DNA from: Nostoc sp. B(2019) | GTDB taxonomy: Bacteria > Cyanobacteriota > Cyanobacteriia > Cyanobacteriales > Nostocaceae | Assembly (NCBI RefSeq): GCF_010091925.1 | Contig: NZ_WVID01000009.1 | Location: 1-64,000, forward strand | Length of the DNA: 64,000 bases | Direction: 5' to 3' | Shown: one piece after another, positions 1-64,000 of the stretch | Layout of the letters: each line of letters begins with the position of its first letter | Numbering within the stretch: the stretch's first letter is position 1 | The notes under the pieces: generated by a model | Database searches by the model: none | The model's input: the letters and a program-made list of their open reading frames with translations, nothing else | What the model was told of the DNA's origin: nothing | Program-made: the position numbers and the translations under genes

Positions 1-325
1 CTCCGAAATACTACGTTTGATTTTCTGTCTCTTCAGATGTACGGAGCTTTTTCAGAAATCAAATACTAGTCCTATAGTTTATCCAATGATTCAGGATTTT
101 TTAAATGCATTATATAAATAAGTTTATTTTAACATTTAATAAAATGCTATATTACTAAAATAGAATATACAAAATACCTTAGCTCTCTAAAAATAAATCA
201 AAAGATATTAAAATGTAATCCCTGTAAAGACAGGATTTAAAAGATGCTAAGTGCAATAAGAACTGGATTAACCAAAATTGCTGCTCTTGATAAAAAAGAG
301 CAAATGAGAACGATTACTTTATAGT
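1..325. other. AT-rich stretch without a recognised gene
   Basis: This stretch is strongly AT-rich. The only open frame starting with ATG is a 26-codon one at 244-324, which I cannot support as a gene. Nothing else was recognised. Confidence 0.5.
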
Positions 326-637
326 ATGGACTTGTTGATTCCTGGTTTGTATATATGGTTGCCTAACTTCACCATTCGCATTGGTGGTAGCATTCCAGAT
401 GATCAGCCTTACAAGTACCCTGGTGAAATTCACAGTCATGCTGGTATTGCTTTAGTATTACTAGGATACAGAATATGGACAACGTACCAGGGCACTTATG
501 ACCCTCAACAAGCATCAGATACAGGGAATACCAATGTAGAGACGTTAGCGGCGCGAAATATAAAGCATAGGGCGGAGGGGCATCCCGTCCTTTTAAAAGC
601 TAGGGAAATGTCCAACCCGTTGGGGAGAGTCACCTAG
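326..637 (+). pseudogene. Chimeric ORF ending in a TnpB-like C-terminal tail
   Basis: This 103-codon frame is probably not a functional gene. Its first ~70 codons match no family I recognise. From about codon 73 the reading LAARNIKHRAEGHPV and KAREMSNPLGRVT resembles the C-terminal tail of IS200/IS605-family TnpB (OrfB) proteins of Nostocales. The zinc-finger and RuvC parts of TnpB are absent, so this would be a 3' remnant fused by deletion or insertion to unrelated sequence. The stop codon is followed directly by what looks like the element's right end. The family assignment rests on recall of similar tails, not on an alignment. Confidence 0.45.
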
Positions 638-702
638 AAGCCCCCACCGTCCCGTTCGCGGTAGCGTTCCGAAGGAAAGGGCGGTGCAGGGAGTATGTCA
701 CG
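535..702 (+). mobile_element. Right-end remnant of an IS200/IS605-type element
   Basis: After the TnpB-like tail comes an imperfect hairpin: CACCGTCCC near 645 pairs with GGGCGGTG near 679. It is followed by GGGAGTATGTCAC. Hairpins just inside the end, with no terminal inverted repeats, are typical of IS200/IS605 elements. In active elements this tnpB 3' region plus right end also yields the omega (reRNA) guide. No tnpA or left end is visible, so the copy is not autonomous. Confidence 0.45.
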
Positions 703-756
703 CTTGTCATTACCCAGATTTTTGTCACACTCAAGTATGGCGTCTACCAATATCCC

Positions 757-870
757 GCCTAGAAATTTATTTCTAGGCTAATAGCTCAAGTCCACGAAGC
801 GTGGACTAAGATTTTTGCTGAGTCTACTAAAGTAGACTTTCGCTATTAGCCTTGGAATTGATTCCAAGGC
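757..870. repeat. Nested palindromic repeat (four hairpins in a larger stem)
   Basis: Four perfect hairpins follow one another: GCCTAGAAAT/ATTTCTAGGC (757-778), AGTCCACG/CGTGGACT (789-807), AGTCTACT/AGTAGACT (821-838) and GCCTTGGAAT/ATTCCAAGGC (849-870). The middle two are enclosed by a further pairing, GGCTAATAGC (776-785) with GCTATTAGCC (842-851). A shorter relative lies at 8673-8702. This is the style of short dispersed repeat seen across Nostoc genomes. It overlaps the 3' end of the hydroxylase/SDR gene. Confidence 0.85.
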
Positions 871-2113
871 GAGACTTCGCCGTCTTGCTAAAAATTCGAT
901 AGTATAACCACGTACTAGTTTCCTTTAAAGGAAAAAGTATATAGGTGAGAGGATTGATTGTCACAATAATATTTCGGTAGTCTCGTCGTGCCAAAAACAG
1001 GATGGCACGAGCTACTTGCTGTGCTGACATCACTCCATAAGGATTGAGTTGACTCTTAAACGGGCCGAGGATTAACTTACGAATTACGCAATCTCCATCC
1101 AACCGCTTTAGGGTAACAATCTCCCCAAGCGCTCGTTTGCTGAGTTCATAAAGCGGACTAAGTGCTGGGGAAACCTCAGCCTCAGAAGTGTTAACCCAAA
1201 TTTCCTTAGTTGCCTTTGCCTGTGGCCCTGTTACAGTCGTCAAAAATAGATCCATCAACCGCAACGCCGAAAAGGTATTCACCTCATAGGAAGAGTTGAT
1301 TGCTTGCGGTGTGCGGCTAGCGTAGACATTTACTCCGTGGTTGATAATCAAAATATCAATTTTCTCTAAACTATCCCTCAGTTCGGCTTCATTACCCAAC
1401 TGCCAAGGAATCACCTTCATCCCAGCTTGTTCCACTAATTTTTCTGGATTAGTGGTTAAAGCGACAACTTTAGCATTATTCTTTAAAAGTTCAGCAGCCA
1501 ATGCTTGCCCTAGAGCACCTGATGCTCCAGTTAAAGCGATTGTTTTACCTTTAAGAGATAGTCCTGTTCCCAGAATTTTATCCACTAGGGGAAAGACTCC
1601 ACTGTAGTAAGCGTTGACATCATCAAAATGATGCCGCCAATGGTAAGAACGATTCACCCACCAAACGGATGGAGTTGTCTCTAAAGGGCCTGGCAAGTGG
1701 TTGTAGTCTGTATCAATTGTTCCTAGGATATATCGTTGGGATGCACCAAACAAGAAGGTGCAAGCATAAGCTACTCCTAACCATAAACCCATTTGCTGGA
1801 CAACTAAGGCAATTACTATCAATACCGCTACCAATAGACTCGACTCTAAAATGTCGTGATAGAGCTGGGAATCTTGGTACGTTTTTAGGGAGACTATCGA
1901 TAAATCCCGACGATACGCCATGTGGTGCTTGTTATGCCATTTAGCCAGCCAACTGACTTGGTGACACAAAGCATGGTAACTGTCTCTTAAGACTTCAGCG
2001 AGTAAAAGTGAAAATAATCCCCAACTGGCAAACTGCAAGCAGGTATTTACCAAAACCCAATTAATCTGTAATTTGGCCTCAATCCCAATCAATTCAGCTA
2101 GTATCTTCATCAT
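827..2113 (-). CDS. Bifunctional sterol desaturase/fatty acid hydroxylase-like + short-chain dehydrogenase
   Basis: The protein has 428 residues and two fused domains. The N-terminal ~180 residues are a membrane di-iron hydroxylase/desaturase domain with histidine clusters HALCH, HNKHH and HWRHH and several hydrophobic segments. The C-terminal ~240 residues form an SDR domain. It has the nucleotide-binding motif TGASGALG just after residue ~190 and a catalytic-type YELSK motif near residue 325. This fusion is known in cyanobacteria; the substrate is unknown, but a lipid or long-chain alcohol/aldehyde is plausible. The last ~18 residues (from about TAKSRLG) are encoded by the palindromic repeat at 757-870, so the natural C-terminus was probably altered by repeat insertion. 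Confidence 0.85.
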   Translation of the reverse strand: MMKILAELIGIEAKLQINWVLVNTCLQFASWGLFSLLLAEVLRDSYHALCHQVSWLAKWHNKHHMAYRRDLSIVSLKTYQDSQLYHDILESSLLVAVLIVIALVVQQMGLWLGVAYACTFLFGASQRYILGTIDTDYNHLPGPLETTPSVWWVNRSYHWRHHFDDVNAYYSGVFPLVDKILGTGLSLKGKTIALTGASGALGQALAAELLKNNAKVVALTTNPEKLVEQAGMKVIPWQLGNEAELRDSLEKIDILIINHGVNVYASRTPQAINSSYEVNTFSALRLMDLFLTTVTGPQAKATKEIWVNTSEAEVSPALSPLYELSKRALGEIVTLKRLDGDCVIRKLILGPFKSQLNPYGVMSAQQVARAILFLARRDYRNIIVTINPLTYILFPLKETSTWLYYRIFSKTAKSRLGINSKANSESLL

Positions 2114-2253
2114 GTTTGTCTAAACCAATTTTTCTTAATCATTCTTCATGATCCGATAAAGCTGGGTTAAGGTCGAGTTTTAGCAGCAACAAAATTCAAC
2201 GGGTCGCGGCGTTATTTCTTACACTACTACTAGTCTGCCAAGAAATAATTGAA

Positions 2254-2280
2254 TAGAGACGTAACATTGCAACGTCTCTA
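2254..2280. terminator. Perfect 9-bp inverted repeat downstream of the DAHP synthase gene
   Basis: TAGAGACGT pairs with ACGTCTCTA across a 9-nt loop, 27 bp after the DAHP synthase stop. It may end that transcript, but there is no clear U-run. The same hairpin type is a common dispersed repeat in Nostoc, so the terminator role is inferred. Confidence 0.45.
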
Positions 2281-2306
2281 CAGTAATTTTCTGCCTTGGC
2301 CAAAAT

Positions 2307-3179
2307 TTAAGCAGCACAAAAAATCGGGGTGGGTTTGGAACCTACCCCGATCGCTTCTGATATATTCCGCCCAACAGCTGCCGCTATCGGCTTTAAACTA
2401 TCAACTAGATGCACCATATCTTCTAAGGAAAGCGCTTGACGTGCATCAGAAACAGATTTTTCTGGCTCTGGGTGACACTCAATAATTAATCCGTCTGCTC
2501 CGCAAGCCACCGCAGCTTTAGCCATCGGTGCTACAAGTTCCCGTTTACCTACAGCATGGGAAGGATCTACAATCACAGGCAGGTGAGTTATTTGCTTGAG
2601 TGCTGCGACTGCTCCTAAATCCAAGACGTTGCGTGTGTAATCATCGAAGCTACGGATACCCCTTTCACACAACACTACATCAGGATTTCCGTGACTGAGA
2701 ATGTATTCAGCTGCCATCACGAATTCTTCAATTGTCGCTGCTAAACCACGCTTGAGCAGTATCGGCTTACCAGCTTGCCCTAAAGCTTTAAGCAAGTCGA
2801 AGTTTTGCATATTACGGCTACCAACCTGAAGCATATCAGCATGGGCAGCAACTACTTCAATTTGGGAAATTGACATAACCTCGGTGACAACTGGGATTTG
2901 GTGATGCGATCGCACCATAGCCAAAATTTCCAATCCTTCCTCACCCATACCCTGGAAGGCGTAGGGAGATGTACGCGGTTTGTAGACACCGCCACGCAAG
3001 CCCTGCACGGATGTAGTAGCTAGCTTTTGGGCAACTGTTTCCATTTGCTCTAAGCTCTCAACGGTGCAGGGGCCGCCGATAATTACCACTTCTTCGCCGC
3101 CGAAAGCGACTTTTTCCGAAAGTTTAACGATTGTTTGGTGGTTAGTATGAGATTGTGCAGCAAGTTTAGCGTTAATCAT
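2307..3179 (-). CDS. 3-deoxy-7-phosphoheptulonate (DAHP) synthase, class I-beta type
   Basis: This enzyme condenses phosphoenolpyruvate and erythrose-4-phosphate, the first step of the shikimate pathway to Phe, Tyr and Trp. At 290 residues it matches the short class I-beta/KDO8P-synthase-like core. Visible motifs are GGPCTVES near the start, [11 protein letters not shown] (PEP/E4P binding), [11 protein letters not shown] and [14 protein letters not shown] (metal and substrate loop). I see no clear N-terminal ferredoxin-like regulatory domain, so feedback control may be limited. The chosen ATG has AAGGAG 9 nt upstream. An ATG 8 nt earlier runs into a stop after three codons. Upstream are two aromatic-rich leader peptides and two terminator/antiterminator pairs, suggesting control by transcription attenuation. 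Confidence 0.92.
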
Positions 3180-3211
3180 GGTTCCATTCTCCTTGTAGTA
3201 AAAAAGACAAT

Positions 3212-3244
3212 AAAAAAGCCCGGGGCCTTTGAGAAGTTCCGGGC
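3212..3244 (-). promoter_or_regulatory. Attenuator 2: terminator hairpin in the DAHP synthase leader
   Basis: On the minus strand GCCCGG (3244-3239) pairs with CCGGGC (3223-3218), followed by a run of six U. The 5' arm overlaps CCCGGAACT (3243-3235), which is perfectly complementary to AGTTCCGGG (3284-3276) at the end of leader ORF 2. The two pairings exclude each other, as in a terminator/antiterminator switch. The structure lies about 30 nt upstream of the start codon. Confidence 0.72.
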
Positions 3245-3272
3245 GCGTTCTGATTCATCGACATGACGCTAT

Positions 3273-3338
3273 CTACCCGGAACTGATTCTGGGCCAAAAG
3301 TAAAAGCTATAAAAATAGTTACTCAGATAGGTAATCAC
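3273..3338 (-). CDS. Leader peptide 2 (21 aa), aromatic-rich, candidate attenuation peptide
   Basis: This short ORF starts with GTG, has 21 codons and ends in TAG. Eight codons are aromatic: four Tyr, three Phe and one Trp. Seven of them fall in the stretch NYFYSFYFW. AAGGAG lies 12 nt upstream of the GTG, a rather long spacing. The last sense codons (AGT TCC GGG) are the 5' half of the antiterminator that frees the transcript from attenuator 2. A ribosome stalled on the aromatic codons would leave that segment unpaired; a ribosome reaching the stop would mask it. The peptide itself probably has no other function. The role is inferred from layout. Confidence 0.65.
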   Translation of the reverse strand: MITYLSNYFYSFYFWPRISSG

Positions 3339-3356
3339 GATGAGATTATGCTCCTT

Positions 3357-3436
3357 AAAAAACAAAAACCGCAGAGTTTGCTCTGCGGTTCACTGGGCGG
3401 TTCCCATTAGGAAACTCGATTCACTCCCAGTGAACC
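3357..3436 (-). promoter_or_regulatory. Attenuator 1: terminator and competing antiterminator
   Basis: On the minus strand the terminator is AACCGCAGAG (3390-3381) paired with CTCTGCGGTT (3376-3367), with a 4-nt loop and a U-rich tail. The competing hairpin pairs GGTTCACTGGG (3436-3426), inside the end of leader ORF 1, with CCCAGTGAACC (3397-3387), a perfect 11-bp match. They share the bases AACC, so forming one disrupts the other. Confidence 0.75.
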
Positions 3437-3477
3437 ACCCTAAACCAAAAATAAAAGTAAGAATTATTGCTGAACAT
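3421..3477 (-). CDS. Leader peptide 1 (18 aa), aromatic-rich, candidate attenuation peptide
   Basis: This ATG-started ORF encodes MFSNNSYFYFWFRVVHWE and ends in TGA. Eight of 18 residues are aromatic (four Phe, two Tyr, two Trp), with the run YFYFWF in the middle. Its last codons carry the 5' arm of the antiterminator of attenuator 1. No good Shine-Dalgarno sequence is visible just upstream, which is not rare in cyanobacteria. The position, composition and overlap with competing hairpins are what one expects of an attenuation leader peptide for an aromatic biosynthesis gene. Expression of the peptide is not shown by sequence alone. Confidence 0.72.
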   Translation of the reverse strand: MFSNNSYFYFWFRVVHWE

Positions 3478-3797
3478 TTGCGGGGCGCTTATTTAGAACA
3501 TTTAATTTACACCTTTATCCAAAAAGCTATCAGAAACAGTCGGCGGTGTCAAGACCCCCACAACGCCCAAAAAAAGCGATAGACTCATTACAACTGTGGG
3601 AATCAAGACTAGTTGCTTGTTTGCATAGACGAAGAAGACGACTTGTCGTCAGATATTGCCAAAGTTACATAACTTTACCAATATTGTTAGGTCATGGCTA
3701 ACGCGTAATTGAATGATCCAAAATGAATGCTAAAAATTCATCATTCTTACCCAAGTCCTCATTGACCCGATCAAGTTTTTAGGATCACCAGTTGATT

Positions 3798-4292
3798 ATG
3801 CCCAGTTCCAAAATCTTAGCTACATCTTTCGACTATCACGGAGTTTACCCCTGCCCAGTCTGTCGGATAGGTAAGATTTCTAATATGCCGTTGATGGAGG
3901 CTATGGCTTGTGACTTTTGCCAAGAAATTTTTACTGTCAACCTAGAAGTACAGCAAATCAAGATGCCTTCTCGGCAACCTCCCTTAATTTGGCGTTGGAA
4001 TGGTTTCGGTTGGACAGAAGCCCAGTTGGAAGGTATGGAATTAGGTTGGGGTTATGGATTAGCCTCTGCTGCTTTTGTAATTCTTCCCACAACTCTAATT
4101 GGCGTAGTCGCTTACTATTTTCCTCCTACTCCACAAGTGCCCATTAGCTGGATGCCATATATTTGGACGGTATTAACTTTCTTGTCGCATTTGTCAATTA
4201 TTGTTTGGATTTTTATTGAGGTTTACCAGATTCCAGTTGCGGCTTATTTGAGAGCTATGAGTCGATGGAGAAATGAGGTTATGGGGAGATAA
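3798..4292 (+). CDS. Conserved hypothetical membrane protein with zinc-ribbon-like N-terminus
   Basis: Function unknown. From ATG at 3798 the protein has 164 residues; a TTG six bases upstream is also in frame. The N-terminal part holds two CxxC pairs, CPVC and CDFC, about 22 residues apart, suggesting a small zinc ribbon. A W-rich segment follows (WRWNGFGW). The C-terminal half has two strongly hydrophobic stretches (roughly residues 95-115 and 125-150), likely membrane spans. It seems to stand alone, transcribed divergently from the DAHP synthase leader. Confidence 0.7.
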   Translation: MPSSKILATSFDYHGVYPCPVCRIGKISNMPLMEAMACDFCQEIFTVNLEVQQIKMPSRQPPLIWRWNGFGWTEAQLEGMELGWGYGLASAAFVILPTTLIGVVAYYFPPTPQVPISWMPYIWTVLTFLSHLSIIVWIFIEVYQIPVAAYLRAMSRWRNEVMGR

Positions 4293-4299
4293 CTTAAAA

Positions 4300-4330
4300 A
4301 TTCATAATTCATAATTCATAATTCATAATT
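4300..4330. repeat. Tandem 7-bp repeat in a 340-bp gene-free stretch
   Basis: The unit ATTCATA is repeated four times plus a partial copy just after the preceding stop codon. The rest of 4293-4633 holds no recognisable gene. At 4488-4501 there is a perfect 14-bp palindrome, GCTTGACGTCAAGC. Confidence 0.85.
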
Positions 4331-4633
4331 ATGGAACAAAAAGGGGATTTAAACCCGCCTGAAACAGGGCTGCACATAGAGGCAGGGGAATCACACCTTT
4401 TTAATTAGGAATTAATAATTATTAATTAGGTTGACAAAATTACCAAAGGGTTATTTGCTTTTTAAGCTTAATACAGCTACTCGTTGAGCTTGACGTCAAG
4501 CAAGCCTGCAAGTTGGCGTGGCTGGTGAACTCACATTGGACAAATAACCCAAGATAGAGGCAGGTAAACAGAGTTTATTAATACCTTAGAGTTAGAGCCT
4601 TAATAGTCCCTTAAGACGCTAGAAGTGATAGAA

Positions 4634-5359
4634 ATGAAAAATCTTATATCGATTGCTTTAAATAGCTGGTTTAAAGAGCAGAAACAATCAGTATTATTAT
4701 TCAACTCAATTACTGCTGCGGATGAAATTGCCCTGATGCTTAACGGTCAGTGGGATGGTTGTAATGGTGTAATGATGGCTAAGTGTGACGAGGTAGCTGT
4801 TAATACTGCTGCTCAACTATTGCAAGCAACATGGTGTTACCAAGGTGATTCAAAAGCCGTTTTAGATAGATTAACAAATGATCAACTTTTGCGCCGCTAT
4901 GCAATGGGAGAAAGGAATTTTGTTAATGCTAATTTGAGATGTACAGTCCTTGCATCAATGAACCTGGGTGAGATTAACCTAAGTTATGCCAAGTTGAGTT
5001 GGGCTAATCTAAGTCAAGTTAACCTAACTCAAGCTGATTTAACAGCAGCAGACCTCAATGAAGCTAATTTAAGTGGAGCCGACTTGACTAAAGCATCTTT
5101 AGTGAGGGCAAACTTAACTAAGGCAAACCTACAACTAGCAAATCTGAAGGGTGCTAACCTCAGTATGGCTAACTTAAGTGGAGTTAACCTAACTGATGCA
5201 GACCTGAGAGGAGCCAATCTAGCACTAGCAGACTTAAGAGGGGTAAATTTTCACTACTGTGACTTGAGCGGGGCTAATCTGACAGGTGCGAAGTTTTTTG
5301 AAAGTGAAATCTTGCACTCCTACCAACAGCCTTCTGAGAATGAATTCTCAGTCTCATAG
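4634..5359 (+). CDS. Pentapeptide repeat protein
   Basis: The protein has 241 residues from ATG 4634; a GTG at 4625 is in frame. The first ~95 residues form a non-repeat domain I do not recognise. From about residue 97 to 230 the sequence is built of A(N/D)Lxx pentapeptides, which fold into a right-handed quadrilateral beta-helix. Such proteins are abundant in cyanobacteria; most have no known function, though some act as DNA mimics or scaffolds. No signal peptide is visible, so it is probably cytoplasmic. Just after the gene (5363-5382) lies a small AGTCGTC/GGCGACT hairpin that could end the transcript. Confidence 0.85.
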   Translation: MKNLISIALNSWFKEQKQSVLLFNSITAADEIALMLNGQWDGCNGVMMAKCDEVAVNTAAQLLQATWCYQGDSKAVLDRLTNDQLLRRYAMGERNFVNANLRCTVLASMNLGEINLSYAKLSWANLSQVNLTQADLTAADLNEANLSGADLTKASLVRANLTKANLQLANLKGANLSMANLSGVNLTDADLRGANLALADLRGVNFHYCDLSGANLTGAKFFESEILHSYQQPSENEFSVS

Positions 5360-5398
5360 CTAAAGTCGTCTCAAGGCGACTGGTTACAGAGCACTATA

Positions 5399-5515
5399 CC
5401 AACCAAATCAAATTGCTTTTATTTTTCTGCAAGACGAACAGACAGAATTAGCTCGCCTAACTTATCGAGAATTAGACCAACAGGCTCAAGCGATCGCTGT
5501 CTAATTACAATCAAT
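5399..5515 (+). pseudogene. Remnant of a fatty acyl-AMP ligase (FAAL)
   Basis: In one frame 5399-5425 reads NQIKLLLFF. After a frameshift, the next bases read FLQDEQTELARLTYRELDQQ followed by AQAIAV, a stop and LQS. This matches the N-terminal region of the acyl-AMP ligases that sit upstream of ACP and PKS genes in Nostoc. The rest of the ~580-residue enzyme is missing. A nearby ACP remnant and PKS frame support a decayed FAAL-ACP-PKS locus. Confidence 0.6.
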
Positions 5516-5664
5516 TAAATGCGCGATCGCTTAACAATTCTCTCTAAATGCATATTCTAAAATGCATAAAACTCACAAAATTAACTGATTATAACTAAAG
5601 GAAGCAATTCAAGTCCTGAATGCAGATTTAGTACAACGACAACACCCCAAAGGAGATTTTCATA

Positions 5665-5839
5665 ATGGCTATCCAACAAGTATCTACAATTTCACTACCT
5701 AATAATGCTACAACAGATGCAGGTAAACAACCCCTAACCAACGCAGAGATTCAAACAGGGTTGATTTCTTATCTATGCTGAACTACCAGAAATCGACCAA
5801 TCTGAAATTGATGTCAACGTTCCTTTTGAGCTTCATTAA
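5665..5839 (+). pseudogene. Frameshifted, truncated acyl carrier protein
   Basis: ATG 5665 has a good AGGAG site and opens a 38-codon frame reading MAIQQVSTISLP and later NAEIQTGLISYLC. A one-base shift near 5775 then gives YAELPEIDQSEIDVNVPFEL before a stop at 5839. Joined, this is the first helix region of a PKS/NRPS-type carrier domain. The sequence ends before the DSL motif that carries phosphopantetheine, so it cannot be a working carrier protein. Confidence 0.65.
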
Positions 5840-6006
5840 TAATTATTTTGTCATCAATTGACTTTTAAAAACACAAAGGCACTAAGACACTAAGAAAAAT
5901 ACATTGGCAGGGCTACTCTGTGCCAGATGCGAACAATCCCCACTCCTAAATTTTTTTTTGACAGACTAGTAGAAACACGAGCTATTAAATAAGTAGAGAT
6001 ATTGAA

Positions 6007-8499
6007 ATGGAACCCATAGCTATTATTGGCATTGGCTGTCGGTTTCCCGGTGCTGATAACCTAGAGTCATTCTGGGATCTTCTGCGGTCTGGTGGGGACG
6101 CCATCACTGAGGTGCCTTCAGACAGATGGGATATCGATGCTTTCTATGACCCAAATCCAGGTATACCAGGCAAAATGAGCACCCGCTGGGGTGGCTTTCT
6201 AAATCAAGTAGATCAATTCGATCCAGGTTTTTTCGGGATTTTGCCACGCAGAGCCAAGCTAATAGACCCCCAGCATAGATTGGTACTAGAAGTTGCTTGG
6301 GAAGCTCTAGAAGATGCTGGAGTAGTACCAGCAAAGCTGGCTGGTAGCAAGACAGGAGTATTTATCGCTATCAGCCATAATGATTACGACAAGATTATAT
6401 GCAAGGATATTTCCCGCGTCAACGCTCACCACGGCCCCAGCACTTATCATTGCATTGCCGCCAATCGCTTGTCTCATGTGTTAGATCTACGAGGCCCAAG
6501 TATGGCTGTAGATACTGCTTGTTCTTCATCACTGGTTGCGGTACATTTGGCTTGCCAGAGTTTACGGACTGGAGAGTCCCATCTGGCGCTAGTTGGTGGC
6601 GTGAGTTTGATTCTGTCGCCAGAGGAAACGATCGCTGCTTCTCATGCGCGTGTTATGGCTCCAGATGGTCGCTGCAAGACTTTTGACGCCAGTACTAACG
6701 GTTATGTTAGAGGTGAAGGTTGCGGCGTAGTTATTCTCAAGCGCCTTGCTGATGCTGTTAAAGACAAAGATAATATCCTGGCTGTAATTAAAGGCTCAGC
6801 AGTTAACCAAAATGGTCTAGGTAATGGACTGACAGCATTCAATGGCCCGGCTCAGCAAGCAGTAATTTCTGAAGCTCTGGAAAATGCCGAAGTCGCACCT
6901 GCCGAAATTAGCTATGTTGAGGTTCACGGTATCGGCACTCCTTTGGGAGATCCCATTGAAGCTAATGCTTTGAAAACAGTGCTGATGCGAGATCGTTCAC
7001 TAGATCAGCCTTGTTGGATTGGCTCGGTTAAGACGAATATTGGCTATCTGGAATCGGCTTCTGCAATGGCTAGCTTGATTAAGGTGGTTCTCTCACTCAA
7101 ACATCAAGAGATTCCAGCACACCTACACCTGAAAAATCTAAATCCCCGCATTTCTTTGGTAGGGACTCCGATTTCTATCCCCACCGAGTGTCAACCTTGG
7201 CCTGTTGATACAACACCCCGCCGGGCCGGAATTAGCGCTTTTGGTTTTGGTGGTACTAATAGCCATTTAATCCTGGAAGAAGCGCCCGTTTTTTCTACAG
7301 CAGTTAGTGATAGCAAACGTCCCCTACACCTATTAACTCTATCTGCAAAAAGTGAGAAGGCACTGCGGGAACTCGCAACCCGTTATGAAATCTATTTGCA
7401 ATCTCACACTGAAGCAGCTTTAGAAGATGTCTGTTTTACTGCTAATGCAGGGCGATCGCATTTTCTCTATCGTCTTGCTGTGGTAACACAGTCTACCACG
7501 CAGCTACGTAAGCAACTGAGCGCTTTTGTTACAGGAAGGGAGACTGTGGGATTAGCCAGCAGTCAAGGACAAACTCCCAAGAGTCGTAAAATAGCGTTTT
7601 TATTCAGCGATCAGAGTTCTGAGTATGTCAACATCGGACAACAATTATACAGAACTCAGCTTGTCTTCCGCCGAACCCTAGACCGTTGCGATGAAATTCT
7701 GCGTCCTTATTTAGAAAAGCCCCTCCTAGAAGTTCTTTACCCTGTATCGGGTAAAACTTCACCTATAAATAAAAATACTTATAACCAACCAGCTTTATTT
7801 GCTTTAGAGTATGCACTAGCTAAATTATGGCAGTCGTGGGGTATAAAACCTTCATCTGTCATGGGTTACGGTGTCGGAGAATATGTCGCTGCTTGCGTTG
7901 CTGGGGTTTTCAGTTTGGAAGATGGACTAAAGTTAATTACCGCAAGAACTGGTTTGATGCAGATACCTTTAGCACAGATAGCAGTAATTGAATCTGCTGT
8001 TAATGGTTGCAATGCGATTGCCACTTTGCCAACCACAGCAAACAAAACACAATATACATTTGAGCAAATTGTCCAAGCAGTAACTTACTCAACCCCCAGT
8101 ATAGACTTAGTTTCTAGTCTTACTGGCAAGTTGGTTACAGATGAGATCGCTACCCCTGATTATTGGTTAAGTCATTTGCAACAGTCAGAGAGATTTGCAT
8201 CTGGATTGGAAACTTTTTCTAAGCATAGTTCGGAAATATACTCGGAAATTGAAGAATTTTCTCAATACTATTCGTCAGATGACGTAGAACTACAACTTCC
8301 CGGTCTGTGTCAAGAAAAGTCAGATTGGCAACAAATACTTGAGAGTTTACGGGAATTATACTTGCTTGGTGCATCGGTAGACTGGTCTAACTTTGACCGA
8401 GACTATCAATGTCGCCGTCTCCAACTGCCGACTTATCCATTTCAGCGCCAGCGTTGTTGGATTGAATTAACTGATAGTACTACTGAGTTATCTCGCTAA
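6007..8499 (+). CDS. Degenerate type I polyketide synthase (KS-AT), probably catalytically dead
   Basis: The 830-residue open frame has a ketosynthase (residues ~1-425), a KS-AT linker, an acyltransferase (~528-745) and the post-AT motif [12 protein letters not shown] (808-818). KS Cys172 (DTACSSS) and His307 (VEVHGIGT) are present. The second catalytic His, normally in NIGHLE, is Tyr347 (NIGYLES). In the AT the GHSxGE motif reads GYGVGE (620-625), so the nucleophilic Ser is Gly622. The usual GQGSQ is DQSSE. About 100 residues are missing, including the catalytic His region. No KR, DH or ACP domain follows. With FAAL and ACP remnants upstream, this looks like a decaying locus, though the frame itself has no stop. 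Confidence 0.85.
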
Positions 8500-8672
8500 G
8501 TCTGCAAACTTTTGATACTGAAATATTGACAAACGGATACTTACTTTAAACGTAGTAGTTTTTTGAGTACACCATCGTTGTAATATTAGGGGTTGTGTTG
8601 CAAAACTTATTGTTTGATGAATTTGGGATTTTGTACCAGTCCCAACAACTGCCATAAGTTTATAAACATATC

Positions 8673-8702
8673 GCTAATAGCTCAAGTCGTCTTTAGACGG
8701 CT
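8673..8702. repeat. Partial copy of the GCTAATAGC palindromic repeat
   Basis: GCTAATAGCTCAAGTC at 8673 matches the repeat at 777-792 and is followed by the hairpin AGTCGTCT/AGACGGCT (8685-8702, one G-U pair). It lies about 40 bp upstream of the MAPEG gene start. Confidence 0.75.
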
Positions 8703-8742
8703 AGTAAAGCATCTGACGTTTTTTCAATTAGGAGTTTACGGC

Positions 8743-9141
8743 ATGCCACCTGGGACTAGTTTGATAACTGTTTTAGCTTTAATTGTTTACTTTGGTATTA
8801 CAGTAAATGTGTCTAGAACTAGAGTAAAATTTAAGATTCCGGCTCCTCAAATATCGGGCAACCCTTACTTCGAGCGATCGCTGCGTATCCAGCAAAATAC
8901 TGTAGAGCAACTAATCCTATTTTTGCCTAGCCTCTGGTTATTCTCTTCATTCGTATCCCCAGTCTGGGCAAATGTAATTGGCATAGTTTGGATAATAAGT
9001 CGCATTTTATACGCTTTTGGTTACTATCAAGCTCCAGAAAAACGGACTGTTGGTTTTGCAATTAGTGCCCTGATGATCCTGATACTGCTTTTAGGTTCTT
9101 TAGTGGGGATAGTTATAACCCTACTGAAGGCTGGATTCTAG
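8743..9141 (+). CDS. MAPEG family membrane protein
   Basis: This is a membrane-associated eicosanoid/glutathione metabolism (MAPEG) protein of 132 residues. ATG 8743 was chosen because AGGAG lies 8 nt upstream; an upstream in-frame start would add a non-homologous tail across the repeat. Four hydrophobic segments fit the family fold. The signature RIQQNTVEQLILFLPSLWL corresponds to the conserved helix-2 motif that carries the glutathione-binding Arg, Asn and Glu. Bacterial members are often glutathione transferases or peroxidases of unknown substrate. It stands alone here. Confidence 0.85.
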   Translation: MPPGTSLITVLALIVYFGITVNVSRTRVKFKIPAPQISGNPYFERSLRIQQNTVEQLILFLPSLWLFSSFVSPVWANVIGIVWIISRILYAFGYYQAPEKRTVGFAISALMILILLLGSLVGIVITLLKAGF

Positions 9142-9574
9142 TACCGTAATTTGTAATGGGCTACGCTAACGTAATACTCGCCTCCAGCGAGAAGCAAGCT
9201 ACGTAATTCGTAATCGGCTATCTTTTTTGTAGAAGTTTCCCAAAGGAGCCAAACTGTGGTGAGGCACACAAAAGAGGCATTCAAAAGTCAACAATCCAGA
9301 AAAAACCTTGACCCTAGCAGTTGCCTAAATCCTGGTTAATTTGCCATAAGCCGCCATAAGCTTGTACAATACTTTTTTGGATGTTCTCCTCCACACAACT
9401 TCTCCATAGATTATTTGCTATGCAGTGACTCAGTAATTGTTGTATTTGGAGATGAGAACAAAATTGGATTAGCTACCGCCAAAAAGCTGGTTCATCAAAG
9501 AGATTTGAGAAAAGATGCAGCCGATATACGGTTGTATCACTCATAATTAAGTTGATTGTCCACCAAAACGTTGT
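9142..9574. other. Gene-free stretch with a possible gene remnant
   Basis: A frame without a start codon runs on the plus strand from about 9338 to 9546. It ends in VIVVFGDENKIGLATAKKLV and a short tail, then a stop. The part IGLATAKKLV loosely recalls an SDR-type nucleotide-binding turn, but I do not recognise the family. The first ~90 bp hold short repeats around GTAATTCGTAAT and GCTACGCTAACG. Confidence 0.35.
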
Positions 9575-10237
9575 ATGAGCGAGCTGGAGCGGTACTATAG
9601 AGTCTTGGAATTGGAGCCTGGGGCAACACTTGAAGAAGTGAACCAGGCTTATAAAGATTTAGTCTTTGTTTGGCATCCCGATCGCATTCCCAAAGAAAAT
9701 CTCCGCTTACACCAGAAAGCACAAGACAAGCTCAAAGCATTTAATGAAGCTCGTGATAAATTGCGATCGCAAAAAGTCAAGCATCACATCGCGCCTAGCT
9801 CACCGCCACGGGAGCAGCAAAAAAAATCAGAGCAACCAACCGAGCAACCAACCGAGCAACCAGCAAAGCGAAACCCAGACTTGAGCGGTAAAGACTACAG
9901 TCGAGCCAATTTAAGCAACAAAGACTTATCTGGCAGAAACCTGAGTTATGCCAACTTAAGTGGTGCTAATCTCAGCGATACTTTTATGCACAAAGTCAAT
10001 CTTAGAGGAGCGAATTTGTCTGAAGCAAATTTGTTTCGAGCAAACCTACTTTTAGCCGATCTCAGGGAAGCAAATTTGCGTGCTGCTAATTTGATTGGAG
10101 CAGATCTTAGTGGAGCAGATCTCAGGGGAGCCGACTTTACAGGAGCGCGGATTCGCTCAGGCGATCGCTTGCTAGTTAAACTGATTGGTGCTAACTTGAC
10201 TGGGGCTATCATGCCTGATGGCACGATTCATCAGTAG
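9575..10237 (+). CDS. J-domain (DnaJ-like) protein with C-terminal pentapeptide repeats
   Basis: The protein has 220 residues. Residues 1-~68 form a J domain with the essential HPD motif in VWHPDRIP, so it should stimulate an Hsp70 ATPase. A Q/P/E-rich linker with TEQP repeats (~75-100) follows, encoded by short direct DNA repeats. Residues ~105-215 are pentapeptide repeats (ANLSx, ADLRx). This fusion occurs in cyanobacteria; the beta-helix may act as a client- or location-specific module. The gene stands alone. An Hsp70-like gene occurs at 25331 in the same window, but no direct link is implied. Confidence 0.85.
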   Translation: MSELERYYRVLELEPGATLEEVNQAYKDLVFVWHPDRIPKENLRLHQKAQDKLKAFNEARDKLRSQKVKHHIAPSSPPREQQKKSEQPTEQPTEQPAKRNPDLSGKDYSRANLSNKDLSGRNLSYANLSGANLSDTFMHKVNLRGANLSEANLFRANLLLADLREANLRAANLIGADLSGADLRGADFTGARIRSGDRLLVKLIGANLTGAIMPDGTIHQ

Positions 10238-10338
10238 TTAAAAATAAGACTAACAAATTTGATTTCCCCAAGCAAACCGAGTTTGTAGTACCTGCAATAT
10301 GCGAAACTTGGCAATATTCCCTAGAAATCAGATTCAAG

Positions 10339-10824
10339 ATGAGTGGCACAATTTCTGACATTGCAGTCAAAACCATCAACGGCGAGGATAAACAGCTAAA
10401 CGAGTACACCGGAAAAGTACTCTTAATTGTGAATGTGGCTTCCTACTGTGGTTATACCTCTCAATATCATGAACTAGAAAAGTTGAACCAGGAGTATGAG
10501 GAAGCAGGGTTACGTATTTTAGGGTTTCCCTGCAACGATTTTGGAGCACAGGAACCAGGAAGCAATCAAGAGATTGTAAAATTCTGCACGAGTAACTATG
10601 GCGTTACTTTTGAACTGTTTGATAAAGTTCACGCTAAAGGTTCGCAGCTACATCCGCTTTATGCTCGACTCACCAACGCAGTTGAACCAAAAGAACCTGT
10701 TGCTTGGAATTTTGAAAAGTTTTTAGTCAATAAGCAAGGTGAAGTGGTAGCTCGATTTAAAAGTAGTGTTCAGCCATATTCACCAGAAGTAATTGCCATA
10801 ATTGAGAAAGAATTAGCAAAATAG
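10339..10824 (+). CDS. Glutathione peroxidase family protein (Cys type)
   Basis: This 161-residue protein should reduce hydroperoxides. The peroxidatic Cys lies in NVASYCGYTSQ. The conserved Trp-Asn occurs in WNFEKFL, and FPCNDFGAQEPG corresponds to the family loop, with Asp where many have Gln. A further Cys in KFCTSNYGVTF matches the resolving Cys of thioredoxin-dependent plant and bacterial members, so thioredoxin rather than glutathione may be the real donor. No selenocysteine codon is present. The length is typical for the family. Confidence 0.92.
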   Translation: MSGTISDIAVKTINGEDKQLNEYTGKVLLIVNVASYCGYTSQYHELEKLNQEYEEAGLRILGFPCNDFGAQEPGSNQEIVKFCTSNYGVTFELFDKVHAKGSQLHPLYARLTNAVEPKEPVAWNFEKFLVNKQGEVVARFKSSVQPYSPEVIAIIEKELAK

Positions 10825-10826
10825 TC

Positions 10827-10865
10827 AATAGTCAATATTGAAAAACTCTTGTAATATTGACTATT
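10827..10865 (+). terminator. 13-bp inverted repeat after the peroxidase gene
   Basis: AATAGTCAATATT (10827-10839) pairs perfectly with AATATTGACTATT (10853-10865) across a 13-nt loop, immediately after the stop codon. The stem is AT-rich and the U-run is weak, so termination is probable but not certain. Confidence 0.5.
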
Positions 10866-11080
10866 AGTTTTGGATTATTAAGTTTACTTCTACTCAGTTA
10901 CTTAATTAAAACAGTTATCAGTTATCAAAATTTGAGTTAGAATCTAAATCCCTATCTCAAACTTACTGCTTTTAGAAGCGGGTACTCTAACTCTGCAACT
11001 GAAAGGCTGTTCACTGTTCATTGATTTGCTGAAAATATTGATTCCAGAAAACAGTTTAATTTATTTGTGTCTAAATTGTC

Positions 11081-11905
11081 ATGAACATTGCAATCATTGG
11101 TTGTGGTTATGTTGGTTATGTGGTTGCTCAATATTGGCAGCAAAATATGGCTTTTATTGTTAGCGCCACGACAACTTCCCCTGAGCGTGTCCCAGCACTA
11201 CAACCAATTGCCCAACGAGTTATAGTTACCCAAGGTAATGACCGAGATGGTCTAAAATCATTATTGCAGAATCAAGATGTTGTACTTTTGAGTATTGGTG
11301 CAAAAGGTGCAGATACGTATGAAGAAACTTATCTGCAAACTGCCAAAACATTAGTTTCAGTCTTACAGCAATCTCCCAGCGTTAGACAGTTAATATATAC
11401 AGGCAGTTATGCAGTTTACGGTGATAGAAATGGTGTGTGGGTAGATGAAGAAACACCGCTTGCACCTGCTAATGTCAATGCCCAAATTCTGCGGAAAACA
11501 GAAGAAGTTTTGCTATCAGCATCTAATGAAAATCTTCGCGTTTGTATCTTGCGCTTAGGAGGAATTTATGGCCCTGGTAGAGAATTGGTAAAAATATTTA
11601 GTAGATATCCTGGTACAACTCGTCCTGGTAATGGCGAAGATGTCACGAATTGGATTCATCTAGATGATATTGTTGGTGCTATAGAATTTGCCCGTCGCAA
11701 CCGCTTGCAAGGAGTTTATAATTTAGTGGATGATGCACATCTCCCTAGCCGAGAATTCCTAGATACTCTGTTTGATAAACACAATTTACCCAAAGTTATA
11801 TGGGATGCTTCTGTTAAGAGCAACCGTCCATATAATGTTTGGGTATCTAATCAAAAGATTAAAGATGCCGGATACCAGTTTATCCATCCACAGATAATCT
11901 TTTAG
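11081..11905 (+). CDS. NAD-dependent epimerase/dehydratase (extended SDR, YeeZ-like)
   Basis: The protein has 274 residues. The N-terminal MNIAIIGCGYVGYVVAQYW gives a dinucleotide-binding GxGxxG-type turn. A YTGSYAVYGDRNG segment and LRLGGIYGPGRE match extended SDRs that resemble nucleoside-sugar epimerases. The canonical YxxxK is not obvious, as in many YeeZ-like members, so the reaction is uncertain. It lies 22 bp upstream of the next gene in the same direction and is probably cotranscribed with it. Confidence 0.8.
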   Translation: MNIAIIGCGYVGYVVAQYWQQNMAFIVSATTTSPERVPALQPIAQRVIVTQGNDRDGLKSLLQNQDVVLLSIGAKGADTYEETYLQTAKTLVSVLQQSPSVRQLIYTGSYAVYGDRNGVWVDEETPLAPANVNAQILRKTEEVLLSASNENLRVCILRLGGIYGPGRELVKIFSRYPGTTRPGNGEDVTNWIHLDDIVGAIEFARRNRLQGVYNLVDDAHLPSREFLDTLFDKHNLPKVIWDASVKSNRPYNVWVSNQKIKDAGYQFIHPQIIF

Positions 11906-11927
11906 CAGATATCAAGAGCTTAGAATT

Positions 11928-12848
11928 ATGCAACCATCTGCTGTAACTAACACATTCGTGACAGCATCTCCCACCGAGTTTTATACTTGGCAGAATTATC
12001 GCTGTGCTTACGAACATCAACCAACTAATTCAACGCCTGAAGGTATTCCCTTGCTGTTAATTCATCCTATTGGCGTTGGATTGTCTCGGCAATTTTGGCG
12101 GCGATTTTGTCACGAATGGCATAACACAGGTCATCGAAATCCAATTTATAATCCTGATTTATTGGGATGCGGTGAAAGTGAAATGCCTCATGTAGCTTAT
12201 ACTCCTGGTAATTGGGCAGAACAACTGCAATACTTTTTACAAAAAGTAGTGCAAAAACCTGTAATTGTGGTAGTGCAAGGTGCTTTATTGCCAGTTGCAA
12301 TCGAATTAGTCCAAAAAGAACCAAATTTAATCGCTGGACTTATACTTGCTGGGCCACCAGCTTGGGCTGTGATTACCAAACAATCACCAGAATGGCAGCA
12401 AAAACTGCTGTGGAATCTCTTAGATTCGCCTTTTGGGAATGCTTTCTATCGCTATGCACGCACGCCAAAGTTTTTAACTTCTTTCTCGACTCGTCAACTC
12501 TTCGCTTCAGACGATGCTGTCGATGCAGAGTGGTTGAATACTTTAGTCGCAGGTGCAGAAAATCCTGAGAGTCGTCATGCAGTATTTTCTTTTTTAGCAG
12601 GATTTTGGCGGCAGAATTATAGTAGCGCGATCGCGTCTATTGGGCAACCAACACTGGTAGTTGTCGGGGAAACAGCATCGAGTATCAGCCAAGAAGGTAA
12701 AAAAGAAACACCAGATGAACGTTTAGCTGACTACCTCGCCTGTTTACCTCAAGGTCGTGGGATTAAAATGAATGGGCGCAATGTCCTACCATACGAATCT
12801 ACCGCTAAATTTGTCGCCGCGATCGCCCCGTTTGTCAATGAATGCTAA
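11928..12848 (+). CDS. Alpha/beta-hydrolase-fold protein lacking the catalytic Ser and His
   Basis: This 306-residue protein has the hydrolase fold: LLLIHPIGVGLS (oxyanion-hole HPxG strand), a YNPDLLGCGESE turn, and a strand that should carry the nucleophile elbow. At that elbow the sequence is VVVQGALLP (~115-122), where the expected GxSxG Ser is Ala119. Near the C-terminus the usual catalytic GH is replaced in GRNVLPYEST. It is therefore likely a pseudo-hydrolase with binding or structural function. Whether this is family-wide needs an alignment. It follows the SDR gene by 22 bp. Confidence 0.75.
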   Translation: MQPSAVTNTFVTASPTEFYTWQNYRCAYEHQPTNSTPEGIPLLLIHPIGVGLSRQFWRRFCHEWHNTGHRNPIYNPDLLGCGESEMPHVAYTPGNWAEQLQYFLQKVVQKPVIVVVQGALLPVAIELVQKEPNLIAGLILAGPPAWAVITKQSPEWQQKLLWNLLDSPFGNAFYRYARTPKFLTSFSTRQLFASDDAVDAEWLNTLVAGAENPESRHAVFSFLAGFWRQNYSSAIASIGQPTLVVVGETASSISQEGKKETPDERLADYLACLPQGRGIKMNGRNVLPYESTAKFVAAIAPFVNEC

Positions 12849-12923
12849 CTGATTGACAGTTAGATTAGACCAATCCCCCCATCATGGGTTATTAGTGGAT
12901 TGATTACTTCAAGAGGCAAAATC

Positions 12924-13658
12924 ATGTTTTCCAATCGCCGAGGACAAAAAATTCCCAAAGTCACCTTCCGTACTCGTCAAAATAATCAGTGGGTCGATGT
13001 CACAACTGATGACCTGTTTGCAGGTAAGACAGTCGCGGTTTTCTCCTTACCAGGTGCTTTTACTCCGACTTGTTCATCAACCCATCTCCCTGGTTACAAC
13101 GAGTTGGCTAGGGTTTTTAAAGAAAACGGTGTAGATGACATTGTTTGTATTTCTGTCAATGATGCCTTTGTAATGAACGAGTGGGCAAAGGATCAAGAGG
13201 CAGAAAACATCAAACTAATACCCGATGGCAATGGTGAATTTACTGAAGGCATGGGAATGCTGGTAGATAAATCAGACTTGGGCTTTGGTAAGCGATCGTG
13301 GCGTTATTCTATGCTGGTGAAAGATGGTGTAATTGACAACATGTTTATTGAGCCAGACGAGCCAGGAGATCCCTTTAAAGTGTCTGATGCCGAGACGATG
13401 CTCAGATATATCAACCCCAAAGCAGTGAAGCCTGAAGTAGTTTCCCTGTTTGCGAAAGTGGGTTGTCCCTTCTGTGCCCGCGCCAAGGGGATGCTCAAGG
13501 AAAATGGCATAGACTACGAAGAAATCACCTTGGGTAAGGATATTACCACACGCTCTTTACGAGCAGTTACAGGTGCGACAACAGTTCCTCAAGTATTTAT
13601 CGATGGAAAATTAATTGGGGGTTCTGAGGCGTTAGAAGCCTACTTTGCGGCTAAGTAG
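12924..13658 (+). CDS. Peroxiredoxin 5-glutaredoxin hybrid
   Basis: From ATG 12924 the protein has 244 residues; a TTG 24 bp upstream is also in frame. Residues ~1-165 are a Prx5-type peroxiredoxin with peroxidatic Cys50 in [10 protein letters not shown]. Residues ~170-244 are a glutaredoxin with active site CPFC (181-184) and the glutathione-binding [10 protein letters not shown] segment. Such fusions, known from Haemophilus and cyanobacteria, use glutathione directly to reduce H2O2 and alkyl hydroperoxides. Cytoplasmic. It probably contributes to oxidative stress defence together with the nearby peroxidase. Confidence 0.93.
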
Positions 13659-13675
13659 GTTTTAAATCTAACTTC

Positions 13676-13694
13676 GGGTGGGCACTGCCCACCC
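13676..13694 (+). terminator. GC-rich hairpin after the Prx-Grx gene
   Basis: GGGTGGGC and GCCCACCC form an 8-bp stem with a 3-nt loop, 17 bp after the stop. There is no U-run, so it may stabilise or end the transcript. The position supports a terminator role. Confidence 0.5.
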
Positions 13695-13881
13695 AATTGT
13701 GGTTTAGTTCAAAGTAAGCTGTAACACATTAAAATTGCACTTACTTATTTAGATAAAATAAAATACCCACCGTCAAGCTTTAAACTATAACGGTGGATGC
13801 TTGTCAATACTTTTTAGTTAAAGTAAAAAGTGTATTTAAGCCGCTTAGTTTTTTCTACACTTTAATCTCCCAATTCAAGAA

Positions 13882-14115
13882 TTACCTGGGATGAATGTGC
13901 CGTCTGGGTGCTAAGCCTGGATTGATAATAGCTGCTAAATCCTCTTCAGACAATTTACTAATCTCAGTTTGCAGTTCTTCAACAGTAAATTCATAGCCAC
14001 GGTCTTTAGCAATTTTGACGAAAGCTTCCGGGTCGTCTATAGCTTTGAGTCTTTCCTTTAATGCTTGGTCTTGTTTTACAGCTTTAAAAAGTTGGGCAGC
14101 ATTTTGCTGTGTCAT
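13882..14115 (-). CDS. Nif11-like leader peptide domain protein
   Basis: This 77-residue protein starts MTQQNAAQLFKAVKQDQAL and contains DPEAFVKIAKDRGYEFTVEEL, the hallmark of Nif11-like leader peptides. These lead RiPP precursors processed by modifying enzymes in many cyanobacteria, but some are stand-alone proteins without a core. Here the tail after the leader is short (NPGLAPRRHIHPR), with no Cys, Ser or Thr, so a lanthipeptide core is unlikely. No modifying enzyme or transporter is adjacent. A TldD/TldE pair, which can process peptides, lies 3 kb away on the other strand, but a link is speculative. Confidence 0.85.
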   Translation of the reverse strand: MTQQNAAQLFKAVKQDQALKERLKAIDDPEAFVKIAKDRGYEFTVEELQTEISKLSEEDLAAIINPGLAPRRHIHPR

Positions 14116-14431
14116 GACAGTCCATCTCCTGTTTGAAACAATAGATTTGAATGTCGTAATTTGACCTCTGTGGCTTTACCAAATCCACTGGAGGAGCTTT
14201 AAGTTAAGCCTACATACTCCAATCTTAAAATCAAGGAGGAAAATGCATTGATTTTGACAAGAAAATATATGTTTAGGCTACTACGACTATTTTGTGATGT
14301 CAGTCTCTAAATTTGAAGGCTGGTAGTGTTTAACCGAAAAATATTGTGGTGGTTATTGAGGAGTAGGCGAGGCAATGATGAAACTCATTAGAATAATCAA
14401 GGTCAAATCCGATTCTCTCCTCTCATCACTC

Positions 14432-15586
14432 ATGGAAAACTTTGTTTTTTACAACCCCGTCAAAATCCTATTTGGCAAAGGTCAAATCGCCAATATTGCT
14501 GAGGAAATTCCGGCTGATGCCAAAATTCTGATTACCTATGGTGGTGGTAGCATCAAAACTAACGGCGTCTATGAACAGGTGAAGTCTGCGTTGGCTGGAC
14601 GAGATGTCATTGAGTTTGGCGGTATCGAACCCAATCCTCACCTAGAAACGCTCTTAAAAGCTGTTGAACTGGTGAGAAATAAAGGCATCAATTTTCTACT
14701 TGCTGTTGGTGGCGGTTCTGTTCTGGATGGTACTAAGTTTATTGCAGCTGCGGTTCCCTTTGTTGGCAACCCTTGGGATATTCTGGCAAAAAACGCGCCT
14801 GTAAATGCTGCTATACCTTTTGGTGCGGTGTTGACCCTACCTGCAACTGGCTCCGAGATGAATACAAACTCGGTCGTTACCAAGTGGGAAACTCAAGAAA
14901 AACTATTTTTCGCCAGTCCTTTGGTGTATCCTCGCTTTTCTGTTCTCGACCCGGAGACGACTTTTTCTTTACCTGTGCGGCAAATTAGCAATGGTATTGT
15001 CGATGCTTTCACTCACGTGATGGAACAGTATTTGACTTATCCAGTCAATGCACCATTGCAAGACCGCATGGCTGAATCAATCCTGAAAACGTTGATTGAC
15101 GAGGGGCCCAAAACTCTAGCGAATCTTCAAGATTATGATGCACGAGCTAATGTAATGTGGTCTGCCACTTTAGCACTTAATGGGTTAATTGGTGCTGGAG
15201 TACCCCAAGATTGGACAACCCACATGATTGGTCACGAGTTGACAGCACTGCATGGTCTAGATCATGCTCAAACTTTGGCTATCGTGCTACCCAGCACCCT
15301 GGCAATTCGGCGCGATCGCAAATGGCAAAAGCTCCTACAGTATGCTGAGCAAGTTTGGGATATTGTTGATGGCACTGAAGAAGAACGAGTTACGGAAGCG
15401 ATCGCTAAAACTCGCAATTTCTTTGAGTCCATCGGTGTACCCACTCGCTTATCTAATTACGGTGTTGGACTAGACACCATTCCTACAATTATTGAACGTT
15501 TTGAAAAGCGCGGTTTTGTAGCTTTGGGTGAACACCAAGATGTTAATCCTCAAGTCGTCGAGCAAATTCTAACTCTCTGCGCTTAG
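14432..15586 (+). CDS. Iron-containing alcohol dehydrogenase (YqhD/butanol dehydrogenase type)
   Basis: From ATG 14432 the protein has 384 residues and begins MENFVFYNPVKILFGKG, the usual start of this family. An in-frame ATG at 14375 adds 19 residues and has a GGAG upstream, so it cannot be excluded. Motifs include GGGSVLDGTKF (NADPH binding), GSEMN, and metal ligands in IVDAFTHVMEQY and HELTALHGLDHAQ. Family members reduce aldehydes with NADPH and are often induced by reactive aldehydes. It lies just upstream of a TetR regulator and a glutathione transferase, so detoxification is plausible. A hairpin follows the gene. Confidence 0.9.
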   Translation: MENFVFYNPVKILFGKGQIANIAEEIPADAKILITYGGGSIKTNGVYEQVKSALAGRDVIEFGGIEPNPHLETLLKAVELVRNKGINFLLAVGGGSVLDGTKFIAAAVPFVGNPWDILAKNAPVNAAIPFGAVLTLPATGSEMNTNSVVTKWETQEKLFFASPLVYPRFSVLDPETTFSLPVRQISNGIVDAFTHVMEQYLTYPVNAPLQDRMAESILKTLIDEGPKTLANLQDYDARANVMWSATLALNGLIGAGVPQDWTTHMIGHELTALHGLDHAQTLAIVLPSTLAIRRDRKWQKLLQYAEQVWDIVDGTEEERVTEAIAKTRNFFESIGVPTRLSNYGVGLDTIPTIIERFEKRGFVALGEHQDVNPQVVEQILTLCA

Positions 15587-15592
15587 AGATTA

Positions 15593-15616
15593 GGGATTGG
15601 GGACTTCCCCAATCCC
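15593..15616 (+). terminator. Perfect 10-bp hairpin after the alcohol dehydrogenase gene
   Basis: GGGATTGGGG pairs with CCCCAATCCC over a 4-nt ACTT loop, 7 bp after the stop codon. It separates the dehydrogenase from the TetR gene. There is no clear U-run. Confidence 0.55.
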
Positions 15617-15656
15617 CAATACTTGACTCTCAAGCAAATGTCATGCTAACCTCAAT

Positions 15657-15672
15657 CAGACCAATCGGTCGG
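15657..15672 (+). promoter_or_regulatory. Candidate TetR-type operator
   Basis: The palindrome GACCAATCGGTC, in the context CAGACCAATCGGTCGG, lies 11 bp upstream of the TetR start codon. It resembles the AGACC-N-GGTC operators of TetR/AcrR repressors. Autoregulation and control of the downstream GST gene are inferred. Confidence 0.55.
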
Positions 15673-15682
15673 AAATGTTTTA

Positions 15683-16270
15683 ATGTCTAAAGGCGAAGAA
15701 ACAAAAACTAGAATTCTCCAACAAGCAGCGGAACTGTTTAACCAACAAGGTTATGCAGGCTCGTCTATGTCAGATATTATGCGTGTTACCGGATTGCAGA
15801 AAGGAGGAATTTACAATCACTTCCAGAGCAAAGATGAGCTAGCACTACAGGCTTTTGATTTTGCGATCGCCTGTGTTAGTAGGCACTATAGATCTGTATT
15901 GCGAAGCAACCGCCATGCAGTTGAACGTCTTCAAGCAATTATTAGCGTATTTAGTGGTTTTGTAGATAACCCGCCAATTCCGGGAGGGTGTCCCTTGCTA
16001 AACACTGCTGTTGAGAGTGATGATGCTCATCCTGCATTGCGCGATCGCACTCAACAAGTGATGAACTCTTGGCTGAATTTGATTTGTCGAATTATTGAAA
16101 CAGGAATTGAAAAGGGTGAAATTCGCCCTGAAGTAAATGCCGATGAAATCGCAACCATCATAACTGCAACTCTAGAAGGAGCGATTATGATGAGCAAGCT
16201 ATACGGAGATTCTATTCACATGCGAAGAGCAGTGAATCATCTAAATCAATATATAGAAAGCCATCTTTAA
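15683..16270 (+). CDS. TetR/AcrR family transcriptional regulator
   Basis: The protein has 195 residues. Residues ~8-55 form the TetR helix-turn-helix (AELFNQQGYAGSSMSDIMRV, then a GIYNHF recognition helix). The C-terminal ligand domain contains PGGCPLLNTAVESDD, a motif with a conserved Cys also found in NemR-like regulators that sense reactive electrophiles. It is followed after 44 bp by a glutathione S-transferase gene in the same direction and preceded by an aldehyde/alcohol dehydrogenase. Control of electrophile detoxification is a reasonable inference. A candidate operator lies just upstream of its start. Confidence 0.9.
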   Translation: MSKGEETKTRILQQAAELFNQQGYAGSSMSDIMRVTGLQKGGIYNHFQSKDELALQAFDFAIACVSRHYRSVLRSNRHAVERLQAIISVFSGFVDNPPIPGGCPLLNTAVESDDAHPALRDRTQQVMNSWLNLICRIIETGIEKGEIRPEVNADEIATIITATLEGAIMMSKLYGDSIHMRRAVNHLNQYIESHL

Positions 16271-16314
16271 ATCTATGGCACAAATTAAAATATCAACTTT
16301 TTCAGGAATTTTAT

Positions 16315-16989
16315 ATGCTCAAATTCTACTACAATCCCCTCTCGCCTAACGCTCGCCGTGTGTGGATTACCTTACTAGAAAAGGAAATTCCCTTTGAATC
16401 AATCATACTTAACTTAGATGGTGATCAGCTACAACCAGAGTTTTTGACAATTAACCCTTTTCATCACATTCCGGTTGTGGTGGATGACGGTTTTCAAATT
16501 GTAGAATCTCTAGCAATTATGGACTATTTAGAAAGTAAATATCCCACACCTGCAATGCTACCTACCGAACCTCAAGCATTAGCAATAGTGCGGATGGTGC
16601 AAATGGTGACTGCAAATGAATTATTTCCGCAAGTGATTGCACTAATTTATGAAAGTGAAGACTCACCGCAATTTGCACGGGCAAAGCAGAATATAGATAA
16701 AGTATTGCAGTTTTTCACACAAGTGCTAGGCGATCGCTCATTTTTTGGCAGTGAGCAGTTAACCTTAGCTGATATTGTTGCTGGAATAGGTGTACATTCA
16801 TTACCTCTTTTGGGTTTTCACCTAAGTAATTACCCCAAGCTGAATCAATGGTCTGAGCGCTTGATGGAACGCCCAACATGGCAGAAAACTAAATTGAGCG
16901 CTGAAGACTTTGAAGCATTTAAGCGGCGAGTCAGAATTTTGGTGAAGTTGCGTAGGCGTGAAATGCTCAGGACAAATCAAGCAAAATAG
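16315..16989 (+). CDS. Glutathione S-transferase family protein
   Basis: This 224-residue protein has a thioredoxin-like N-terminal domain (KFYYNPLSPNARRVWITLLE, then NPFHHIPVVVDDGFQIVESLAI with the cis-Pro and glutathione-binding E-S). A helical C-terminal domain contains LTLADIVAGIGVHS. It likely conjugates glutathione to electrophiles or acts as a reductase; the substrate is unknown. Position directly after a TetR regulator suggests inducible detoxification. The catalytic residue is probably the Ser in NPLSPNA. Confidence 0.88.
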   Translation: MLKFYYNPLSPNARRVWITLLEKEIPFESIILNLDGDQLQPEFLTINPFHHIPVVVDDGFQIVESLAIMDYLESKYPTPAMLPTEPQALAIVRMVQMVTANELFPQVIALIYESEDSPQFARAKQNIDKVLQFFTQVLGDRSFFGSEQLTLADIVAGIGVHSLPLLGFHLSNYPKLNQWSERLMERPTWQKTKLSAEDFEAFKRRVRILVKLRRREMLRTNQAK

Positions 16990-17108
16990 CTGGAACCAAG
17001 TTGCTTTTCAAAAAGCCATGCCAGATGTCACCTGGGTAAATTTGCTAGAGTGAACAAACCAGGATTTTTCAGTCAAATCTCTGATTACGCCAGCAGACGA
17101 GGCTACCC

Positions 17109-18581
17109 ATGCTTACAAGTACGCTAATTCTCTCAAATCAACTTCCCACCCTACAATATTCCTCCACCCCAGAGCGTTTCGATGAAACCTGGGAAGCCCC
17201 TCTGGCTACCCTCCTGGGACTAGGACGCGCCGCTGGCGCTGACTTCATCGAATTATTCTTAGAGCGTCGCAACTATATCAGTTGTCTTGCAGAAGACGAC
17301 GCCATCACCAGTATTTCACCAAGTCTAGCTACAGGTGCAGGCGTCAGAGTCTTTCGCGGCAAAGCCGACTGCTACGTTAGCACCAATGACCTTTCATTTT
17401 CCGGTTTGAAAGCAGCCTTAGAAAAAGGTCTTTCTATCCTGGGATTACAACTACCCGCTCCCAACGCTTTCATCCCAGAAATCAACCTGGAATTATTGAG
17501 AGACTACGCCACCAAAAGAGGTAAAGATGGATGGCTGACGCTGTGTAGCTCCATCCGAGAAATGGGAGAAGTCCTCCTTGATGGTACTGCCCAGCTAAAG
17601 CGAAAAGCTAGTCACGTCCAATCACGCCGCGCTACCTATTTCCGGGATTGGCAAGAAGTTTTAGTCGCCGCCAGCGATGGTACTTTTGCTCGTGACATTC
17701 GCCTTACCCAGTCAGTAGGATTTAACCTGCTATCTGCTGATGGTGCTAATCGCTCCTCCATCGGTGAACGTGCTGGTAACACTAGCGATGCTAACTTCTT
17801 GAGAACTTGGGATTATCAAAAAGCCGCCGAGCAAATAGCCGAATCCGCTGGGAAAATGCTCTATGCAGATTACGTAGAATCAGGCACTTACCCCATCATT
17901 ATGGCGAATCACTTTGGTGGCGTCATCTTCCACGAAGCCTGCGGACACTTACTAGAAACCACTCAAATTGAACGCAATACTACCCCCTTTGCCGACAAAA
18001 AAGGCGAAAAAATTGCCCACGAAAGTTTAACAGCTTGGGATGAAGGGCGTGCTGAAAATGCCTTTGGGACAATTGACATGGATGACGAAGGTATGCCTGC
18101 TCAAAGAACCCTATTAATTGAAAAAGGCGTTCTCAAAAACTTTTTAGCAGATAGAGCAGGTTCCTCACGCACCGGACACCCCAGGACTGGAAGTGGACGC
18201 CGCCAGAATTACACCTATGCCGCTGCTAGCCGGATGCGTAATACCTATATTGATTCTGGTGAATACAGCGTTGAAGATTTATTTGCCTCTGTTGATAAAG
18301 GCATTTACTGCAAAAAGATGGGCGGCGGTAGTGTTGGTGCAACAGGCCAATTTAACTTTAGTGTCGATGAAGCTTATTTAATTGAAAATGGCAAAATCAC
18401 CAAACCACTAAAGGGAGCCATCCTTATCGGTGAAGCCAAGGAAATTATGAACAAAATTTCCTTATGTTCCCAAGATTTGGAAATCGCGCCCGGTTTTTGT
18501 GGCTCTATCAGTGGCAGTATTTACACCACAGTAGGACAACCCCACATCAAAGTTGATTCGATTACCGTAGGTGGACGCTAG
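17109..18581 (+). CDS. tldD: TldD family metalloprotease subunit
   Basis: This 490-residue protein has the TldD zinc motif HEACGH in [19 protein letters not shown]. In E. coli, TldD and TldE (PmbA) form a heterodimeric protease that degrades unfolded peptides, matures microcin B17 and processes CcdA. TldD holds the catalytic zinc. The C-terminal half has the typical [18 protein letters not shown] segment and a GQFNF strand. Its partner, a TldE-like gene, follows after ~215 bp in the same direction. The N-terminal ~25 residues vary in the family, so the exact start is uncertain. Confidence 0.92.
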
Positions 18582-18592
18582 AGAATTCTACT

Positions 18593-18745
18593 TTACAGGA
18601 AATTTCTTCGTGTCTTCTCTACGAGACGCTTTGCGTTGGCGGAGCCTCTCGCAGAGAAGGTGTCTTCGTGGTTAATAAAAACACAAAGACGAGGGCAGCC
18701 GTGTGGGCGGGTTTCCCGACTTGAACGGACTGCCCGTACAAAGGC
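18593..18745. repeat. Dispersed palindromic repeats between tldD and tldE
   Basis: Two hairpins are visible. The first pairs TTCTCTACGAGA (18615-18626) with TCTCGCAGAGAA around 18647-18658. The second pairs GGGCAG (near 18694) with CTGCCC (near 18730). Both are of the repeat type scattered through Nostoc genomes. They occupy nearly the whole gap between the two genes. Confidence 0.65.
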
Positions 18746-18797
18746 ACAAAGTGAATAAAACTTTTTGTGCTGCAAAATCCAAAATCTAAAATTGACT

Positions 18798-20138
18798 ATG
18801 CCGAATATCAACGAAATAGCAAGTTATGCCAAGGACAATGCTAATAAACTTGGCATCAAGAAATTCGACATTTATGGCTCAACAGTAGACGAAACTAGTG
18901 TACAAGTAGATCAAGGTGAGCCAAAACAAGTCAAAGCCTCAAATCGCTCTGGTGTTACTGTCCGTGTCTGGAATGAAGATAATACAATGGGTGTTACCAG
19001 CACCACAGATGTAGATCCCAATGGGCTGGAATTAGCTTTAAAAACTGCTTATGAAGCCAGTTTTTTTGGTGTTAAGGAAAATGTCCCTGATTTTAGTCCA
19101 GAAGCTACTATTCCCATTGCAAATAAAGCTGAAGACAAAGCACCTCAAGCACCTGTTGCTGAACTGATTGAAAAACTATTGGTTGCTGAAAAAGAATTAC
19201 TGGCAGTTCATCCGGCAATTAAAGGTGTGCCTTATAATGGCTTGGCGCAAAGAGATATTGACAGGTTTTATCTCAATAGCGACGGCGCAGCCAGAATTGA
19301 ATCTCACTCGTTAGCATCAGTTTATCTTTATAGCAAAACTGAGGAAGAAGGAAAAAAACCACGCAGTGCAGGCGCTTTTAGAATCAACCGGAGTTTAAAT
19401 AATTTAGACATTAATGGTTGTATCAAAGAAACTGCTGATAAAACTATCAGTCACTTGAACTATGAAAAAATCAAGACTGGTAAATATAGAGTTGTTTTCT
19501 CACCGGAAGCTTTCTTAAGTTTGTTGGGTGGTTTTTCTAACTTGTTCAATGCTCAAAGTATTCTGGACAACCAAAGCCTATCTACTCCTGATGATTTAGG
19601 TAAGCAAATTGCTTCCCCTCTGCTTTCGGTTTATGATGACGCACTGCATCCAGCGAATGTAGGTGCAGAAACTTTTGATGGCGAAGGAACTCCCACTCGC
19701 CAGATTTCGCTGATTGAAAATGGCGTTTTAACAGGTTTTCTTCACAGTGCTGGAACTGCTAAAAGGATGAATGCTAAGCCAACGGGTAATGCAAGTATTG
19801 GCGCAAAAGTCAATGTTAGTCCAAATTTTTATCACGTTTTCTCAGCAGCAACTCCTGAGCAGGAATTTAGTCTAGAAACTTCTGAGAATGTGATTTTGAT
19901 TGATGATTTACAAGCTCTCCATGCTGGAGTTAAGGCTTTACAAGGCTCATTTTCTTTGCCGTTTGATGGTTGGCTAGTCAATAAGGGTGTTAGGACAAGT
20001 ATTGAGTCAGCAACAGTTGCGGGCGATTTTTTGGAACTCTTGAAGTCAATTATTTATATCGATAAAGAGGCGGAGTTAACTCCAGGGGGCGTTTGTCCCA
20101 AAATTTGGGTGGATGAACTATCCATTACTGGAGAGTAA
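18798..20138 (+). CDS. TldE/PmbA family metalloprotease partner subunit
   Basis: From ATG 18798 the protein has 446 residues; an upstream TTG at 18765 is in frame but follows repeat sequence. It has the PmbA/TldE fold without a HExxxH motif, as expected of the non-catalytic partner. Typical segments are RSGVTVRVWNEDNTMGVTST, GEGTPTRQISLIENGVLTGF and the final SIESATVAGDFLELLKSI. It should pair with the TldD encoded upstream to form a cytosolic peptide-degrading protease. The repeats between the two genes may weaken cotranscription. Confidence 0.9.
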   Translation: MPNINEIASYAKDNANKLGIKKFDIYGSTVDETSVQVDQGEPKQVKASNRSGVTVRVWNEDNTMGVTSTTDVDPNGLELALKTAYEASFFGVKENVPDFSPEATIPIANKAEDKAPQAPVAELIEKLLVAEKELLAVHPAIKGVPYNGLAQRDIDRFYLNSDGAARIESHSLASVYLYSKTEEEGKKPRSAGAFRINRSLNNLDINGCIKETADKTISHLNYEKIKTGKYRVVFSPEAFLSLLGGFSNLFNAQSILDNQSLSTPDDLGKQIASPLLSVYDDALHPANVGAETFDGEGTPTRQISLIENGVLTGFLHSAGTAKRMNAKPTGNASIGAKVNVSPNFYHVFSAATPEQEFSLETSENVILIDDLQALHAGVKALQGSFSLPFDGWLVNKGVRTSIESATVAGDFLELLKSIIYIDKEAELTPGGVCPKIWVDELSITGE

Positions 20139-20207
20139 AACCTAAGAGTTAGGGGTTAGTGGTTAGGAGTTTTCATTTTTAAACTGATAACTCTTAACTC
20201 ATAACTC

Positions 20208-20648
20208 TCATTCTTCTCCTCCGATACCAAGATTAATATCAAAGCCATCAGCACCATTTAGATTAGTACCAATCATCACAGCGCCATCTACTTGAGCGTT
20301 ATGCAGATTAGCATCACTTAAATTAGCGTTAGTAAGATTAGCATTTTCAAAGGTAGTACCACTAGCAAGAGTTTCTGTGAGATTAGCAGACTTCAAATTT
20401 GCGCCAGTTAAGTCAGCACCTTCTAAGTTAGCGCCTTCAAGATTAGCACCCTGTAAATTTGCTTTTCTCAAATCAACGCCTATTAGGTGAGCGCCTTTTA
20501 AGTTCACACCTGTTAAATCACATCCGAAACATGCTCTAGTTTCTAGCAAGCGCCGGAGGGGGGTGGTATTTTCAGCTTTTACAGGGATGGGAGCAGTTAG
20601 AGCTACTGCGCTGAGTAAAGCTGCTGCTGTAAGAAATATCGCTTTCAT
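20208..20648 (-). CDS. Secreted pentapeptide repeat protein
   Basis: The 146-residue protein starts with a clear signal peptide (MKAIFLTAAALLSAVALTAP, cleavage likely near VKA-E). A LLETRACFGCDLTG segment follows, with two Cys that begin the pentapeptide array and are common in this cyanobacterial subgroup. About 18 pentapeptides follow (NLKGA, NLEGA, NLTNA). It is probably periplasmic or in the thylakoid lumen. Function unknown. It converges on the tldE gene. Confidence 0.85.
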   Translation of the reverse strand: MKAIFLTAAALLSAVALTAPIPVKAENTTPLRRLLETRACFGCDLTGVNLKGAHLIGVDLRKANLQGANLEGANLEGADLTGANLKSANLTETLASGTTFENANLTNANLSDANLHNAQVDGAVMIGTNLNGADGFDINLGIGGEE

Positions 20649-20936
20649 TTTTGTGTATCTCCGTCACTTCTAGAAGTTATTGAATACTTAACTTCTACAG
20701 TTCTATTGTCTCAAATCTCAAAATCCTGTCCTCATGCGAGCGGAGTAATTTAAATTATCTATGAGACTACGTATTGTTTGTTTAGTTAGTCCGATGGGAC
20801 TAAAATCAGATACGTATAAGAAAGCCTTTTAGGTTGAATAAAGAATTTCAATTAAAATTTAAAACTTAATTCTGTTGTGCGATAGACCAAAATCCTGTAC
20901 GAAAAATTCCACGCACAAGCGAAAAGTTCTGTTAAC

Positions 20937-22172
20937 CTAAGCTTTAGTGGTATCTTTTGGTTGCTGCTTTTGTTTATAACGCAAAGCTACACCAAAGCCA
21001 GCAGCAGTCAATGAACCCATGATAGTCAGCGGTTCGGGAACGGGTTCAGGAATGGATACGGGTGTCAGCAAATAGGCATGATATTGACCATTTAATATAC
21101 CTCTACCCACAATTTGTCCTTTATTGTTGATATCAGCTGCGTCCTCTAGTTCCCATCCAGAATCAGAAGCTATTAAATTATTAATATCTTTTAGTTGACC
21201 ATCCCACAAAAAAGCATGGCGCTGTCCAGTTAGAGGAGAAATCTCAGAAATACTTGAGTAACCAACTACCTGACCTAAGTCATTAATACCTGTAGCTACA
21301 CTATAAGTATTAACATTAGAACCAAGAATTCCTAAGCCAAATACATCACCATTAGACCACAATACAGCTTCATTATCTGAATACCCAATCACCTGTCCTT
21401 TGTTGTTAATATCGTAACCAGCACTCTGCGAAGAACCATTAAGTGCAGGGAGTTTGATTACTTTATCTGGAGTTAATACAACAGCATGAGAGTCATAAAT
21501 AGGTGGTTGACTAAGAGGAAAAGAAGTACCAACAATTTGACCTAAATTATTAATTTCTGAAGGGTAAAAAGATGGGTTATTAGGAGAATTCAAACCTGTT
21601 TTGATACCATTTTCCCACAACCAACCTAAATATTGATCTTGACCTTCCGAGTTAGTAGTGATTGCACCACCAACTACCTGACCTAAATCGTTAATTGCTC
21701 GTGCCGTATTGAAATTAGTGATGCCGTTAAAAGAGCCTAAGTCAGTAACAGTATTTTGATTACCTAAAAGAGGATGATCTCCATTTAAGTCTGTCCGGCC
21801 ACCTACCATCTGACCACTATTATTTATATCACTGACAAAACCACGAAAGCCTAATAGACCAGAACTACTTAAGCGATTAAACGTTTTTAACTCAGTTGTA
21901 TTACCATTTTCCCATAAAAAAATTTGCTGTGTTGCTGGTTTTAATAAAGTCCCATCACTAGAGTACTTATCGTACTGAAAGTTATCAAAAATTACTTGAC
22001 CAACGTCATTAATTTTGGTAGCAGATGTAAAGTCAGGATATTCACCAAAAGATCCTAAGTCAGTAATAGAATATAAATTTGTTGCTTGAGCAGATTGAAC
22101 TTCTAATAACGCCAAGCTTAAGACAGTTCCAGTAGTTGCAATAGCTAATTTTGCCAAGATATTGTTTTTCAT
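20937..22172 (-). CDS. HAF-repeat PEP-CTERM protein
   Basis: From ATG 22172 (MKNNILAKLAIAT) the protein has 411 residues; an in-frame ATG 15 codons upstream is possible. A signal peptide ends near QSAQA. The body consists of repeats with the pattern INDLGQVVG and INNKGQIVG plus AFLW/AVLW, matching extracellular HAF-type repeats. The C-terminus has the PEP-CTERM sorting tripartite: VPEPLTIMGS, a hydrophobic segment, then a basic tail (ALRYKQKQQ). PEP-CTERM proteins are processed by an exosortase, which is not encoded in this window. Its tail is nearly identical to that of the next gene. Confidence 0.85.
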   Translation of the reverse strand: MKNNILAKLAIATTGTVLSLALLEVQSAQATNLYSITDLGSFGEYPDFTSATKINDVGQVIFDNFQYDKYSSDGTLLKPATQQIFLWENGNTTELKTFNRLSSSGLLGFRGFVSDINNSGQMVGGRTDLNGDHPLLGNQNTVTDLGSFNGITNFNTARAINDLGQVVGGAITTNSEGQDQYLGWLWENGIKTGLNSPNNPSFYPSEINNLGQIVGTSFPLSQPPIYDSHAVVLTPDKVIKLPALNGSSQSAGYDINNKGQVIGYSDNEAVLWSNGDVFGLGILGSNVNTYSVATGINDLGQVVGYSSISEISPLTGQRHAFLWDGQLKDINNLIASDSGWELEDAADINNKGQIVGRGILNGQYHAYLLTPVSIPEPVPEPLTIMGSLTAAGFGVALRYKQKQQPKDTTKA

Positions 22173-22302
22173 TTTTATTTTATTATCATGTGTGTGAGAA
22201 TTGTGTTTCGGTAGCAATCTTGCAGAAATTTATACTAAACAAGATTGTGAAATATTGGAACGGAAAACAATGCTAATATAAGTGTAAAATTTAAACTTCA
22301 TC

Positions 22303-22343
22303 CTGATATCACATTTTTTTTTCAAACGCAGATGTGATATCAG
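22303..22343 (-). terminator. 12-bp inverted repeat between the two PEP-CTERM genes
   Basis: CTGATATCACAT (22303-22314) pairs perfectly with ATGTGATATCAG (22332-22343), 15 bp beyond the stop of the upstream PEP-CTERM gene. It likely ends that transcript, so the two paralogues would be separate units. Confidence 0.55.
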
Positions 22344-22357
22344 TTAAAGTTATTAAC

Positions 22358-22969
22358 CTAAGCTTTAGTAACATCTTTTTGGTGCTGCTTTTGTTTGCAA
22401 CGCAAAGCCACACCAAAGCCACCAGCTGTTAATGAACCCAAGATAGTTAAAGGTTCAGGAACAGTTTTTAGTGTCAAAGTTGTTGATCCCAAACGAATAA
22501 TAGATTCTGATGTCTGAATTGCTGTAACCAATGCTGATCCATCTTTCAACAAAGATAAATCTACAGGAGAAAAAGTGAAATTAAATTGTTCTGGCATCTG
22601 ATTAGAATAACAGTCAGCGAATCTTACACACTGCGCCACCTGTAGACCATCTAATAAGAGATTCAAGCCTGAACTGTTGGGAACATCTGAGTTACCGAAA
22701 GTACCACTAATAGATGCGGATACAATCTGTTCGCCCGAAGGAATTATATACGAAAATGTACCAACCGTAACCGAAGGCAGCGGAAATGGTGTGCTTTCAT
22801 CAAAGAGTTCACCGCTGAATTCTGGTAAGGTCGAGGTGATTATGGCTGCTTGTGCTCTACTTGAAGATAGCACTGCTTCAAGAGCAAGTAGTGCTAATGC
22901 GATAGTAGTTATAGATAATTTTTCTTGAACACTAGAAATAAACATAAAAATCATTTTCCCTATCTGCAT
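22358..22969 (-). CDS. PEP-CTERM domain protein
   Basis: This 203-residue protein has an N-terminal signal segment (ISSVQEKLSITTIALALLAL, ending near RAQAA). The middle is a ~130-residue beta-rich region of no recognised family. The C-terminal sorting signal is VPEPLTILGSLTAGGFGVAL followed by a basic tail. That tail matches the downstream HAF protein almost residue for residue, implying exchange or duplication of the sorting domain. A surface or extracellular location is likely. Function unknown. Confidence 0.82.
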   Translation of the reverse strand: MQIGKMIFMFISSVQEKLSITTIALALLALEAVLSSSRAQAAIITSTLPEFSGELFDESTPFPLPSVTVGTFSYIIPSGEQIVSASISGTFGNSDVPNSSGLNLLLDGLQVAQCVRFADCYSNQMPEQFNFTFSPVDLSLLKDGSALVTAIQTSESIIRLGSTTLTLKTVPEPLTILGSLTAGGFGVALRCKQKQHQKDVTKA

Positions 22970-23637
22970 TACTGACAGATAAATATTACGGTCTATTGAT
23001 CAATAATTAATCATATTTGCATTGGCAAATATTAAGGCAAAAAACACAATTTATAGAGAGGTAACCGCAAATATTTAGTACTATTTAAGCACCTCATTGA
23101 TCACATCCCTGAAAACACAGTGCTAAGATGAATTTAATTTTTCATCTTTTCCTCAATCTGAGAATAATTAAAAATCGATAAAATTAAAGTAACACTGTAT
23201 TAACCTGTTATTAACATATTACGTATTTAACAATACTTGATCATTGTGTTTTATTTACGTATCTTTACAGGACTTTATCCGAAACTTAACAATAACTTTG
23301 CAAAGTCAGGCAGGTTGAGTTTTTCAATTTTGGCTAGGCTAGCTCAAGCGCAGCTTGTTTGGTGTGTGAGCCGGGCCTGATTATATTTTTTGTAAAATGC
23401 GATCGCCATTCTGAGTTAATATTGATTAATCACAAATCGGTGTCATTCTAGGAAGTTTCAGAACAACGCCGATTTTTTGGTATGCAAAAAATAAAGATGC
23501 ACTTTTTAGCACACCCCCCATTGCGATAAAAAGTGTCCTTCTTTACAGATCTTTCGGAATTTTTACAAGACTGATGTAACCTGGTTATGCATTAGCCAGA
23601 ATGGTTATTGCTATTCAGTTTTAGCATTTTGAATTGC
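22970..23637. other. Gene-free AT-rich intergenic region
   Basis: No gene is supported here. The stretch is AT-rich. It probably includes the promoter of the PEP-CTERM gene at its left end. A single GCGATCGC (HIP1) site spans the 23400/23401 junction. Confidence 0.6.
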
Positions 23638-23856
23638 CTAAGCCTTGGATGTTGGCTTCAAAAATAGCCACGCCACAAAGAATGTCGCCGCTGTGAATAG
23701 TTGCGTCAGATCCAAAGCAGATAGATAGCCATCGGCAAATGAAGCAATACTGCGATCGGTAATGCCAAATACCCAAGATGAGAGGCCAAACAGCCAAATC
23801 CCATTCTTGAGATTTCCGACAAATTCTTTAGAGTCTGATGGTTCTTGGTTGTTCAT
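23638..23856 (-). CDS. Small membrane protein of unknown function
   Basis: The 72-residue ORF has GGAG 9-12 nt upstream of its ATG. It has a polar N-terminus, a first weakly hydrophobic stretch (NGIWLFGLSSWVFGI) and a clear C-terminal membrane segment (LFTAATFFVAWLFL). I do not recognise the family. It is transcribed divergently from uvsE across a ~470-bp spacer. Confidence 0.55.
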   Translation of the reverse strand: MNNQEPSDSKEFVGNLKNGIWLFGLSSWVFGITDRSIASFADGYLSALDLTQLFTAATFFVAWLFLKPTSKA

Positions 23857-24324
23857 AATCTTCTGCTCCGTTTGTGAAGAATCTGGTGATTGACTGGTAA
23901 AAACTTTTTCTGACTCCTGACGCTGAATTTACTTTATATTAATAAATATTTCAGGTACTTGACTTCACTGCCTAGAGGCACATCTCCTAATCTTGACATT
24001 CCCCCTTTGGTTAAGTCACCTTGGATGCATTGCAATGGCTTGATTTTTTTATCTCTTAGACTGGAAGTTGAATAATTTAATTACTAAATCATTAAAAAAC
24101 TATATAAACATTTATAGATAAATTACAGAAAATACTCCATAAGGCAGATGTATTTCAATGGCAGCCCAAGAGTAAAAAGAACGCGCATATAGCTATTGGC
24201 TAAAAAAGATGCGTATCAGGTATTTATATCCTGCAAATTTCGGACTTCATTCTTTAGATACTCATGACTCAGTTGCACAATTTACTTAAATTTAAACTAG
24301 GGCAACAGTTGATAAACTTAGTTA
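23857..24324. other. Divergent intergenic region upstream of uvsE
   Basis: No gene is supported. The region is AT-rich and should hold the promoters of the small membrane protein (minus) and uvsE (plus). I could not identify a specific regulator box. Confidence 0.5.
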
Positions 24325-25272
24325 ATGACCGCAATCCATCTCCAAAATCTACTTAATACACAGCAGTGCCAAAAAAGCACTTCGCCTCACTTAGGGCTAG
24401 TTTGCATCACCTTTGACAAACAAGTGCGCTTTCGGACAATGACGCGTACGCGCTACTTAAAACTCTCTCTCTGCGATCGCGAAAGTGCTCTAAGAGAACT
24501 ATATAGCCATAACTTACAGCGTTTGCATGATGCTCTCTCCTTTTGTCAGGAGAACGGAATTCGGCTGTATCGTATGTCCTCTGGTTTGTTTCCTTTGAGT
24601 GACATGGAAGACGAAATCGGCGCAAATATTTTAGAGGAAATGAGCGCTAACTTAGGCGAAATTGGTCAGCGAGCGCAAGCATTAAGCATTAGAATGGTGC
24701 TGCACCCAGACCAATATGTAGTGTTGAGTTCTGATTCTGCCGAAGTGGTACAAACAAGTATCAAAATTCTCGAACGACATGCGCGGACATTTGACTTATT
24801 GAGTTTACCGCGATCGCCTTGGTCATTAATGAATATTCATGGTGGCAAATCTCAACGCACCGAACAACTGGTAAAAGTAATTTCAGAATTACCAGAAGCA
24901 ATTAAAAGCCGCTTGACTTTAGAGAATGATGAATACGCTTACAGTGCCAGCGAAATTTTAGCAGTGTGTCAGCAAGCTGGTATACCAATGGTATTCGATG
25001 CCCATCACCATATTTGCCACGAAAATCTAGACAGCTACGATCATCCGAGTGTAGCAGATATGTTTTACGCAGCGCGAGAAACTTGGACGAATCCAGATTG
25101 GCAGTTAGTACATATTTCTAATGGTGAAATGGCTTTCAACGACAGAAAACATAGTGATTTGATTACTGCTATGCCTAGTGTCTATCATCAAGCACCGTGG
25201 ATAGAAGTCGAAGCCAAACACAAAGAAGAAGCGATCGCCCATTTGCGCTCTTGGTGGCTTATGGGACAATAA
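24325..25272 (+). CDS. uvsE: UV DNA damage endonuclease UvsE
   Basis: The 315-residue protein belongs to the UVDE family. These TIM-barrel endonucleases nick DNA 5' of UV photoproducts, starting an alternative excision repair. Diagnostic segments are HLGLVCITFDKQVRFRTMTR, HPDQYVVLSS, LMNIHGGK, LTLENDEYAYS and VFDAHHHICHE, which supply the metal-binding His, Glu and Asp residues. The length fits bacterial members. It is followed 58 bp later by an Hsp70-like gene in the same direction; the gap holds a short repeat, GCGCCTTTGCGCCTTTGCG. Useful in a phototroph exposed to UV. Confidence 0.93.
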   Translation: MTAIHLQNLLNTQQCQKSTSPHLGLVCITFDKQVRFRTMTRTRYLKLSLCDRESALRELYSHNLQRLHDALSFCQENGIRLYRMSSGLFPLSDMEDEIGANILEEMSANLGEIGQRAQALSIRMVLHPDQYVVLSSDSAEVVQTSIKILERHARTFDLLSLPRSPWSLMNIHGGKSQRTEQLVKVISELPEAIKSRLTLENDEYAYSASEILAVCQQAGIPMVFDAHHHICHENLDSYDHPSVADMFYAARETWTNPDWQLVHISNGEMAFNDRKHSDLITAMPSVYHQAPWIEVEAKHKEEAIAHLRSWWLMGQ

Positions 25273-25330
25273 TTTCACATAAAAAAATACTTTGCGCCTT
25301 TGCGCCTTTGCGTGAGATCAGAAAAAGAAT

Positions 25331-26929
25331 ATGGCGATCGCAATCGATTTTGGTACTAGCAACACAGTCATTACTCGCTGGAATCCTGTAACCCAGCAGC
25401 CAGAAACCCTAAATCTACCTGGGTTATCAATTCAACAAAGTTTAAATCCGCCATTGATTCCCAGCCTGGTTTATGTTGAAGAAGCAACACAGGGTAAAGT
25501 TTTAGTAGGGCAACAAGTACGCGATCGCGGTTTTGACCTCAAAGGCGAAACACGATTTTTCCGCAGCTTCAAGCGGGGTATTGGTGCAGATATCCAAGGT
25601 TTCTTACCCGAACTAGATGGGCAAATCATCACCTTTGAACAAGTAGGACAATGGTTTCTCACCAAGGTAATTGAGCAACTAATACCCCTGCAAGGTGGGT
25701 TAGATTCTTTAGTGTTAACAGTCCCCGTAGACAGCTTTGAAACCTATCGTCATTGGTTGGGGAAAGTTTGTCAATCTCTCCCTGTCGAACAAGTGCGAAT
25801 GCTAGATGAACCAACAGCCGCAGCTTTGGGTTATGGCTTAGCAGATCAAGAAATTCTTTTGGTAATTGACTTTGGTGGCGGTACTTTGGATTTGTCCCTT
25901 GTACAGTTGGCTCAAGGTGTGCAAGCAAACACAAAACCCCTAGGATTTATTCTCAAGTGGGGTAATAAATCCTTGGCTGAAGACTCCAAGCAAAAGGTAA
26001 AAACTGCTCGCGTACTAGCAAAAGCCGGACAAAATTTAGGCGGTACTGATATTGATAATTGGTTAGTAGATTACTTTGCCAAAACTCAAGGACTGGCGGT
26101 AAGTCCCCTGACAATGCGACTCGCAGAAAAAGTAAAAATTCAACTATCAACCCAAAACCAAGCCAGTGAAGTTTATTTTGATGATGAAACATTTGAAAGT
26201 TATGAACTGGAACTAAACCGCGACACCCTAGAAAATATCCTTAAAGAACACGCATTTTTTGAGTTACTTGATGAGTCGATGACGACACTATTGCAGCAAG
26301 CAAGACGCCAGGGGATAGAACTTGCAGATATTAATGCAGTGTTGTTAGTTGGTGGTACTGTGCAATTACCAGCAGTGCAGACATGGGTAAAACAGTATTT
26401 TGAGCCAGATAAAATTCGTTGTGAACGTCCTTTTGAAGCGATCGCTCAAGGTGCATTACAGTTAGCTCAAGGCATAGAAATTAAAGACTTTCTCTACCAT
26501 AGTTACGGTGTCCGCTACTGGGATCGCCGCAAAGGACGCCACAAATGGCATCCGATTATTAAAGCTGGACAGGCATACCCCATGAGTCAGCCAATGGAGT
26601 TAGTTTTAGGCGCGTCTTTGGAGAATCAACCCAGTATTGAGCTAATTATGGGAGAATTGGGAGCAGATACAGGTAACACCGAAGTTTTTTTTGATGGCGA
26701 TCGCCTAATTACTCGCCGTTCTGACAATGGCGAAACCACCGTCAGACCCCTCAACGATCAAGAAGGTGCTAGAACAATAGCCCAACTCACACCAACTGGA
26801 CATCCAGGAAGCGATCGGATTAAAATCCTGTTTCAAGTTGATGAGCAACGCTTTTTGCGAATTACCGTTGAGGACTTATTGACAAATGACACACTGTTGG
26901 AAAATCAACTCGTAGCACAGTTGAGTTAG
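25331..26929 (+). CDS. Hsp70 family ATPase (non-canonical DnaK-like)
   Basis: The 532-residue protein has the actin/Hsp70 nucleotide-binding fold: phosphate-1 motif IDFGTSNTVITRW at the N-terminus, DFGGGTLDLSLV near residue 180, and an adenosine motif VLLVGGTVQLPAV near residue 340. The C-terminal ~130 residues are beta-rich but lack the usual lid and EEVD-type end, so it is shorter than DnaK (~630). Cyanobacteria have several such divergent Hsp70s of unknown clients. It may pair with a J protein such as the one at 9575, but this is only a guess. Confidence 0.87.
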   Translation: MAIAIDFGTSNTVITRWNPVTQQPETLNLPGLSIQQSLNPPLIPSLVYVEEATQGKVLVGQQVRDRGFDLKGETRFFRSFKRGIGADIQGFLPELDGQIITFEQVGQWFLTKVIEQLIPLQGGLDSLVLTVPVDSFETYRHWLGKVCQSLPVEQVRMLDEPTAAALGYGLADQEILLVIDFGGGTLDLSLVQLAQGVQANTKPLGFILKWGNKSLAEDSKQKVKTARVLAKAGQNLGGTDIDNWLVDYFAKTQGLAVSPLTMRLAEKVKIQLSTQNQASEVYFDDETFESYELELNRDTLENILKEHAFFELLDESMTTLLQQARRQGIELADINAVLLVGGTVQLPAVQTWVKQYFEPDKIRCERPFEAIAQGALQLAQGIEIKDFLYHSYGVRYWDRRKGRHKWHPIIKAGQAYPMSQPMELVLGASLENQPSIELIMGELGADTGNTEVFFDGDRLITRRSDNGETTVRPLNDQEGARTIAQLTPTGHPGSDRIKILFQVDEQRFLRITVEDLLTNDTLLENQLVAQLS

Positions 26930-26965
26930 ATCCGCTAAATTGCTCATTTGCTCATACAAAATCTC

Positions 26966-27181
26966 TGGCGTTGCTGAATTGAAGTACGAAACTTGAACAG
27001 GACTTACGTAAAAGTTGCTAACGCCGCTTAATTTATCGTTCGCGTAGCGTGCCGGAGGCATACCGCCAAGACGCCAAGAATTCGTAGAGTATGGTAAGTC
27101 CTATTGAAAACTCAATATCTCAAACTCCTACTCTCTGCGCCTCTGCGTGAGATAAATTCATACCCGGACTCAGCAACGCCA
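26966..27181. mobile_element. MITE-like element with nested inverted repeats
   Basis: The 216-bp unit is bounded by perfect 12-bp inverted repeats, TGGCGTTGCTGA on the left and TCAGCAACGCCA on the right. Inside, AGGACTTAC (26999-27007) and GTAAGTCCT (27094-27102) form a second inverted pair bounding ~104 bp. That suggests one small element inserted into another. There is no coding capacity. No target-site duplication is obvious at the flanks. Confidence 0.6.
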
Positions 27182-27186
27182 AACCC

Positions 27187-28071
27187 CTACTCCTCACTCC
27201 AAGTTCGCAACTGCAAATACACTAATACCATTGTCACTGCTAACAGCACTGTCGCCCCTGCGGCTGCATAGCCAAAATCAAATTGACCAAAAGCTTCTTG
27301 ATAAATGTAGTAAACCAATAAATTAGTTGAATTCAGCGGCCCACCGCCAGTAATCACATAAACTTGCTCAAAACTCCGCAATGTAAAAATCGCAGTGGTG
27401 ACAATTGCAAATATGACAGTCGGTCGCAATCCGGGCAAGGTAATATGCCAGAATTGTTGCCAAGCGTTTGCTCCATCCAAATCTGCTGCTTCATAACGAC
27501 TGGGGGGAATTGTTTGCAACCCCGCTAAAAACACCACCATATTAAAACCCAGTTGTTTCCAAATGCTTAATAATATTAGTACTGGCATTGCCCAAAATGT
27601 GTCTCCTAACCAGGGTATTGCTGGAATGCCAAAAAAAGCTAAAAGTCCGTTAACCGGCCCCGATGTCTGAAATAGCCAGCGAAATCCTAAACCAGCCGCC
27701 ACAAGCGAGATAATTGAGGGTAAAAAATAGGCACTTCGCAGTATTCCCCGCAAGGCTATGGAGCGATTTAGTAGCACTGCCAATCCCAAAGGAATAACTA
27801 AACTGGGAATGACGGTGGCAACGGTAAAATAAAAAGTGTTACCAAGAACTTGCCAGAAATCGGGGTTGAGTAGTAAGCGCCAATAGTTCTTTATGCCTAT
27901 CCAATAAGTACCTGATGAAGTGAAACTACCAGCGGTGAAACTAAGGTAAAACAGATAGGCGATCGGCCAAATAATAAAGACGCCTAGTAAAATTAGTGCT
28001 GGTGTGAGAAAAATCCAGGCAGCCACAGTATCATTATCCAGCAGTTGCATAGGCGATCGGGTTGTTTTCAT
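27187..28071 (-). CDS. Sugar ABC transporter permease (MalF/UgpA type)
   Basis: The 294-residue protein has six hydrophobic segments and the EAA loop YEAADLDGANAWQQFWHITLPGL that docks to the ATPase. This matches the first of two permeases in carbohydrate ABC importers of the CUT1 type. No partner permease, binding protein or ATPase is encoded nearby, so it must work with genes elsewhere. Its 3' end directly abuts the MITE-like element (6 bp away). Inner membrane. Confidence 0.88.
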   Translation of the reverse strand: MKTTRSPMQLLDNDTVAAWIFLTPALILLGVFIIWPIAYLFYLSFTAGSFTSSGTYWIGIKNYWRLLLNPDFWQVLGNTFYFTVATVIPSLVIPLGLAVLLNRSIALRGILRSAYFLPSIISLVAAGLGFRWLFQTSGPVNGLLAFFGIPAIPWLGDTFWAMPVLILLSIWKQLGFNMVVFLAGLQTIPPSRYEAADLDGANAWQQFWHITLPGLRPTVIFAIVTTAIFTLRSFEQVYVITGGGPLNSTNLLVYYIYQEAFGQFDFGYAAAGATVLLAVTMVLVYLQLRTWSEE

Positions 28072-28133
28072 AGCAATGATGGCTAGTGTAAGGTTGTTAT
28101 TCGCAGAAGTACTGTTAAGATCCTGTCAATCTA

Positions 28134-29087
28134 ATGACTTTTACGCAAATGCTTAAATTCGCCTATTTTGGCAAACTCCAAATCGCTAGCAAATTGCTTA
28201 GCTTTAGCGTATTTATAATACTACTGATGAAACTCGAACCAATTGTAGTTGCTCAGCCTTCCACAGCACCAAGGCCAACGCCATCTCAACCAGCTAAGCA
28301 GACAAACCCGATTATCCAAAAATTATCGGGGCAATGGCAAACTCAAGAGTCTTCATCCCTTCAAACACTAACTTTCATTTTTACACCAGAAGGCAAATTA
28401 TTTATCTTGTTGCCCAATTCTAATACTCCTGTTGCCGCCGAAGTTAAATATCGCATCAACCCGACGCCACAACCCATGCATCTAGATGTCACAATTCCTA
28501 GTAATCAGCAACCAGTATTGACAATTTTTGAATTTACTGCTGATGGTCAGTTGCGACTGCAATTAGATGAAACCAATCCTGGAAAACCCAGACCCACAAC
28601 TTTTTCTCCAAAGGTATCGCTATTCAAAAAAGTTTCTGATGCTACCACATTGCCTGATAATATCCAACTTATCGACCCAAAAGGAGGAAATCAAGCAACC
28701 AATCAGCCAGAAGTTGAAGGTAAACAAATTATTGGTACTATAAACCGCGGGCAACAGGCTTACTATCTGGAATACCAAAAATTTAGTACAACTCTTGAGC
28801 AACTGGGTCTTGATATTAAGCCAGAAACGGAGAATTACCGTTACCGGATAGTATCCCAAGACAAGCAAACCCAAAGTGTAATCAGCACAGCAGTTGCCAA
28901 AAAACCTGAATTAAGAAGCTATACAGGTATTACATTTGTCAAAAAAGTTAAAGGTGAAATTCTTACAAGTACAGCTATTTGTGAAACTGATAAACCTTCA
29001 ACTAAACCACCACTTCCGCCAACACTTCCTTCCAATAATTTCCAACAAGTTAAATGTCCAGTAGGCTCGCATTTATTAGTAAGATAG
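28134..29087 (+). CDS. Type IV pilin-like G/H family protein with signal peptide
   Basis: The 317-residue protein has an N-terminal signal or anchor segment (LLSFSVFIILLMKLEPIVVA), a Pro-rich linker, and a ~110-residue beta-rich domain. The C-terminal third reads GTINRGQQAYYLEYQKFSTT and LGLDIKPETENYRYRI, characteristic of the pilin-like G/H domain of cyanobacteria. It lacks the usual N-terminal prepilin helix, so it is not a normal pilin. Probably periplasmic or surface. It precedes purN by 7 bp, an unexpected neighbour that may be cotranscribed. Confidence 0.75.
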   Translation: MTFTQMLKFAYFGKLQIASKLLSFSVFIILLMKLEPIVVAQPSTAPRPTPSQPAKQTNPIIQKLSGQWQTQESSSLQTLTFIFTPEGKLFILLPNSNTPVAAEVKYRINPTPQPMHLDVTIPSNQQPVLTIFEFTADGQLRLQLDETNPGKPRPTTFSPKVSLFKKVSDATTLPDNIQLIDPKGGNQATNQPEVEGKQIIGTINRGQQAYYLEYQKFSTTLEQLGLDIKPETENYRYRIVSQDKQTQSVISTAVAKKPELRSYTGITFVKKVKGEILTSTAICETDKPSTKPPLPPTLPSNNFQQVKCPVGSHLLVR

Positions 29088-29094
29088 AAGTTTT

Positions 29095-29769
29095 ATGAGT
29101 AATAATTTCCCAGCAAATGCTGATGCAGCTTGCCTGATTTCTCCCAACATCTCTAGTAACCAATTTACACAAAGCGCTCCCTTGAAACTGGGAATTATGG
29201 CTTCTGGGAATGGCAGTAATTTTGAGGTGGTTGCTCAAGCTATCCAAGACGGACAGTTAAACGCCCAAATTCAAGTTTTGATTTATAATAACCCTTCAGC
29301 TAAAGCAGCGGTCAGGGCAGAAAATAGAGGTGTAGATGCTGTTTTATTGAATCACCGCAACTACAAAAGCCGGGAAGAATTTGACGCGCAAATTGTCCAG
29401 ACGTTGCAGAAATATGATGTTGAGTGGGTGATTATGGCAGGCTGGATGCGACTGGTGACAGAAGTATTAATTGATGCCTTTGCCAACAAGATTATTAATA
29501 TCCACCCTAGTTTGTTGCCCAGTTTTAAGGGAGTCCATGCTGTTGAACAAGCTTTGGCATCTGGGGTAAAAATCACTGGTTGTACAGCGCACATAGCTTG
29601 TTTAGAAGTGGACAGTGGCCCAATATTAATGCAAGCAGCAGTGCCAGTGTTACCAGATGACACACCAGAAACCCTCCACGCCAGGATTCAAGTTCAGGAA
29701 CATCGAATTTTACCACAGGCGATCGCTATGGCTGCTTACTTATCAGAAGCGACACTAAGCATGAGGTAA
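29095..29769 (+). CDS. purN: Phosphoribosylglycinamide formyltransferase
   Basis: This enzyme transfers a formyl group from 10-formyl-THF to GAR in purine synthesis. The 224-residue protein shows KLGIMASGNGSNFEVV (phosphate loop), the catalytic Asn and His in INIHPSLLPSFKG, and CTAHIACLEVDSGPILMQ with the catalytic Asp. The N-terminal ~30 residues precede the usual start; an alternative start at the internal Met before ASGNGSN is too late. It lies 7 bp after the pilin-like gene. Confidence 0.95.
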   Translation: MSNNFPANADAACLISPNISSNQFTQSAPLKLGIMASGNGSNFEVVAQAIQDGQLNAQIQVLIYNNPSAKAAVRAENRGVDAVLLNHRNYKSREEFDAQIVQTLQKYDVEWVIMAGWMRLVTEVLIDAFANKIINIHPSLLPSFKGVHAVEQALASGVKITGCTAHIACLEVDSGPILMQAAVPVLPDDTPETLHARIQVQEHRILPQAIAMAAYLSEATLSMR

Positions 29770-29996
29770 AAATACATAGCTTCTCCTCTTGCCCGTTACA
29801 GTTTCAGATTCCCGACTGCTTTCAGCTGTTTACATAAAAATAGGCACAAATACGCTTTGCAAACACGGCTTGATTGCAAAGCGTGATCGCTATTTTGCTT
29901 TGTATAGGAGTTGAGGGCATCTTAAAATTGAGATTGTCATCCCCAAGCATCTCAACTAAATCATGCAGCTGACGATAAATCTTCCCGTTGATTAAT
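29770..29996. other. Convergent intergenic region
   Basis: No gene is seen. A direct and inverted repeat of GCAAAGCGT occurs around 29850-29885 (CGCTTTGCAAAC and GCAAAGCGTGATCGC), which may end the purN transcript. Confidence 0.4.
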
Positions 29997-30451
29997 TTAT
30001 ATTAAATACTTGCTCACAAATGCGGTTGGAGTCAAACACTCAAACTCTCCTGTTTGTTGAGCTAAAATCTTAATTAACTTATGATTAGCCGAGATAAAAC
30101 ATTGGGATTGACCTTCTTTTGCTGTCAAATAAATCCCCAAATCTTCACGAGGAATGACTCCTAGTGCTTCCATTCTAGCCAAATTGGAGTCTTCAATTTG
30201 GACGTAACGAACTTTTAATTTCTGCCAAATTCGTCCAATGATTTCACTCCCCAATCTTTATTCTTTAATCGTTTAGCAACTCTAGAGATTTGGTCAATTA
30301 ACTCATCCGAAATCACTACCTCAACCCTATCATTGCTTTGATTTTCCCACCCTAACCATTGCAAAATCTGTCCTTCTGCACTATCTAGCTCAACTGCACC
30401 AATCAAATAGACATTAGTATCCAAAAAAATCAACTGAGGAATCGTCGTCAT
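29997..30451 (-). pseudogene. PIN-domain toxin with a -1 frameshift
   Basis: Two overlapping frames together make one PIN-domain protein. The first (ATG 30451) reads IFLDTNVYLIGAVELDSAEG and VVISDELIDQIS, with the N-terminal acidic residues, then goes out of frame. The second supplies GRIWQKLKVRYVQIEDSNLA and a tail with EDLGIYLTAKEG and FISANHKLI. The join falls in the run GGGG (complement of 30249-30252); one extra G would restore a single ~151-residue protein. Its ATG overlaps the antitoxin stop (ATGA). It is either inactivated, a sequence error, or slips at the G-run. Confidence 0.65.
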
Positions 30452-30768
30452 TCTATCCAATCTTGCTTTTGTTGGCGTTCTTCTGCTATTTCTCGTTTAA
30501 CATCTTGCACAAGGTCAATAATTTTCTCCTTAGAATCGTAGCCAGCCTCAGCCAACACCTGTTTTAATCCCTTTTCTAATTGTTCCGCTGACATCAGAGT
30601 ACGCTGCTGATATTCACTGATGCTTTTCCAAAATTCATTTGTATCTGCTTCTGTTTCAGCAAATAAAATAATCACTCGTACTGAACTTGATGAAGTGCCT
30701 TCAATGGGGCGATCTAAAGATAATTGACCTTGTGCATTTATCTTCCCTGTGGCTTGGATTGCTTTCAT
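30448..30768 (-). CDS. Putative antitoxin of a PIN-domain toxin
   Basis: From ATG 30768 the protein has 106 residues and starts MKAIQATGKINAQGQLSLD, a pattern common in cyanobacterial antitoxins paired with PIN proteins. An upstream ATG at 30810 has an AGGA and is possible. A DNA-binding beta region (VRVIILF) is followed by a long charged helix. It overlaps the toxin start by 4 bp, typical of translationally coupled type II toxin-antitoxin pairs. Since the toxin frame is broken, the antitoxin may be a relic. Confidence 0.65.
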   Translation of the reverse strand: MKAIQATGKINAQGQLSLDRPIEGTSSSSVRVIILFAETEADTNEFWKSISEYQQRTLMSAEQLEKGLKQVLAEAGYDSKEKIIDLVQDVKREIAEERQQKQDWIE

Positions 30769-31078
30769 AAAAGTTTTTGGTATTACGGATGAGGAATGTG
30801 ATGACAACATATTTATCCTAGCAAAATCGCGATCTGCCTAATATTCCGGTCGATAACTTAAACTTACGCAAAGGTAATGTATTTTTGCCATTACGAGCGT
30901 TTGCCCAAAGCGTCCCCAAAGGGTAGTAATTGCGTCGCTTGGCTGAAGTTGGTATCAATGGGATGACTACTCAACCTTTCCTCATAGAGAAGGGGTTGGG
31001 GGTTAGGTCTGGTTATTTTGGTCTACCATCTGAAAATCTCTGGAACTGCGATCGCACTAATTATTACAGACTCAAACT

Positions 31079-31723
31079 TTAATTTTTAATTTTTGACAAT
31101 TGCCACATTTTCCAAAAATAGCTAGAAATCAAATTTGTAATAATGTGAGCAACAATTGGGACTAATAAGTTGCCAGTAATCAAGGCACTATATCCTAGTA
31201 TTATCCCAACAATAGATGCCCAAATCACATAAGGCCATTGTTGGGAACCGCTAAGGTGTAAAACGCCAAAGCAAAGACTCGATACGATGACAGCCGTATG
31301 ATCTGAACCTAAAGCTGGCAGTATCACACCCCGAAATAACAATTCTTCACTCAAACCAGGCAGTAACCCTAGCCAAATTAAGTCTGGTAGAGCTAAGGGT
31401 TTAAGTACCAGTTCTAGATAATAATCTGCACTTCTACGGTAGGGAGGAGAAAAGCGATAAGCTAAGCCACTTAACGCGGTGATCATGATCCCCAACCCTA
31501 CACCTAGCAACAATTCCCTTTCATCCCATTTCCAGGAAAATAAAGAAAAGTTGCCAAAGTATAACGATAGCTTGGCGACTATCAACAAAATGATTGCAGT
31601 CGCTCCCATCGCCCCAAGTACTTGGAAGCGCGTCAGGTAGGGAATTTCTGGCTCTTGCTTGTGTTGTTCAACCACAGGTATTTGGGGAGTGGGGGAGTGG
31701 GGGCAGAGGGGCAGGGGGAGCAC
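31079..31723 (-). CDS. CPBP family intramembrane metalloprotease
   Basis: The 214-residue protein has the three motifs of the CPBP (CAAX protease/bacteriocin-processing) family: EELLFR (EExxxR), FGVLH (FxxxH) and VAHIITN (HxxxN), set in several membrane helices. Cyanobacterial members are mostly uncharacterised. The predicted N-terminus (MLPLPLCPHSPTP) is encoded in a G/C-rich repeat (near 31680-31720), so translation more likely starts at GTG 31675. It lies in the minus-strand group with DUF3326. Confidence 0.82.
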   Translation of the reverse strand: MLPLPLCPHSPTPQIPVVEQHKQEPEIPYLTRFQVLGAMGATAIILLIVAKLSLYFGNFSLFSWKWDERELLLGVGLGIMITALSGLAYRFSPPYRRSADYYLELVLKPLALPDLIWLGLLPGLSEELLFRGVILPALGSDHTAVIVSSLCFGVLHLSGSQQWPYVIWASIVGIILGYSALITGNLLVPIVAHIITNLISSYFWKMWQLSKIKN

Positions 31724-31762
31724 AAGGGGAACAAATACTTACTCTTGACTCTTGTCTCCTAA

Positions 31763-32812
31763 CTACCAAGACGATAATCTAGAACTGAGAGCCGATGGAT
31801 TGATACCTGCTTTGTGTGCAACCAATACACCCACTGCCTCTAAATATGAGTTTACCTGTATGGATTTGATCCCCAACGGCTGGGGAGGAACTTGTATTTG
31901 AGTTTTATTTTCTTCCACTGTAATTATTTGGCATTGCCTCTGGTTTAAACTGAGTAAGGCGCTACTACCACAAGCAGTTGCAGGTACGATCGCAGCATCT
32001 ACATGATCTGCCCAAATATCTTCTTGTGAAGATGCAACTAACCCTTTCTCTACTATAAATTGTGGGGCGCGACTCAAGCCTACAAGGACGCTCGGTAGGA
32101 AAGTATAGCCTAATTCTTCGGCGGCGGAACGGGGTGATAAATCTGGATCTGGGGGTACGCTCAAAAGAGCAGGAGAATGGGCGCAAGGTATTTGAAAGGT
32201 TCGCACTAGCAAATGGCTAATTACGGCTTCTACACCCGCTAAGGGATCTACGCCTTTACCATGACGGTAGTTTTGTACTGCCTCTTCATCCATATCATCG
32301 GGGAAACGGGCAACAACTGCGATCGCTTCTGCCCCAACTTTTTTAACTAGGATCTCCGCTGCCCTTAATAAGCTATCTGGGTTGCCAATTGTCCCCCAAC
32401 TAGCTCCCGATGGGGCTGTCCGTAATTCTACATTTAGCGGGGCATCGGTAATTACATAATCTGTTACTGTCAATCCCAGAGTTGCTCTAGCTGCATCCGC
32501 TGCTTGCAAGTGTCGTAGCTGCAATTCTGGCTCAATACCTTGGTCTAAAAGCAAACCTACTTTATTTGTATATACAGGTTTTAATCCCCAGCATCCGGCG
32601 GCGAATTTGTCAAGTCCATAACCTTCAACATAGAAAGCGTTGGGGAGATTCCAGTACAAACTAGCGCCATTGAGAACATTGGGGTGAGTGATCAGGCGAT
32701 CGCAAACCTGTGCTATAACTCTGGCAACAGGCAAAGCATCACCAGCATAACCGCCAATGGCAGCCCCGACGCCAGTTGGTACAATTAAAATCGCAGTGTA
32801 TGGACGTTGCAT
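31763..32812 (-). CDS. DUF3326 domain-containing protein
   Basis: The 349-residue protein matches the DUF3326 family, conserved in cyanobacteria and plants. It begins RPYTAILIVPTGVGAAIGG, a Gly-rich loop that suggests nucleotide or phosphate binding, and has LPNAFYVEGYGLDKFAAG. No biochemical role is known to me. It follows the small ORF at 32839 by 26 bp and is probably cotranscribed with it. Confidence 0.82.
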   Translation of the reverse strand: MQRPYTAILIVPTGVGAAIGGYAGDALPVARVIAQVCDRLITHPNVLNGASLYWNLPNAFYVEGYGLDKFAAGCWGLKPVYTNKVGLLLDQGIEPELQLRHLQAADAARATLGLTVTDYVITDAPLNVELRTAPSGASWGTIGNPDSLLRAAEILVKKVGAEAIAVVARFPDDMDEEAVQNYRHGKGVDPLAGVEAVISHLLVRTFQIPCAHSPALLSVPPDPDLSPRSAAEELGYTFLPSVLVGLSRAPQFIVEKGLVASSQEDIWADHVDAAIVPATACGSSALLSLNQRQCQIITVEENKTQIQVPPQPLGIKSIQVNSYLEAVGVLVAHKAGINPSALSSRLSSW

Positions 32813-32838
32813 ATTGAGTGCTGAGTATAATCGCGTCT

Positions 32839-33021
32839 CTACTCAGCACTGCCTTTGGTGACAACAGCTTCAACAGTAGCCTTTTGCTGTGCAACATCCA
32901 CAGAGGTAATTGCCCAACGTAGGGGTTCACCTTGTTTCTGTAACTCTGCTTCAATTACTTTTTGTAATTCTGTCGGAGTTTCTTGAAGGTCAATTTCTGC
33001 GGTAATAAAATGAGTTGTCAT
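32839..33021 (-). CDS. Small conserved cyanobacterial protein
   Basis: The 60-residue protein (MTTHFITAEIDLQETPTELQ...) has an alternating strand-helix-strand character with no Cys or signal. I do not recognise a named family. Its position just upstream of the DUF3326 gene, in the same direction, suggests a shared transcript. Confidence 0.6.
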   Translation of the reverse strand: MTTHFITAEIDLQETPTELQKVIEAELQKQGEPLRWAITSVDVAQQKATVEAVVTKGSAE

Positions 33022-33150
33022 CGCTTTAAATCCTGTTGATTTGTAGTTTCTAGAATAGCTGATATCAGGTGCTAATAAATACTTATGTTATTTATCAGTC
33101 TTGGAAATATCAGTTATCAATCTAACTGTGTACTGATAACTGTTGACTGA

Positions 33151-33471
33151 TTATTGGTCTTTACCAAATTGCAACTGATAAACTATTTCTTCTTTTTCTG
33201 TCTCAATTTTCAAATCAGAAAGAGGTTTAGCGATACAAAGCAATACATAACCTTGCTTTTGCAAATCTGAACTAACGCCCATGCCATCAGTTTGATCTAC
33301 AGTTCCCTCGGTTATTTGACCAGCGCAAGTTGTGCAAACCCCGGCATGACAGGAACTTGGTAAATCTAAACCAGCGGCATCGGCAACTGATAAGATGGTT
33401 TCATCTTCAGGAACTTGCAAAGTATGAATTTTGCCTTGGTGGTGGATTTCCACGGTGTAAGTTTGGGGCAT
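33151..33471 (-). CDS. Plant-type [2Fe-2S] ferredoxin
   Basis: The 106-residue protein carries the cluster ligands in SCHAGVCTTC (CxxxxCxxC) with a fourth Cys in VLLCIAKP. The general layout fits soluble ferredoxins that pass electrons from photosystem I to FNR, nitrite reductase or others. The C-terminal extension (EIVYQLQFGKDQ) is longer than in PetF, so it may be a minor ferredoxin. Divergent from acnB. Confidence 0.9.
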   Translation of the reverse strand: MPQTYTVEIHHQGKIHTLQVPEDETILSVADAAGLDLPSSCHAGVCTTCAGQITEGTVDQTDGMGVSSDLQKQGYVLLCIAKPLSDLKIETEKEEIVYQLQFGKDQ

Positions 33472-33798
33472 ATATAATAGAAGTGTGACGCAATGAGAAC
33501 TTTTAGCTAAGGCTTCCTTAGATCAGAAGTTCAGTGGACAAACGAATTATATTATCTGACAAATAAGCACACAAACAAGCTAATAAAGACGAAAAGAGAA
33601 TTATTTTTAAATAGCTTTATCGACAAAAATAGCTATACAGTTATAATTATAAGTCCTCGCTAGACAAAAAACTTAAAGTAAGGAGGCTCACTTCCTGTGA
33701 ATTCTACCTGTAAAGATTTGTAAGGTTGAATGCTCCTGAAACTTAGGAAGTGATTAGAAACACTTAAAAAATGTTTGGCTGAATATTTGGAGTTCAGA
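33472..33798. other. Divergent promoter region between ferredoxin and acnB
   Basis: A 327-bp AT-rich spacer. The stretch near 33590-33660 is very AT-rich. No specific box was identified. Confidence 0.5.
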
Positions 33799-36462
33799 AT
33801 GCTGGAATCATATCGTAAACACGTTGCCGAAAGAGCAGCACTGGGAATTCCCCCCTTACCTTTGGATGCAAAGCAAACGTCAGAGTTGTGTGAATTACTG
33901 AAAAATCCGCCAGAGGGTGAAGCAGAAACATTATTACATTTATTGCGCGATCGCATTCCCCCTGGTGTTGATGCAGCAGCTTACGTCAAAGCTGGGTTTC
34001 TCACCGCCATTGCCAAAAAAGAAATCACCAGCCCCCTGATTTCGCGCATAGAAGCGGTGGAATTGTTAGGGACAATGGTAGGTGGTTACAATGTGCAATC
34101 TTTAATCGATTTGCTGCAATTTCCCACTGTATCCGTCTCAGACTCATCTGAAACACCTCTAGTAATGGGGGGACAAGGAAAAGAACCCATCGCCGCTTAT
34201 GCCGCCAACGCTTTAAGCAAAATTTTGCTGGTGTACGACGCCTACCACGATGTCTTAGAATTATCCAAAACCAATCCCTTCGCCAAGCGGGTAATTGACT
34301 CTTGGGCAGAAGCCGAGTGGTTCACCCGGCGTCCCACACTACCAGAAGCTATCACCGTCACCGTTTTCAAGGTTCCTGGCGAAACCAACACCGACGATTT
34401 ATCTCCCGCACAAAGCGCCACCACTCGCCCAGATATTCCCTTACACGCCTTAGTGATGCTAGAGTCACGGCAACCGGGAAGTTTAGCAACAATTGCCGAG
34501 TTAAAGAAAAAAGGGCATCCTGTTGCTTACGTGGGTGATGTAGTTGGTACAGGTTCCTCACGCAAATCTGCCATTAACTCTGTATTGTGGCATACGGGAA
34601 ATGACATACCTTTTGTACCGAACAAACGCGCTGGGGGGTATATTTTAGGTGGTGCGATCGCGCCTATCTTCTTTAACACTGCTGAAGATGCCGGTGCTTT
34701 GCCCATCCAATGCGATGTCACCAAGCTAGAAACTGGTATGGTGATTACCATTCATCCCTACAAAGGCGAAATCACCAACGCTGCTGGCGAAGTCATCTCT
34801 ACCTTTACCCTCAAACCCGATACCATTCTCGATGAAGTCCGTGCAGGTGGACGTATCCCCCTACTTATTGGGCGTACCCTCACCGATAAAACCCGTCAAG
34901 CACTTGGTTTAGAACCTAGCACCGTTTTCATCCGTCCTCAGCAACCCTCCGATACAGGTAAAGGTTATACCCAAGCCCAGAAAATGGTTGGCAAAGCTTG
35001 TGGATTACCCGGTGTGCGTCCTGGCACATCTTGCGAACCCATCATGACTACAGTTGGTTCCCAAGATACCACAGGCCCCATGACCCGCGACGAATTAAAA
35101 GAACTCGCCTGTCTTGGTTTTAGTGCAGATTTGGTGATGCAGAGTTTCTGTCACACAGCCGCTTATCCTAAACCAGTAGACATCCAAACTCAGCAAGAAC
35201 TACCAGACTTCTTCGCCTCCCGTGGCGGTGTCGCCTTACGTCCCGGCGATGGTATCATTCACTCTTGGCTCAACCGAATGCTGCTACCCGATACTGTAGG
35301 AACAGGCGGAGACTCTCACACTCGCTTTCCCTTGGGTATTTCCTTCCCCGCTGGTTCCGGGTTAGTAGCCTTTGCGGGTGCTTTGGGTGTGATGCCTTTG
35401 GATATGCCAGAATCGGTATTAGTAAGATTTAAAGGTGAATTGCAACCCGGTATCACCTTACGAGATATTGTGAATGCCATTCCCTACGTAGCAATTCAAA
35501 AAGGTTTGCTGACGGTAGAAAAGCAAAATAAGAAAAACGTCTTCTCTGGAAAAATTCTAGAGATGGAAGGCTTGCCAAATTTGAAAGTTGAACAAGCATT
35601 TGAACTTACCGATGCTAGCGCCGAACGTTCTTGTGCAGGTTGTACAATTAAGCTGAGTGTAGAGACAGTTGCCGAATATCTGCGTTCTAATATAGTGCTG
35701 CTGAAAAACATGGCAGCGAGAGGTTATGGCGATGCACGTACTATCCTGCGTCGCGTTGCCAAAATGGAAGAATGGTTAGCTAATCCCGTACTGATGGAAG
35801 CTGATGCAGATGCGGAGTATGCTGAAATTATCGAAATTGATTTGAACGAAATTAAAGAACCAATTGTAGCTGCTCCTAATGATCCTGATAATGTAAAATT
35901 ATTATCGGAAGTTGCTAATGATCCTGTGCAAGAAGTATTTGTTGGTTCTTGTATGACGAATATTGGTCATTATCGGGCCACAGCTAAAGTTTTAGAAGGT
36001 GCAGGCGAAGTAAAAACTCGCTTGTGGATTTGTCCACCAACTCGCATGGATGAACACCAACTCAAAGAAGAAGGTGTGTATGGCATTTTTAATGCTGCAA
36101 ATGCGCGGACAGAAATGCCCGGATGCAGTTTATGTATGGGTAATCAAGCGCGAGTTGCTGATGGAACAACTGTGTTTTCTACCTCTACCCGCAACTTCAA
36201 TAATCGCATGGGTAAAGATGCGCGAGTGTATCTTGGTTCAGCAGAATTAGCCGCAGTTTGTGCCCTGTTGGGACGCATTCCCACAGTACAGGAATATATG
36301 GATATTGTGGCGAATAAGATTTATCCTTTTGCCGATGATTTGTATCGGTATTTAAACTTTGATCAAATTGTTGGTTTTGAGGATGAAGGGCGCGTAATTC
36401 CGTTGGAAGATATGCCAAGGCTTGAGGATATTTTGGGTATGCCAGCTAGTACATTGCGCTAG
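33799..36462 (+). CDS. acnB: Aconitate hydratase B (bifunctional aconitase/2-methylisocitrate dehydratase)
   Basis: The enzyme interconverts citrate and isocitrate using a [4Fe-4S] cluster. From ATG 33799 (GGAG 8 nt upstream) it has 887 residues and starts [16 protein letters not shown], the normal AcnB N-terminus with its HEAT-like domain; an upstream TTG adds eight residues. The swivel domain follows, then the catalytic domains. Cluster cysteines lie in [12 protein letters not shown] (near residue 717) and CSLCMGN (near 776 and 779). CAGCTIK (near 611) is also present. It is the only aconitase in the window and supports the oxidative branch to 2-oxoglutarate for nitrogen assimilation. Confidence 0.96.
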
Positions 36463-36480
36463 TTAATTTGTGTCCTTTAG

Positions 36481-36509
36481 ATTCCCGACTTCTGTTAGAA
36501 GTCGGGAAT
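36481..36509. terminator. Dispersed ATTCCCGACTTC hairpin between acnB and CsbD genes
   Basis: ATTCCCGACTTC pairs with GAAGTCGGGAAT across a 5-nt loop. It lies between two convergent genes and could terminate both. The same core (GATTCCCGACTT) recurs at 39326-39358, so it is also a mobile-type repeat. Confidence 0.7.
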
Positions 36510-36529
36510 TTGAACTTTAGCCCTCTAGC

Positions 36530-36712
36530 CTATTCTAAAGATTTCTTAACTTCATCTTTGATGTTTTCAACAGTGTGGCGAACTTGTGATTCAGCTTGCT
36601 TAGCTTGACCTTCAGCTTTGTCATTAGGGTTGCCAGTAACTTCGCCAACCATCTCTTGTACCTTTCCTTCAATATTTTTAGCAACAGCTTTTGCTCTATC
36701 TTCAATACTCAT
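36530..36712 (-). CDS. CsbD family stress protein
   Basis: The 60-residue protein fits the CsbD family: IEGKVQEMVGEVTGNPNDKA followed by EGQAKQAESQV. CsbD-like proteins are small, charged, helix-rich and stress-induced, but their action is unknown. It sits beside two further stress-type genes (37640 and 37978) that lie on the other strand. Confidence 0.85.
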   Translation of the reverse strand: MSIEDRAKAVAKNIEGKVQEMVGEVTGNPNDKAEGQAKQAESQVRHTVENIKDEVKKSLE

Positions 36713-37639
36713 CTTTAACTCCTAGGTTTGCTAATTTATTTAGTTAGTGTTGCTTAGCAAGCTATGCAATATTCATATACTATATTTATGCAACTTTTAA
36801 TTCTTCTATCTGGAGTTATTTTTATTAAATTTTTTTTTGTCCGTTATGTATAGCTCTGTAAAAGTTTAGTTATTCTTAGAGAATTAAATAAAGTAGCCAA
36901 AAGATATAAGCCAATGGTTCTATAGCTATATCTTTCGATGAATACCTTTCAGCCCACAGATAGACTCTGTAGAAATAATATACTGATAAATTACCTACTA
37001 TTGCCAGAAGTCGTTAGATAGTAGACATACTAGTTCTATCTTTGGGTTTATATCTAAAGAAAAAATTACATAGCATTAAGCTTTGATTATTAAAGCTTAT
37101 ACTAAATTAATTAAAGATGATAATTTGCGAGAATATAATAATTTAATTTATTTATATAAAGCCTATTTTTTGGTAATTAACAAACTATTGGTTTGATAGT
37201 ATAAATAAAATGATTTTTTTACCGATTTTTTATATATGTAATATCTGGTAGTAAATTTAGATGTTACATGGAGCAATATGCGATCGCAATAACTATATTA
37301 ATTAGGTATTGTCATCTTGGCTTGCTGCGATGTTACAAGCGATCGCATACGTTAAACCCACTATATAAGTTAAGTTGTGTCTCTTCGGATTTGATCCAAA
37401 CTAATCACGTAGTAGAAAATTTTTGCTACGAAATCAGAGTTTTTGCCAGATTTCAAGGGTTACATTCTGGATTTGGATAAAGTCGATCTTAAAGATGACC
37501 TAATGAGGATTCAAATAATATCTAAAGATTTTCGATATTAGTTCGCTAGATAGATCAGGAATTTTGTAACTTAATTTTAAGATGAAATAGTCAAAAGCGA
37601 ACAAAACCGCATTTTCATAGAAAAGAGGAGACATTTGTT
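36713..37639. other. Long AT-rich gene-free region upstream of stress genes
   Basis: About 930 bp without a supported gene. A 70-codon frame at 37268-37480 has no ribosome binding site and no recognisable similarity. The right end should hold the promoter of the GlsB-like gene; AGAGGAG lies 9 nt upstream of its ATG. Direct HIP1-type GCGATCGC-like sites occur near 37280 and 37340. Confidence 0.5.
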
Positions 37640-37918
37640 ATGGGTAACATAATTGCTTGGTTGGTTTTAGGGTTAATCGCAGGCGCGCTAGCCAAATTCT
37701 TTTATCCAGGACAACAAGGTGGCGGTATTTTATCCACTATTGTATTGGGAATTCTAGGAGCGGTAGTTGGGGGTTATCTAGGACAACTATTGTTAGGAAG
37801 TGGTTCAGCAGCAGCAGCATCCGTAGGCGCTTTATCACTCGGAAGTATTTTATTTGCTGTTCTTGGTGCAATGCTATTGATTTTCCTTTGGGGTTTAGTG
37901 ACTCGTAGAGCTGCATAA
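37640..37918 (+). CDS. GlsB/YeaQ/YmgE family membrane stress protein
   Basis: This 92-residue protein has three hydrophobic segments with Gly-rich packing (AWLVLGLIAGALAKFFYPG; ILGAVVGGYLGQLLL; ILFAVLGAMLLIFLW). The conserved FYPGQQGGGI loop after the first helix marks the transglycosylase-associated/YeaQ family. These small inner-membrane proteins are often stress-induced. Good AGAGGAG Shine-Dalgarno. Followed by a second stress-type gene after 59 bp, probably in one operon. Confidence 0.88.
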   Translation: MGNIIAWLVLGLIAGALAKFFYPGQQGGGILSTIVLGILGAVVGGYLGQLLLGSGSAAAASVGALSLGSILFAVLGAMLLIFLWGLVTRRAA

Positions 37919-37977
37919 TTTCGTGAGCTTCAGCTAACACCATTGTAAAACATTGCTAGTCGCAATAAACAGATAAA

Positions 37978-38919
37978 ATGACATTAGAAAAAGAGCGAAG
38001 ATCTGTTGGCGTTTTTGCTAAACGTTCGGATGCAGAACTAGCACTTCAGGAACTAAAAGCTGCTAATTTTCCAATGCATAAGGTTTCTGTAATTGCGCGA
38101 AACGCACAAGAGCAAAGTGATATTGCTGGTATTGAAGTTAAAGAAAATACTGGCAATATAGCTGAGGAGGGTGCTGCTGCTGGAGCAATTACTGGGGGTG
38201 CATTAGGTAGTCTGACTGGCTTACTAATTGGTTTAGGTCTTTTGGCGATTCCTGGAATAGGGCCAATCGTACTAGCTGGAGCCGAAGCAACAGCGATCGC
38301 TACGGCTTTGGCTGGTGGTGCGATCGGTGCAACCGCAGGTAGTTTAACTGGTGCGCTCCTAGGTTTAGGAATTCCCGAAGCGCAAGCGCAGGCTTATAGC
38401 GACTTAGTATCAAAAGGTTACTATTTAGTGATAGTGACAGCTACAGAAGCAGATATTCGTCTTGCCAAAAGTGTGTTCCATTGCCGTGGCATTCAAAAAT
38501 GGGACGTTTATAATATGGTTCTATCCCCAGGTGGTCGATACAAGTATGGAATTGGTGTTTTTTCTAAGCGCCAAGATATAGAAAAAGCCCTTACTGAACT
38601 AAGGACGGCTGGCTTTCCGATGAGCCACATAACAGTGGTTGCTAAAGACACCAGCACTCTCACTGGACTCGCTGAAGTGTATGTCGGCAGTTCCAAAGAT
38701 AACTATGCTGCATTACAAATTCCTGACGATCTAGCCAAATACTATGAACATCGAGTGACCCTTGGTGATTATTTAGTATTACTGAACGGTACAGATATCC
38801 ACATAGCAGGTGCAAAAACCATTTTAGAGAGTCATAGGGTTCAACATTTTCGCACCTATAGCCGACCCGTAGTTAATGCAGCTAGAAGCGATTACCAGGT
38901 TCTTAATAACAAAACTTAG
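37978..38919 (+). CDS. General stress protein with two YflT-like modules and a glycine zipper
   Basis: The 313-residue protein has two similar modules: RSVGVFAKRSDAELALQELK (N-terminal) and YGIGVFSKRQDIEKALTEL (from about residue 185). Each is followed by FPMxxxxVxAK, as in heat-induced YflT/GSP17M proteins. Between them is a hydrophobic Gly/Ala-rich stretch (~60-130; GAITGGALGSLTGLLIGLGL), a glycine-zipper likely to insert in membranes. It probably forms an operon with the GlsB-like gene. Function in stress is inferred from family and neighbours. Confidence 0.8.
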   Translation: MTLEKERRSVGVFAKRSDAELALQELKAANFPMHKVSVIARNAQEQSDIAGIEVKENTGNIAEEGAAAGAITGGALGSLTGLLIGLGLLAIPGIGPIVLAGAEATAIATALAGGAIGATAGSLTGALLGLGIPEAQAQAYSDLVSKGYYLVIVTATEADIRLAKSVFHCRGIQKWDVYNMVLSPGGRYKYGIGVFSKRQDIEKALTELRTAGFPMSHITVVAKDTSTLTGLAEVYVGSSKDNYAALQIPDDLAKYYEHRVTLGDYLVLLNGTDIHIAGAKTILESHRVQHFRTYSRPVVNAARSDYQVLNNKT

Positions 38920-39404
38920 TTCTGGTCAAGTGATAAAATCTGAATTAATGTAGGAGCATGATGACTAAACAGCTTGCTCCTCATAACTTCTAAACTGATT
39001 TGAATATGTGCATATAATAATTAACTAGACTTAAAATATTTTTATCTATCCTAAGTTTGTTAGAATTACTATCTCAGTCTTAAGTAGTTTGATAAGGACT
39101 TTGTGGAGTTTCCACTAGCTTATATTATATCCTTAAGCACTTTATCTACTCGCTAAATCTGGAGTTTGTTAGGTTGATTACTGCGCTATAAAAGCTACAA
39201 CATCTTAGTAAAATTAGATATTTAAGTTATCATAATATACTAAATATTTAATTTTCTCTCAAAAGATATGCAAATTATGAACAATCCGAAGTCGTTAGTG
39301 AACAACAAGATTTCCGACTTCTAGAAGATTCCCGACTTCTCTAAAAAGTCGGGAATCTGAGAGTGAGAGTGAAGTAGAGATAGCATAAATAATAACCTTA
39401 GATA
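38920..39404. other. Gene-free region with a dispersed hairpin
   Basis: No gene is supported in 38920-39325. At 39326-39358 the inverted repeat AGATTCCCGACTT/AAGTCGGGAATCT (7-nt loop) matches the repeat at 36481-36509. A half-copy, GATTTCCGACTTCTAG, lies just before it. Confidence 0.7.
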
Positions 39405-42400
39405 ATGTTAAACAGTTTGAAGATTGGAACCAAGATTGGAGCAGGTTTTGCCTTGAGCCTGGCAATTCTGACTACAATTGGTCTAATCTCCTACAAAAGC
39501 ACCAATGAACTGATAGAAACTTCGCGCCGAGAAAAACATACTTACCAGGTTCTTAATCAGCTAGACCAGTTCAATTCTCAGCTACTAAACGCGGAAACTG
39601 GGCAACGCGGTTACATCATTACTGGCGAACAGCGCTATCTGGAACCTTACAGCGCTGCTATGGAAAGGTTGGAGCAACAAATTAAAGAACTTCAAAAGTT
39701 AACAGCAGATAATCCTAACCAACAAAATCGGCTTGATAGATTGCAGCCATTGATAACCAAGAGGATGGCTGTGATGAAGAATGTGATTAATCTACGGCAA
39801 AGCCAAGGCTTGGAGCCTGCTCAGAAAGCTATTCTGACAGACAGTGGTAAGCAGTTGATGGATGAGATCCAGAAAGTGTTACAGGCGATGGAGACTGAAG
39901 AGAATGTACTGCTGAAGCAGCGTTCTCAAAAAGCAGAAGCAGCCACGCAGCAAACTGTCGCCAGCATTGCCTATGGAATTCCCTCATCTTTTTTAATCTT
40001 AGCTTTAGTAGGATTTTTCCTAACCCGACATATCTCAAAACCGTTGCAACAAGTTTCTGATATGGCGGAAAATATTCGGGATGGGGATTTATCGGTAAGT
40101 CTACCACACAGCGATCGCCAGGATGAAATTGGCGTATTAACGCGAACTTTCAACCAGATGATTATTAATCTGCAAAACACAACTCAAAAAAATGAGGAGC
40201 AAAAGTGGCTCAAATCTAATTTGGCTGAATTTACCCAAATGCTTCAGGGTCAGCGAAATCTAGAAAGTGTGTCTCGCATGATATTGTCGAATCTCGCACC
40301 ATTGGTTGGAGCACCGCAAGGCGTTTTTTACATAATGGACTCGGTAGACAACCAGCCTGTGCTGAAGTTGTTGAGTAGCTATGCTTACAAACAGCGCAAA
40401 AATGTTGCAAATCAGTTTCACTTGGGTGAAGGACTAGTAGGACAGTGCGCCTTAGAAAAACAAAGAATTCTCCTGACTCAAGTTCCCAGTGATTACATTC
40501 GCATCAGTTCTGGCTTGGGAGAAGCTTTACCGCTAAATATTATTGTGTTGCCTATACTGTTTGAGACGCAAGTGAAGGCTGTTATTGAACTTGCATCTTT
40601 TCAGCCTTTTAGCGAGTTGCATTTGGCATTTTTGGAGCAATTTAGTGAAATTATTGGTGTGTTTTTGAATAATATCGCTGCCAATGTGCAAACTCAACAA
40701 CTGCTTCAAGAGTCAGTAACTCTAACACAGGAATTGCAAACCCAGCAAGAAGAACTACAGCAAAGCAATCAACGCTTAGAAGAACAAGCACACGATTTAG
40801 AAGAATCTAGATTTCTCCTGAAGCAATCTAACGAAGAATTACAGCAGTTGAATGAGGAGCTAGAAGAAAAGGCAGAATTATTAGAGGTACAAAACCGAGA
40901 AGTTGCCCGCAAGAATCAGGAAGTTGAACAGTCAAGAAAGTCTTTGGAAGATAAAGCTGAGCAACTGGCATTGTCTTCAAAATATAAATCAGAATTTTTA
41001 GCGAATATGTCCCACGAGTTACGGACGCCGCTTAATAGCTTGCTGATTTTAGCACGACTTTTGTCAGACAATTCTGGGGGCAATTTATCAGATAAACAAG
41101 TGGAATATAGCCGCACAATCTACTCTGCTGGTACGGATTTGCTGGAGTTGATTAATGATATTTTAGATTTGGCAAAAATTGAGTCAGGCACTCTATCAGT
41201 AGATATTTCGCGAATCAACTTGAGAGATTTGCAGAGTTCTCTAGAGCAGACTTTCCGCCAAGTTGCTCAGAATAAAGGACTCAGTTTTGCTATTGAATTG
41301 GGCGACAACTTACCAGATGTAATTTCTAACGACCCCAAACGCCTCCAACAAGTGCTGAAAAACCTGCTGTCTAACGCTTTGAAATTTACCGAACAAGGAA
41401 GCGTGAACCTACAAATTAGCATGGTTGCGGAGGCTGTACAACTTGATGGCAACGGACACAGCAGTCCGATAATTGCTTTTGCAGTCAGCGATACGGGTAT
41501 TGGTATTCCAGTCGAGAAGCAGAAGATCATTTTTGAGGCATTTCAGCAAGCAGATGGCACAACCAGCCGCAAGTTTGGGGGAACTGGCTTAGGTTTGTCG
41601 ATTAGCCGCGAGCTTGCTCAGCTTTTGGGAGGGAGAATTGAACTAGTTAGCCAACCAGGGGAAGGAAGTACCTTTACTCTATATCTACCGCAGACTTATT
41701 CAGGGAGTGGGGAAAGAGCTACTCAGGAGCAATGGAAAAGGCAGGAAGTTTTATCCTTACTACCTCCGAAATCCCAAATACAGGAAGCTAAGCCTCAGAC
41801 TTCTGTGCATCAGCCGACAATCTCCGAAATCCCAAATACAGGAAGCCAACCCTCAGACTTATCTCTATCAGCGAAGCAACTCCCGAATTTGCCTAATGAA
41901 GTCGCAGATGATCGAGATACAATTCAAAGTGGCGATCGCATTTTGCTCGTAATTGAGGATGACGATAAATTTGCCCGTATCTTACTAGAAATGGCACGTG
42001 AACAGGGCTTTAAAGTGCTCGTTGCTTTAAATAGTAAACAAGGCTTAATGTTAGCTCAACAGTTTAAGCCCGATGCGATTACGCTGGATATTCGGATGCC
42101 AGATATGGACGGTTGGTCAGTACTTGATCGTTTAAAACGCGAACCAGATACCAGGCATATACCAGTACACATCCTTTCTAGTGATGACAGACAGCAACGG
42201 GGATTACAGCTAGGAGCGATTACCTACCTGCAAAAACCTGTTTCTCCAGAAGACCTAACTCAGGTATTAACTGAAATTAAAGGCTTTATTGAGCGTAAGG
42301 TCAAAAATCTTTTAGTAATCGAAGATGACCCCGTACAAGCCCAAAGTATTATCGAACTAATCGGCAATAGCGATGTCCAGAGTACGGCGGTGGGTACGGG

Positions 42401-43106
42401 AGCAGAAGCACTCTCAATTTTGCGATCAAATCGCTTTGATTGTATCGTCCTGGATTTAGGTTTGCCCGATATGAGCGGGTTTGAACTGATTGAGCAGATT
42501 AAGCAAGAATCCAGCCTTTTGAAACTACCAATTATCATCTATACTGGCAAAGAATTAAATCGGCAAGAAGAAAGCCAACTCAGAGGGCTGGCAGAGACAA
42601 TTATCATTAAGAATGTGCGATCGCCAGAACGATTGTTAGATGAAACTGCCTTATTTTTGCATCGAGTGCAAGCAGATTTACCCCCGCCTAAACGTCAAAT
42701 ATTAGAGCAACTGCGCCAAACCGATCCAGTACTAGCTAATCGGAAAATTCTGATTGTGGATGATGACCTGCGTAATATTTTTGCTCTTACTAGTTTATTA
42801 GAAAGCTTCCAAATGCAAGTGCTATTTGCTGAAAATGGCAGAGATGGCATTGAGATGCTGCAAGCTAATCCCGACATTAGTATAGTTTTAATGGATGTGA
42901 TGATGCCAGAAATGGATGGTTACGAAACAACTCGCGCCATCCGCCAGCAACAACTGTTCCGCTCACTGCCAATTATTGCTTTAACAGCCAAAGCTATGCC
43001 AGGCGATCGCGAAAAGTGCATCGAAGCTGGAGCCTCTGATTACATTACCAAACCTGTAGATACCGAGCAACTGCTTTCACTATTGCGGGTTTGGCTGTAT
43101 CGGTAG
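39405..43106 (+). CDS. Hybrid sensor histidine kinase with CHASE3, HAMP, GAF and three receiver domains
   Basis: The 1233-residue protein has, in order: a membrane helix (~12-32), a CHASE3-like sensor (AETGQRGYIITGEQRYL), a second helix (~188-206), HAMP (~207-262), GAF (~275-425), a Gln/Glu-rich coiled coil (~435-530), HisKA with the phosphoacceptor in MSHELRTPLNS (~537) and an HATPase (GTGLGLSIS). It ends with three REC domains (from ~845, ~965 and ~1113) with phospho-Asp in LDIRMPDMDG, LDLGLPDMSG and MDVMMPEMDG. The CHASE3 domain probably senses a periplasmic signal. There is no separate response regulator next to it. A short DNA repeat lies in the linker before REC1. Confidence 0.93.
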   Translation: MLNSLKIGTKIGAGFALSLAILTTIGLISYKSTNELIETSRREKHTYQVLNQLDQFNSQLLNAETGQRGYIITGEQRYLEPYSAAMERLEQQIKELQKLTADNPNQQNRLDRLQPLITKRMAVMKNVINLRQSQGLEPAQKAILTDSGKQLMDEIQKVLQAMETEENVLLKQRSQKAEAATQQTVASIAYGIPSSFLILALVGFFLTRHISKPLQQVSDMAENIRDGDLSVSLPHSDRQDEIGVLTRTFNQMIINLQNTTQKNEEQKWLKSNLAEFTQMLQGQRNLESVSRMILSNLAPLVGAPQGVFYIMDSVDNQPVLKLLSSYAYKQRKNVANQFHLGEGLVGQCALEKQRILLTQVPSDYIRISSGLGEALPLNIIVLPILFETQVKAVIELASFQPFSELHLAFLEQFSEIIGVFLNNIAANVQTQQLLQESVTLTQELQTQQEELQQSNQRLEEQAHDLEESRFLLKQSNEELQQLNEELEEKAELLEVQNREVARKNQEVEQSRKSLEDKAEQLALSSKYKSEFLANMSHELRTPLNSLLILARLLSDNSGGNLSDKQVEYSRTIYSAGTDLLELINDILDLAKIESGTLSVDISRINLRDLQSSLEQTFRQVAQNKGLSFAIELGDNLPDVISNDPKRLQQVLKNLLSNALKFTEQGSVNLQISMVAEAVQLDGNGHSSPIIAFAVSDTGIGIPVEKQKIIFEAFQQADGTTSRKFGGTGLGLSISRELAQLLGGRIELVSQPGEGSTFTLYLPQTYSGSGERATQEQWKRQEVLSLLPPKSQIQEAKPQTSVHQPTISEIPNTGSQPSDLSLSAKQLPNLPNEVADDRDTIQSGDRILLVIEDDDKFARILLEMAREQGFKVLVALNSKQGLMLAQQFKPDAITLDIRMPDMDGWSVLDRLKREPDTRHIPVHILSSDDRQQRGLQLGAITYLQKPVSPEDLTQVLTEIKGFIERKVKNLLVIEDDPVQAQSIIELIGNSDVQSTAVGTGAEALSILRSNRFDCIVLDLGLPDMSGFELIEQIKQESSLLKLPIIIYTGKELNRQEESQLRGLAETIIIKNVRSPERLLDETALFLHRVQADLPPPKRQILEQLRQTDPVLANRKILIVDDDLRNIFALTSLLESFQMQVLFAENGRDGIEMLQANPDISIVLMDVMMPEMDGYETTRAIRQQQLFRSLPIIALTAKAMPGDREKCIEAGASDYITKPVDTEQLLSLLRVWLYR
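41765..41857 (+). repeat. Out-of-phase tandem repeat inside the kinase gene
   Basis: TCCGAAATCCCAAATACAGG begins at 41765 and again at 41823, followed by GAAGC and then CCTCAGACTT in both copies. The period is 58 bp, not a multiple of three. The two copies are read in different frames as KSQIQEAKPQT and SEIPNTGSQPSD. Confidence 0.9.
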
Positions 43107-43454
43107 AATTTATCATTTGTAATGGAATACGCCCCGCTTTTTTATGAGTTAAGGCTTTCTAGCCTTTTTGCGTGCTGCGTCAGGTAGTTGGCTACTTCTT
43201 GTCCACAGGCGTAAATTTCGCTCAAGCCAACAGTAGTAAAATATAGGTAAGTTTAGCAAAGTTTTTGGTTATTTAATTAACCTCTGGAAAAATTACTACA
43301 CCAGTTTGACGCCACTTGCTACAATAGGAAACTGCCAAAGTTTTGATGGTTAGAAAGTCGCTGCTTAGACTTCTCTTTGCACACAACTGGCTCTCCAGTA
43401 TCAGTGCCTCGCCGATAAACTTGTTCCATAAAACACTTTGTATAGCCTAAAACG
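43107..43454. other. Gene-free region with a terminator and a possible fragment
   Basis: AAGGCT/AGCCTT with a TTT tail (43151-43169) is a probable terminator for the kinase gene. On the minus strand 43319-43429 is a 36-codon ATG frame (MEQVYRRGTDTGEPVVCKEK...) with coding-like composition. It is too short and close to the divergent gene to be called. Confidence 0.45.
43151..43169 (+). terminator. Probable rho-independent terminator of the kinase gene
   Basis: A 6-bp stem AAGGCT/AGCCTT with a 4-nt TTCT loop is followed by TTT, about 45 bp after the kinase stop codon. Confidence 0.55.
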
Positions 43455-44324
43455 ATGAAAGCATCTGCTAATTTCGACTTTGAAGACGAAAAATTTAATG
43501 CACCGCCTTCTCAAGTCATTCCTTGGTGTCAGATGATCAATCCTCGGTATGGCACAGATGGCATTCAGCCTCACGGTTTGGCGATTAAGCTAGATAATGC
43601 CCACGCTGTTGGCTTTCAACCAGATGACAATTGGCAGCAGGTGGAGCATGAATTTAGCTCTGGAGTCGAAACTGTCTTTATTACTAGCACTCCCCAATTA
43701 GTTATAGTGCGTCGGGGGCCATTGTCTGTCAAAGACCGAGAAACTGGTCTCAAACTGGGTACGCTCAAAGAAAATTATGATGCTTTTTTAGCAGATAAAC
43801 TTAAATTTAAAACCTTTACTCGCTATCTAATTTTTTTAGTGGGTGAAAATAAAAAGTTTTTACATGAATCACCATTACAATTAACTCTTAATGGCGCAGC
43901 TGGAGCAAGTTTCAGCAAAACCTACTGCGAATTTCAACAAGGCAAAGTCGTCAGTGGGTTCGTTGCTGAACTAGAAAAGGCTTATGCTGTATACCGCAAG
44001 CAACCTTTAACGCCAAAAGGCCCGCTATTCCACGCTCACGGGATTTTTTGCCCCATAATTGAGTGTGAAGAAAGAGGCATTGAACCAAATACAGTTCTAG
44101 TTGCTTCAACTGTGGATTACAAACATCCTACAGTTGGGACGCTAACACAATACCTAATTGCCTCAGATTCGCTTGAGTCTGCAATGATCTGCAAGACTTT
44201 TGAAGAACACAAAGATTTTGGTAAGGAAACTGTAAAACTAGAAACACCCAAGATGGCAATGGCTGGGGTTTCTAGCTCTTACGTTTACGCTGATGAAGAT
44301 GATTTTGCTTATCCCCCGTATTAG
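43455..44324 (+). CDS. Conserved cyanobacterial protein (DUF5895-like)
   Basis: The 289-residue protein starts MKASANFDFEDEKFNAPPSQ and resembles what is annotated as DUF5895 in cyanobacteria; I am not certain of the number. It is acidic and shows no signal peptide or membrane segment. Related proteins occur near plasmid or phage-related genes, but no such context is seen here. Function unknown. Confidence 0.6.
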   Translation: MKASANFDFEDEKFNAPPSQVIPWCQMINPRYGTDGIQPHGLAIKLDNAHAVGFQPDDNWQQVEHEFSSGVETVFITSTPQLVIVRRGPLSVKDRETGLKLGTLKENYDAFLADKLKFKTFTRYLIFLVGENKKFLHESPLQLTLNGAAGASFSKTYCEFQQGKVVSGFVAELEKAYAVYRKQPLTPKGPLFHAHGIFCPIIECEERGIEPNTVLVASTVDYKHPTVGTLTQYLIASDSLESAMICKTFEEHKDFGKETVKLETPKMAMAGVSSSYVYADEDDFAYPPY

Positions 44325-44409
44325 GAACTGGGGATTAGGAACTCTTAAGAGGGGGAAAAGGGGATGGTTTTTCCCTTTCCCCCTTCCCCCTTTCCCCATG
44401 CCCAATGCC

Positions 44410-45660
44410 CTATTCCCTAAGCAGTAAATAATATAATGAACCATTACCGCCTGTAACACCAGCGCGATCGCCTGCTAATTTACCAGACCCCATGAAGTAA
44501 TCTACCCTTCCTGGCCCTTTGATGGCGCTGCCTGTATCTTGATCGAGTACAAAACGGCTGACAGTACGACGCTCTAGTTTGCCAACACTGGTAGGGTAGG
44601 GAAATGAGTTGTAAATCAGCGCTAGTGCTCCCGGAGGCATGAGAGACTTATCTGTAGCAATAGAACGCTCTGCTGTCACTGGTACATGAATACTGCCCGT
44701 AGCTGGTCTACCGGCTGTTTCTTGGAAAAAGATAAACCGTTCCCAGCGTGGCAGATAGTTATTCAACTCCTGCGGCTGTGTTTGGAAGTAACTAATCAGC
44801 CGCGGTAATGTCAATCCTTCCAGCGGCAGTTTGCCATCTTTTGCCAGTTCTTTGCCGATACTAGTCCAGGGGTAATCTGTTCCACCTGCATAGCCAATTG
44901 ATGTTTTTGTACCATTAGTTAACTTAATTTGAGCAGAACCTTGGATGTGTACCATGTATGCATCTAAGCGATCGCGAAACCAAAACATTTCTAAACCACG
45001 CAATTGGCTTTTATCCCCTAGCAAACCATCCTTCCCTTCCAAATCAATGCGTTTGGGATGGGGTTTAGCCCATTGATTGAAGTCTGATGGTAGTCGATAA
45101 AGGGGATACTTGTATACCGAGGTTTTGACTCGGCTAGCAGTATAAACAGGCTCGTAATAAGCAGTGAATTTAACAGTACCCTTGCCATCGTTGCCCACGG
45201 ATTTGTAAAAGACAAACTCTCGACGGACAGCGGCTTGTAGTTGCGCTGTTGACTTAGAACTAACAACTAGTTGGCGGAAACGGAGCAAACTTCGACGGAC
45301 GCGATCAAGAGTAATTTCCTTAATCGGATAATTTTGATATGCTGCGATCGCCTCCTTTTTTGCCAAATAACGCAGACTGTTGTCAATCGAAGCCAATAGC
45401 GCTTTGCGATCGCCTGCTTTACCTCTTTGACCCAAAATTTGCTCATCCCATCCCAAACAAGCATACCGGGGCGCACAACTTCCCAGAGCGACTGGTTCTA
45501 GTGGCGGTATTTGCGGAGTAGTTGGGACTGGCGGTAGCAGGATCTCAGGAGTAGTCGGTACTGGCAGCAGTAAGTTAGGAACCTGAGCAACAGCTGACCA
45601 GAGTGGATTTACAAGGGCAATTCCCATCAAGGAAAGCAAAGCAAGGGTTTTTCTCATCAT
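44410..45660 (-). CDS. mltA: Murein transglycosylase A (MltA)
   Basis: The 416-residue protein has an N-terminal signal segment (LALLSLMGIALVNPLWSAVA), a Pro-rich linker, then the MltA domain. Motifs: FTAYYEPVYTASR, MFWFRDRLDAYMVHIQGSA and the C-terminal 3D domain (RFVLDQDTGSAIKGPGRVDY) with the catalytic Asp residues. It cleaves peptidoglycan to 1,6-anhydromuropeptides in the periplasm. There is no lipobox Cys, unlike E. coli MltA. Its start directly follows the small upstream ORF, so the two are coexpressed. Confidence 0.92.
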   Translation of the reverse strand: MMRKTLALLSLMGIALVNPLWSAVAQVPNLLLPVPTTPEILLPPVPTTPQIPPLEPVALGSCAPRYACLGWDEQILGQRGKAGDRKALLASIDNSLRYLAKKEAIAAYQNYPIKEITLDRVRRSLLRFRQLVVSSKSTAQLQAAVRREFVFYKSVGNDGKGTVKFTAYYEPVYTASRVKTSVYKYPLYRLPSDFNQWAKPHPKRIDLEGKDGLLGDKSQLRGLEMFWFRDRLDAYMVHIQGSAQIKLTNGTKTSIGYAGGTDYPWTSIGKELAKDGKLPLEGLTLPRLISYFQTQPQELNNYLPRWERFIFFQETAGRPATGSIHVPVTAERSIATDKSLMPPGALALIYNSFPYPTSVGKLERRTVSRFVLDQDTGSAIKGPGRVDYFMGSGKLAGDRAGVTGGNGSLYYLLLRE

Positions 45661-45915
45661 TTAGTTGAATCTTTCAACACTAGAACTAAAAACGGGTTCT
45701 ACTCGGATTGCCACAATCCGAGATGGGCGTACTACCATATACTCCCCTTGAATATTCTTGATCGGCACGCTAATAAAATCATGGGAAGCAGATTTTGGCA
45801 CAAGTTCGCTACTATACCACTTCTGAAATTCTTGAATAGTCGAAAAACGTATTTCTTCCCTGTGACCGGTTTCCAGTAGGAGGTATACGGCATATTCATT
45901 AGGAGTTCTAGGCAT
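45661..45915 (-). CDS. Small conserved protein upstream of mltA
   Basis: The 84-residue protein begins MPRTPNEYAVYLLLETGHRE. It looks like a compact alpha/beta domain with IREEIRF-like strands, and I do not recognise a named family. It ends immediately before the mltA start codon, which indicates translational coupling. Function unknown. Confidence 0.6.
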   Translation of the reverse strand: MPRTPNEYAVYLLLETGHREEIRFSTIQEFQKWYSSELVPKSASHDFISVPIKNIQGEYMVVRPSRIVAIRVEPVFSSSVERFN

Positions 45916-46415
45916 AAGGTTGAATCATTTGAAAAACATCCAACCCATTGTTAACCACGTAACCCCCGAATGAAAAGGGTAAGCATACGGGAGCAGTGAA
46001 AGCTTTTCACCAGAAGCATGAGAGTTTGAAATTAGTAATCCATCACTCATCACTCCTAATTCTTAACTTTTACTTTCACTCTAGACGGTCAATGCTTTAA
46101 CCAGTTCCCAGGGATTTCTTCAAGGAGGACTACAGCAGGGTCAAAGTTAGTGGCATCTTTATAGAGAGTACTATTTTGGCAAATTAAACTTAGTGTTTAT
46201 TTTTTAAGTTTTTTAACATATTGTTGTGTAATGCCACTTTACAAATAAAGCTGGTATCTAAGCTTGTGCAATATCATTTATATCTGTAATAAAGCAGCTA
46301 ATTACCAGTTAAACAAATATTAATTTTTTGTTGCAACATAACCAGCTTAAGCAGTAGCTAAGCTTATTTAGGTTATTCCTGAGAGTACAATTATTTCCTT
46401 ACCTATAATTTAGTG
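45916..46415. other. Divergent intergenic region
   Basis: About 500 bp with no supported gene between the small ORF (minus) and a lipoprotein gene (plus). A near-palindrome GTGAAAGCTTTTCAC lies near 45996. Much of the rest is AT-rich. Confidence 0.5.
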
Positions 46416-47258
46416 ATGCCTTTGCGATTTTCACGTCGTTTATTTATTTTACAACTGTTAGGTTTGACATTTGCTGCATGCCAATCAACACCACCCTTTG
46501 AAGGTGCATTAACTATTGGTGTTATTAACTATGGTGGGGGCGAAGAGATTATTAACCAATATGCTAAGTTTAATCGTTATTTAGGCGAAAAAACAAAAGC
46601 ATACATTCAGCTAGAGCCTGTTTTCAACGAAAACAATGCGATTGAGCGTCTTCAGGCTCGTGCTTGGTCATTGGTATTTGCACCACCAGGGTTAGCAGCT
46701 ATTGCGATCGCTCGATATCAATATGTTCCGCTTTTTCCTTTACTGGGTGTGAGTAATTTGCGCTCAATCTTGGTTGTTCGTAAAGATAATCCAATTCAGG
46801 ATTTAAAACAATTACAGGGTCAAATAGTTGCTTTAGGTCAACCAGGTTCAGCAACAGGATATTATCTACCTCTTTATAATCTTTATGGTTTGACATTAGC
46901 TGAAGTACTATTTGCACCCACACCCAAAACAGTTTTAGAATTTGTAACTCAAGGAAAGGCAACTGCTGGGGCTGTTTCGATCGCAGAATTTAATCAAGCA
47001 GGCCAGACTAATTTACGCACACTCCATACAGACCCTCACTATGTTCCACCGGGTGTGGTTTTGATTGGGCCTAATGTCGAACGCAACCGCCAAGAGTACA
47101 TTCGCCAAGCTATGAGCGAGTTTCCCTCAGTTTTGGCTGAAGAAATAGGGTATATACCTAATGGGAAAGTCCCAGATTATCGGTACATGATTACTGTAGT
47201 TGAGCGAGTAAAATTAATTGCTTCTCAGCTACAAAACAAGCCTGCACGTTTATTTTGA
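46416..47258 (+). CDS. PhnD/SsuA-type substrate-binding lipoprotein
   Basis: From ATG 46416 (GTG 46413 is also in frame) the protein has 280 residues. It has a lipoprotein signal: RRLFILQLLGLTFAACQS, with the lipobox Cys. The body resembles phosphate/phosphonate-binding PhnD-like proteins: LTIGVINYGGGEEIINQY, LRSILVVRKDNPIQDLKQL and GQPGSATGYYLP. No ABC permease or ATPase is adjacent. The ligand is unknown. Confidence 0.82.
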   Translation: MPLRFSRRLFILQLLGLTFAACQSTPPFEGALTIGVINYGGGEEIINQYAKFNRYLGEKTKAYIQLEPVFNENNAIERLQARAWSLVFAPPGLAAIAIARYQYVPLFPLLGVSNLRSILVVRKDNPIQDLKQLQGQIVALGQPGSATGYYLPLYNLYGLTLAEVLFAPTPKTVLEFVTQGKATAGAVSIAEFNQAGQTNLRTLHTDPHYVPPGVVLIGPNVERNRQEYIRQAMSEFPSVLAEEIGYIPNGKVPDYRYMITVVERVKLIASQLQNKPARLF

Positions 47259-47415
47259 GTTGATGTATACGTAAATCTAAAAAAGTAACCTTAAAGACAT
47301 AACAGCCATATTTCCTTGGAAAGACGTAATCACACTTTTGCTTCCCTAAGATTTTAAGGATTGGAAGCGCACAGTCCACGGGAATTATTTGGTTCAGAGT
47401 CGTAACGGAGGATTC

Positions 47416-48258
47416 ATGCAAATTCATCATCTCAATTGTGGTTGCATGTGCCCAATTGGCGGGGCACTCTTCGATGGCTTCAGTCGCGGCCCAACGGCTC
47501 ACCTTGTCTGCCACTGTCTGCTCGTTGAGACAAACCAGGGACTTGTTCTGATCGATACTGGCTTTGGATTGCGCGATATCAACTCGCCTTACTCCCGGCT
47601 CAGCCCATTCTTCATTCATTTCAACCGCATCCAGTTTGATCAGAAATACACGGCACTCGCTCAAATTGAGCAGCTCGGATTTTCCGCGCAAGACGTGCGT
47701 CATATTGTGCTTACTCATCTCGATTTTGATCATGCTGGTGGTCTAGAGGATTTTCCTGAAGCAACTGTGCATGTAATGCAGACTGAGATTGAAACTGCAC
47801 AAGACCGACACGGCTTCATCGCCAGAGGGCGCTATCGTCCAGAACAGTGGGACGAGGTTAAGCACTGGAAGCACTATTCGCCAGGAGGGGAACCTTGGTT
47901 CGGCTTTGAGGCAGTACGTGACCTCGAAGGACTACCGCCAGAGATTCTCCTCATCCCACTTGCCGGTCACACGCGGGGGCATGCAGGTATCGCCATTGAG
48001 ACGCCGGCAGGCTGGCTTTTACATGCAGGCGATGCTTACTTTTACCGAGACGAGATGGGATCTGCCAAACCCCACTGTACACCTGGTTTACGTGCTTATC
48101 AATGGATGATGGAAGTAGACCGCAAGGCTCGGTTGCTCAATCAAAATCGGCTACGCGCGTTATCGCTCGATCGCAGTCAGGACGTGCGCCTCTTCTGTAG
48201 TCACGACGCTATTGAGTTTAAAGCGTTCGCTGACCAATCCAGCGCATCTCAAAACTAG
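47416..48258 (+). CDS. MBL-fold metallo-hydrolase
   Basis: From ATG 47416 (GGAGG 5 nt upstream) the protein has 280 residues. The metal-binding motif is THLDFDHAGG (HxDxDH), with further ligands in GHTRGHAGI and HAGDAYF. It resembles quorum-quenching-type and related lactonases, but the substrate cannot be told from sequence. Compared with its neighbours it is visibly richer in G and C (for example around 47460-47530), hinting at a recent transfer. Confidence 0.87.
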   Translation: MQIHHLNCGCMCPIGGALFDGFSRGPTAHLVCHCLLVETNQGLVLIDTGFGLRDINSPYSRLSPFFIHFNRIQFDQKYTALAQIEQLGFSAQDVRHIVLTHLDFDHAGGLEDFPEATVHVMQTEIETAQDRHGFIARGRYRPEQWDEVKHWKHYSPGGEPWFGFEAVRDLEGLPPEILLIPLAGHTRGHAGIAIETPAGWLLHAGDAYFYRDEMGSAKPHCTPGLRAYQWMMEVDRKARLLNQNRLRALSLDRSQDVRLFCSHDAIEFKAFADQSSASQN

Positions 48259-48377
48259 AAATTTGAGCATTTACGAAGGCTATACCAGTAAAACCAATGC
48301 TGAAACCAGAAGTTATTCATGCTGCTGAGCCTTCAGGCAAATCATAACCATCAAGCAATTATGTTTGGCAATTTTTT

Positions 48378-48782
48378 TCACCAAATAGTTTTTATAGTCG
48401 TTAAAGCTTGAATTCGCAAATCACGAGTAACTAAAGGAATACCCAAACAAAAAGCTGTAGCCGCAATAATCCGATCAGGCATATCAGGAACAGTTACCCG
48501 GTCAATTTGCCGAATCGCTCCTGAAACATTCCGATCCAGAGGTGCAAGTACAATGCCTACATTGGGGTCATCCAAAGCGTTTAAAATTCGTGTTAATACC
48601 TCTTCAGCAAAGCGTCCCTTCTCAACTAAATAAGCAATTTCTATGACTGTGATAGCTGATACATAAATAGGATTACTTGTATTAATTGCTTGTTCCAATG
48701 CTGTTAATGCGGCTTCTGACAATCTCTGCAAGTCAAAAACGTACCAAATTAAAGTGTGTGTATCTGCTATCACCGATGTCAT
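48378..48782 (-). CDS. PIN-domain toxin (VapC-like)
   Basis: From ATG 48782 the protein has 134 residues. The PIN acidic residues appear in VIADTHTLIW (Asp), VIEIAYL (Glu) and PDMPDRIIAATA (Asp); LVTRDLRI holds the last one. As an RNase toxin it would be held in check by the upstream antitoxin, whose stop overlaps its start (TGATG). Confidence 0.85.
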   Translation of the reverse strand: MTSVIADTHTLIWYVFDLQRLSEAALTALEQAINTSNPIYVSAITVIEIAYLVEKGRFAEEVLTRILNALDDPNVGIVLAPLDRNVSGAIRQIDRVTVPDMPDRIIAATAFCLGIPLVTRDLRIQALTTIKTIW

Positions 48783-49006
48783 CAAACGACATCCCTAGGA
48801 AAATTCCCCCACATTTCTTGACGTGCTTGAGCAATATCTTCTTCAGTAATATCTACTTTTAAATCAGCACATAATCCTCTAACAGTTCGCAAAGAATTCT
48901 TAGGAGTCGTTTTTTGATACAAAAATTCTGCAAAATCTAATAGTTGCTGCTGTTTATCAATAGGTAAATGGCGTAATCTTTCTAACACTGCTTGCTCGAT
49001 ATTCAT
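48782..49006 (-). CDS. DUF2281-type antitoxin
   Basis: The 74-residue protein starts MNIEQAVLERLRHLPIDKQQ and has LLDFAEFLYQK, the pattern of DUF2281/antitoxins paired with PIN toxins. It overlaps the toxin start by one base. Together they form a type II toxin-antitoxin module. An HsdM-like gene fragment lies immediately upstream. Confidence 0.8.
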   Translation of the reverse strand: MNIEQAVLERLRHLPIDKQQQLLDFAEFLYQKTTPKNSLRTVRGLCADLKVDITEEDIAQARQEMWGNFPRDVV

Positions 49007-49022
49007 CTAACTTTCTCCTGAT

Positions 49023-49199
49023 TTAACTTCCTAAAAAGGCTTTGATATCTGCCATAATTTCAGCTACTTGTCTATCTTTCTCTAAGATATCAACCACTAA
49101 CTGTTTAGGTGGTAAATACTCAAAACCTTGCTGATTATTCGGGTTTTTGCGGTCAAGATTATAAATCACCCAGTAAATAGCAGTACGTACAAAATACAT
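49023..49199 (-). pseudogene. C-terminal fragment of a type I restriction-modification M subunit
   Basis: A 58-codon frame reads WVIYNLDRKNPNNQQGFEYL and later QLVVDILEKDRQVAEIMADI. This matches what I recall of the C-terminal end of HsdM-type DNA methyltransferases. The catalytic NPPF domain is absent, and the fragment abuts the stop of the next gene. It is a remnant, not a functional enzyme. Confidence 0.5.
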
Positions 49200-49203
49200 T
49201 CTC

Positions 49204-51234
49204 TCAACTCACTGAAATCACTACGCCTACACTCTCATTCGCCAACCTATCCACTGCACACACCGCATAAGTTCCCGGTTGCACAGTGGCAAAGGTTGTA
49301 CCAGCAGATAAAACTCGCTGAAGCGTCCAAGTATCTCCACTCTGCCGATAAAGCGTCCAGGAACGAATCGGCTGATTATCTCCAGGCTGCCAACTTAGTC
49401 TACGGTTGTTGACTTGTAGCCCTGTGGGAGGGGGGAGTGGTGTTGTGTTCTGCCAAGACAAAGTTGGAGGTAGCGCAGGTTTGTTATAAAGCAGACTTTG
49501 GAATTTATCAGCAATGCCTTGACTATTTTCTGTCAAAACACCGAGATTAAAGAAGATATTCCCTAGTGATAACTGTCCAGCTTGGCTACGACTAATTTTC
49601 ACCTGCTTTTCAATCTCATCACTCTCCCGACTCTTGTTACTTGGTTCTGTCAGATTGTTACCAGCATAAACGTGCCTTTGTTTTGTGTTTACCTGTGTCC
49701 ACCACTTGAGCAACGCAGAGTAACTTTGTTGTGCTTGATCAGTGCGCCAGTAAAGTTGAGGGGCGATGTAATCAATCCAGCCTTGTTCTAACCATTTCTT
49801 CGCGTCGGCATAAAGCACATTGTAAGCATCTAACCCAGTAATTCCAGGGGGTTGTCCGGGGCGATAAATACCAAAGGGACTAATACCAAATTTAACGTGG
49901 GGTTTGGTTGCTTTAATCCCTTGCCAGAGGCGTTGTACCATTTTATCAACATTGTCCCGTCGCCAGTCGCCGATGTTGAGTGTACCACCGGCTGATTTAT
50001 ATGCAGCGTAGGTTTTATCATCGGGAAAAGATTTCCCCTCGATGGGATATGGATAGAAATAATCATCTAAGTGAATGCCATCAACATCGTAGCGCTTCAA
50101 TACGTCCAGAATCACGTTGTATGCCTTGTCTTGAACGATTTTTGCTCCTGGTTCCATCCACAACTGATTGCCCCATTGGTAGACAACTTCTGGATTAGTC
50201 ACAGCTATGTGAGGGCGGACATTGGGCGAACCTTTAATACTAGTTTTGGCGCGGTAGGGGTTAAACCAAGCATGAAGTTCAATGTTGCGCTTGTGGCATT
50301 CAGCGATCGCAAACTCCAATGGATCGTAAAATGGTTCTGGTGCTTTACCTTGAGTTCCTGTGAGCCAAGCACTCCAAGGTTCTAATTGGGAAGCATACAA
50401 AGCATCTCCCTCCGGTCGTACCTGGAAGATGAGGGCATTGAAGTTTAGTGCTTGTAATTTATTGATAATCTCGGTAAGTTCAGCTTGTTGTTGGACAGCA
50501 GTTAGTCCTGCTTTAGAAGGCCAATCACCATTCCACACAGCTGCTACCCACGCCCCCCGAAACTCCCGGCTATGATTTAGCTTTAGGCTACCAGGGGGTA
50601 TTGGTGTTGTGGGTGTGGATGTTGGCGGCACTACCAGGTAAACAGAGACAATCTTTTCTGCCTGACCGAGATAAACTAAAGCTTGATAAATAATAACTGC
50701 CACATCACTACGGGTGGCTGCGAGATTGGGATTAAGTAATTTAATATTTGGGAAATTAGGCACTAGCCCAGCACTAGTTGCAATAGCTATCTGATTTCTG
50801 CCATACTCTGGAATCTGAGCGGCATCTTGATAAATTTGTGGCAGTGCTGACAAGAGGTCAGGTTTTATCTTCGTGGCAATTCCCAAGCCTGATACCAAAG
50901 AAACTAAAACTTCTACCCTTGTAATCCGGTTATTTAGACGGAAGGTTTTATCAGGGAATCCGCTAATAAATCCTTTTTCGTAAGCTGTTTGAATAGCCGT
51001 CGCTGCCCAATGATTGCTAGGTACATCGACAAAGGGGACATACTGTCGCTGTTTTGGAATTTGCGTAAATGCTTTGGTGATAATAGCAGCAAACTCAGCG
51101 CGGGTGAGTGAGTTATTGGGACGAAAAGTCCCATCAGGATACCCATTCAAAATGCGACGCCCTGCCAAGGCTTCAATGAATCGGCGTGTCCAATGGTTTT
51201 GAATATCCGAGAAAGAAGTAGAAGTAGATACCAT
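49204..51234 (-). CDS. SLH-domain family 10-like glycosyl hydrolase (GHL10)
   Basis: The 676-residue protein opens with three SLH domains (SFSDIQNHWTRRFIEALAGR..., FVDVPSNHWAATAIQTAYEK, a third to ~195), which bind cell-wall polymers. A Pro/Thr-rich linker follows. From about residue 220 to 560 lies a GHL10/DUF187 TIM-barrel (REFRGAWVAAVWNGDWPSK, then VDGIHLDDYFYPYPIEG with the catalytic-type acids). The last ~100 residues look like a fibronectin-type or carbohydrate-binding module. No signal peptide is visible at the N-terminus, so the start may be internal or it is exported in another way. Probably acts on envelope glycans. Confidence 0.88.
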   Translation of the reverse strand: MVSTSTSFSDIQNHWTRRFIEALAGRRILNGYPDGTFRPNNSLTRAEFAAIITKAFTQIPKQRQYVPFVDVPSNHWAATAIQTAYEKGFISGFPDKTFRLNNRITRVEVLVSLVSGLGIATKIKPDLLSALPQIYQDAAQIPEYGRNQIAIATSAGLVPNFPNIKLLNPNLAATRSDVAVIIYQALVYLGQAEKIVSVYLVVPPTSTPTTPIPPGSLKLNHSREFRGAWVAAVWNGDWPSKAGLTAVQQQAELTEIINKLQALNFNALIFQVRPEGDALYASQLEPWSAWLTGTQGKAPEPFYDPLEFAIAECHKRNIELHAWFNPYRAKTSIKGSPNVRPHIAVTNPEVVYQWGNQLWMEPGAKIVQDKAYNVILDVLKRYDVDGIHLDDYFYPYPIEGKSFPDDKTYAAYKSAGGTLNIGDWRRDNVDKMVQRLWQGIKATKPHVKFGISPFGIYRPGQPPGITGLDAYNVLYADAKKWLEQGWIDYIAPQLYWRTDQAQQSYSALLKWWTQVNTKQRHVYAGNNLTEPSNKSRESDEIEKQVKISRSQAGQLSLGNIFFNLGVLTENSQGIADKFQSLLYNKPALPPTLSWQNTTPLPPPTGLQVNNRRLSWQPGDNQPIRSWTLYRQSGDTWTLQRVLSAGTTFATVQPGTYAVCAVDRLANESVGVVISVS

Positions 51235-51371
51235 TGTCGATTGCAGCTAGCTGCCCTTAATTTTGATTTCCAATGATAATCTAGCAATATGAGTGCGATC
51301 GCGGCTGAAATATCCTGTAAACTTTCGCTATTAAAGCTTTGCTATTTCTACCATCTGTAGAATAAATCGTC

Positions 51372-51992
51372 CTAAGTTGAGATGGCAGCTTGAAAAATCT
51401 GTTCTACGCTTAAATTCAATTCTGCAAAAGTGGGTGATTTGATGTAATCGTCGCCTCGGAACTGGCTGACTTGGTACTCACCTTCTACCAAACTGTAAAT
51501 CGATATAGTTGGTTGTTTGGGATTGCCAATGAATCGTCTACCGCCTAAAGCTACATAATCTATAATCCAGTATTCTGGAATGCCAACTGCTTCATAGTCA
51601 GCGGCTTTTTTTAAATAATCGTCTCGCCAGTTGGTACTTACCACCTCAACAACCAACGCAATCGACGCTGCTTGGCTAACTGTAGATGCTTTTTTCCACA
51701 GAGGTTCATTTACTAAATTGGGACGATTTAACAACAGCACATCTGGTGAGTAAGCTGACTCGCCCTCCAATGGTTTGACAAATGCTGTTTTTGGTATGAA
51801 ATAAGGCAGATGTAAACGCTTGTATTCCATAACAATTTCTCCAACTAGAAATCCAATAATGCCTTCATGGTCGCCTGTTGGTGGGGGCATTTCGACAATT
51901 ACTCCGTCATGTAGTTCATATCGGCGTTGTGTATCTGGATACCAAGCAACAAATTCTTCAAATGTAACAATTTTATGTAAAGCCTGAGCCAT
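51372..51992 (-). CDS. Uma2 family endonuclease-like protein
   Basis: The 206-residue protein is a Uma2/DUF820 member: MAQALHKIVTFEEFVAWYPD, then the PD-(D/E)XK nuclease core in AYSPDVLLLNRP and IALVVEVVSTNW. Such genes are highly multiplied in cyanobacteria. Substrate and function are unknown. It stands alone. Confidence 0.85.
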   Translation of the reverse strand: MAQALHKIVTFEEFVAWYPDTQRRYELHDGVIVEMPPPTGDHEGIIGFLVGEIVMEYKRLHLPYFIPKTAFVKPLEGESAYSPDVLLLNRPNLVNEPLWKKASTVSQAASIALVVEVVSTNWRDDYLKKAADYEAVGIPEYWIIDYVALGGRRFIGNPKQPTISIYSLVEGEYQVSQFRGDDYIKSPTFAELNLSVEQIFQAAIST

Positions 51993-52491
51993 AATTTAGT
52001 TCCTCAAAGCAAAACTGAATATATGCAGATGAGCCAAAATTACTTGGTTGAGGACTGACACCATCTTAGATGCGTTTTTGCACACTAAATTCAAAGCGCC
52101 CATTGCTGCATTTTACTCAAAGTTGGTCGATAGTGCGAAGCTTAGTTGCATTTTTGCTTACAGTTCCTCGTCATTATCATAGTGACAGCAAAGTTTACCA
52201 AGATGCAAAGCGATCGCCAAACGACACCATATCCTCAAGTAGGAAGAGGAACTAGGGCAAGGTTAGACAAAAGATGCGTTAATTTTTGCAGATCGATGCA
52301 TAGGAAAGACGATTTCTCCCCATACTCAACGCAGAGTTCGAGAAGAAATCGCCACGACCTGTTAAATCAGTGAAGAATTTACCAAAATTTTAGGCAAAGA
52401 CTTAAGCTCGGATTGAAACAGACCACTTATTTTTTGTCAGAGACTTCAATTTCTAACTGAAAAACTGATCACTAGTTAAAGGGGTCAAGCT
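51993..52491. other. Intergenic region without a supported gene
   Basis: About 500 bp. Short plus-strand frames (52070-52373) lack starts with ribosome binding sites and recognisable similarity. One stretch (52290-52340) reads ISPHTQRRVREEIATT, possibly a remnant. Confidence 0.45.
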
Positions 52492-54381
52492 CTAAAATAC
52501 GAAGCTGTCGCTATTTAAGGTGCCTGTATTTGTTGTGTTCACCGTGAGGAAAGATTTGAAACTGCTACCGCCATCGGGGCCATCAGAATCAATTTGCACT
52601 GTGAAGTTTTTGGCGCTACTACCTTGAGTAACTTTCACATAGCCATCGGCTATTGCGTTGCCAGTGTAATTTTTATTCAATAGGTCGTCGAGCAACTCTG
52701 TGAGAACAATTTCGTCTGCGCCGATTCGGAAATCAGTGATTGTATCACCGCGATGATTAATATCAGTGTAGACAAATTGGTCATTACCGCCACTACCCGT
52801 GAGTTTGTCAGCACCTTGCGAGCTGAGGATGCGATCGTTGTTGGAAGTGCCAGTTAAGACATCATTAGCTGAACTACCAGTCAGTGCGGATGTACCTTTA
52901 TTCGTGCCGCTAAATTCATACGCCCCACTATCAGGGTCGCCATCACGTTCAAAACCTCGTTTGTCGTTTGTTGGTACGCCCCCAACAGCTGCACCAATGG
53001 CGGGACTACCCGCCAGCAGCGGATGCACTAGGACACCGTTAATGTTTTGCAGAGAACCCAGTTTGGGGTCGGTAATTCGAGAATTGGCAGTTACTCTAGA
53101 GCTTCTGCTATTTGGTGGAGCTGGAAACTCAATATTCCCACCACCATCACGTAACTGGAACGCGGTCTGCTGACCAGTGCCAGTGAGATTATTTGCTGTA
53201 TTGTTAGCAACGATTGAATTGGTGAGTTTCACGGCTTGACCACCGACAACCCAAAACGCTCCTCCGTTCTTTTGAGCGTAGTTTTTGAAAAAAGTAGAGT
53301 TTTTGATGTTGAGTTCAGCATCGGCGCTCGGATTAATGGCTATTGCGCCACCCACACCTTTATCGGTAGTTGCTTTGTTTCCAGAAAAGGTAACGTTCTC
53401 AAGGTTAATAACCGCATTTTTTGAGGTTGTATCCCCATCTAACCACAACCCACCGCCTTGTCCTTCGGAAGTGTTGTCGGCAAAGGTGACATTGCGAACT
53501 GTCACATTCCCATTGAGTCTTGCTCCCCCTCCCATAGCAAGGCCTCTATAATCGGTATTGACCTTATTACCGATAATCTGGGTGTTTTCAACAATTGTTT
53601 TATCTTTGCCGTAGCCATAAAGAAAAAGTGCTCCGCCTGCACCAGCACCCTCATTTCCCTCAAATCGGCTTCCGCTGACCTTAATTGTGCCACCTGGCGC
53701 TGATGCGCTCGCCCTAGGGCCGCCATTACTTGCGCCATCTGCAAAAATTCCTGCGGCTCCGTCTTTTGAGCGGTTGTCCAAGAAAACTGAATTTTCTACA
53801 GTGAGTGGGCCTAGTTGGGTATAAATAGCACCACCTGTTTGACCACGGTTATTGGTGAATCGACTTCCTTTGACAGTTAGTGATCCATTATTGTCGTTAG
53901 CGATCGCACCTGCACTAAAACCATTTTTGGTAATAGTACCATCGTTGTTGTCAAAGGTGCTGTTAGTCACTGTGGCATCACTACGAAAACCAACGTGAAT
54001 TGCCCCACCTTGACCACCAACATTGTTTTTGAAATCAACATTGTCCACCGTTAGTTCACTGTAGGAACTAACTCTAACTGCACCGCCTTTTCCTTTGTTG
54101 TATCCATCGGTAATGGTCAAATTCTTCAGAGTGACATCAGTTCCGTATGCTGTGAAGAACACTCGGCTTTTATCGTTGCCACTAATGGTTAAGTTATTAG
54201 CCCTAGCACCATCGATTGTGATATCACTTTTAACTGATAATTCACCGCTGGTGAGCTTAATCGTTTTATTCGCCAGCCCTGGTGCAAATGCGATTACATC
54301 CCCATCTTTAGCTTGGGCGAGCGCATCTCTCAACGAACCTGCACCCTTATCGTTGGCGTTTTGGACGATGATAGTAGGCAT
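52492..54381 (-). CDS. Beta-helix protein with C-terminal RTX/type I secretion region
   Basis: The 629-residue protein begins MPTIIVQNANDKGAGSLRDAL, a start common to cyanobacterial surface beta-helix proteins. Residues ~60-440 carry many right-handed parallel beta-helix turns (NSTFDNND, SVFLDNRSKDG). Around 495-540 hemolysin-type calcium-binding repeats appear (NDVLTGTSNNDRI, GADKLTGSGGNDQF). The tail fits a type I secretion target. No N-terminal signal peptide is seen, which suits type I export. It is probably an extracellular or adhesin-like protein. Confidence 0.87.
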   Translation of the reverse strand: MPTIIVQNANDKGAGSLRDALAQAKDGDVIAFAPGLANKTIKLTSGELSVKSDITIDGARANNLTISGNDKSRVFFTAYGTDVTLKNLTITDGYNKGKGGAVRVSSYSELTVDNVDFKNNVGGQGGAIHVGFRSDATVTNSTFDNNDGTITKNGFSAGAIANDNNGSLTVKGSRFTNNRGQTGGAIYTQLGPLTVENSVFLDNRSKDGAAGIFADGASNGGPRASASAPGGTIKVSGSRFEGNEGAGAGGALFLYGYGKDKTIVENTQIIGNKVNTDYRGLAMGGGARLNGNVTVRNVTFADNTSEGQGGGLWLDGDTTSKNAVINLENVTFSGNKATTDKGVGGAIAINPSADAELNIKNSTFFKNYAQKNGGAFWVVGGQAVKLTNSIVANNTANNLTGTGQQTAFQLRDGGGNIEFPAPPNSRSSRVTANSRITDPKLGSLQNINGVLVHPLLAGSPAIGAAVGGVPTNDKRGFERDGDPDSGAYEFSGTNKGTSALTGSSANDVLTGTSNNDRILSSQGADKLTGSGGNDQFVYTDINHRGDTITDFRIGADEIVLTELLDDLLNKNYTGNAIADGYVKVTQGSSAKNFTVQIDSDGPDGGSSFKSFLTVNTTNTGTLNSDSFVF

Positions 54382-55374
54382 TCAAGAATTCCTCTAAATT
54401 ATGCTTGGTTAACTATTTCTTGCTACTCAGGCATCGCACAGAATTAACTTACCTGTGTGCTGGAGGGGAAGAAAGATTCAAACCATTTCGAGGTGAAATC
54501 TAGTAATTCGAGTCCCCATGAAAATCAGACTTGTCTGGTTAGACGCTTGACAGTTCTTTGCCAGTTAGTTTTTTGCCCTTCTGAATAGTCCTCATCTATC
54601 TGAGTCTTTATTCTTAGTTGAGCTATTTTTCATTTAGGAGAGTCAAAATCAACTTAATCATAATACATGACTTTTTTCGCTATTTTTTTGAGGGGTGGGG
54701 ATCACTTTTGAAAATAGAGCCTCAAAGTCTTACTATCTCGTTAAAATATTGTCATTAAAATAGAATAATTGAGAATATAAGCTTTTTAAACTTATGGCTT
54801 TTTATCGCTTTTTTGGTGTTTCAAGACTTATCGGGAAAGGTCAGCAGTTCAAAATTCCATTACACCTGTGCATAACGGTGAATGCTAATACTTCTGCATA
54901 TAACGATGAAACAATGAAATAAGATAAGTTAATCAAATAGGGAGATGTTGTAGAGGAAGCAGAACCATTAGAGCGGCCTTTTTGATTAATTTCGGGTCAG
55001 ATTTTTCTTAAAATGTAGGCAGCGTTTGGGGTATAGGTGAGGTCTTGCATATTTTTTAAATTAATGCTTACATTGATAGTTAGTAATCAGCAATCCGCAA
55101 AGCAAAAAGAAGGACAACCTTGTTTTGTAAGGTTTATAGTCTTTATAAATAAGCCGTTGAAGCCGTTTTTAATCTGAATGACATGAAAAAAATGTCAATT
55201 TATTTAAACTCAATTTGGATAACTTTATCATCCAAAATTTTGAGTTACATACACTCTTTGAGGTTACAATATGCAAACCATTCTAATTTATCTTCTATCT
55301 AGAAGATGTGCTTGCAATTAGCCTGATTTATGCTGGTTTCTACCTTTATTTGTGTTTAACTTGTTTGCCATCTT
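54382..55374. other. Gene-free AT-rich region
   Basis: Nearly 1 kb without a supported gene. It contains the upstream region of the beta-helix gene and, towards its right end, leads into a NupC-like gene remnant. The sequence is AT-rich, with no clear repeats. Confidence 0.5.
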
Positions 55375-55545
55375 TTATATCAATACTCCAGCAATACAAG
55401 CGGTAATCAAACCTGCGAGCAATTATTCAGTTATTGACCGCACACCCAATCGTGCTAAGTCATATTGACGTTGCGATCGCATCCCTGCAATGCCACCAAT
55501 AGTAATCTCAATTGAACCTAATATTTGCCAAGTTACACAATGCAT
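55375..55545 (-). pseudogene. C-terminal remnant of a NupC-type nucleoside transporter
   Basis: On the minus strand, the frame reads GSIEITIGGIAGMRSQRQYD and LARLGVRSITE, an in-frame TAA, then LLAGLITACIAGVLI and a stop. This resembles the C-terminal helices of concentrative nucleoside transporters. The rest of the ~400-residue protein is absent. Confidence 0.5.
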
Positions 55546-55630
55546 ATATGGCAATAATTGCTGCACACTAGGGAATTTTACCACTCTCAATCAGTGGGCA
55601 TTGGGTATTATAATTATTCACCCATGCCCA

Positions 55631-55661
55631 AAAACCACGCCCGCAAGTGAGCATGGTTTTT
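55631..55661 (-). terminator. Terminator-like hairpin downstream of phoD
   Basis: AAAACCACGC and GCATGGTTTT pair across a 10-nt CCGCAAGTGA loop with one mismatch. It lies about 20 bp after the phoD stop and has U-rich ends in both orientations. Confidence 0.65.
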
Positions 55662-55680
55662 CATCTCTGTTAAGATTTGG

Positions 55681-57252
55681 TTACATCTGGTGTGCGCCTG
55701 GTTGCCCGTTTTGGACTACGAACGAAGCTAGAGTACTGATAGAAGCATTCAAGTCAGTAATGCTAGATACAACACGGTAGTCGCTTTGCCAGCGTTCTGG
55801 GGTGAGGTTACAGCGGACATAACCCCGGAATGCACCATCGAAAAACTTGGTGTGGGGATTGTCGCTCAGAGCAGCTTGAACCGGGGGGATGAACTGAGAT
55901 GGAAAGTCAGAGGAAATTGAGGTTCCCACGAACTCCGTGCCGACTGTCGCTGAAGTCGGCTTACTAAAATCAACCTTGAGGTCATGTACCCAACTAGAAT
56001 GGATATCTCCAGTAATGACCATAGGGTTTGATGGTTGGCGTTGGTTCAGAAAACTCAAGAGGCGATTACGTGCAGCTACGTAGCCGTCCCACTGATCCAC
56101 ATTGAACACTTCTGCGTCCGGGCTGGCATTAAAATCGTATTCAGCTAACATAGTTTGTTGAGCAATCACATTCCAGCGCGATCGCGACTTATCTAACCCC
56201 TTAAATAGCCACTGCTCTTGCTCTGAGCCTGTCATAGTAGCATTTACATCAGAGGCTTGGTTACAACGGGGCTTGAGTCCATCATCACAAGGTTGATCAG
56301 TGCGGTACTGGCGGGTGTCTAGGACACTGAACTCAGCTAAATCACCATAAGTAAACCGCCGATACAACTGCATATTTGCTCCTTGGGGCAACGAAGACTG
56401 GCGTAATGGCATGTGTTCGTAGTAAGCTTGGTAAGCATTGGCTCGCCGCGCCACAAAGGCTTGCTGGCTTTGGTCATCTTCAGGTATCAAGTTTGCATAA
56501 TTGTTGTCAACTTCATGATCGTCCCAAGTGACTATCCAGGGAAAGGCTGCATGAGCAGCTTGCAGATTTGGGTCAGTCTTGTACAAAGCGTGGCGGTTGC
56601 GATAATCGGCAAGAGTGACTATTTCTGGGCTGTTATGTTGGCGTGGGCCACCGGATTGCGGCCCGTATTCGTAAATGTAGTCTCCAAGATGAACAACTAA
56701 ATCAAGGTCTTCATCAATTAAATGCCGATAGGCTGTGTAGTAACCATTTTGCCAATCTTGGCAAGAAACAAAGGCAAAGTTTAGTTGTCTGATGGAACTA
56801 TGGAATGCGCTAGCTGTACGAGTTCGCCCAATGGGGCTAAGTTCATTACCTACTTTAAACTGATACCAATACCAACGATCAGGCTCTAGCCCACGCACAT
56901 CAACGTGTACCGAGTGGGCTAATTCTGGAGTCGCCAGCGTTTTCCCGCGTTGCACGACTTTCCTCATATTCTCATCAAGCGCAACCTGCCACTGCACTAC
57001 AACATTTCTTAGTGGCATTCCACCGCCAAAAAGTGGAGCAGGAGCCAGCCGTGTCCATAATACAATACCATCTGGCAAAGGATCACCAGAGGCAACACCA
57101 AGACTGAATGGATAGTCAGAAAACCTCGATTTCGCCAATGCTGGAAGTCCTTGGCTAGTCACTGCTAACCCGGTTAAAAACCCTGCACCCAGCAAAAAAC
57201 TCCGCCGTCTGCACTGATTAGATAACAGGCGAGCGTAATTTCTCTGTTCCAT
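55681..57252 (-). CDS. phoD: Alkaline phosphatase D (PhoD family)
   Basis: From ATG 57252 (GGGGTG upstream; an ATG at 57288 is in frame) the protein has 523 residues. A twin-arginine signal is clear: RRRSFLLGAGFLTGLAV. The PhoD signature segments are SLGVASGDPLPDGIVLWTRL, HLGDYIYEYGP, TWDDHEVDNNYAN and GDIHSSWVHD, carrying the metal ligands. It hydrolyses phosphomonoesters or diesters with Ca2+ (and Fe3+) in the periplasm. A Pho box about 134 bp upstream suggests induction by phosphate starvation through PhoB/SphR. Confidence 0.92.
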   Translation of the reverse strand: MEQRNYARLLSNQCRRRSFLLGAGFLTGLAVTSQGLPALAKSRFSDYPFSLGVASGDPLPDGIVLWTRLAPAPLFGGGMPLRNVVVQWQVALDENMRKVVQRGKTLATPELAHSVHVDVRGLEPDRWYWYQFKVGNELSPIGRTRTASAFHSSIRQLNFAFVSCQDWQNGYYTAYRHLIDEDLDLVVHLGDYIYEYGPQSGGPRQHNSPEIVTLADYRNRHALYKTDPNLQAAHAAFPWIVTWDDHEVDNNYANLIPEDDQSQQAFVARRANAYQAYYEHMPLRQSSLPQGANMQLYRRFTYGDLAEFSVLDTRQYRTDQPCDDGLKPRCNQASDVNATMTGSEQEQWLFKGLDKSRSRWNVIAQQTMLAEYDFNASPDAEVFNVDQWDGYVAARNRLLSFLNQRQPSNPMVITGDIHSSWVHDLKVDFSKPTSATVGTEFVGTSISSDFPSQFIPPVQAALSDNPHTKFFDGAFRGYVRCNLTPERWQSDYRVVSSITDLNASISTLASFVVQNGQPGAHQM

Positions 57253-57385
57253 ATTCACCCCTACTTTACATATCGATACTGTTGGCATTCAGGAGAGCCA
57301 GTTGCGAGTAGCACAAAGAAATTTAGTGGCTTGTTTTGACTCGTCTCTAGCTTGCTCAACTAAACAAAAGGAACCTACCAACTCA

Positions 57386-57415
57386 GGATCAAGTAAGGAT
57401 TAAGGTAATGTTAAG
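57386..57415 (-). promoter_or_regulatory. Pho box upstream of phoD
   Basis: On the minus strand three 8-mers, CTTAACAT, CTTAATCC and CTTGATCC, are separated by 3-nt spacers (TAC and TTA). This matches the cyanobacterial Pho box, tandem (C/T)TTAA(C/T)(C/T)(T/A) repeats bound by SphR/PhoB. It lies 134 bp upstream of the chosen phoD start. Confidence 0.8.
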
Positions 57416-57589
57416 TTTGACTGGCAGGATCTACTTATCTGCCATGAAGAGTGCTGAGTAAAGAAGTGCTGAAGCGCGTTAGCGGGGCGTTTAGCCCGTG
57501 CTGAATGAAAAAGGAACTACAGATAAACACAGCGAAAAGTTTGCGCGTCTGTGGTTTAATCTCAAAACGTTGACTTTTGCTGAGGACTA

Positions 57590-59062
57590 ATGCTCAATCA
57601 AAACCAAACACCCTTATTAGACGCTTTAAAAGCTAATGCAGCACGTCCCCACGCTCCCTTTTACACCCCAGGACATAAGCAAGGTAAGGGCATTTCTCAG
57701 CCATTAGCTGATTTACTGGGTAAAACTGTGTTTCGCGCTGATTTAACCGAATTAGCAGATTTAGATAATCTGTTTGCACCTCAAGGCGTTATCCAGGAAT
57801 CACAACAACTGGCGGCTGAGGCTTTTGGCGCATCACAAACATGGTTTTTAGTCAATGGCTCTACCTGTGGAGTGGAGGCGGCAATTCTCGCTACCTGTGG
57901 CGCGGGCGATAAAATCATTTTGCCTCGAAATGTGCATTCTTCTGCGATCGCGGGTTTAATTCTTTCTGGTGCTATGCCAATTTTTGTTAACCCTGAATAT
58001 GATCCAGTTTTAGATATTGCCCACAGTATCACGCCTAGTGCTGTACAATCTGCGCTCCAACAACATCCTGATGCCAAAGCGGTCTTGGCAGTTTATCCAA
58101 CATATTACGGTGTTTGTGGCGATTTGAGCGCGATCGCTCACATTACCCATCAATACAATATCCCTTTACTCGTAGACGAGGCACACGGCGCACACTTCGC
58201 CTTTCATCCAGAATTACCCACCCCAGCTTTAGCCTGTGGTGCTGATTTAACTGTACAATCCATTCACAAGGTACTTGGTGCTTTGACACAAGCATCAATG
58301 CTGCATATCCAAGGTAATAGGATAGATAGCGATCGCATCAGTAAAGCTTTGCAGCTCGTACAGTCTACTAGTCCTAGTTATTTACTTTTAGCTTCGCTGG
58401 ATGCAGCACGTCAGCAAATGGCATTGTACGGAAATATGCTGATGTCTGGTACTTTGCAACTTGCACAAGAAGCTAGAACTAGAATTAGCCAAGTTTCTGG
58501 ATTATCTACTCCCCTCGCTTGTAGAGAAGGGGTAAGTTCATCTGGCTTTATAGCTTTAGATCAAACGCGACTAACTGTCACGGTTTCTAATTTAGGTTTA
58601 ACTGGATTTGAGGCAGATGAAATTTTGGATGAAAAATTGGGTATTACTGCCGAATTCTCATCAATACAACATCTCACTTTTATCATTAGTTTGGGCAACA
58701 CTCATGCCGATATTGAGCAATTAGTGCAAGGTTTCACCACTCTTGCCAAATATCACCAAACTAACTTGACTTTAAGAACCCCCATTTGTCAAAATCTTGT
58801 AAGTACGATGGGATATTCTTGGCATTTTTCTCCCCGTGAAGCTTTTTTTGCTGTTAGTGAAACATTACCTTTGGCAAAGACAAGCGATCGCATCTGTACT
58901 GAAACCGTCTGTCCCTATCCTCCAGGAATTCCCGTTTTAATGCCAGGAGAAATCATTACCAAACCTGTTCTTGACTACCTGCAACAAATCCAGGCGATGG
59001 GAGGATTTATCAGCGGTTGTGCAGATCCTAGCCTACGTACGTTAAAGGTTATGAAAGAATGA
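57590..59062 (+). CDS. Orn/Lys/Arg decarboxylase family PLP enzyme
   Basis: The 490-residue protein is a fold-I PLP enzyme of the arginine/lysine/ornithine decarboxylase group. Motifs: HAPFYTPGHKQGKG at the N-terminus, WFLVNGSTCGVEAAI, VDEAHGAHFAFHPELP (PLP-binding Asp) and SIHKVLGALTQ (Schiff-base Lys). The C-terminal PPGIPVLMPGE completes it. The substrate among the basic amino acids is not decided by sequence. Function in polyamine synthesis is likely. Confidence 0.9.
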   Translation: MLNQNQTPLLDALKANAARPHAPFYTPGHKQGKGISQPLADLLGKTVFRADLTELADLDNLFAPQGVIQESQQLAAEAFGASQTWFLVNGSTCGVEAAILATCGAGDKIILPRNVHSSAIAGLILSGAMPIFVNPEYDPVLDIAHSITPSAVQSALQQHPDAKAVLAVYPTYYGVCGDLSAIAHITHQYNIPLLVDEAHGAHFAFHPELPTPALACGADLTVQSIHKVLGALTQASMLHIQGNRIDSDRISKALQLVQSTSPSYLLLASLDAARQQMALYGNMLMSGTLQLAQEARTRISQVSGLSTPLACREGVSSSGFIALDQTRLTVTVSNLGLTGFEADEILDEKLGITAEFSSIQHLTFIISLGNTHADIEQLVQGFTTLAKYHQTNLTLRTPICQNLVSTMGYSWHFSPREAFFAVSETLPLAKTSDRICTETVCPYPPGIPVLMPGEIITKPVLDYLQQIQAMGGFISGCADPSLRTLKVMKE

Positions 59063-59086
59063 GTAATACTAATAGGTTCAAAATAA

Positions 59087-59587
59087 ATGAAGATAAAGCT
59101 TTTAGTTCCAGCAATAGTACTTTCAATAGTAACTATTTTTCATGGAGTTGCTTTTGCTCAGACTCCAAAGAATCCAACCGCACCTACTAATAATACTCAA
59201 GAAATAGAAAAAACTAATAACATCAGACAATTACTCAAGATAACTGGTTCAGAAAATCTTTCTCGGCAAATAATGCTTCAATTAGTAGATAGCTTAAAGC
59301 CTCAATATCCGCAAGTGCCTCAAAAAGCTTGGGATACTTTTCTGGCAGAACTCAAGCCAAATGAGCTGATGAATGAATTAATTCCTGTATATGCGAAATA
59401 TTTCACTAATGAAGATATAAAACAAATGATTGCGTTTTATGAAACACCTTTAGGCAAAAAAACAATTAGTGTTCTTCCTCAAATTTCGCAGGAATCAGCA
59501 GAAATTGGTCAAAAGTATGGAATAGCAGCTGCTAAAAGAGCTTTGCAAAAATTAGAAGCGGAAGGATATTTGCGTCGTCGTCCGTAA
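59087..59587 (+). CDS. DUF2059 domain secreted protein
   Basis: The 166-residue protein has a signal peptide (KLLVPAIVLSIVTIFHGVAFA) and the DUF2059 domain: LKPNELMNELIPVYAKYFTN followed by EDIKQMIAFYETPLGKK. Periplasmic; function unknown. It lies 24 bp after the decarboxylase, so cotranscription is likely. Confidence 0.85.
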   Translation: MKIKLLVPAIVLSIVTIFHGVAFAQTPKNPTAPTNNTQEIEKTNNIRQLLKITGSENLSRQIMLQLVDSLKPQYPQVPQKAWDTFLAELKPNELMNELIPVYAKYFTNEDIKQMIAFYETPLGKKTISVLPQISQESAEIGQKYGIAAAKRALQKLEAEGYLRRRP

Positions 59588-59699
59588 AAAAGACTTGAGG
59601 CAGAATTTGCAATTTCTATATAAATTTGCTCGGTCTTTTTCAGATTGAATTATTTCGCGCCAAGATGCAAAGTCTTGGCGTAAAACTCTAAAATCTTTG

Positions 59700-60755
59700 C
59701 TATACCAACGCTAAGTTAGATTCTATCTCTTCCTCTAGCTCATAACCATTAGCCAGTTTTTCAATAGCCCGATCAATCAACTGCAAACCCTGATCAACCG
59801 TTTCCACCAAACTTAGTTGTCCGCGTAAATCAGCAGCACCAACGAAACCTTTAGCATACCATGTCATGTGCTTGCGGGCTTGACGTACACCGCGATCGCC
59901 TTTATATTCCCACAAAGCTTGCAAATGTTCTCTAGCACATTCCAAGCGCTGAATTGGGGTTGGTGGTGGTAACATTTCCCCAGTTTTGAGGAAATGATCA
60001 ATTTCTCCCACCAAAAACGGATAACCTAAAGTCCCACGGGAACACATTACGCCATCAGCGCCAGTTTGCTCTAAACATTTTACTGCCGCCTCAACAGTGA
60101 AAATATCCCCATTACCAATCACCGGGATAGAAAGCACTTCCTTAACGCGGGTAATCCATTCCCAACGGGCATTGCCATTGTACCCTTGGGCGCGGGTGCG
60201 TCCATGCACCGTAATCATTTTTGCTCCTGCATCCTCCATGCGTTTGGCAAAATCGAGAATCGTGATTTCTTTGTCATTCCAGCCAATACGGGTTTTCACT
60301 GTTACTGGAACATCAACAGCTTTCACCACTTCCCGCACAATAGCCTCAGCTACTTCCGGTTGTCGTAACAACGAAGAACCACCACCATTTTTGGTAATTT
60401 TATTTACCGGACATCCCATGTTGATATCAACAGTATCAGCGCCTTCCGCAACCGCTTTTATCGCTGCTTCAGCTAGGAAATCTGGACGACAATCAAACAA
60501 CTGAATACTAATTGGGCGTTCGTTGGGGTCTACCTCCATAATTTTGGGTAACTGCTTGACATAGTGCAACCCTGTAGCATTCACCATTTCTGTATACATC
60601 ATCGAATCTGGCGCATAGCGACGTACAAGGCGACGAAACACCATATCCGTTACCCCAGATAAAGGCGATTGGAGAACTCGGCTTTTTACCTCGAATGAGC
60701 CAATTTTTAAGGGTTGGGATAGTTTATTTTTTAGATTATGAGACAGTGAAATCAT
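59700..60755 (-). CDS. dusB: tRNA-dihydrouridine synthase (DusB)
   Basis: The 351-residue protein is an FMN-dependent Dus enzyme that reduces uridine in tRNA D-loops. Key segments: LQSPLSGVTDMVFRRLVRRY, VDINMGCPVNKITKNGGGSS (catalytic Cys near 120) and MITVHGRTRAQGYNG, followed by GNGDIF (FMN binding). The length and motifs match DusB. psbM lies just upstream on the same strand, separated by a terminator. Confidence 0.94.
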   Translation of the reverse strand: MISLSHNLKNKLSQPLKIGSFEVKSRVLQSPLSGVTDMVFRRLVRRYAPDSMMYTEMVNATGLHYVKQLPKIMEVDPNERPISIQLFDCRPDFLAEAAIKAVAEGADTVDINMGCPVNKITKNGGGSSLLRQPEVAEAIVREVVKAVDVPVTVKTRIGWNDKEITILDFAKRMEDAGAKMITVHGRTRAQGYNGNARWEWITRVKEVLSIPVIGNGDIFTVEAAVKCLEQTGADGVMCSRGTLGYPFLVGEIDHFLKTGEMLPPPTPIQRLECAREHLQALWEYKGDRGVRQARKHMTWYAKGFVGAADLRGQLSLVETVDQGLQLIDRAIEKLANGYELEEEIESNLALV

Positions 60756-60894
60756 ACAAACAACGATTAAATTTAAGGACGAGCAGGATATTGGTTAAGC
60801 CAGACACTTGTCTATTTAAACTTTTGAGTCTGTATTTACCATTATCTAGCTTTTCAAACATCCTCTTAAGGTCAAAATATATTTAGCGGTTGAT

Positions 60895-60930
60895 AAACAA
60901 AAACCCCTGCACCAATGGTGTAGAGGTTTT
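60895..60930 (-). terminator. Terminator between psbM and dusB
   Basis: An imperfect hairpin (AAACC, CT and CACC pairing with GGTG, AG and GGTTT; 60901-60929) is followed on the minus strand by a U-rich tract. It lies 20 bp after psbM and separates it from dusB. Confidence 0.7.
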
Positions 60931-60949
60931 TTATTTTATACACAAACTA

Positions 60950-61066
60950 TTAATTATCTTTTCCACCTTCGCGGCTAGCAGTTTGGATGTACAGAATTAG
61001 TAAAAACACAGTGGGAACTAGTACGAACAAAATGCTCGCTACGAACCCTAGGTCATTAACTTGCAT
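60950..61066 (-). CDS. psbM: Photosystem II protein M
   Basis: The 38-residue protein begins [20 protein letters not shown] and continues [14 protein letters not shown], a near-exact PsbM. PsbM is a single-helix thylakoid protein at the photosystem II dimer interface. It is followed by a hairpin terminator. A [2Fe-2S] ferredoxin-like gene and psbK lie upstream on the same strand. Confidence 0.96.
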
Positions 61067-61182
61067 GGCAAGAAAGCCTCTCTTAGATTTCCAGTCAACA
61101 ACTTTAGGATAGCATCATCGATGACAGAGTTAGCCCAAATTTTCTACTTCCTCAAACACTAGCTACAGATGCTCTACAAAAC

Positions 61183-61479
61183 TTAAGGCTTCGTGACTAC
61201 ACTGACGGAACCATTAACTAAAGTTTGACAGGCAAGGCGGTAATTTTCTGGCTTTTTCTTGAATTTCCGGTTTTCTACATCTGTACGGGGAGAAAGATTT
61301 TCTAGTCCTTCGACTATCTCGACAATGCAAGTACCACACTGACCGTAGCCACCGCAATTCGTCATTTTGCCAATCAAGGTATAAATATCAATGTCATTTT
61401 GCATTGCTTTGAGCCGCAGATTAGCACCATCCGCCGCTATTACTTCTTTATTTTCTTTAACAAATTTGATATTACCCAT
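61183..61479 (-). CDS. [2Fe-2S] ferredoxin-like protein
   Basis: The 98-residue protein has the cluster motif [10 protein letters not shown] and a further Cys in LACQTLVNG. The motif is CxxxxxCxxC, slightly different from PetF-like CxxxxCxxC. The C-terminal SVSVVTKP is typical. It lies between psbM and psbK on the same strand. Its partner in electron transfer is unknown. Confidence 0.85.
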
Positions 61480-61626
61480 ACCCGATTCCTCTTGACTGTT
61501 ATGTCAGCTTAGCTTTCAAAGCTTTGTATTAAGATGACTTGATTCACATCTTACTTAACTATGTTAATTCATTGCAAAATATTAAGAAATATAAACTTAT
61601 AAAAAAAATGATCCCACAAAAAAATA

Positions 61627-61647
61627 GGACAGGTATATTACCTGTCC
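61627..61647 (-). terminator. Terminator downstream of psbK
   Basis: GGACAGGT pairs with ACCTGTCC across a 5-nt loop. On the minus strand it is followed by a long U-rich tract (complement of 61607-61624), 22 bp after the psbK stop. Confidence 0.85.
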
Positions 61648-61669
61648 CAAAAGTTGGTAAGAGATTAAC

Positions 61670-61807
61670 TTACCTAAACCCTACGGCTGCTTGCCAAACG
61701 AATGCAAGCAACAAAAAGAATACGGGAATGACTGGGAGAACGTCCACCAAGGGGTCGAAGATTTGGTAAGCTTCAGGCAATTTTGCTAATAAAAGTGCTG
61801 CTTCCAT
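61670..61807 (-). CDS. psbK: Photosystem II protein K
   Basis: The 45-residue precursor reads [20 protein letters not shown] and ends [17 protein letters not shown], as in cyanobacterial PsbK. The short N-terminal part is removed, leaving mature PsbK from about KLPEAY. PsbK is a single-helix thylakoid subunit near CP43. It has its own strong downstream terminator. Confidence 0.96.
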
Positions 61808-62137
61808 GTTCGTTTAAATCCACCTATCCAACACAGCTTTCATAATTGAGAAATATCTTAACACGGTTTGGCATTGGGCATTTGTTAAGAGTCAAAAGTT
61901 AAGGGTCAAACAATTTTGGATTTTGGATTTCCGATAGCGTAGCGTTAGCGAGTCTTCGAGCGCCTTTGGATTGCTCCCGACCACGTTAGCGTGGCGGGAC
62001 GAAGTATGGGTACGGGGCTTGAGGATTTTAGATTTGTTCCGCCCCGCCCCTGCTGGGCATGAACCAAAAAATCTAAAGTTCGTAATAAAAAATAACCTCA
62101 AGCGGGAAACATAGGGTGGTAGTTTAGAACAATACCT
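61808..62137. repeat. Repeat-containing spacer upstream of psbK
   Basis: The 330-bp gap holds no supported gene. Between about 61930 and 62060 there are inverted and direct repeats around GATAGCGTAGCGTTAGCG, CCACGTTAGCGTGG and CCGCCCCGCCCC. A minus-strand frame across it (61892-62176) is repeat, not gene. AAAATTTTGGATTTTGG-like words recur at both ends. Confidence 0.55.
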
Positions 62138-62371
62138 ATGGACTTTTTTGACTGGAAGAAATTTACTCAGGGGCAATGGTTAGCGCTCAGTGTAGTAGTA
62201 GTGTTTCTACTCTTATTTCTTTGGGGTGAACATGAGCGAATGCGTCCGTCTAGAGAAGCAAGCGAAAGCTTTGACAAGTCTATGCGTGACTACAAAAAGT
62301 TAGACTGCAAGTTTTTGAGAGAGGCTCAAAACTGGGCTGAGTACGATAGTAAAAAATGCAGCAGTCTATGA
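62138..62371 (+). CDS. Small single-span membrane protein
   Basis: The 77-residue protein has one strong membrane segment (WLALSVVVVFLLLFLWGE), then a charged helix-rich tail with two Cys (KKLDCKFL, SKKCSSL). I do not recognise a family. It is encoded opposite to psbK and tgt. Confidence 0.55.
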   Translation: MDFFDWKKFTQGQWLALSVVVVFLLLFLWGEHERMRPSREASESFDKSMRDYKKLDCKFLREAQNWAEYDSKKCSSL

Positions 62372-62434
62372 GTATTTAGTTTTCAAGGTTCAGTTTTAGG
62401 TGAAGGCGATCGCTGCTACAAACGATCGCCCTTG

Positions 62435-63654
<1,220 letters not shown>

Positions 63655-63763
63655 TTAAATTACCGACAAATATAAAAACTGGTAATTGACTCTTAGTGAA
63701 TATTTCAGTACTCACTACTAACCTATTACCAACTTTCAAAGTATATGCTCTATCAGTCGCTAT

Positions 63764-64000
63764 TCAGAAAGAATCAGAACTATCATCGTCAATTTCCGCA
63801 TCCCATCGGGCTGAGAGTACTTGCTCCATCATCGCCTCTATAGCGCTGACATTCAAGCTCCTGTCTCGTCGCTCTTGCAAGGGGGTGGAGTGGGGAACCA
63901 GCCGCAGACACACGCCTTCTTGCATCAAATCAAGGTAGGTTTCTTGTTGCGGAGATTGTTTGAGTTCCAGGTAATCAAAACTCAAAACATTCAGATAAAG
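63764..64000 (-). CDS. Partial hypothetical gene, open to the window edge
   Basis: The frame ends at 63764 and stays open to base 64000 (LYLNVLSFDYLELKQSPQQ reading inward from the edge). The visible 78 codons end in an acidic tail (RWDAEIDDDSSDSF). The start lies outside the window. I do not recognise the family. Confidence 0.6.
   Translation of the reverse strand, partial: LYLNVLSFDYLELKQSPQQETYLDLMQEGVCLRLVPHSTPLQERRDRSLNVSAIEAMMEQVLSARWDAEIDDDSSDSF

Follow-up and report, generated by a model that had tools for sequence, protein, structure and literature searches.

Ribosome-mediated attenuators are known from amino acid operons of the trp, his, leu, phe and ilv type, and they require a ribosome that stays close behind RNA polymerase. 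The first step of the aromatic pathway is catalyzed by DAHP synthase. At one gene for this enzyme, aroF of Corynebacterium glutamicum, an attenuator leader peptide (Phe-Tyr-Phe) has been predicted, according to the accessible text of PMC4046766. Tandem attenuators are described for mgtCBR of Salmonella, where two short leader ORFs respond to ATP and proline, an arrangement called a singular example in the part of the paper that is accessible (PMC3641672). For aromatic operons, the excerpted text of PMC1173090 gives attenuators predicted by a website for aroA(I beta)-tyrA in Thermus and aroA(I alpha)-tyrA in Vibrio, and it gives two predicted attenuator units for a supraoperon of Streptococcus pneumoniae. 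Tandem terminators, the second with a potential antiterminator, are reported for the rimP leader of Gammaproteobacteria in the excerpt of PMC2965389. As to cyanobacteria, a 2016 survey of leader genes states, in its accessible part, that there were no reliable data on attenuation (PMC4833913).

Here we describe two attenuator-like units that occupy the 300 bp upstream of a Bacillus-type DAHP synthase gene, on the minus strand of the window (the whole 64-kb stretch of DNA that was analysed). It is very probable, in our judgement, that they are two ribosome-mediated transcription attenuators in series, which sense charged Phe, Tyr and Trp tRNA and control the DAHP synthase gene.

Anatomy of the two leader units

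The features of the locus are collected in Table 1. Scores of the DAHP synthase exceed the curated cut-offs of both family models, NF006421 and TIGR01361. Since this enzyme forms the entry to the pathway of the amino acids that would be sensed, the gene is a structural gene of the kind controlled by ribosome-mediated attenuators. The TTGACA element of the putative promoter starts 75 nt upstream of leader 1, which would place the transcription start about 40 nt before this ORF. This promoter is absent from the list of the generic scan of the window; the pattern TTGACN-16/18-TANNNT, at most 110 nt from the leader 1 start, occurs in 76 of 78 Nostocales rows and 39 of 50 class-wide rows, and in 2 of 390 control windows.

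Table 1. Features of the DAHP synthase leader and its gene, in window positions, in the direction of transcription.
Feature	Position	Strand	Basis
Sigma-70-type promoter: TTGACA 3552-3547, 17 nt, TAGCTT 3529-3524	3524..3552	-	pattern scan
Leader ORF 1, MFSNNSYFYFWFRVVHWE, 8/18 aromatic	3421..3477	-	sequence, conservation
Antiterminator 1 5' strand (GTGGTTCACTGGG), within leader ORF 1; partner 3397-3385	3426..3438	-	alignment, covariation
Antiterminator 1 3' strand (CCCAGTGAACCGC); final 7 bases shared with terminator 1 arm	3385..3397	-	alignment, covariation
Intrinsic terminator 1 (GAACCGCAGAG caaa CTCTGCGGTTT), 11 bp, T-rich tail to ~3357	3366..3391	-	terminator scan, covariation
SD-like site of leader 2, AAGGAG, directly 3' of terminator 1	3351..3356	-	sequence
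Leader ORF 2, GTG start, MITYLSNYFYSFYFWPRISSG, 8/21 aromatic	3273..3338	-	sequence, conservation
Antiterminator 2 5' strand (AGTTCCGGG), within leader ORF 2; partner 3243-3235	3276..3284	-	alignment, covariation
Antiterminator 2 3' strand (CCCGGAACT); all terminator 2 5' arm bases except the first	3235..3243	-	alignment, covariation
Intrinsic terminator 2: GCCCGG, 15-nt loop, CCGGGC (3244-3218), U run 3217-3212	3212..3244	-	hairpin search, covariation
DAHP synthase (3-deoxy-7-phosphoheptulonate synthase, Bacillus type), presumed target	2307..3179	-	NF006421 7e-121; TIGR01361 1.3e-109

An earlier note on this DNA had reported two aromatic-rich leader ORFs, and their coordinates, frames and aromatic counts proved right on re-check. 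The perfect complementarities that it gave for the ORF ends were found as well, 11 bp in leader 1 (GGTTCACTGGG/CCCAGTGAACC) and 9 bp in leader 2 (AGTTCCGGG/CCCGGAACT), each followed by a terminator with a U run. Its further claim, that each ORF end pairs with the 5' arm region of the terminator, applies nearly in full to unit 2, where almost the whole arm is taken up. In unit 1 the 11-bp pairing uses 5 of the 11 terminator arm bases (7 with a G-U/G-C extension), so only part of the arm is paired and exclusion is partial. A different candidate for antiterminator 1, GAGTTT:AAACTC, had been spotted by eye in the window and was rejected because it is not kept in relatives.

The two units also differ upstream of their ORFs. 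Of the 78 Nostocales rows, 70 have an SD-like site ahead of leader 2 and none has one ahead of leader 1, and given this difference the two leaders may be initiated differently. In the case of terminator 2, the generic terminator scan, limited to loops of at most 8 nt, gave an overlapping hairpin (3230-3214) in its place. The stem of terminator 2 has 6 bp in this strain versus 9 bp in the relative L004 and others. At 3225-3224 of the minus strand, terminator 2 reads GGCCCCGGGC here, GGTTCCGGGC in L004 and L006, and GGTTTCGGGC in L005; relative to L004 and L006, TT has changed to CC and 6 of their 9 bp are kept. With its stem shortened, unit 2 may be leakier in this strain. Runs of short direct repeats (CCCAATGC, GGGGAGT etc.) separate terminator 2 from the gene start in three relatives (L010, L032 and L034).

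Within the window the combination of features is rare. With one ORF counted per stop codon on both strands, the whole window has 1569 short ORFs of 10-40 aa. Six of them have at least 6 aromatic residues in 10, and leaders 1 and 2 are the only ones of these with an intrinsic terminator within 100 nt. The fold of the 301-nt leader has a z of -3.56, and 0 of 100 shuffles were equally stable. Rfam families, including amino acid operon leaders, gave no match at gathering score in the whole window. Elsewhere in it, an 830-aa ORF on the plus strand (6007-8499) resembles a polyketide synthase by eye.

Conservation and covariation of the competing helices

A protein search yielded 80 named Nostocales loci, from which three (L007, L027 and L041) were left out since a contig end cuts their upstream sequence. 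Both leaders are present in 77 of the 77 named relatives with at least 448 nt upstream, a count that is the union of two leader scans, neither of which alone detects both leaders everywhere. The common peptide forms are MLNTNSYFYFWFRVVHRE for leader 1 and MTYFSSWFYGFYFWPRxSSG for leader 2. An alignment of the leader across Nostocales had been set beforehand as a test, and beside the 77 of 77 result it showed antiterminators and terminators paired in 92.1-99.6% of cells, with double-sided changes in 2 to 10 cells. For instance, antiterminator 1 has U-A in five rows where most others have C-G; one pair of antiterminator 2 is limited to 52 of 78 rows. Length changes within the leader ORFs in L059, L080, L069 and L082 are of 3 nt, which is suggestive only with respect to translation.

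For a class-wide reading we chose 60 regions by hand, for family spread and to cover genomes matched by only one of the two covariance models introduced below, and added 13 more later. Fifty rows for each leader came from 57 regions (the regions of G307, G299 and G116 being left out); leader ORFs were picked by their V-H or S-G like ends, so that this set is biased to well-kept leaders. All three aromatic residues occur in 50/50 leader 1 and 47/50 leader 2 peptides. All 50 elements of either kind have an intrinsic terminator whose 5' arm shares at least 4 nt with a duplex formed by the ORF end. The search for ORF-end duplexes stopped at the terminator 5' arm. By this measure, at most 1 of 100 shuffles reached the complementarity of leader 1 in 37/50 class-wide and 61/78 Nostocales rows, and that of leader 2 in only 20/50 and 20/78, respectively; for leader 2 of the window, 22 of 100 shuffles matched it.

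Two alignments across the class, A3 (57 rows) and A4 (45 rows), were made from sequence alone. A4 omits 11 of the 50 leader 2 rows, in which the antiterminator lies in another register. Counted in cells, which are sequences and not events, double-sided changes exceeded all of 500 shuffles (which ignore relatedness) in each of the four helices: antiterminator 1 had 51 cells (shuffled mean 14.1, sd 3.2), terminator 1 had 13 (mean 1.0, sd 1.0) with 100% of cells paired, antiterminator 2 had 20 (mean 6.9, sd 2.1) and terminator 2 had 25 (mean 9.8, sd 3.2). When doubly changed pairs are counted instead, terminator 1 alone beats all shuffles; antiterminator 1 was equalled by 38, antiterminator 2 by 385 and terminator 2 by 285 of the 500. 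Slid controls paired 15-63% of cells, versus 88-100% observed. The two antiterminator 1 pairs that lie deepest in terminator 1 form in only 30/56 and 31/57 class-wide rows.

Individual cases were also noted. In G057, as seen by eye, terminator 1 is GACCCAA with TTGGGTC, not the usual GAACCGCAG type, and the leader end is GAGGGCACC, not GAGGTTCACC, which keeps its match to the changed terminator. Eleven rows, from a Leptolyngbya-like group (an informal label) and a relative, have as antiterminator 2 CCGGGTCAGG or a close variant, with CCTGACCCGG. We take these patterns as pointing to selection on both members of each mutually exclusive helix pair. The duplicated attenuation layout put forward in the earlier note thus gains support, with ORFs and pairings conserved far beyond Nostocales and competing helices that covary class-wide.

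The leader residues, well conserved in Nostocales, could suggest arrest peptides, in which the nascent chain and a free amino acid ligand would stall the ribosome as in TnaC, and not uncharged tRNA. Class-wide, however, the runs stay aromatic while their residues vary (YFYFW, FYFWWQ and NFFWF in leader 1; WFYGFYFW, YWFFSFFFF and NWYYGFFY in leader 2). That the aromatic character is kept and the exact residues are not favours sensing of tRNA charging over a specific arrest peptide. Moreover, close to the stop codons the residues that vary least, V-H for leader 1 and S-G for leader 2, are those whose codons build the antiterminator, and arrest on an abundant ligand would reverse the sign of control with the present layout. 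We regard arrest peptides as very unlikely.

Association with one DAHP synthase subfamily

Covariance models R1 and R2, built from two Nostocales alignments and with rough E-values, matched 142 and 117 of 388 Cyanobacteriia genomes, respectively. Both are found in 110 genomes, in all 110 on the same contig and strand and in the same order, with a gap of 8-184 nt (median 35.5). The strain's own genome has each of them once, at this locus; an extra R2 match (E 0.55) was taken as chance. A sample of 244 genomes from the phylum, whose share of other classes is not shown in the output, gave 26 matches, all in Cyanobacteriia.

DAHP synthase matches at E 1e-90 or better occur in 148/388 genomes. R1 and/or R2 is present in every one of the 144 that have a close orthologue (at least 62% identity); the remaining four matches are 54-55% identical and come without R1 or R2. 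In 143 of the 144 genomes the leaders lie upstream of DAHP synthase on the same contig and strand, the exception being G261, which has a gene fragment on a different contig. The tally within the 144 is 136 tandem, six leader 1 only and two leader 2 only, made partly by eye through inspection of all 39 one-model-only cases, and counting as tandem three unclear genomes: G321, with an aromatic-poor leader 1; G326, where the leader 1 start falls past the contig end and terminator 1 is present; and G381, where leader 2 has no stop before the terminator. Leader 1 only is the state of G314 and of all five matches of family f25. In the two genomes with leader 2 only, G348 and G230, inspection by eye shows a promoter-like TTGACA ahead of leader 2, and leader 1 is missing from the interval.

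Five genomes have a leader match without a DAHP synthase match. The gene is cut by the contig end in G109 and G128. In G116 (L163), a deletion has left leader 1 and antiterminator 1 adjoining a fragment of DAHP synthase that covers query residues 46-104, and both leader 2 and the start of the gene are missing. G299 and G307 have weak R2 matches with no DAHP synthase in the stretch, and the former (L185) is a possible decayed leader remnant, with an aromatic stretch and a terminator-2-like hairpin.

No aromatic leaders were found in the 600 nt (a partial upstream region) before the matched part of the two DAHP synthase paralogues of the strain's own genome. In the stretch L003 76-2286, a second DAHP synthase of this genome (354 aa) lies directly 3' of a trpD-like gene, by eye. 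This arrangement is consistent with the redundant trp/aro supraoperon of Nostoc/Anabaena, as described in the accessible text of PMC1173090.

The regularity of this association also bears on a deflationary reading, i.e., that we are dealing with ordinary terminators, or with hairpins that affect RNA stability, and that the aromatic ORFs beside them are incidental. Such a reading runs against three observations: aromatic density and a terminator are combined in only 2 of the 1569 short ORFs of the window, leader matches stand alongside DAHP synthase in 144/144 genomes, and the ORF-end pairing covaries. We hold it to be extremely improbable. The attenuator pair that we favour would instead be an old, widely inherited cyanobacterial device: on balance, we think it likely that this Phe/Tyr/Trp same-signal pair has been kept with one DAHP synthase subfamily and occasionally reduced to one unit, that it works as a multiplying gate, and that ribosomes closely trail RNA polymerase in these bacteria.

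Modelled switching and comparison with known systems

Folding of the nascent RNA was modelled with the ribosome edge assumed to lie 12 nt past the first A-site base and with the RNA ending just after the terminator 5' arm. The antiterminator had a median probability of 0.94-1 when the A site was at least 7 (leader 1) or at least 5 (leader 2) codons before the stop, and of at most 0.08 (window: at most 0.17) when it was nearer. The aromatic run of leader 1 extends to the seventh codon before the stop (Phe/Tyr in 63 of 78 rows), preceded by a conserved Trp at eight, and that of leader 2 closes with a Trp, likewise at seven. The modelled switch point would hence fall at the end of the aromatic run in leader 1 and just past it in leader 2, so that a ribosome stopped anywhere in the run would allow the antiterminator and one at the stop codon would prevent it. 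Among the class-wide leader 2 rows, the lowest tenth have their switch farther upstream (probability 0.03-0.09 at 5-6 codons).

At equilibrium, terminator 1 kept a median probability of 0.73-0.83 with antiterminator 1 free and 0.98-1.0 with it masked. Terminator 2 of the window went from 0.00 to 0.97 two codons beyond the aromatic run; in relatives its median was 0.52-0.96 despite a free antiterminator. Since the terminators persist, equilibrium folding was rejected as a full explanation of element 1 and of the majority of element 2 copies. Such weak switching implies that the switch would have to be kinetic, with the antiterminator arising before the terminator. Thermodynamically, the weaker of the two switches would be unit 1. 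For the alternative pairings proposed in the earlier note, the nascent-RNA model places the switch at or just past the end of the aromatic run, and the effect at equilibrium is weak for terminator 1 especially.

From these observations one may suspect that attenuator 2 is the sole real switch, with leader 1 either modulating weakly or serving as a mostly constitutive terminator that keeps basal expression low. Several points would fit: at equilibrium terminator 1 is scarcely weakened by antiterminator 1, the overlap of the two is partial, leader 1 has no SD-like site, and leader 2 stands alone in two genomes. Yet leader 1 is the better conserved of the two (mean column identity 86% versus 75% in Nostocales and 62% versus 49% class-wide), none of the other three helices reaches the covariation score of antiterminator 1, the modelled kinetic switch sits at the end of the leader 1 aromatic run, and leader 1 stands alone in six genomes. 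We therefore consider a single working switch unlikely.

We sought signs of pausing after the leader stops. A hairpin that at most 5 of 100 shuffles equalled was present in only 7/50 leader 1 and 4/50 leader 2 rows, and these hairpins are mostly no better than shuffles (median z -0.62 and -0.42, respectively). A motif RYYRTGC (often GTCATGC or GCCATGC) lies at most 24 nt after the leader 2 stop in 19/50 class-wide rows, which are related, versus a mean of 2.5 and a maximum of 6 in shuffles, and after the leader 1 stop in 0/50. Its counterpart in the window is GTCATGT (3267-3261). It is perhaps a pause site.

On the reading with two working attenuators, events would proceed as follows. RNA polymerase would start about 40 nt upstream of leader 1. 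With Phe-, Tyr- and Trp-tRNA charged, the ribosome translating the leader would reach the stop and hide the 3' end of the ORF, i.e., the 5' strand of the antiterminator, and the terminator would form and end transcription. With any of the three tRNAs short, the ribosome would stall in the aromatic run and leave the ORF end exposed; this end would pair with the 5' part of the terminator while the terminator 3' arm is still to be made, and transcription would continue. Leader 2 would repeat the decision of leader 1, so that the gene would be transcribed only when both terminators have been passed. Since nearly all leaders hold all three aromatics, lack of any one should suffice. We infer leader translation, tRNA charging as the signal, termination in vivo and the multiplicative logic of the series.

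If true, the element would be a multiplying gate that answers when any one of three amino acids runs short, and ribosomes would closely trail RNA polymerase in cyanobacteria. Because attenuation requires a close ribosome, the element offers a natural reporter of transcription-translation coupling in these bacteria. It would be a control point for the flow of carbon to Phe, Tyr and Trp, of practical interest for the engineering of aromatic products, and a case of attenuation in cyanobacteria with both covariation and a class-wide association to one gene. The duplicated layout, together with natural genomes that have unit 1 only or unit 2 only, makes the contribution of the second attenuator directly testable.

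Among the matches listed in a search of the open-access literature other than preprints, we found no description of such an element in cyanobacteria, and no cyanobacterial leader-peptide attenuator is described in the accessible parts of PMC7997468, PMC4916741 and PMC1173090. The novelty claimed in the earlier note is accordingly retained for cyanobacteria, in line with the 2016 statement as excerpted from PMC4833913, and not for tandem leader-ORF attenuators as such, which are known from Salmonella mgtCBR.

The locus shares with the trp, his, leu, phe and ilv attenuators an ORF rich in codons of the end product, an intrinsic terminator before the gene, and an alternative pairing of the ORF end. 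It differs from them in having two full units in series, in its cyanobacterial host, in the three aromatics that nearly every leader holds, and in having no extra hairpin between stop and terminator that beats shuffles. For C. glutamicum aroF, compared by description, the accessible text mentions one leader peptide versus two here (PMC4046766). The aromatic-operon attenuators in the excerpt of PMC1173090 come with no description of leader peptides and no named cyanobacterial case, and the excerpt on the rimP leader describes no aromatic leader peptide, unlike what is found here (PMC2965389). With mgtCBR, as far as the accessible part of its description goes, the locus shares a leader that contains two ORFs, each of which belongs to an attenuator (here by sequence). 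In contrast to mgtCBR, both leaders here hold Phe, Tyr and Trp codons, which speaks against different signals, and the gene is biosynthetic. The mechanism of attenuation is thus of a known kind. What is new, as far as we have searched, is that two units with the same signal stand in tandem, that they occur in this host group and that their conservation reaches so deep.
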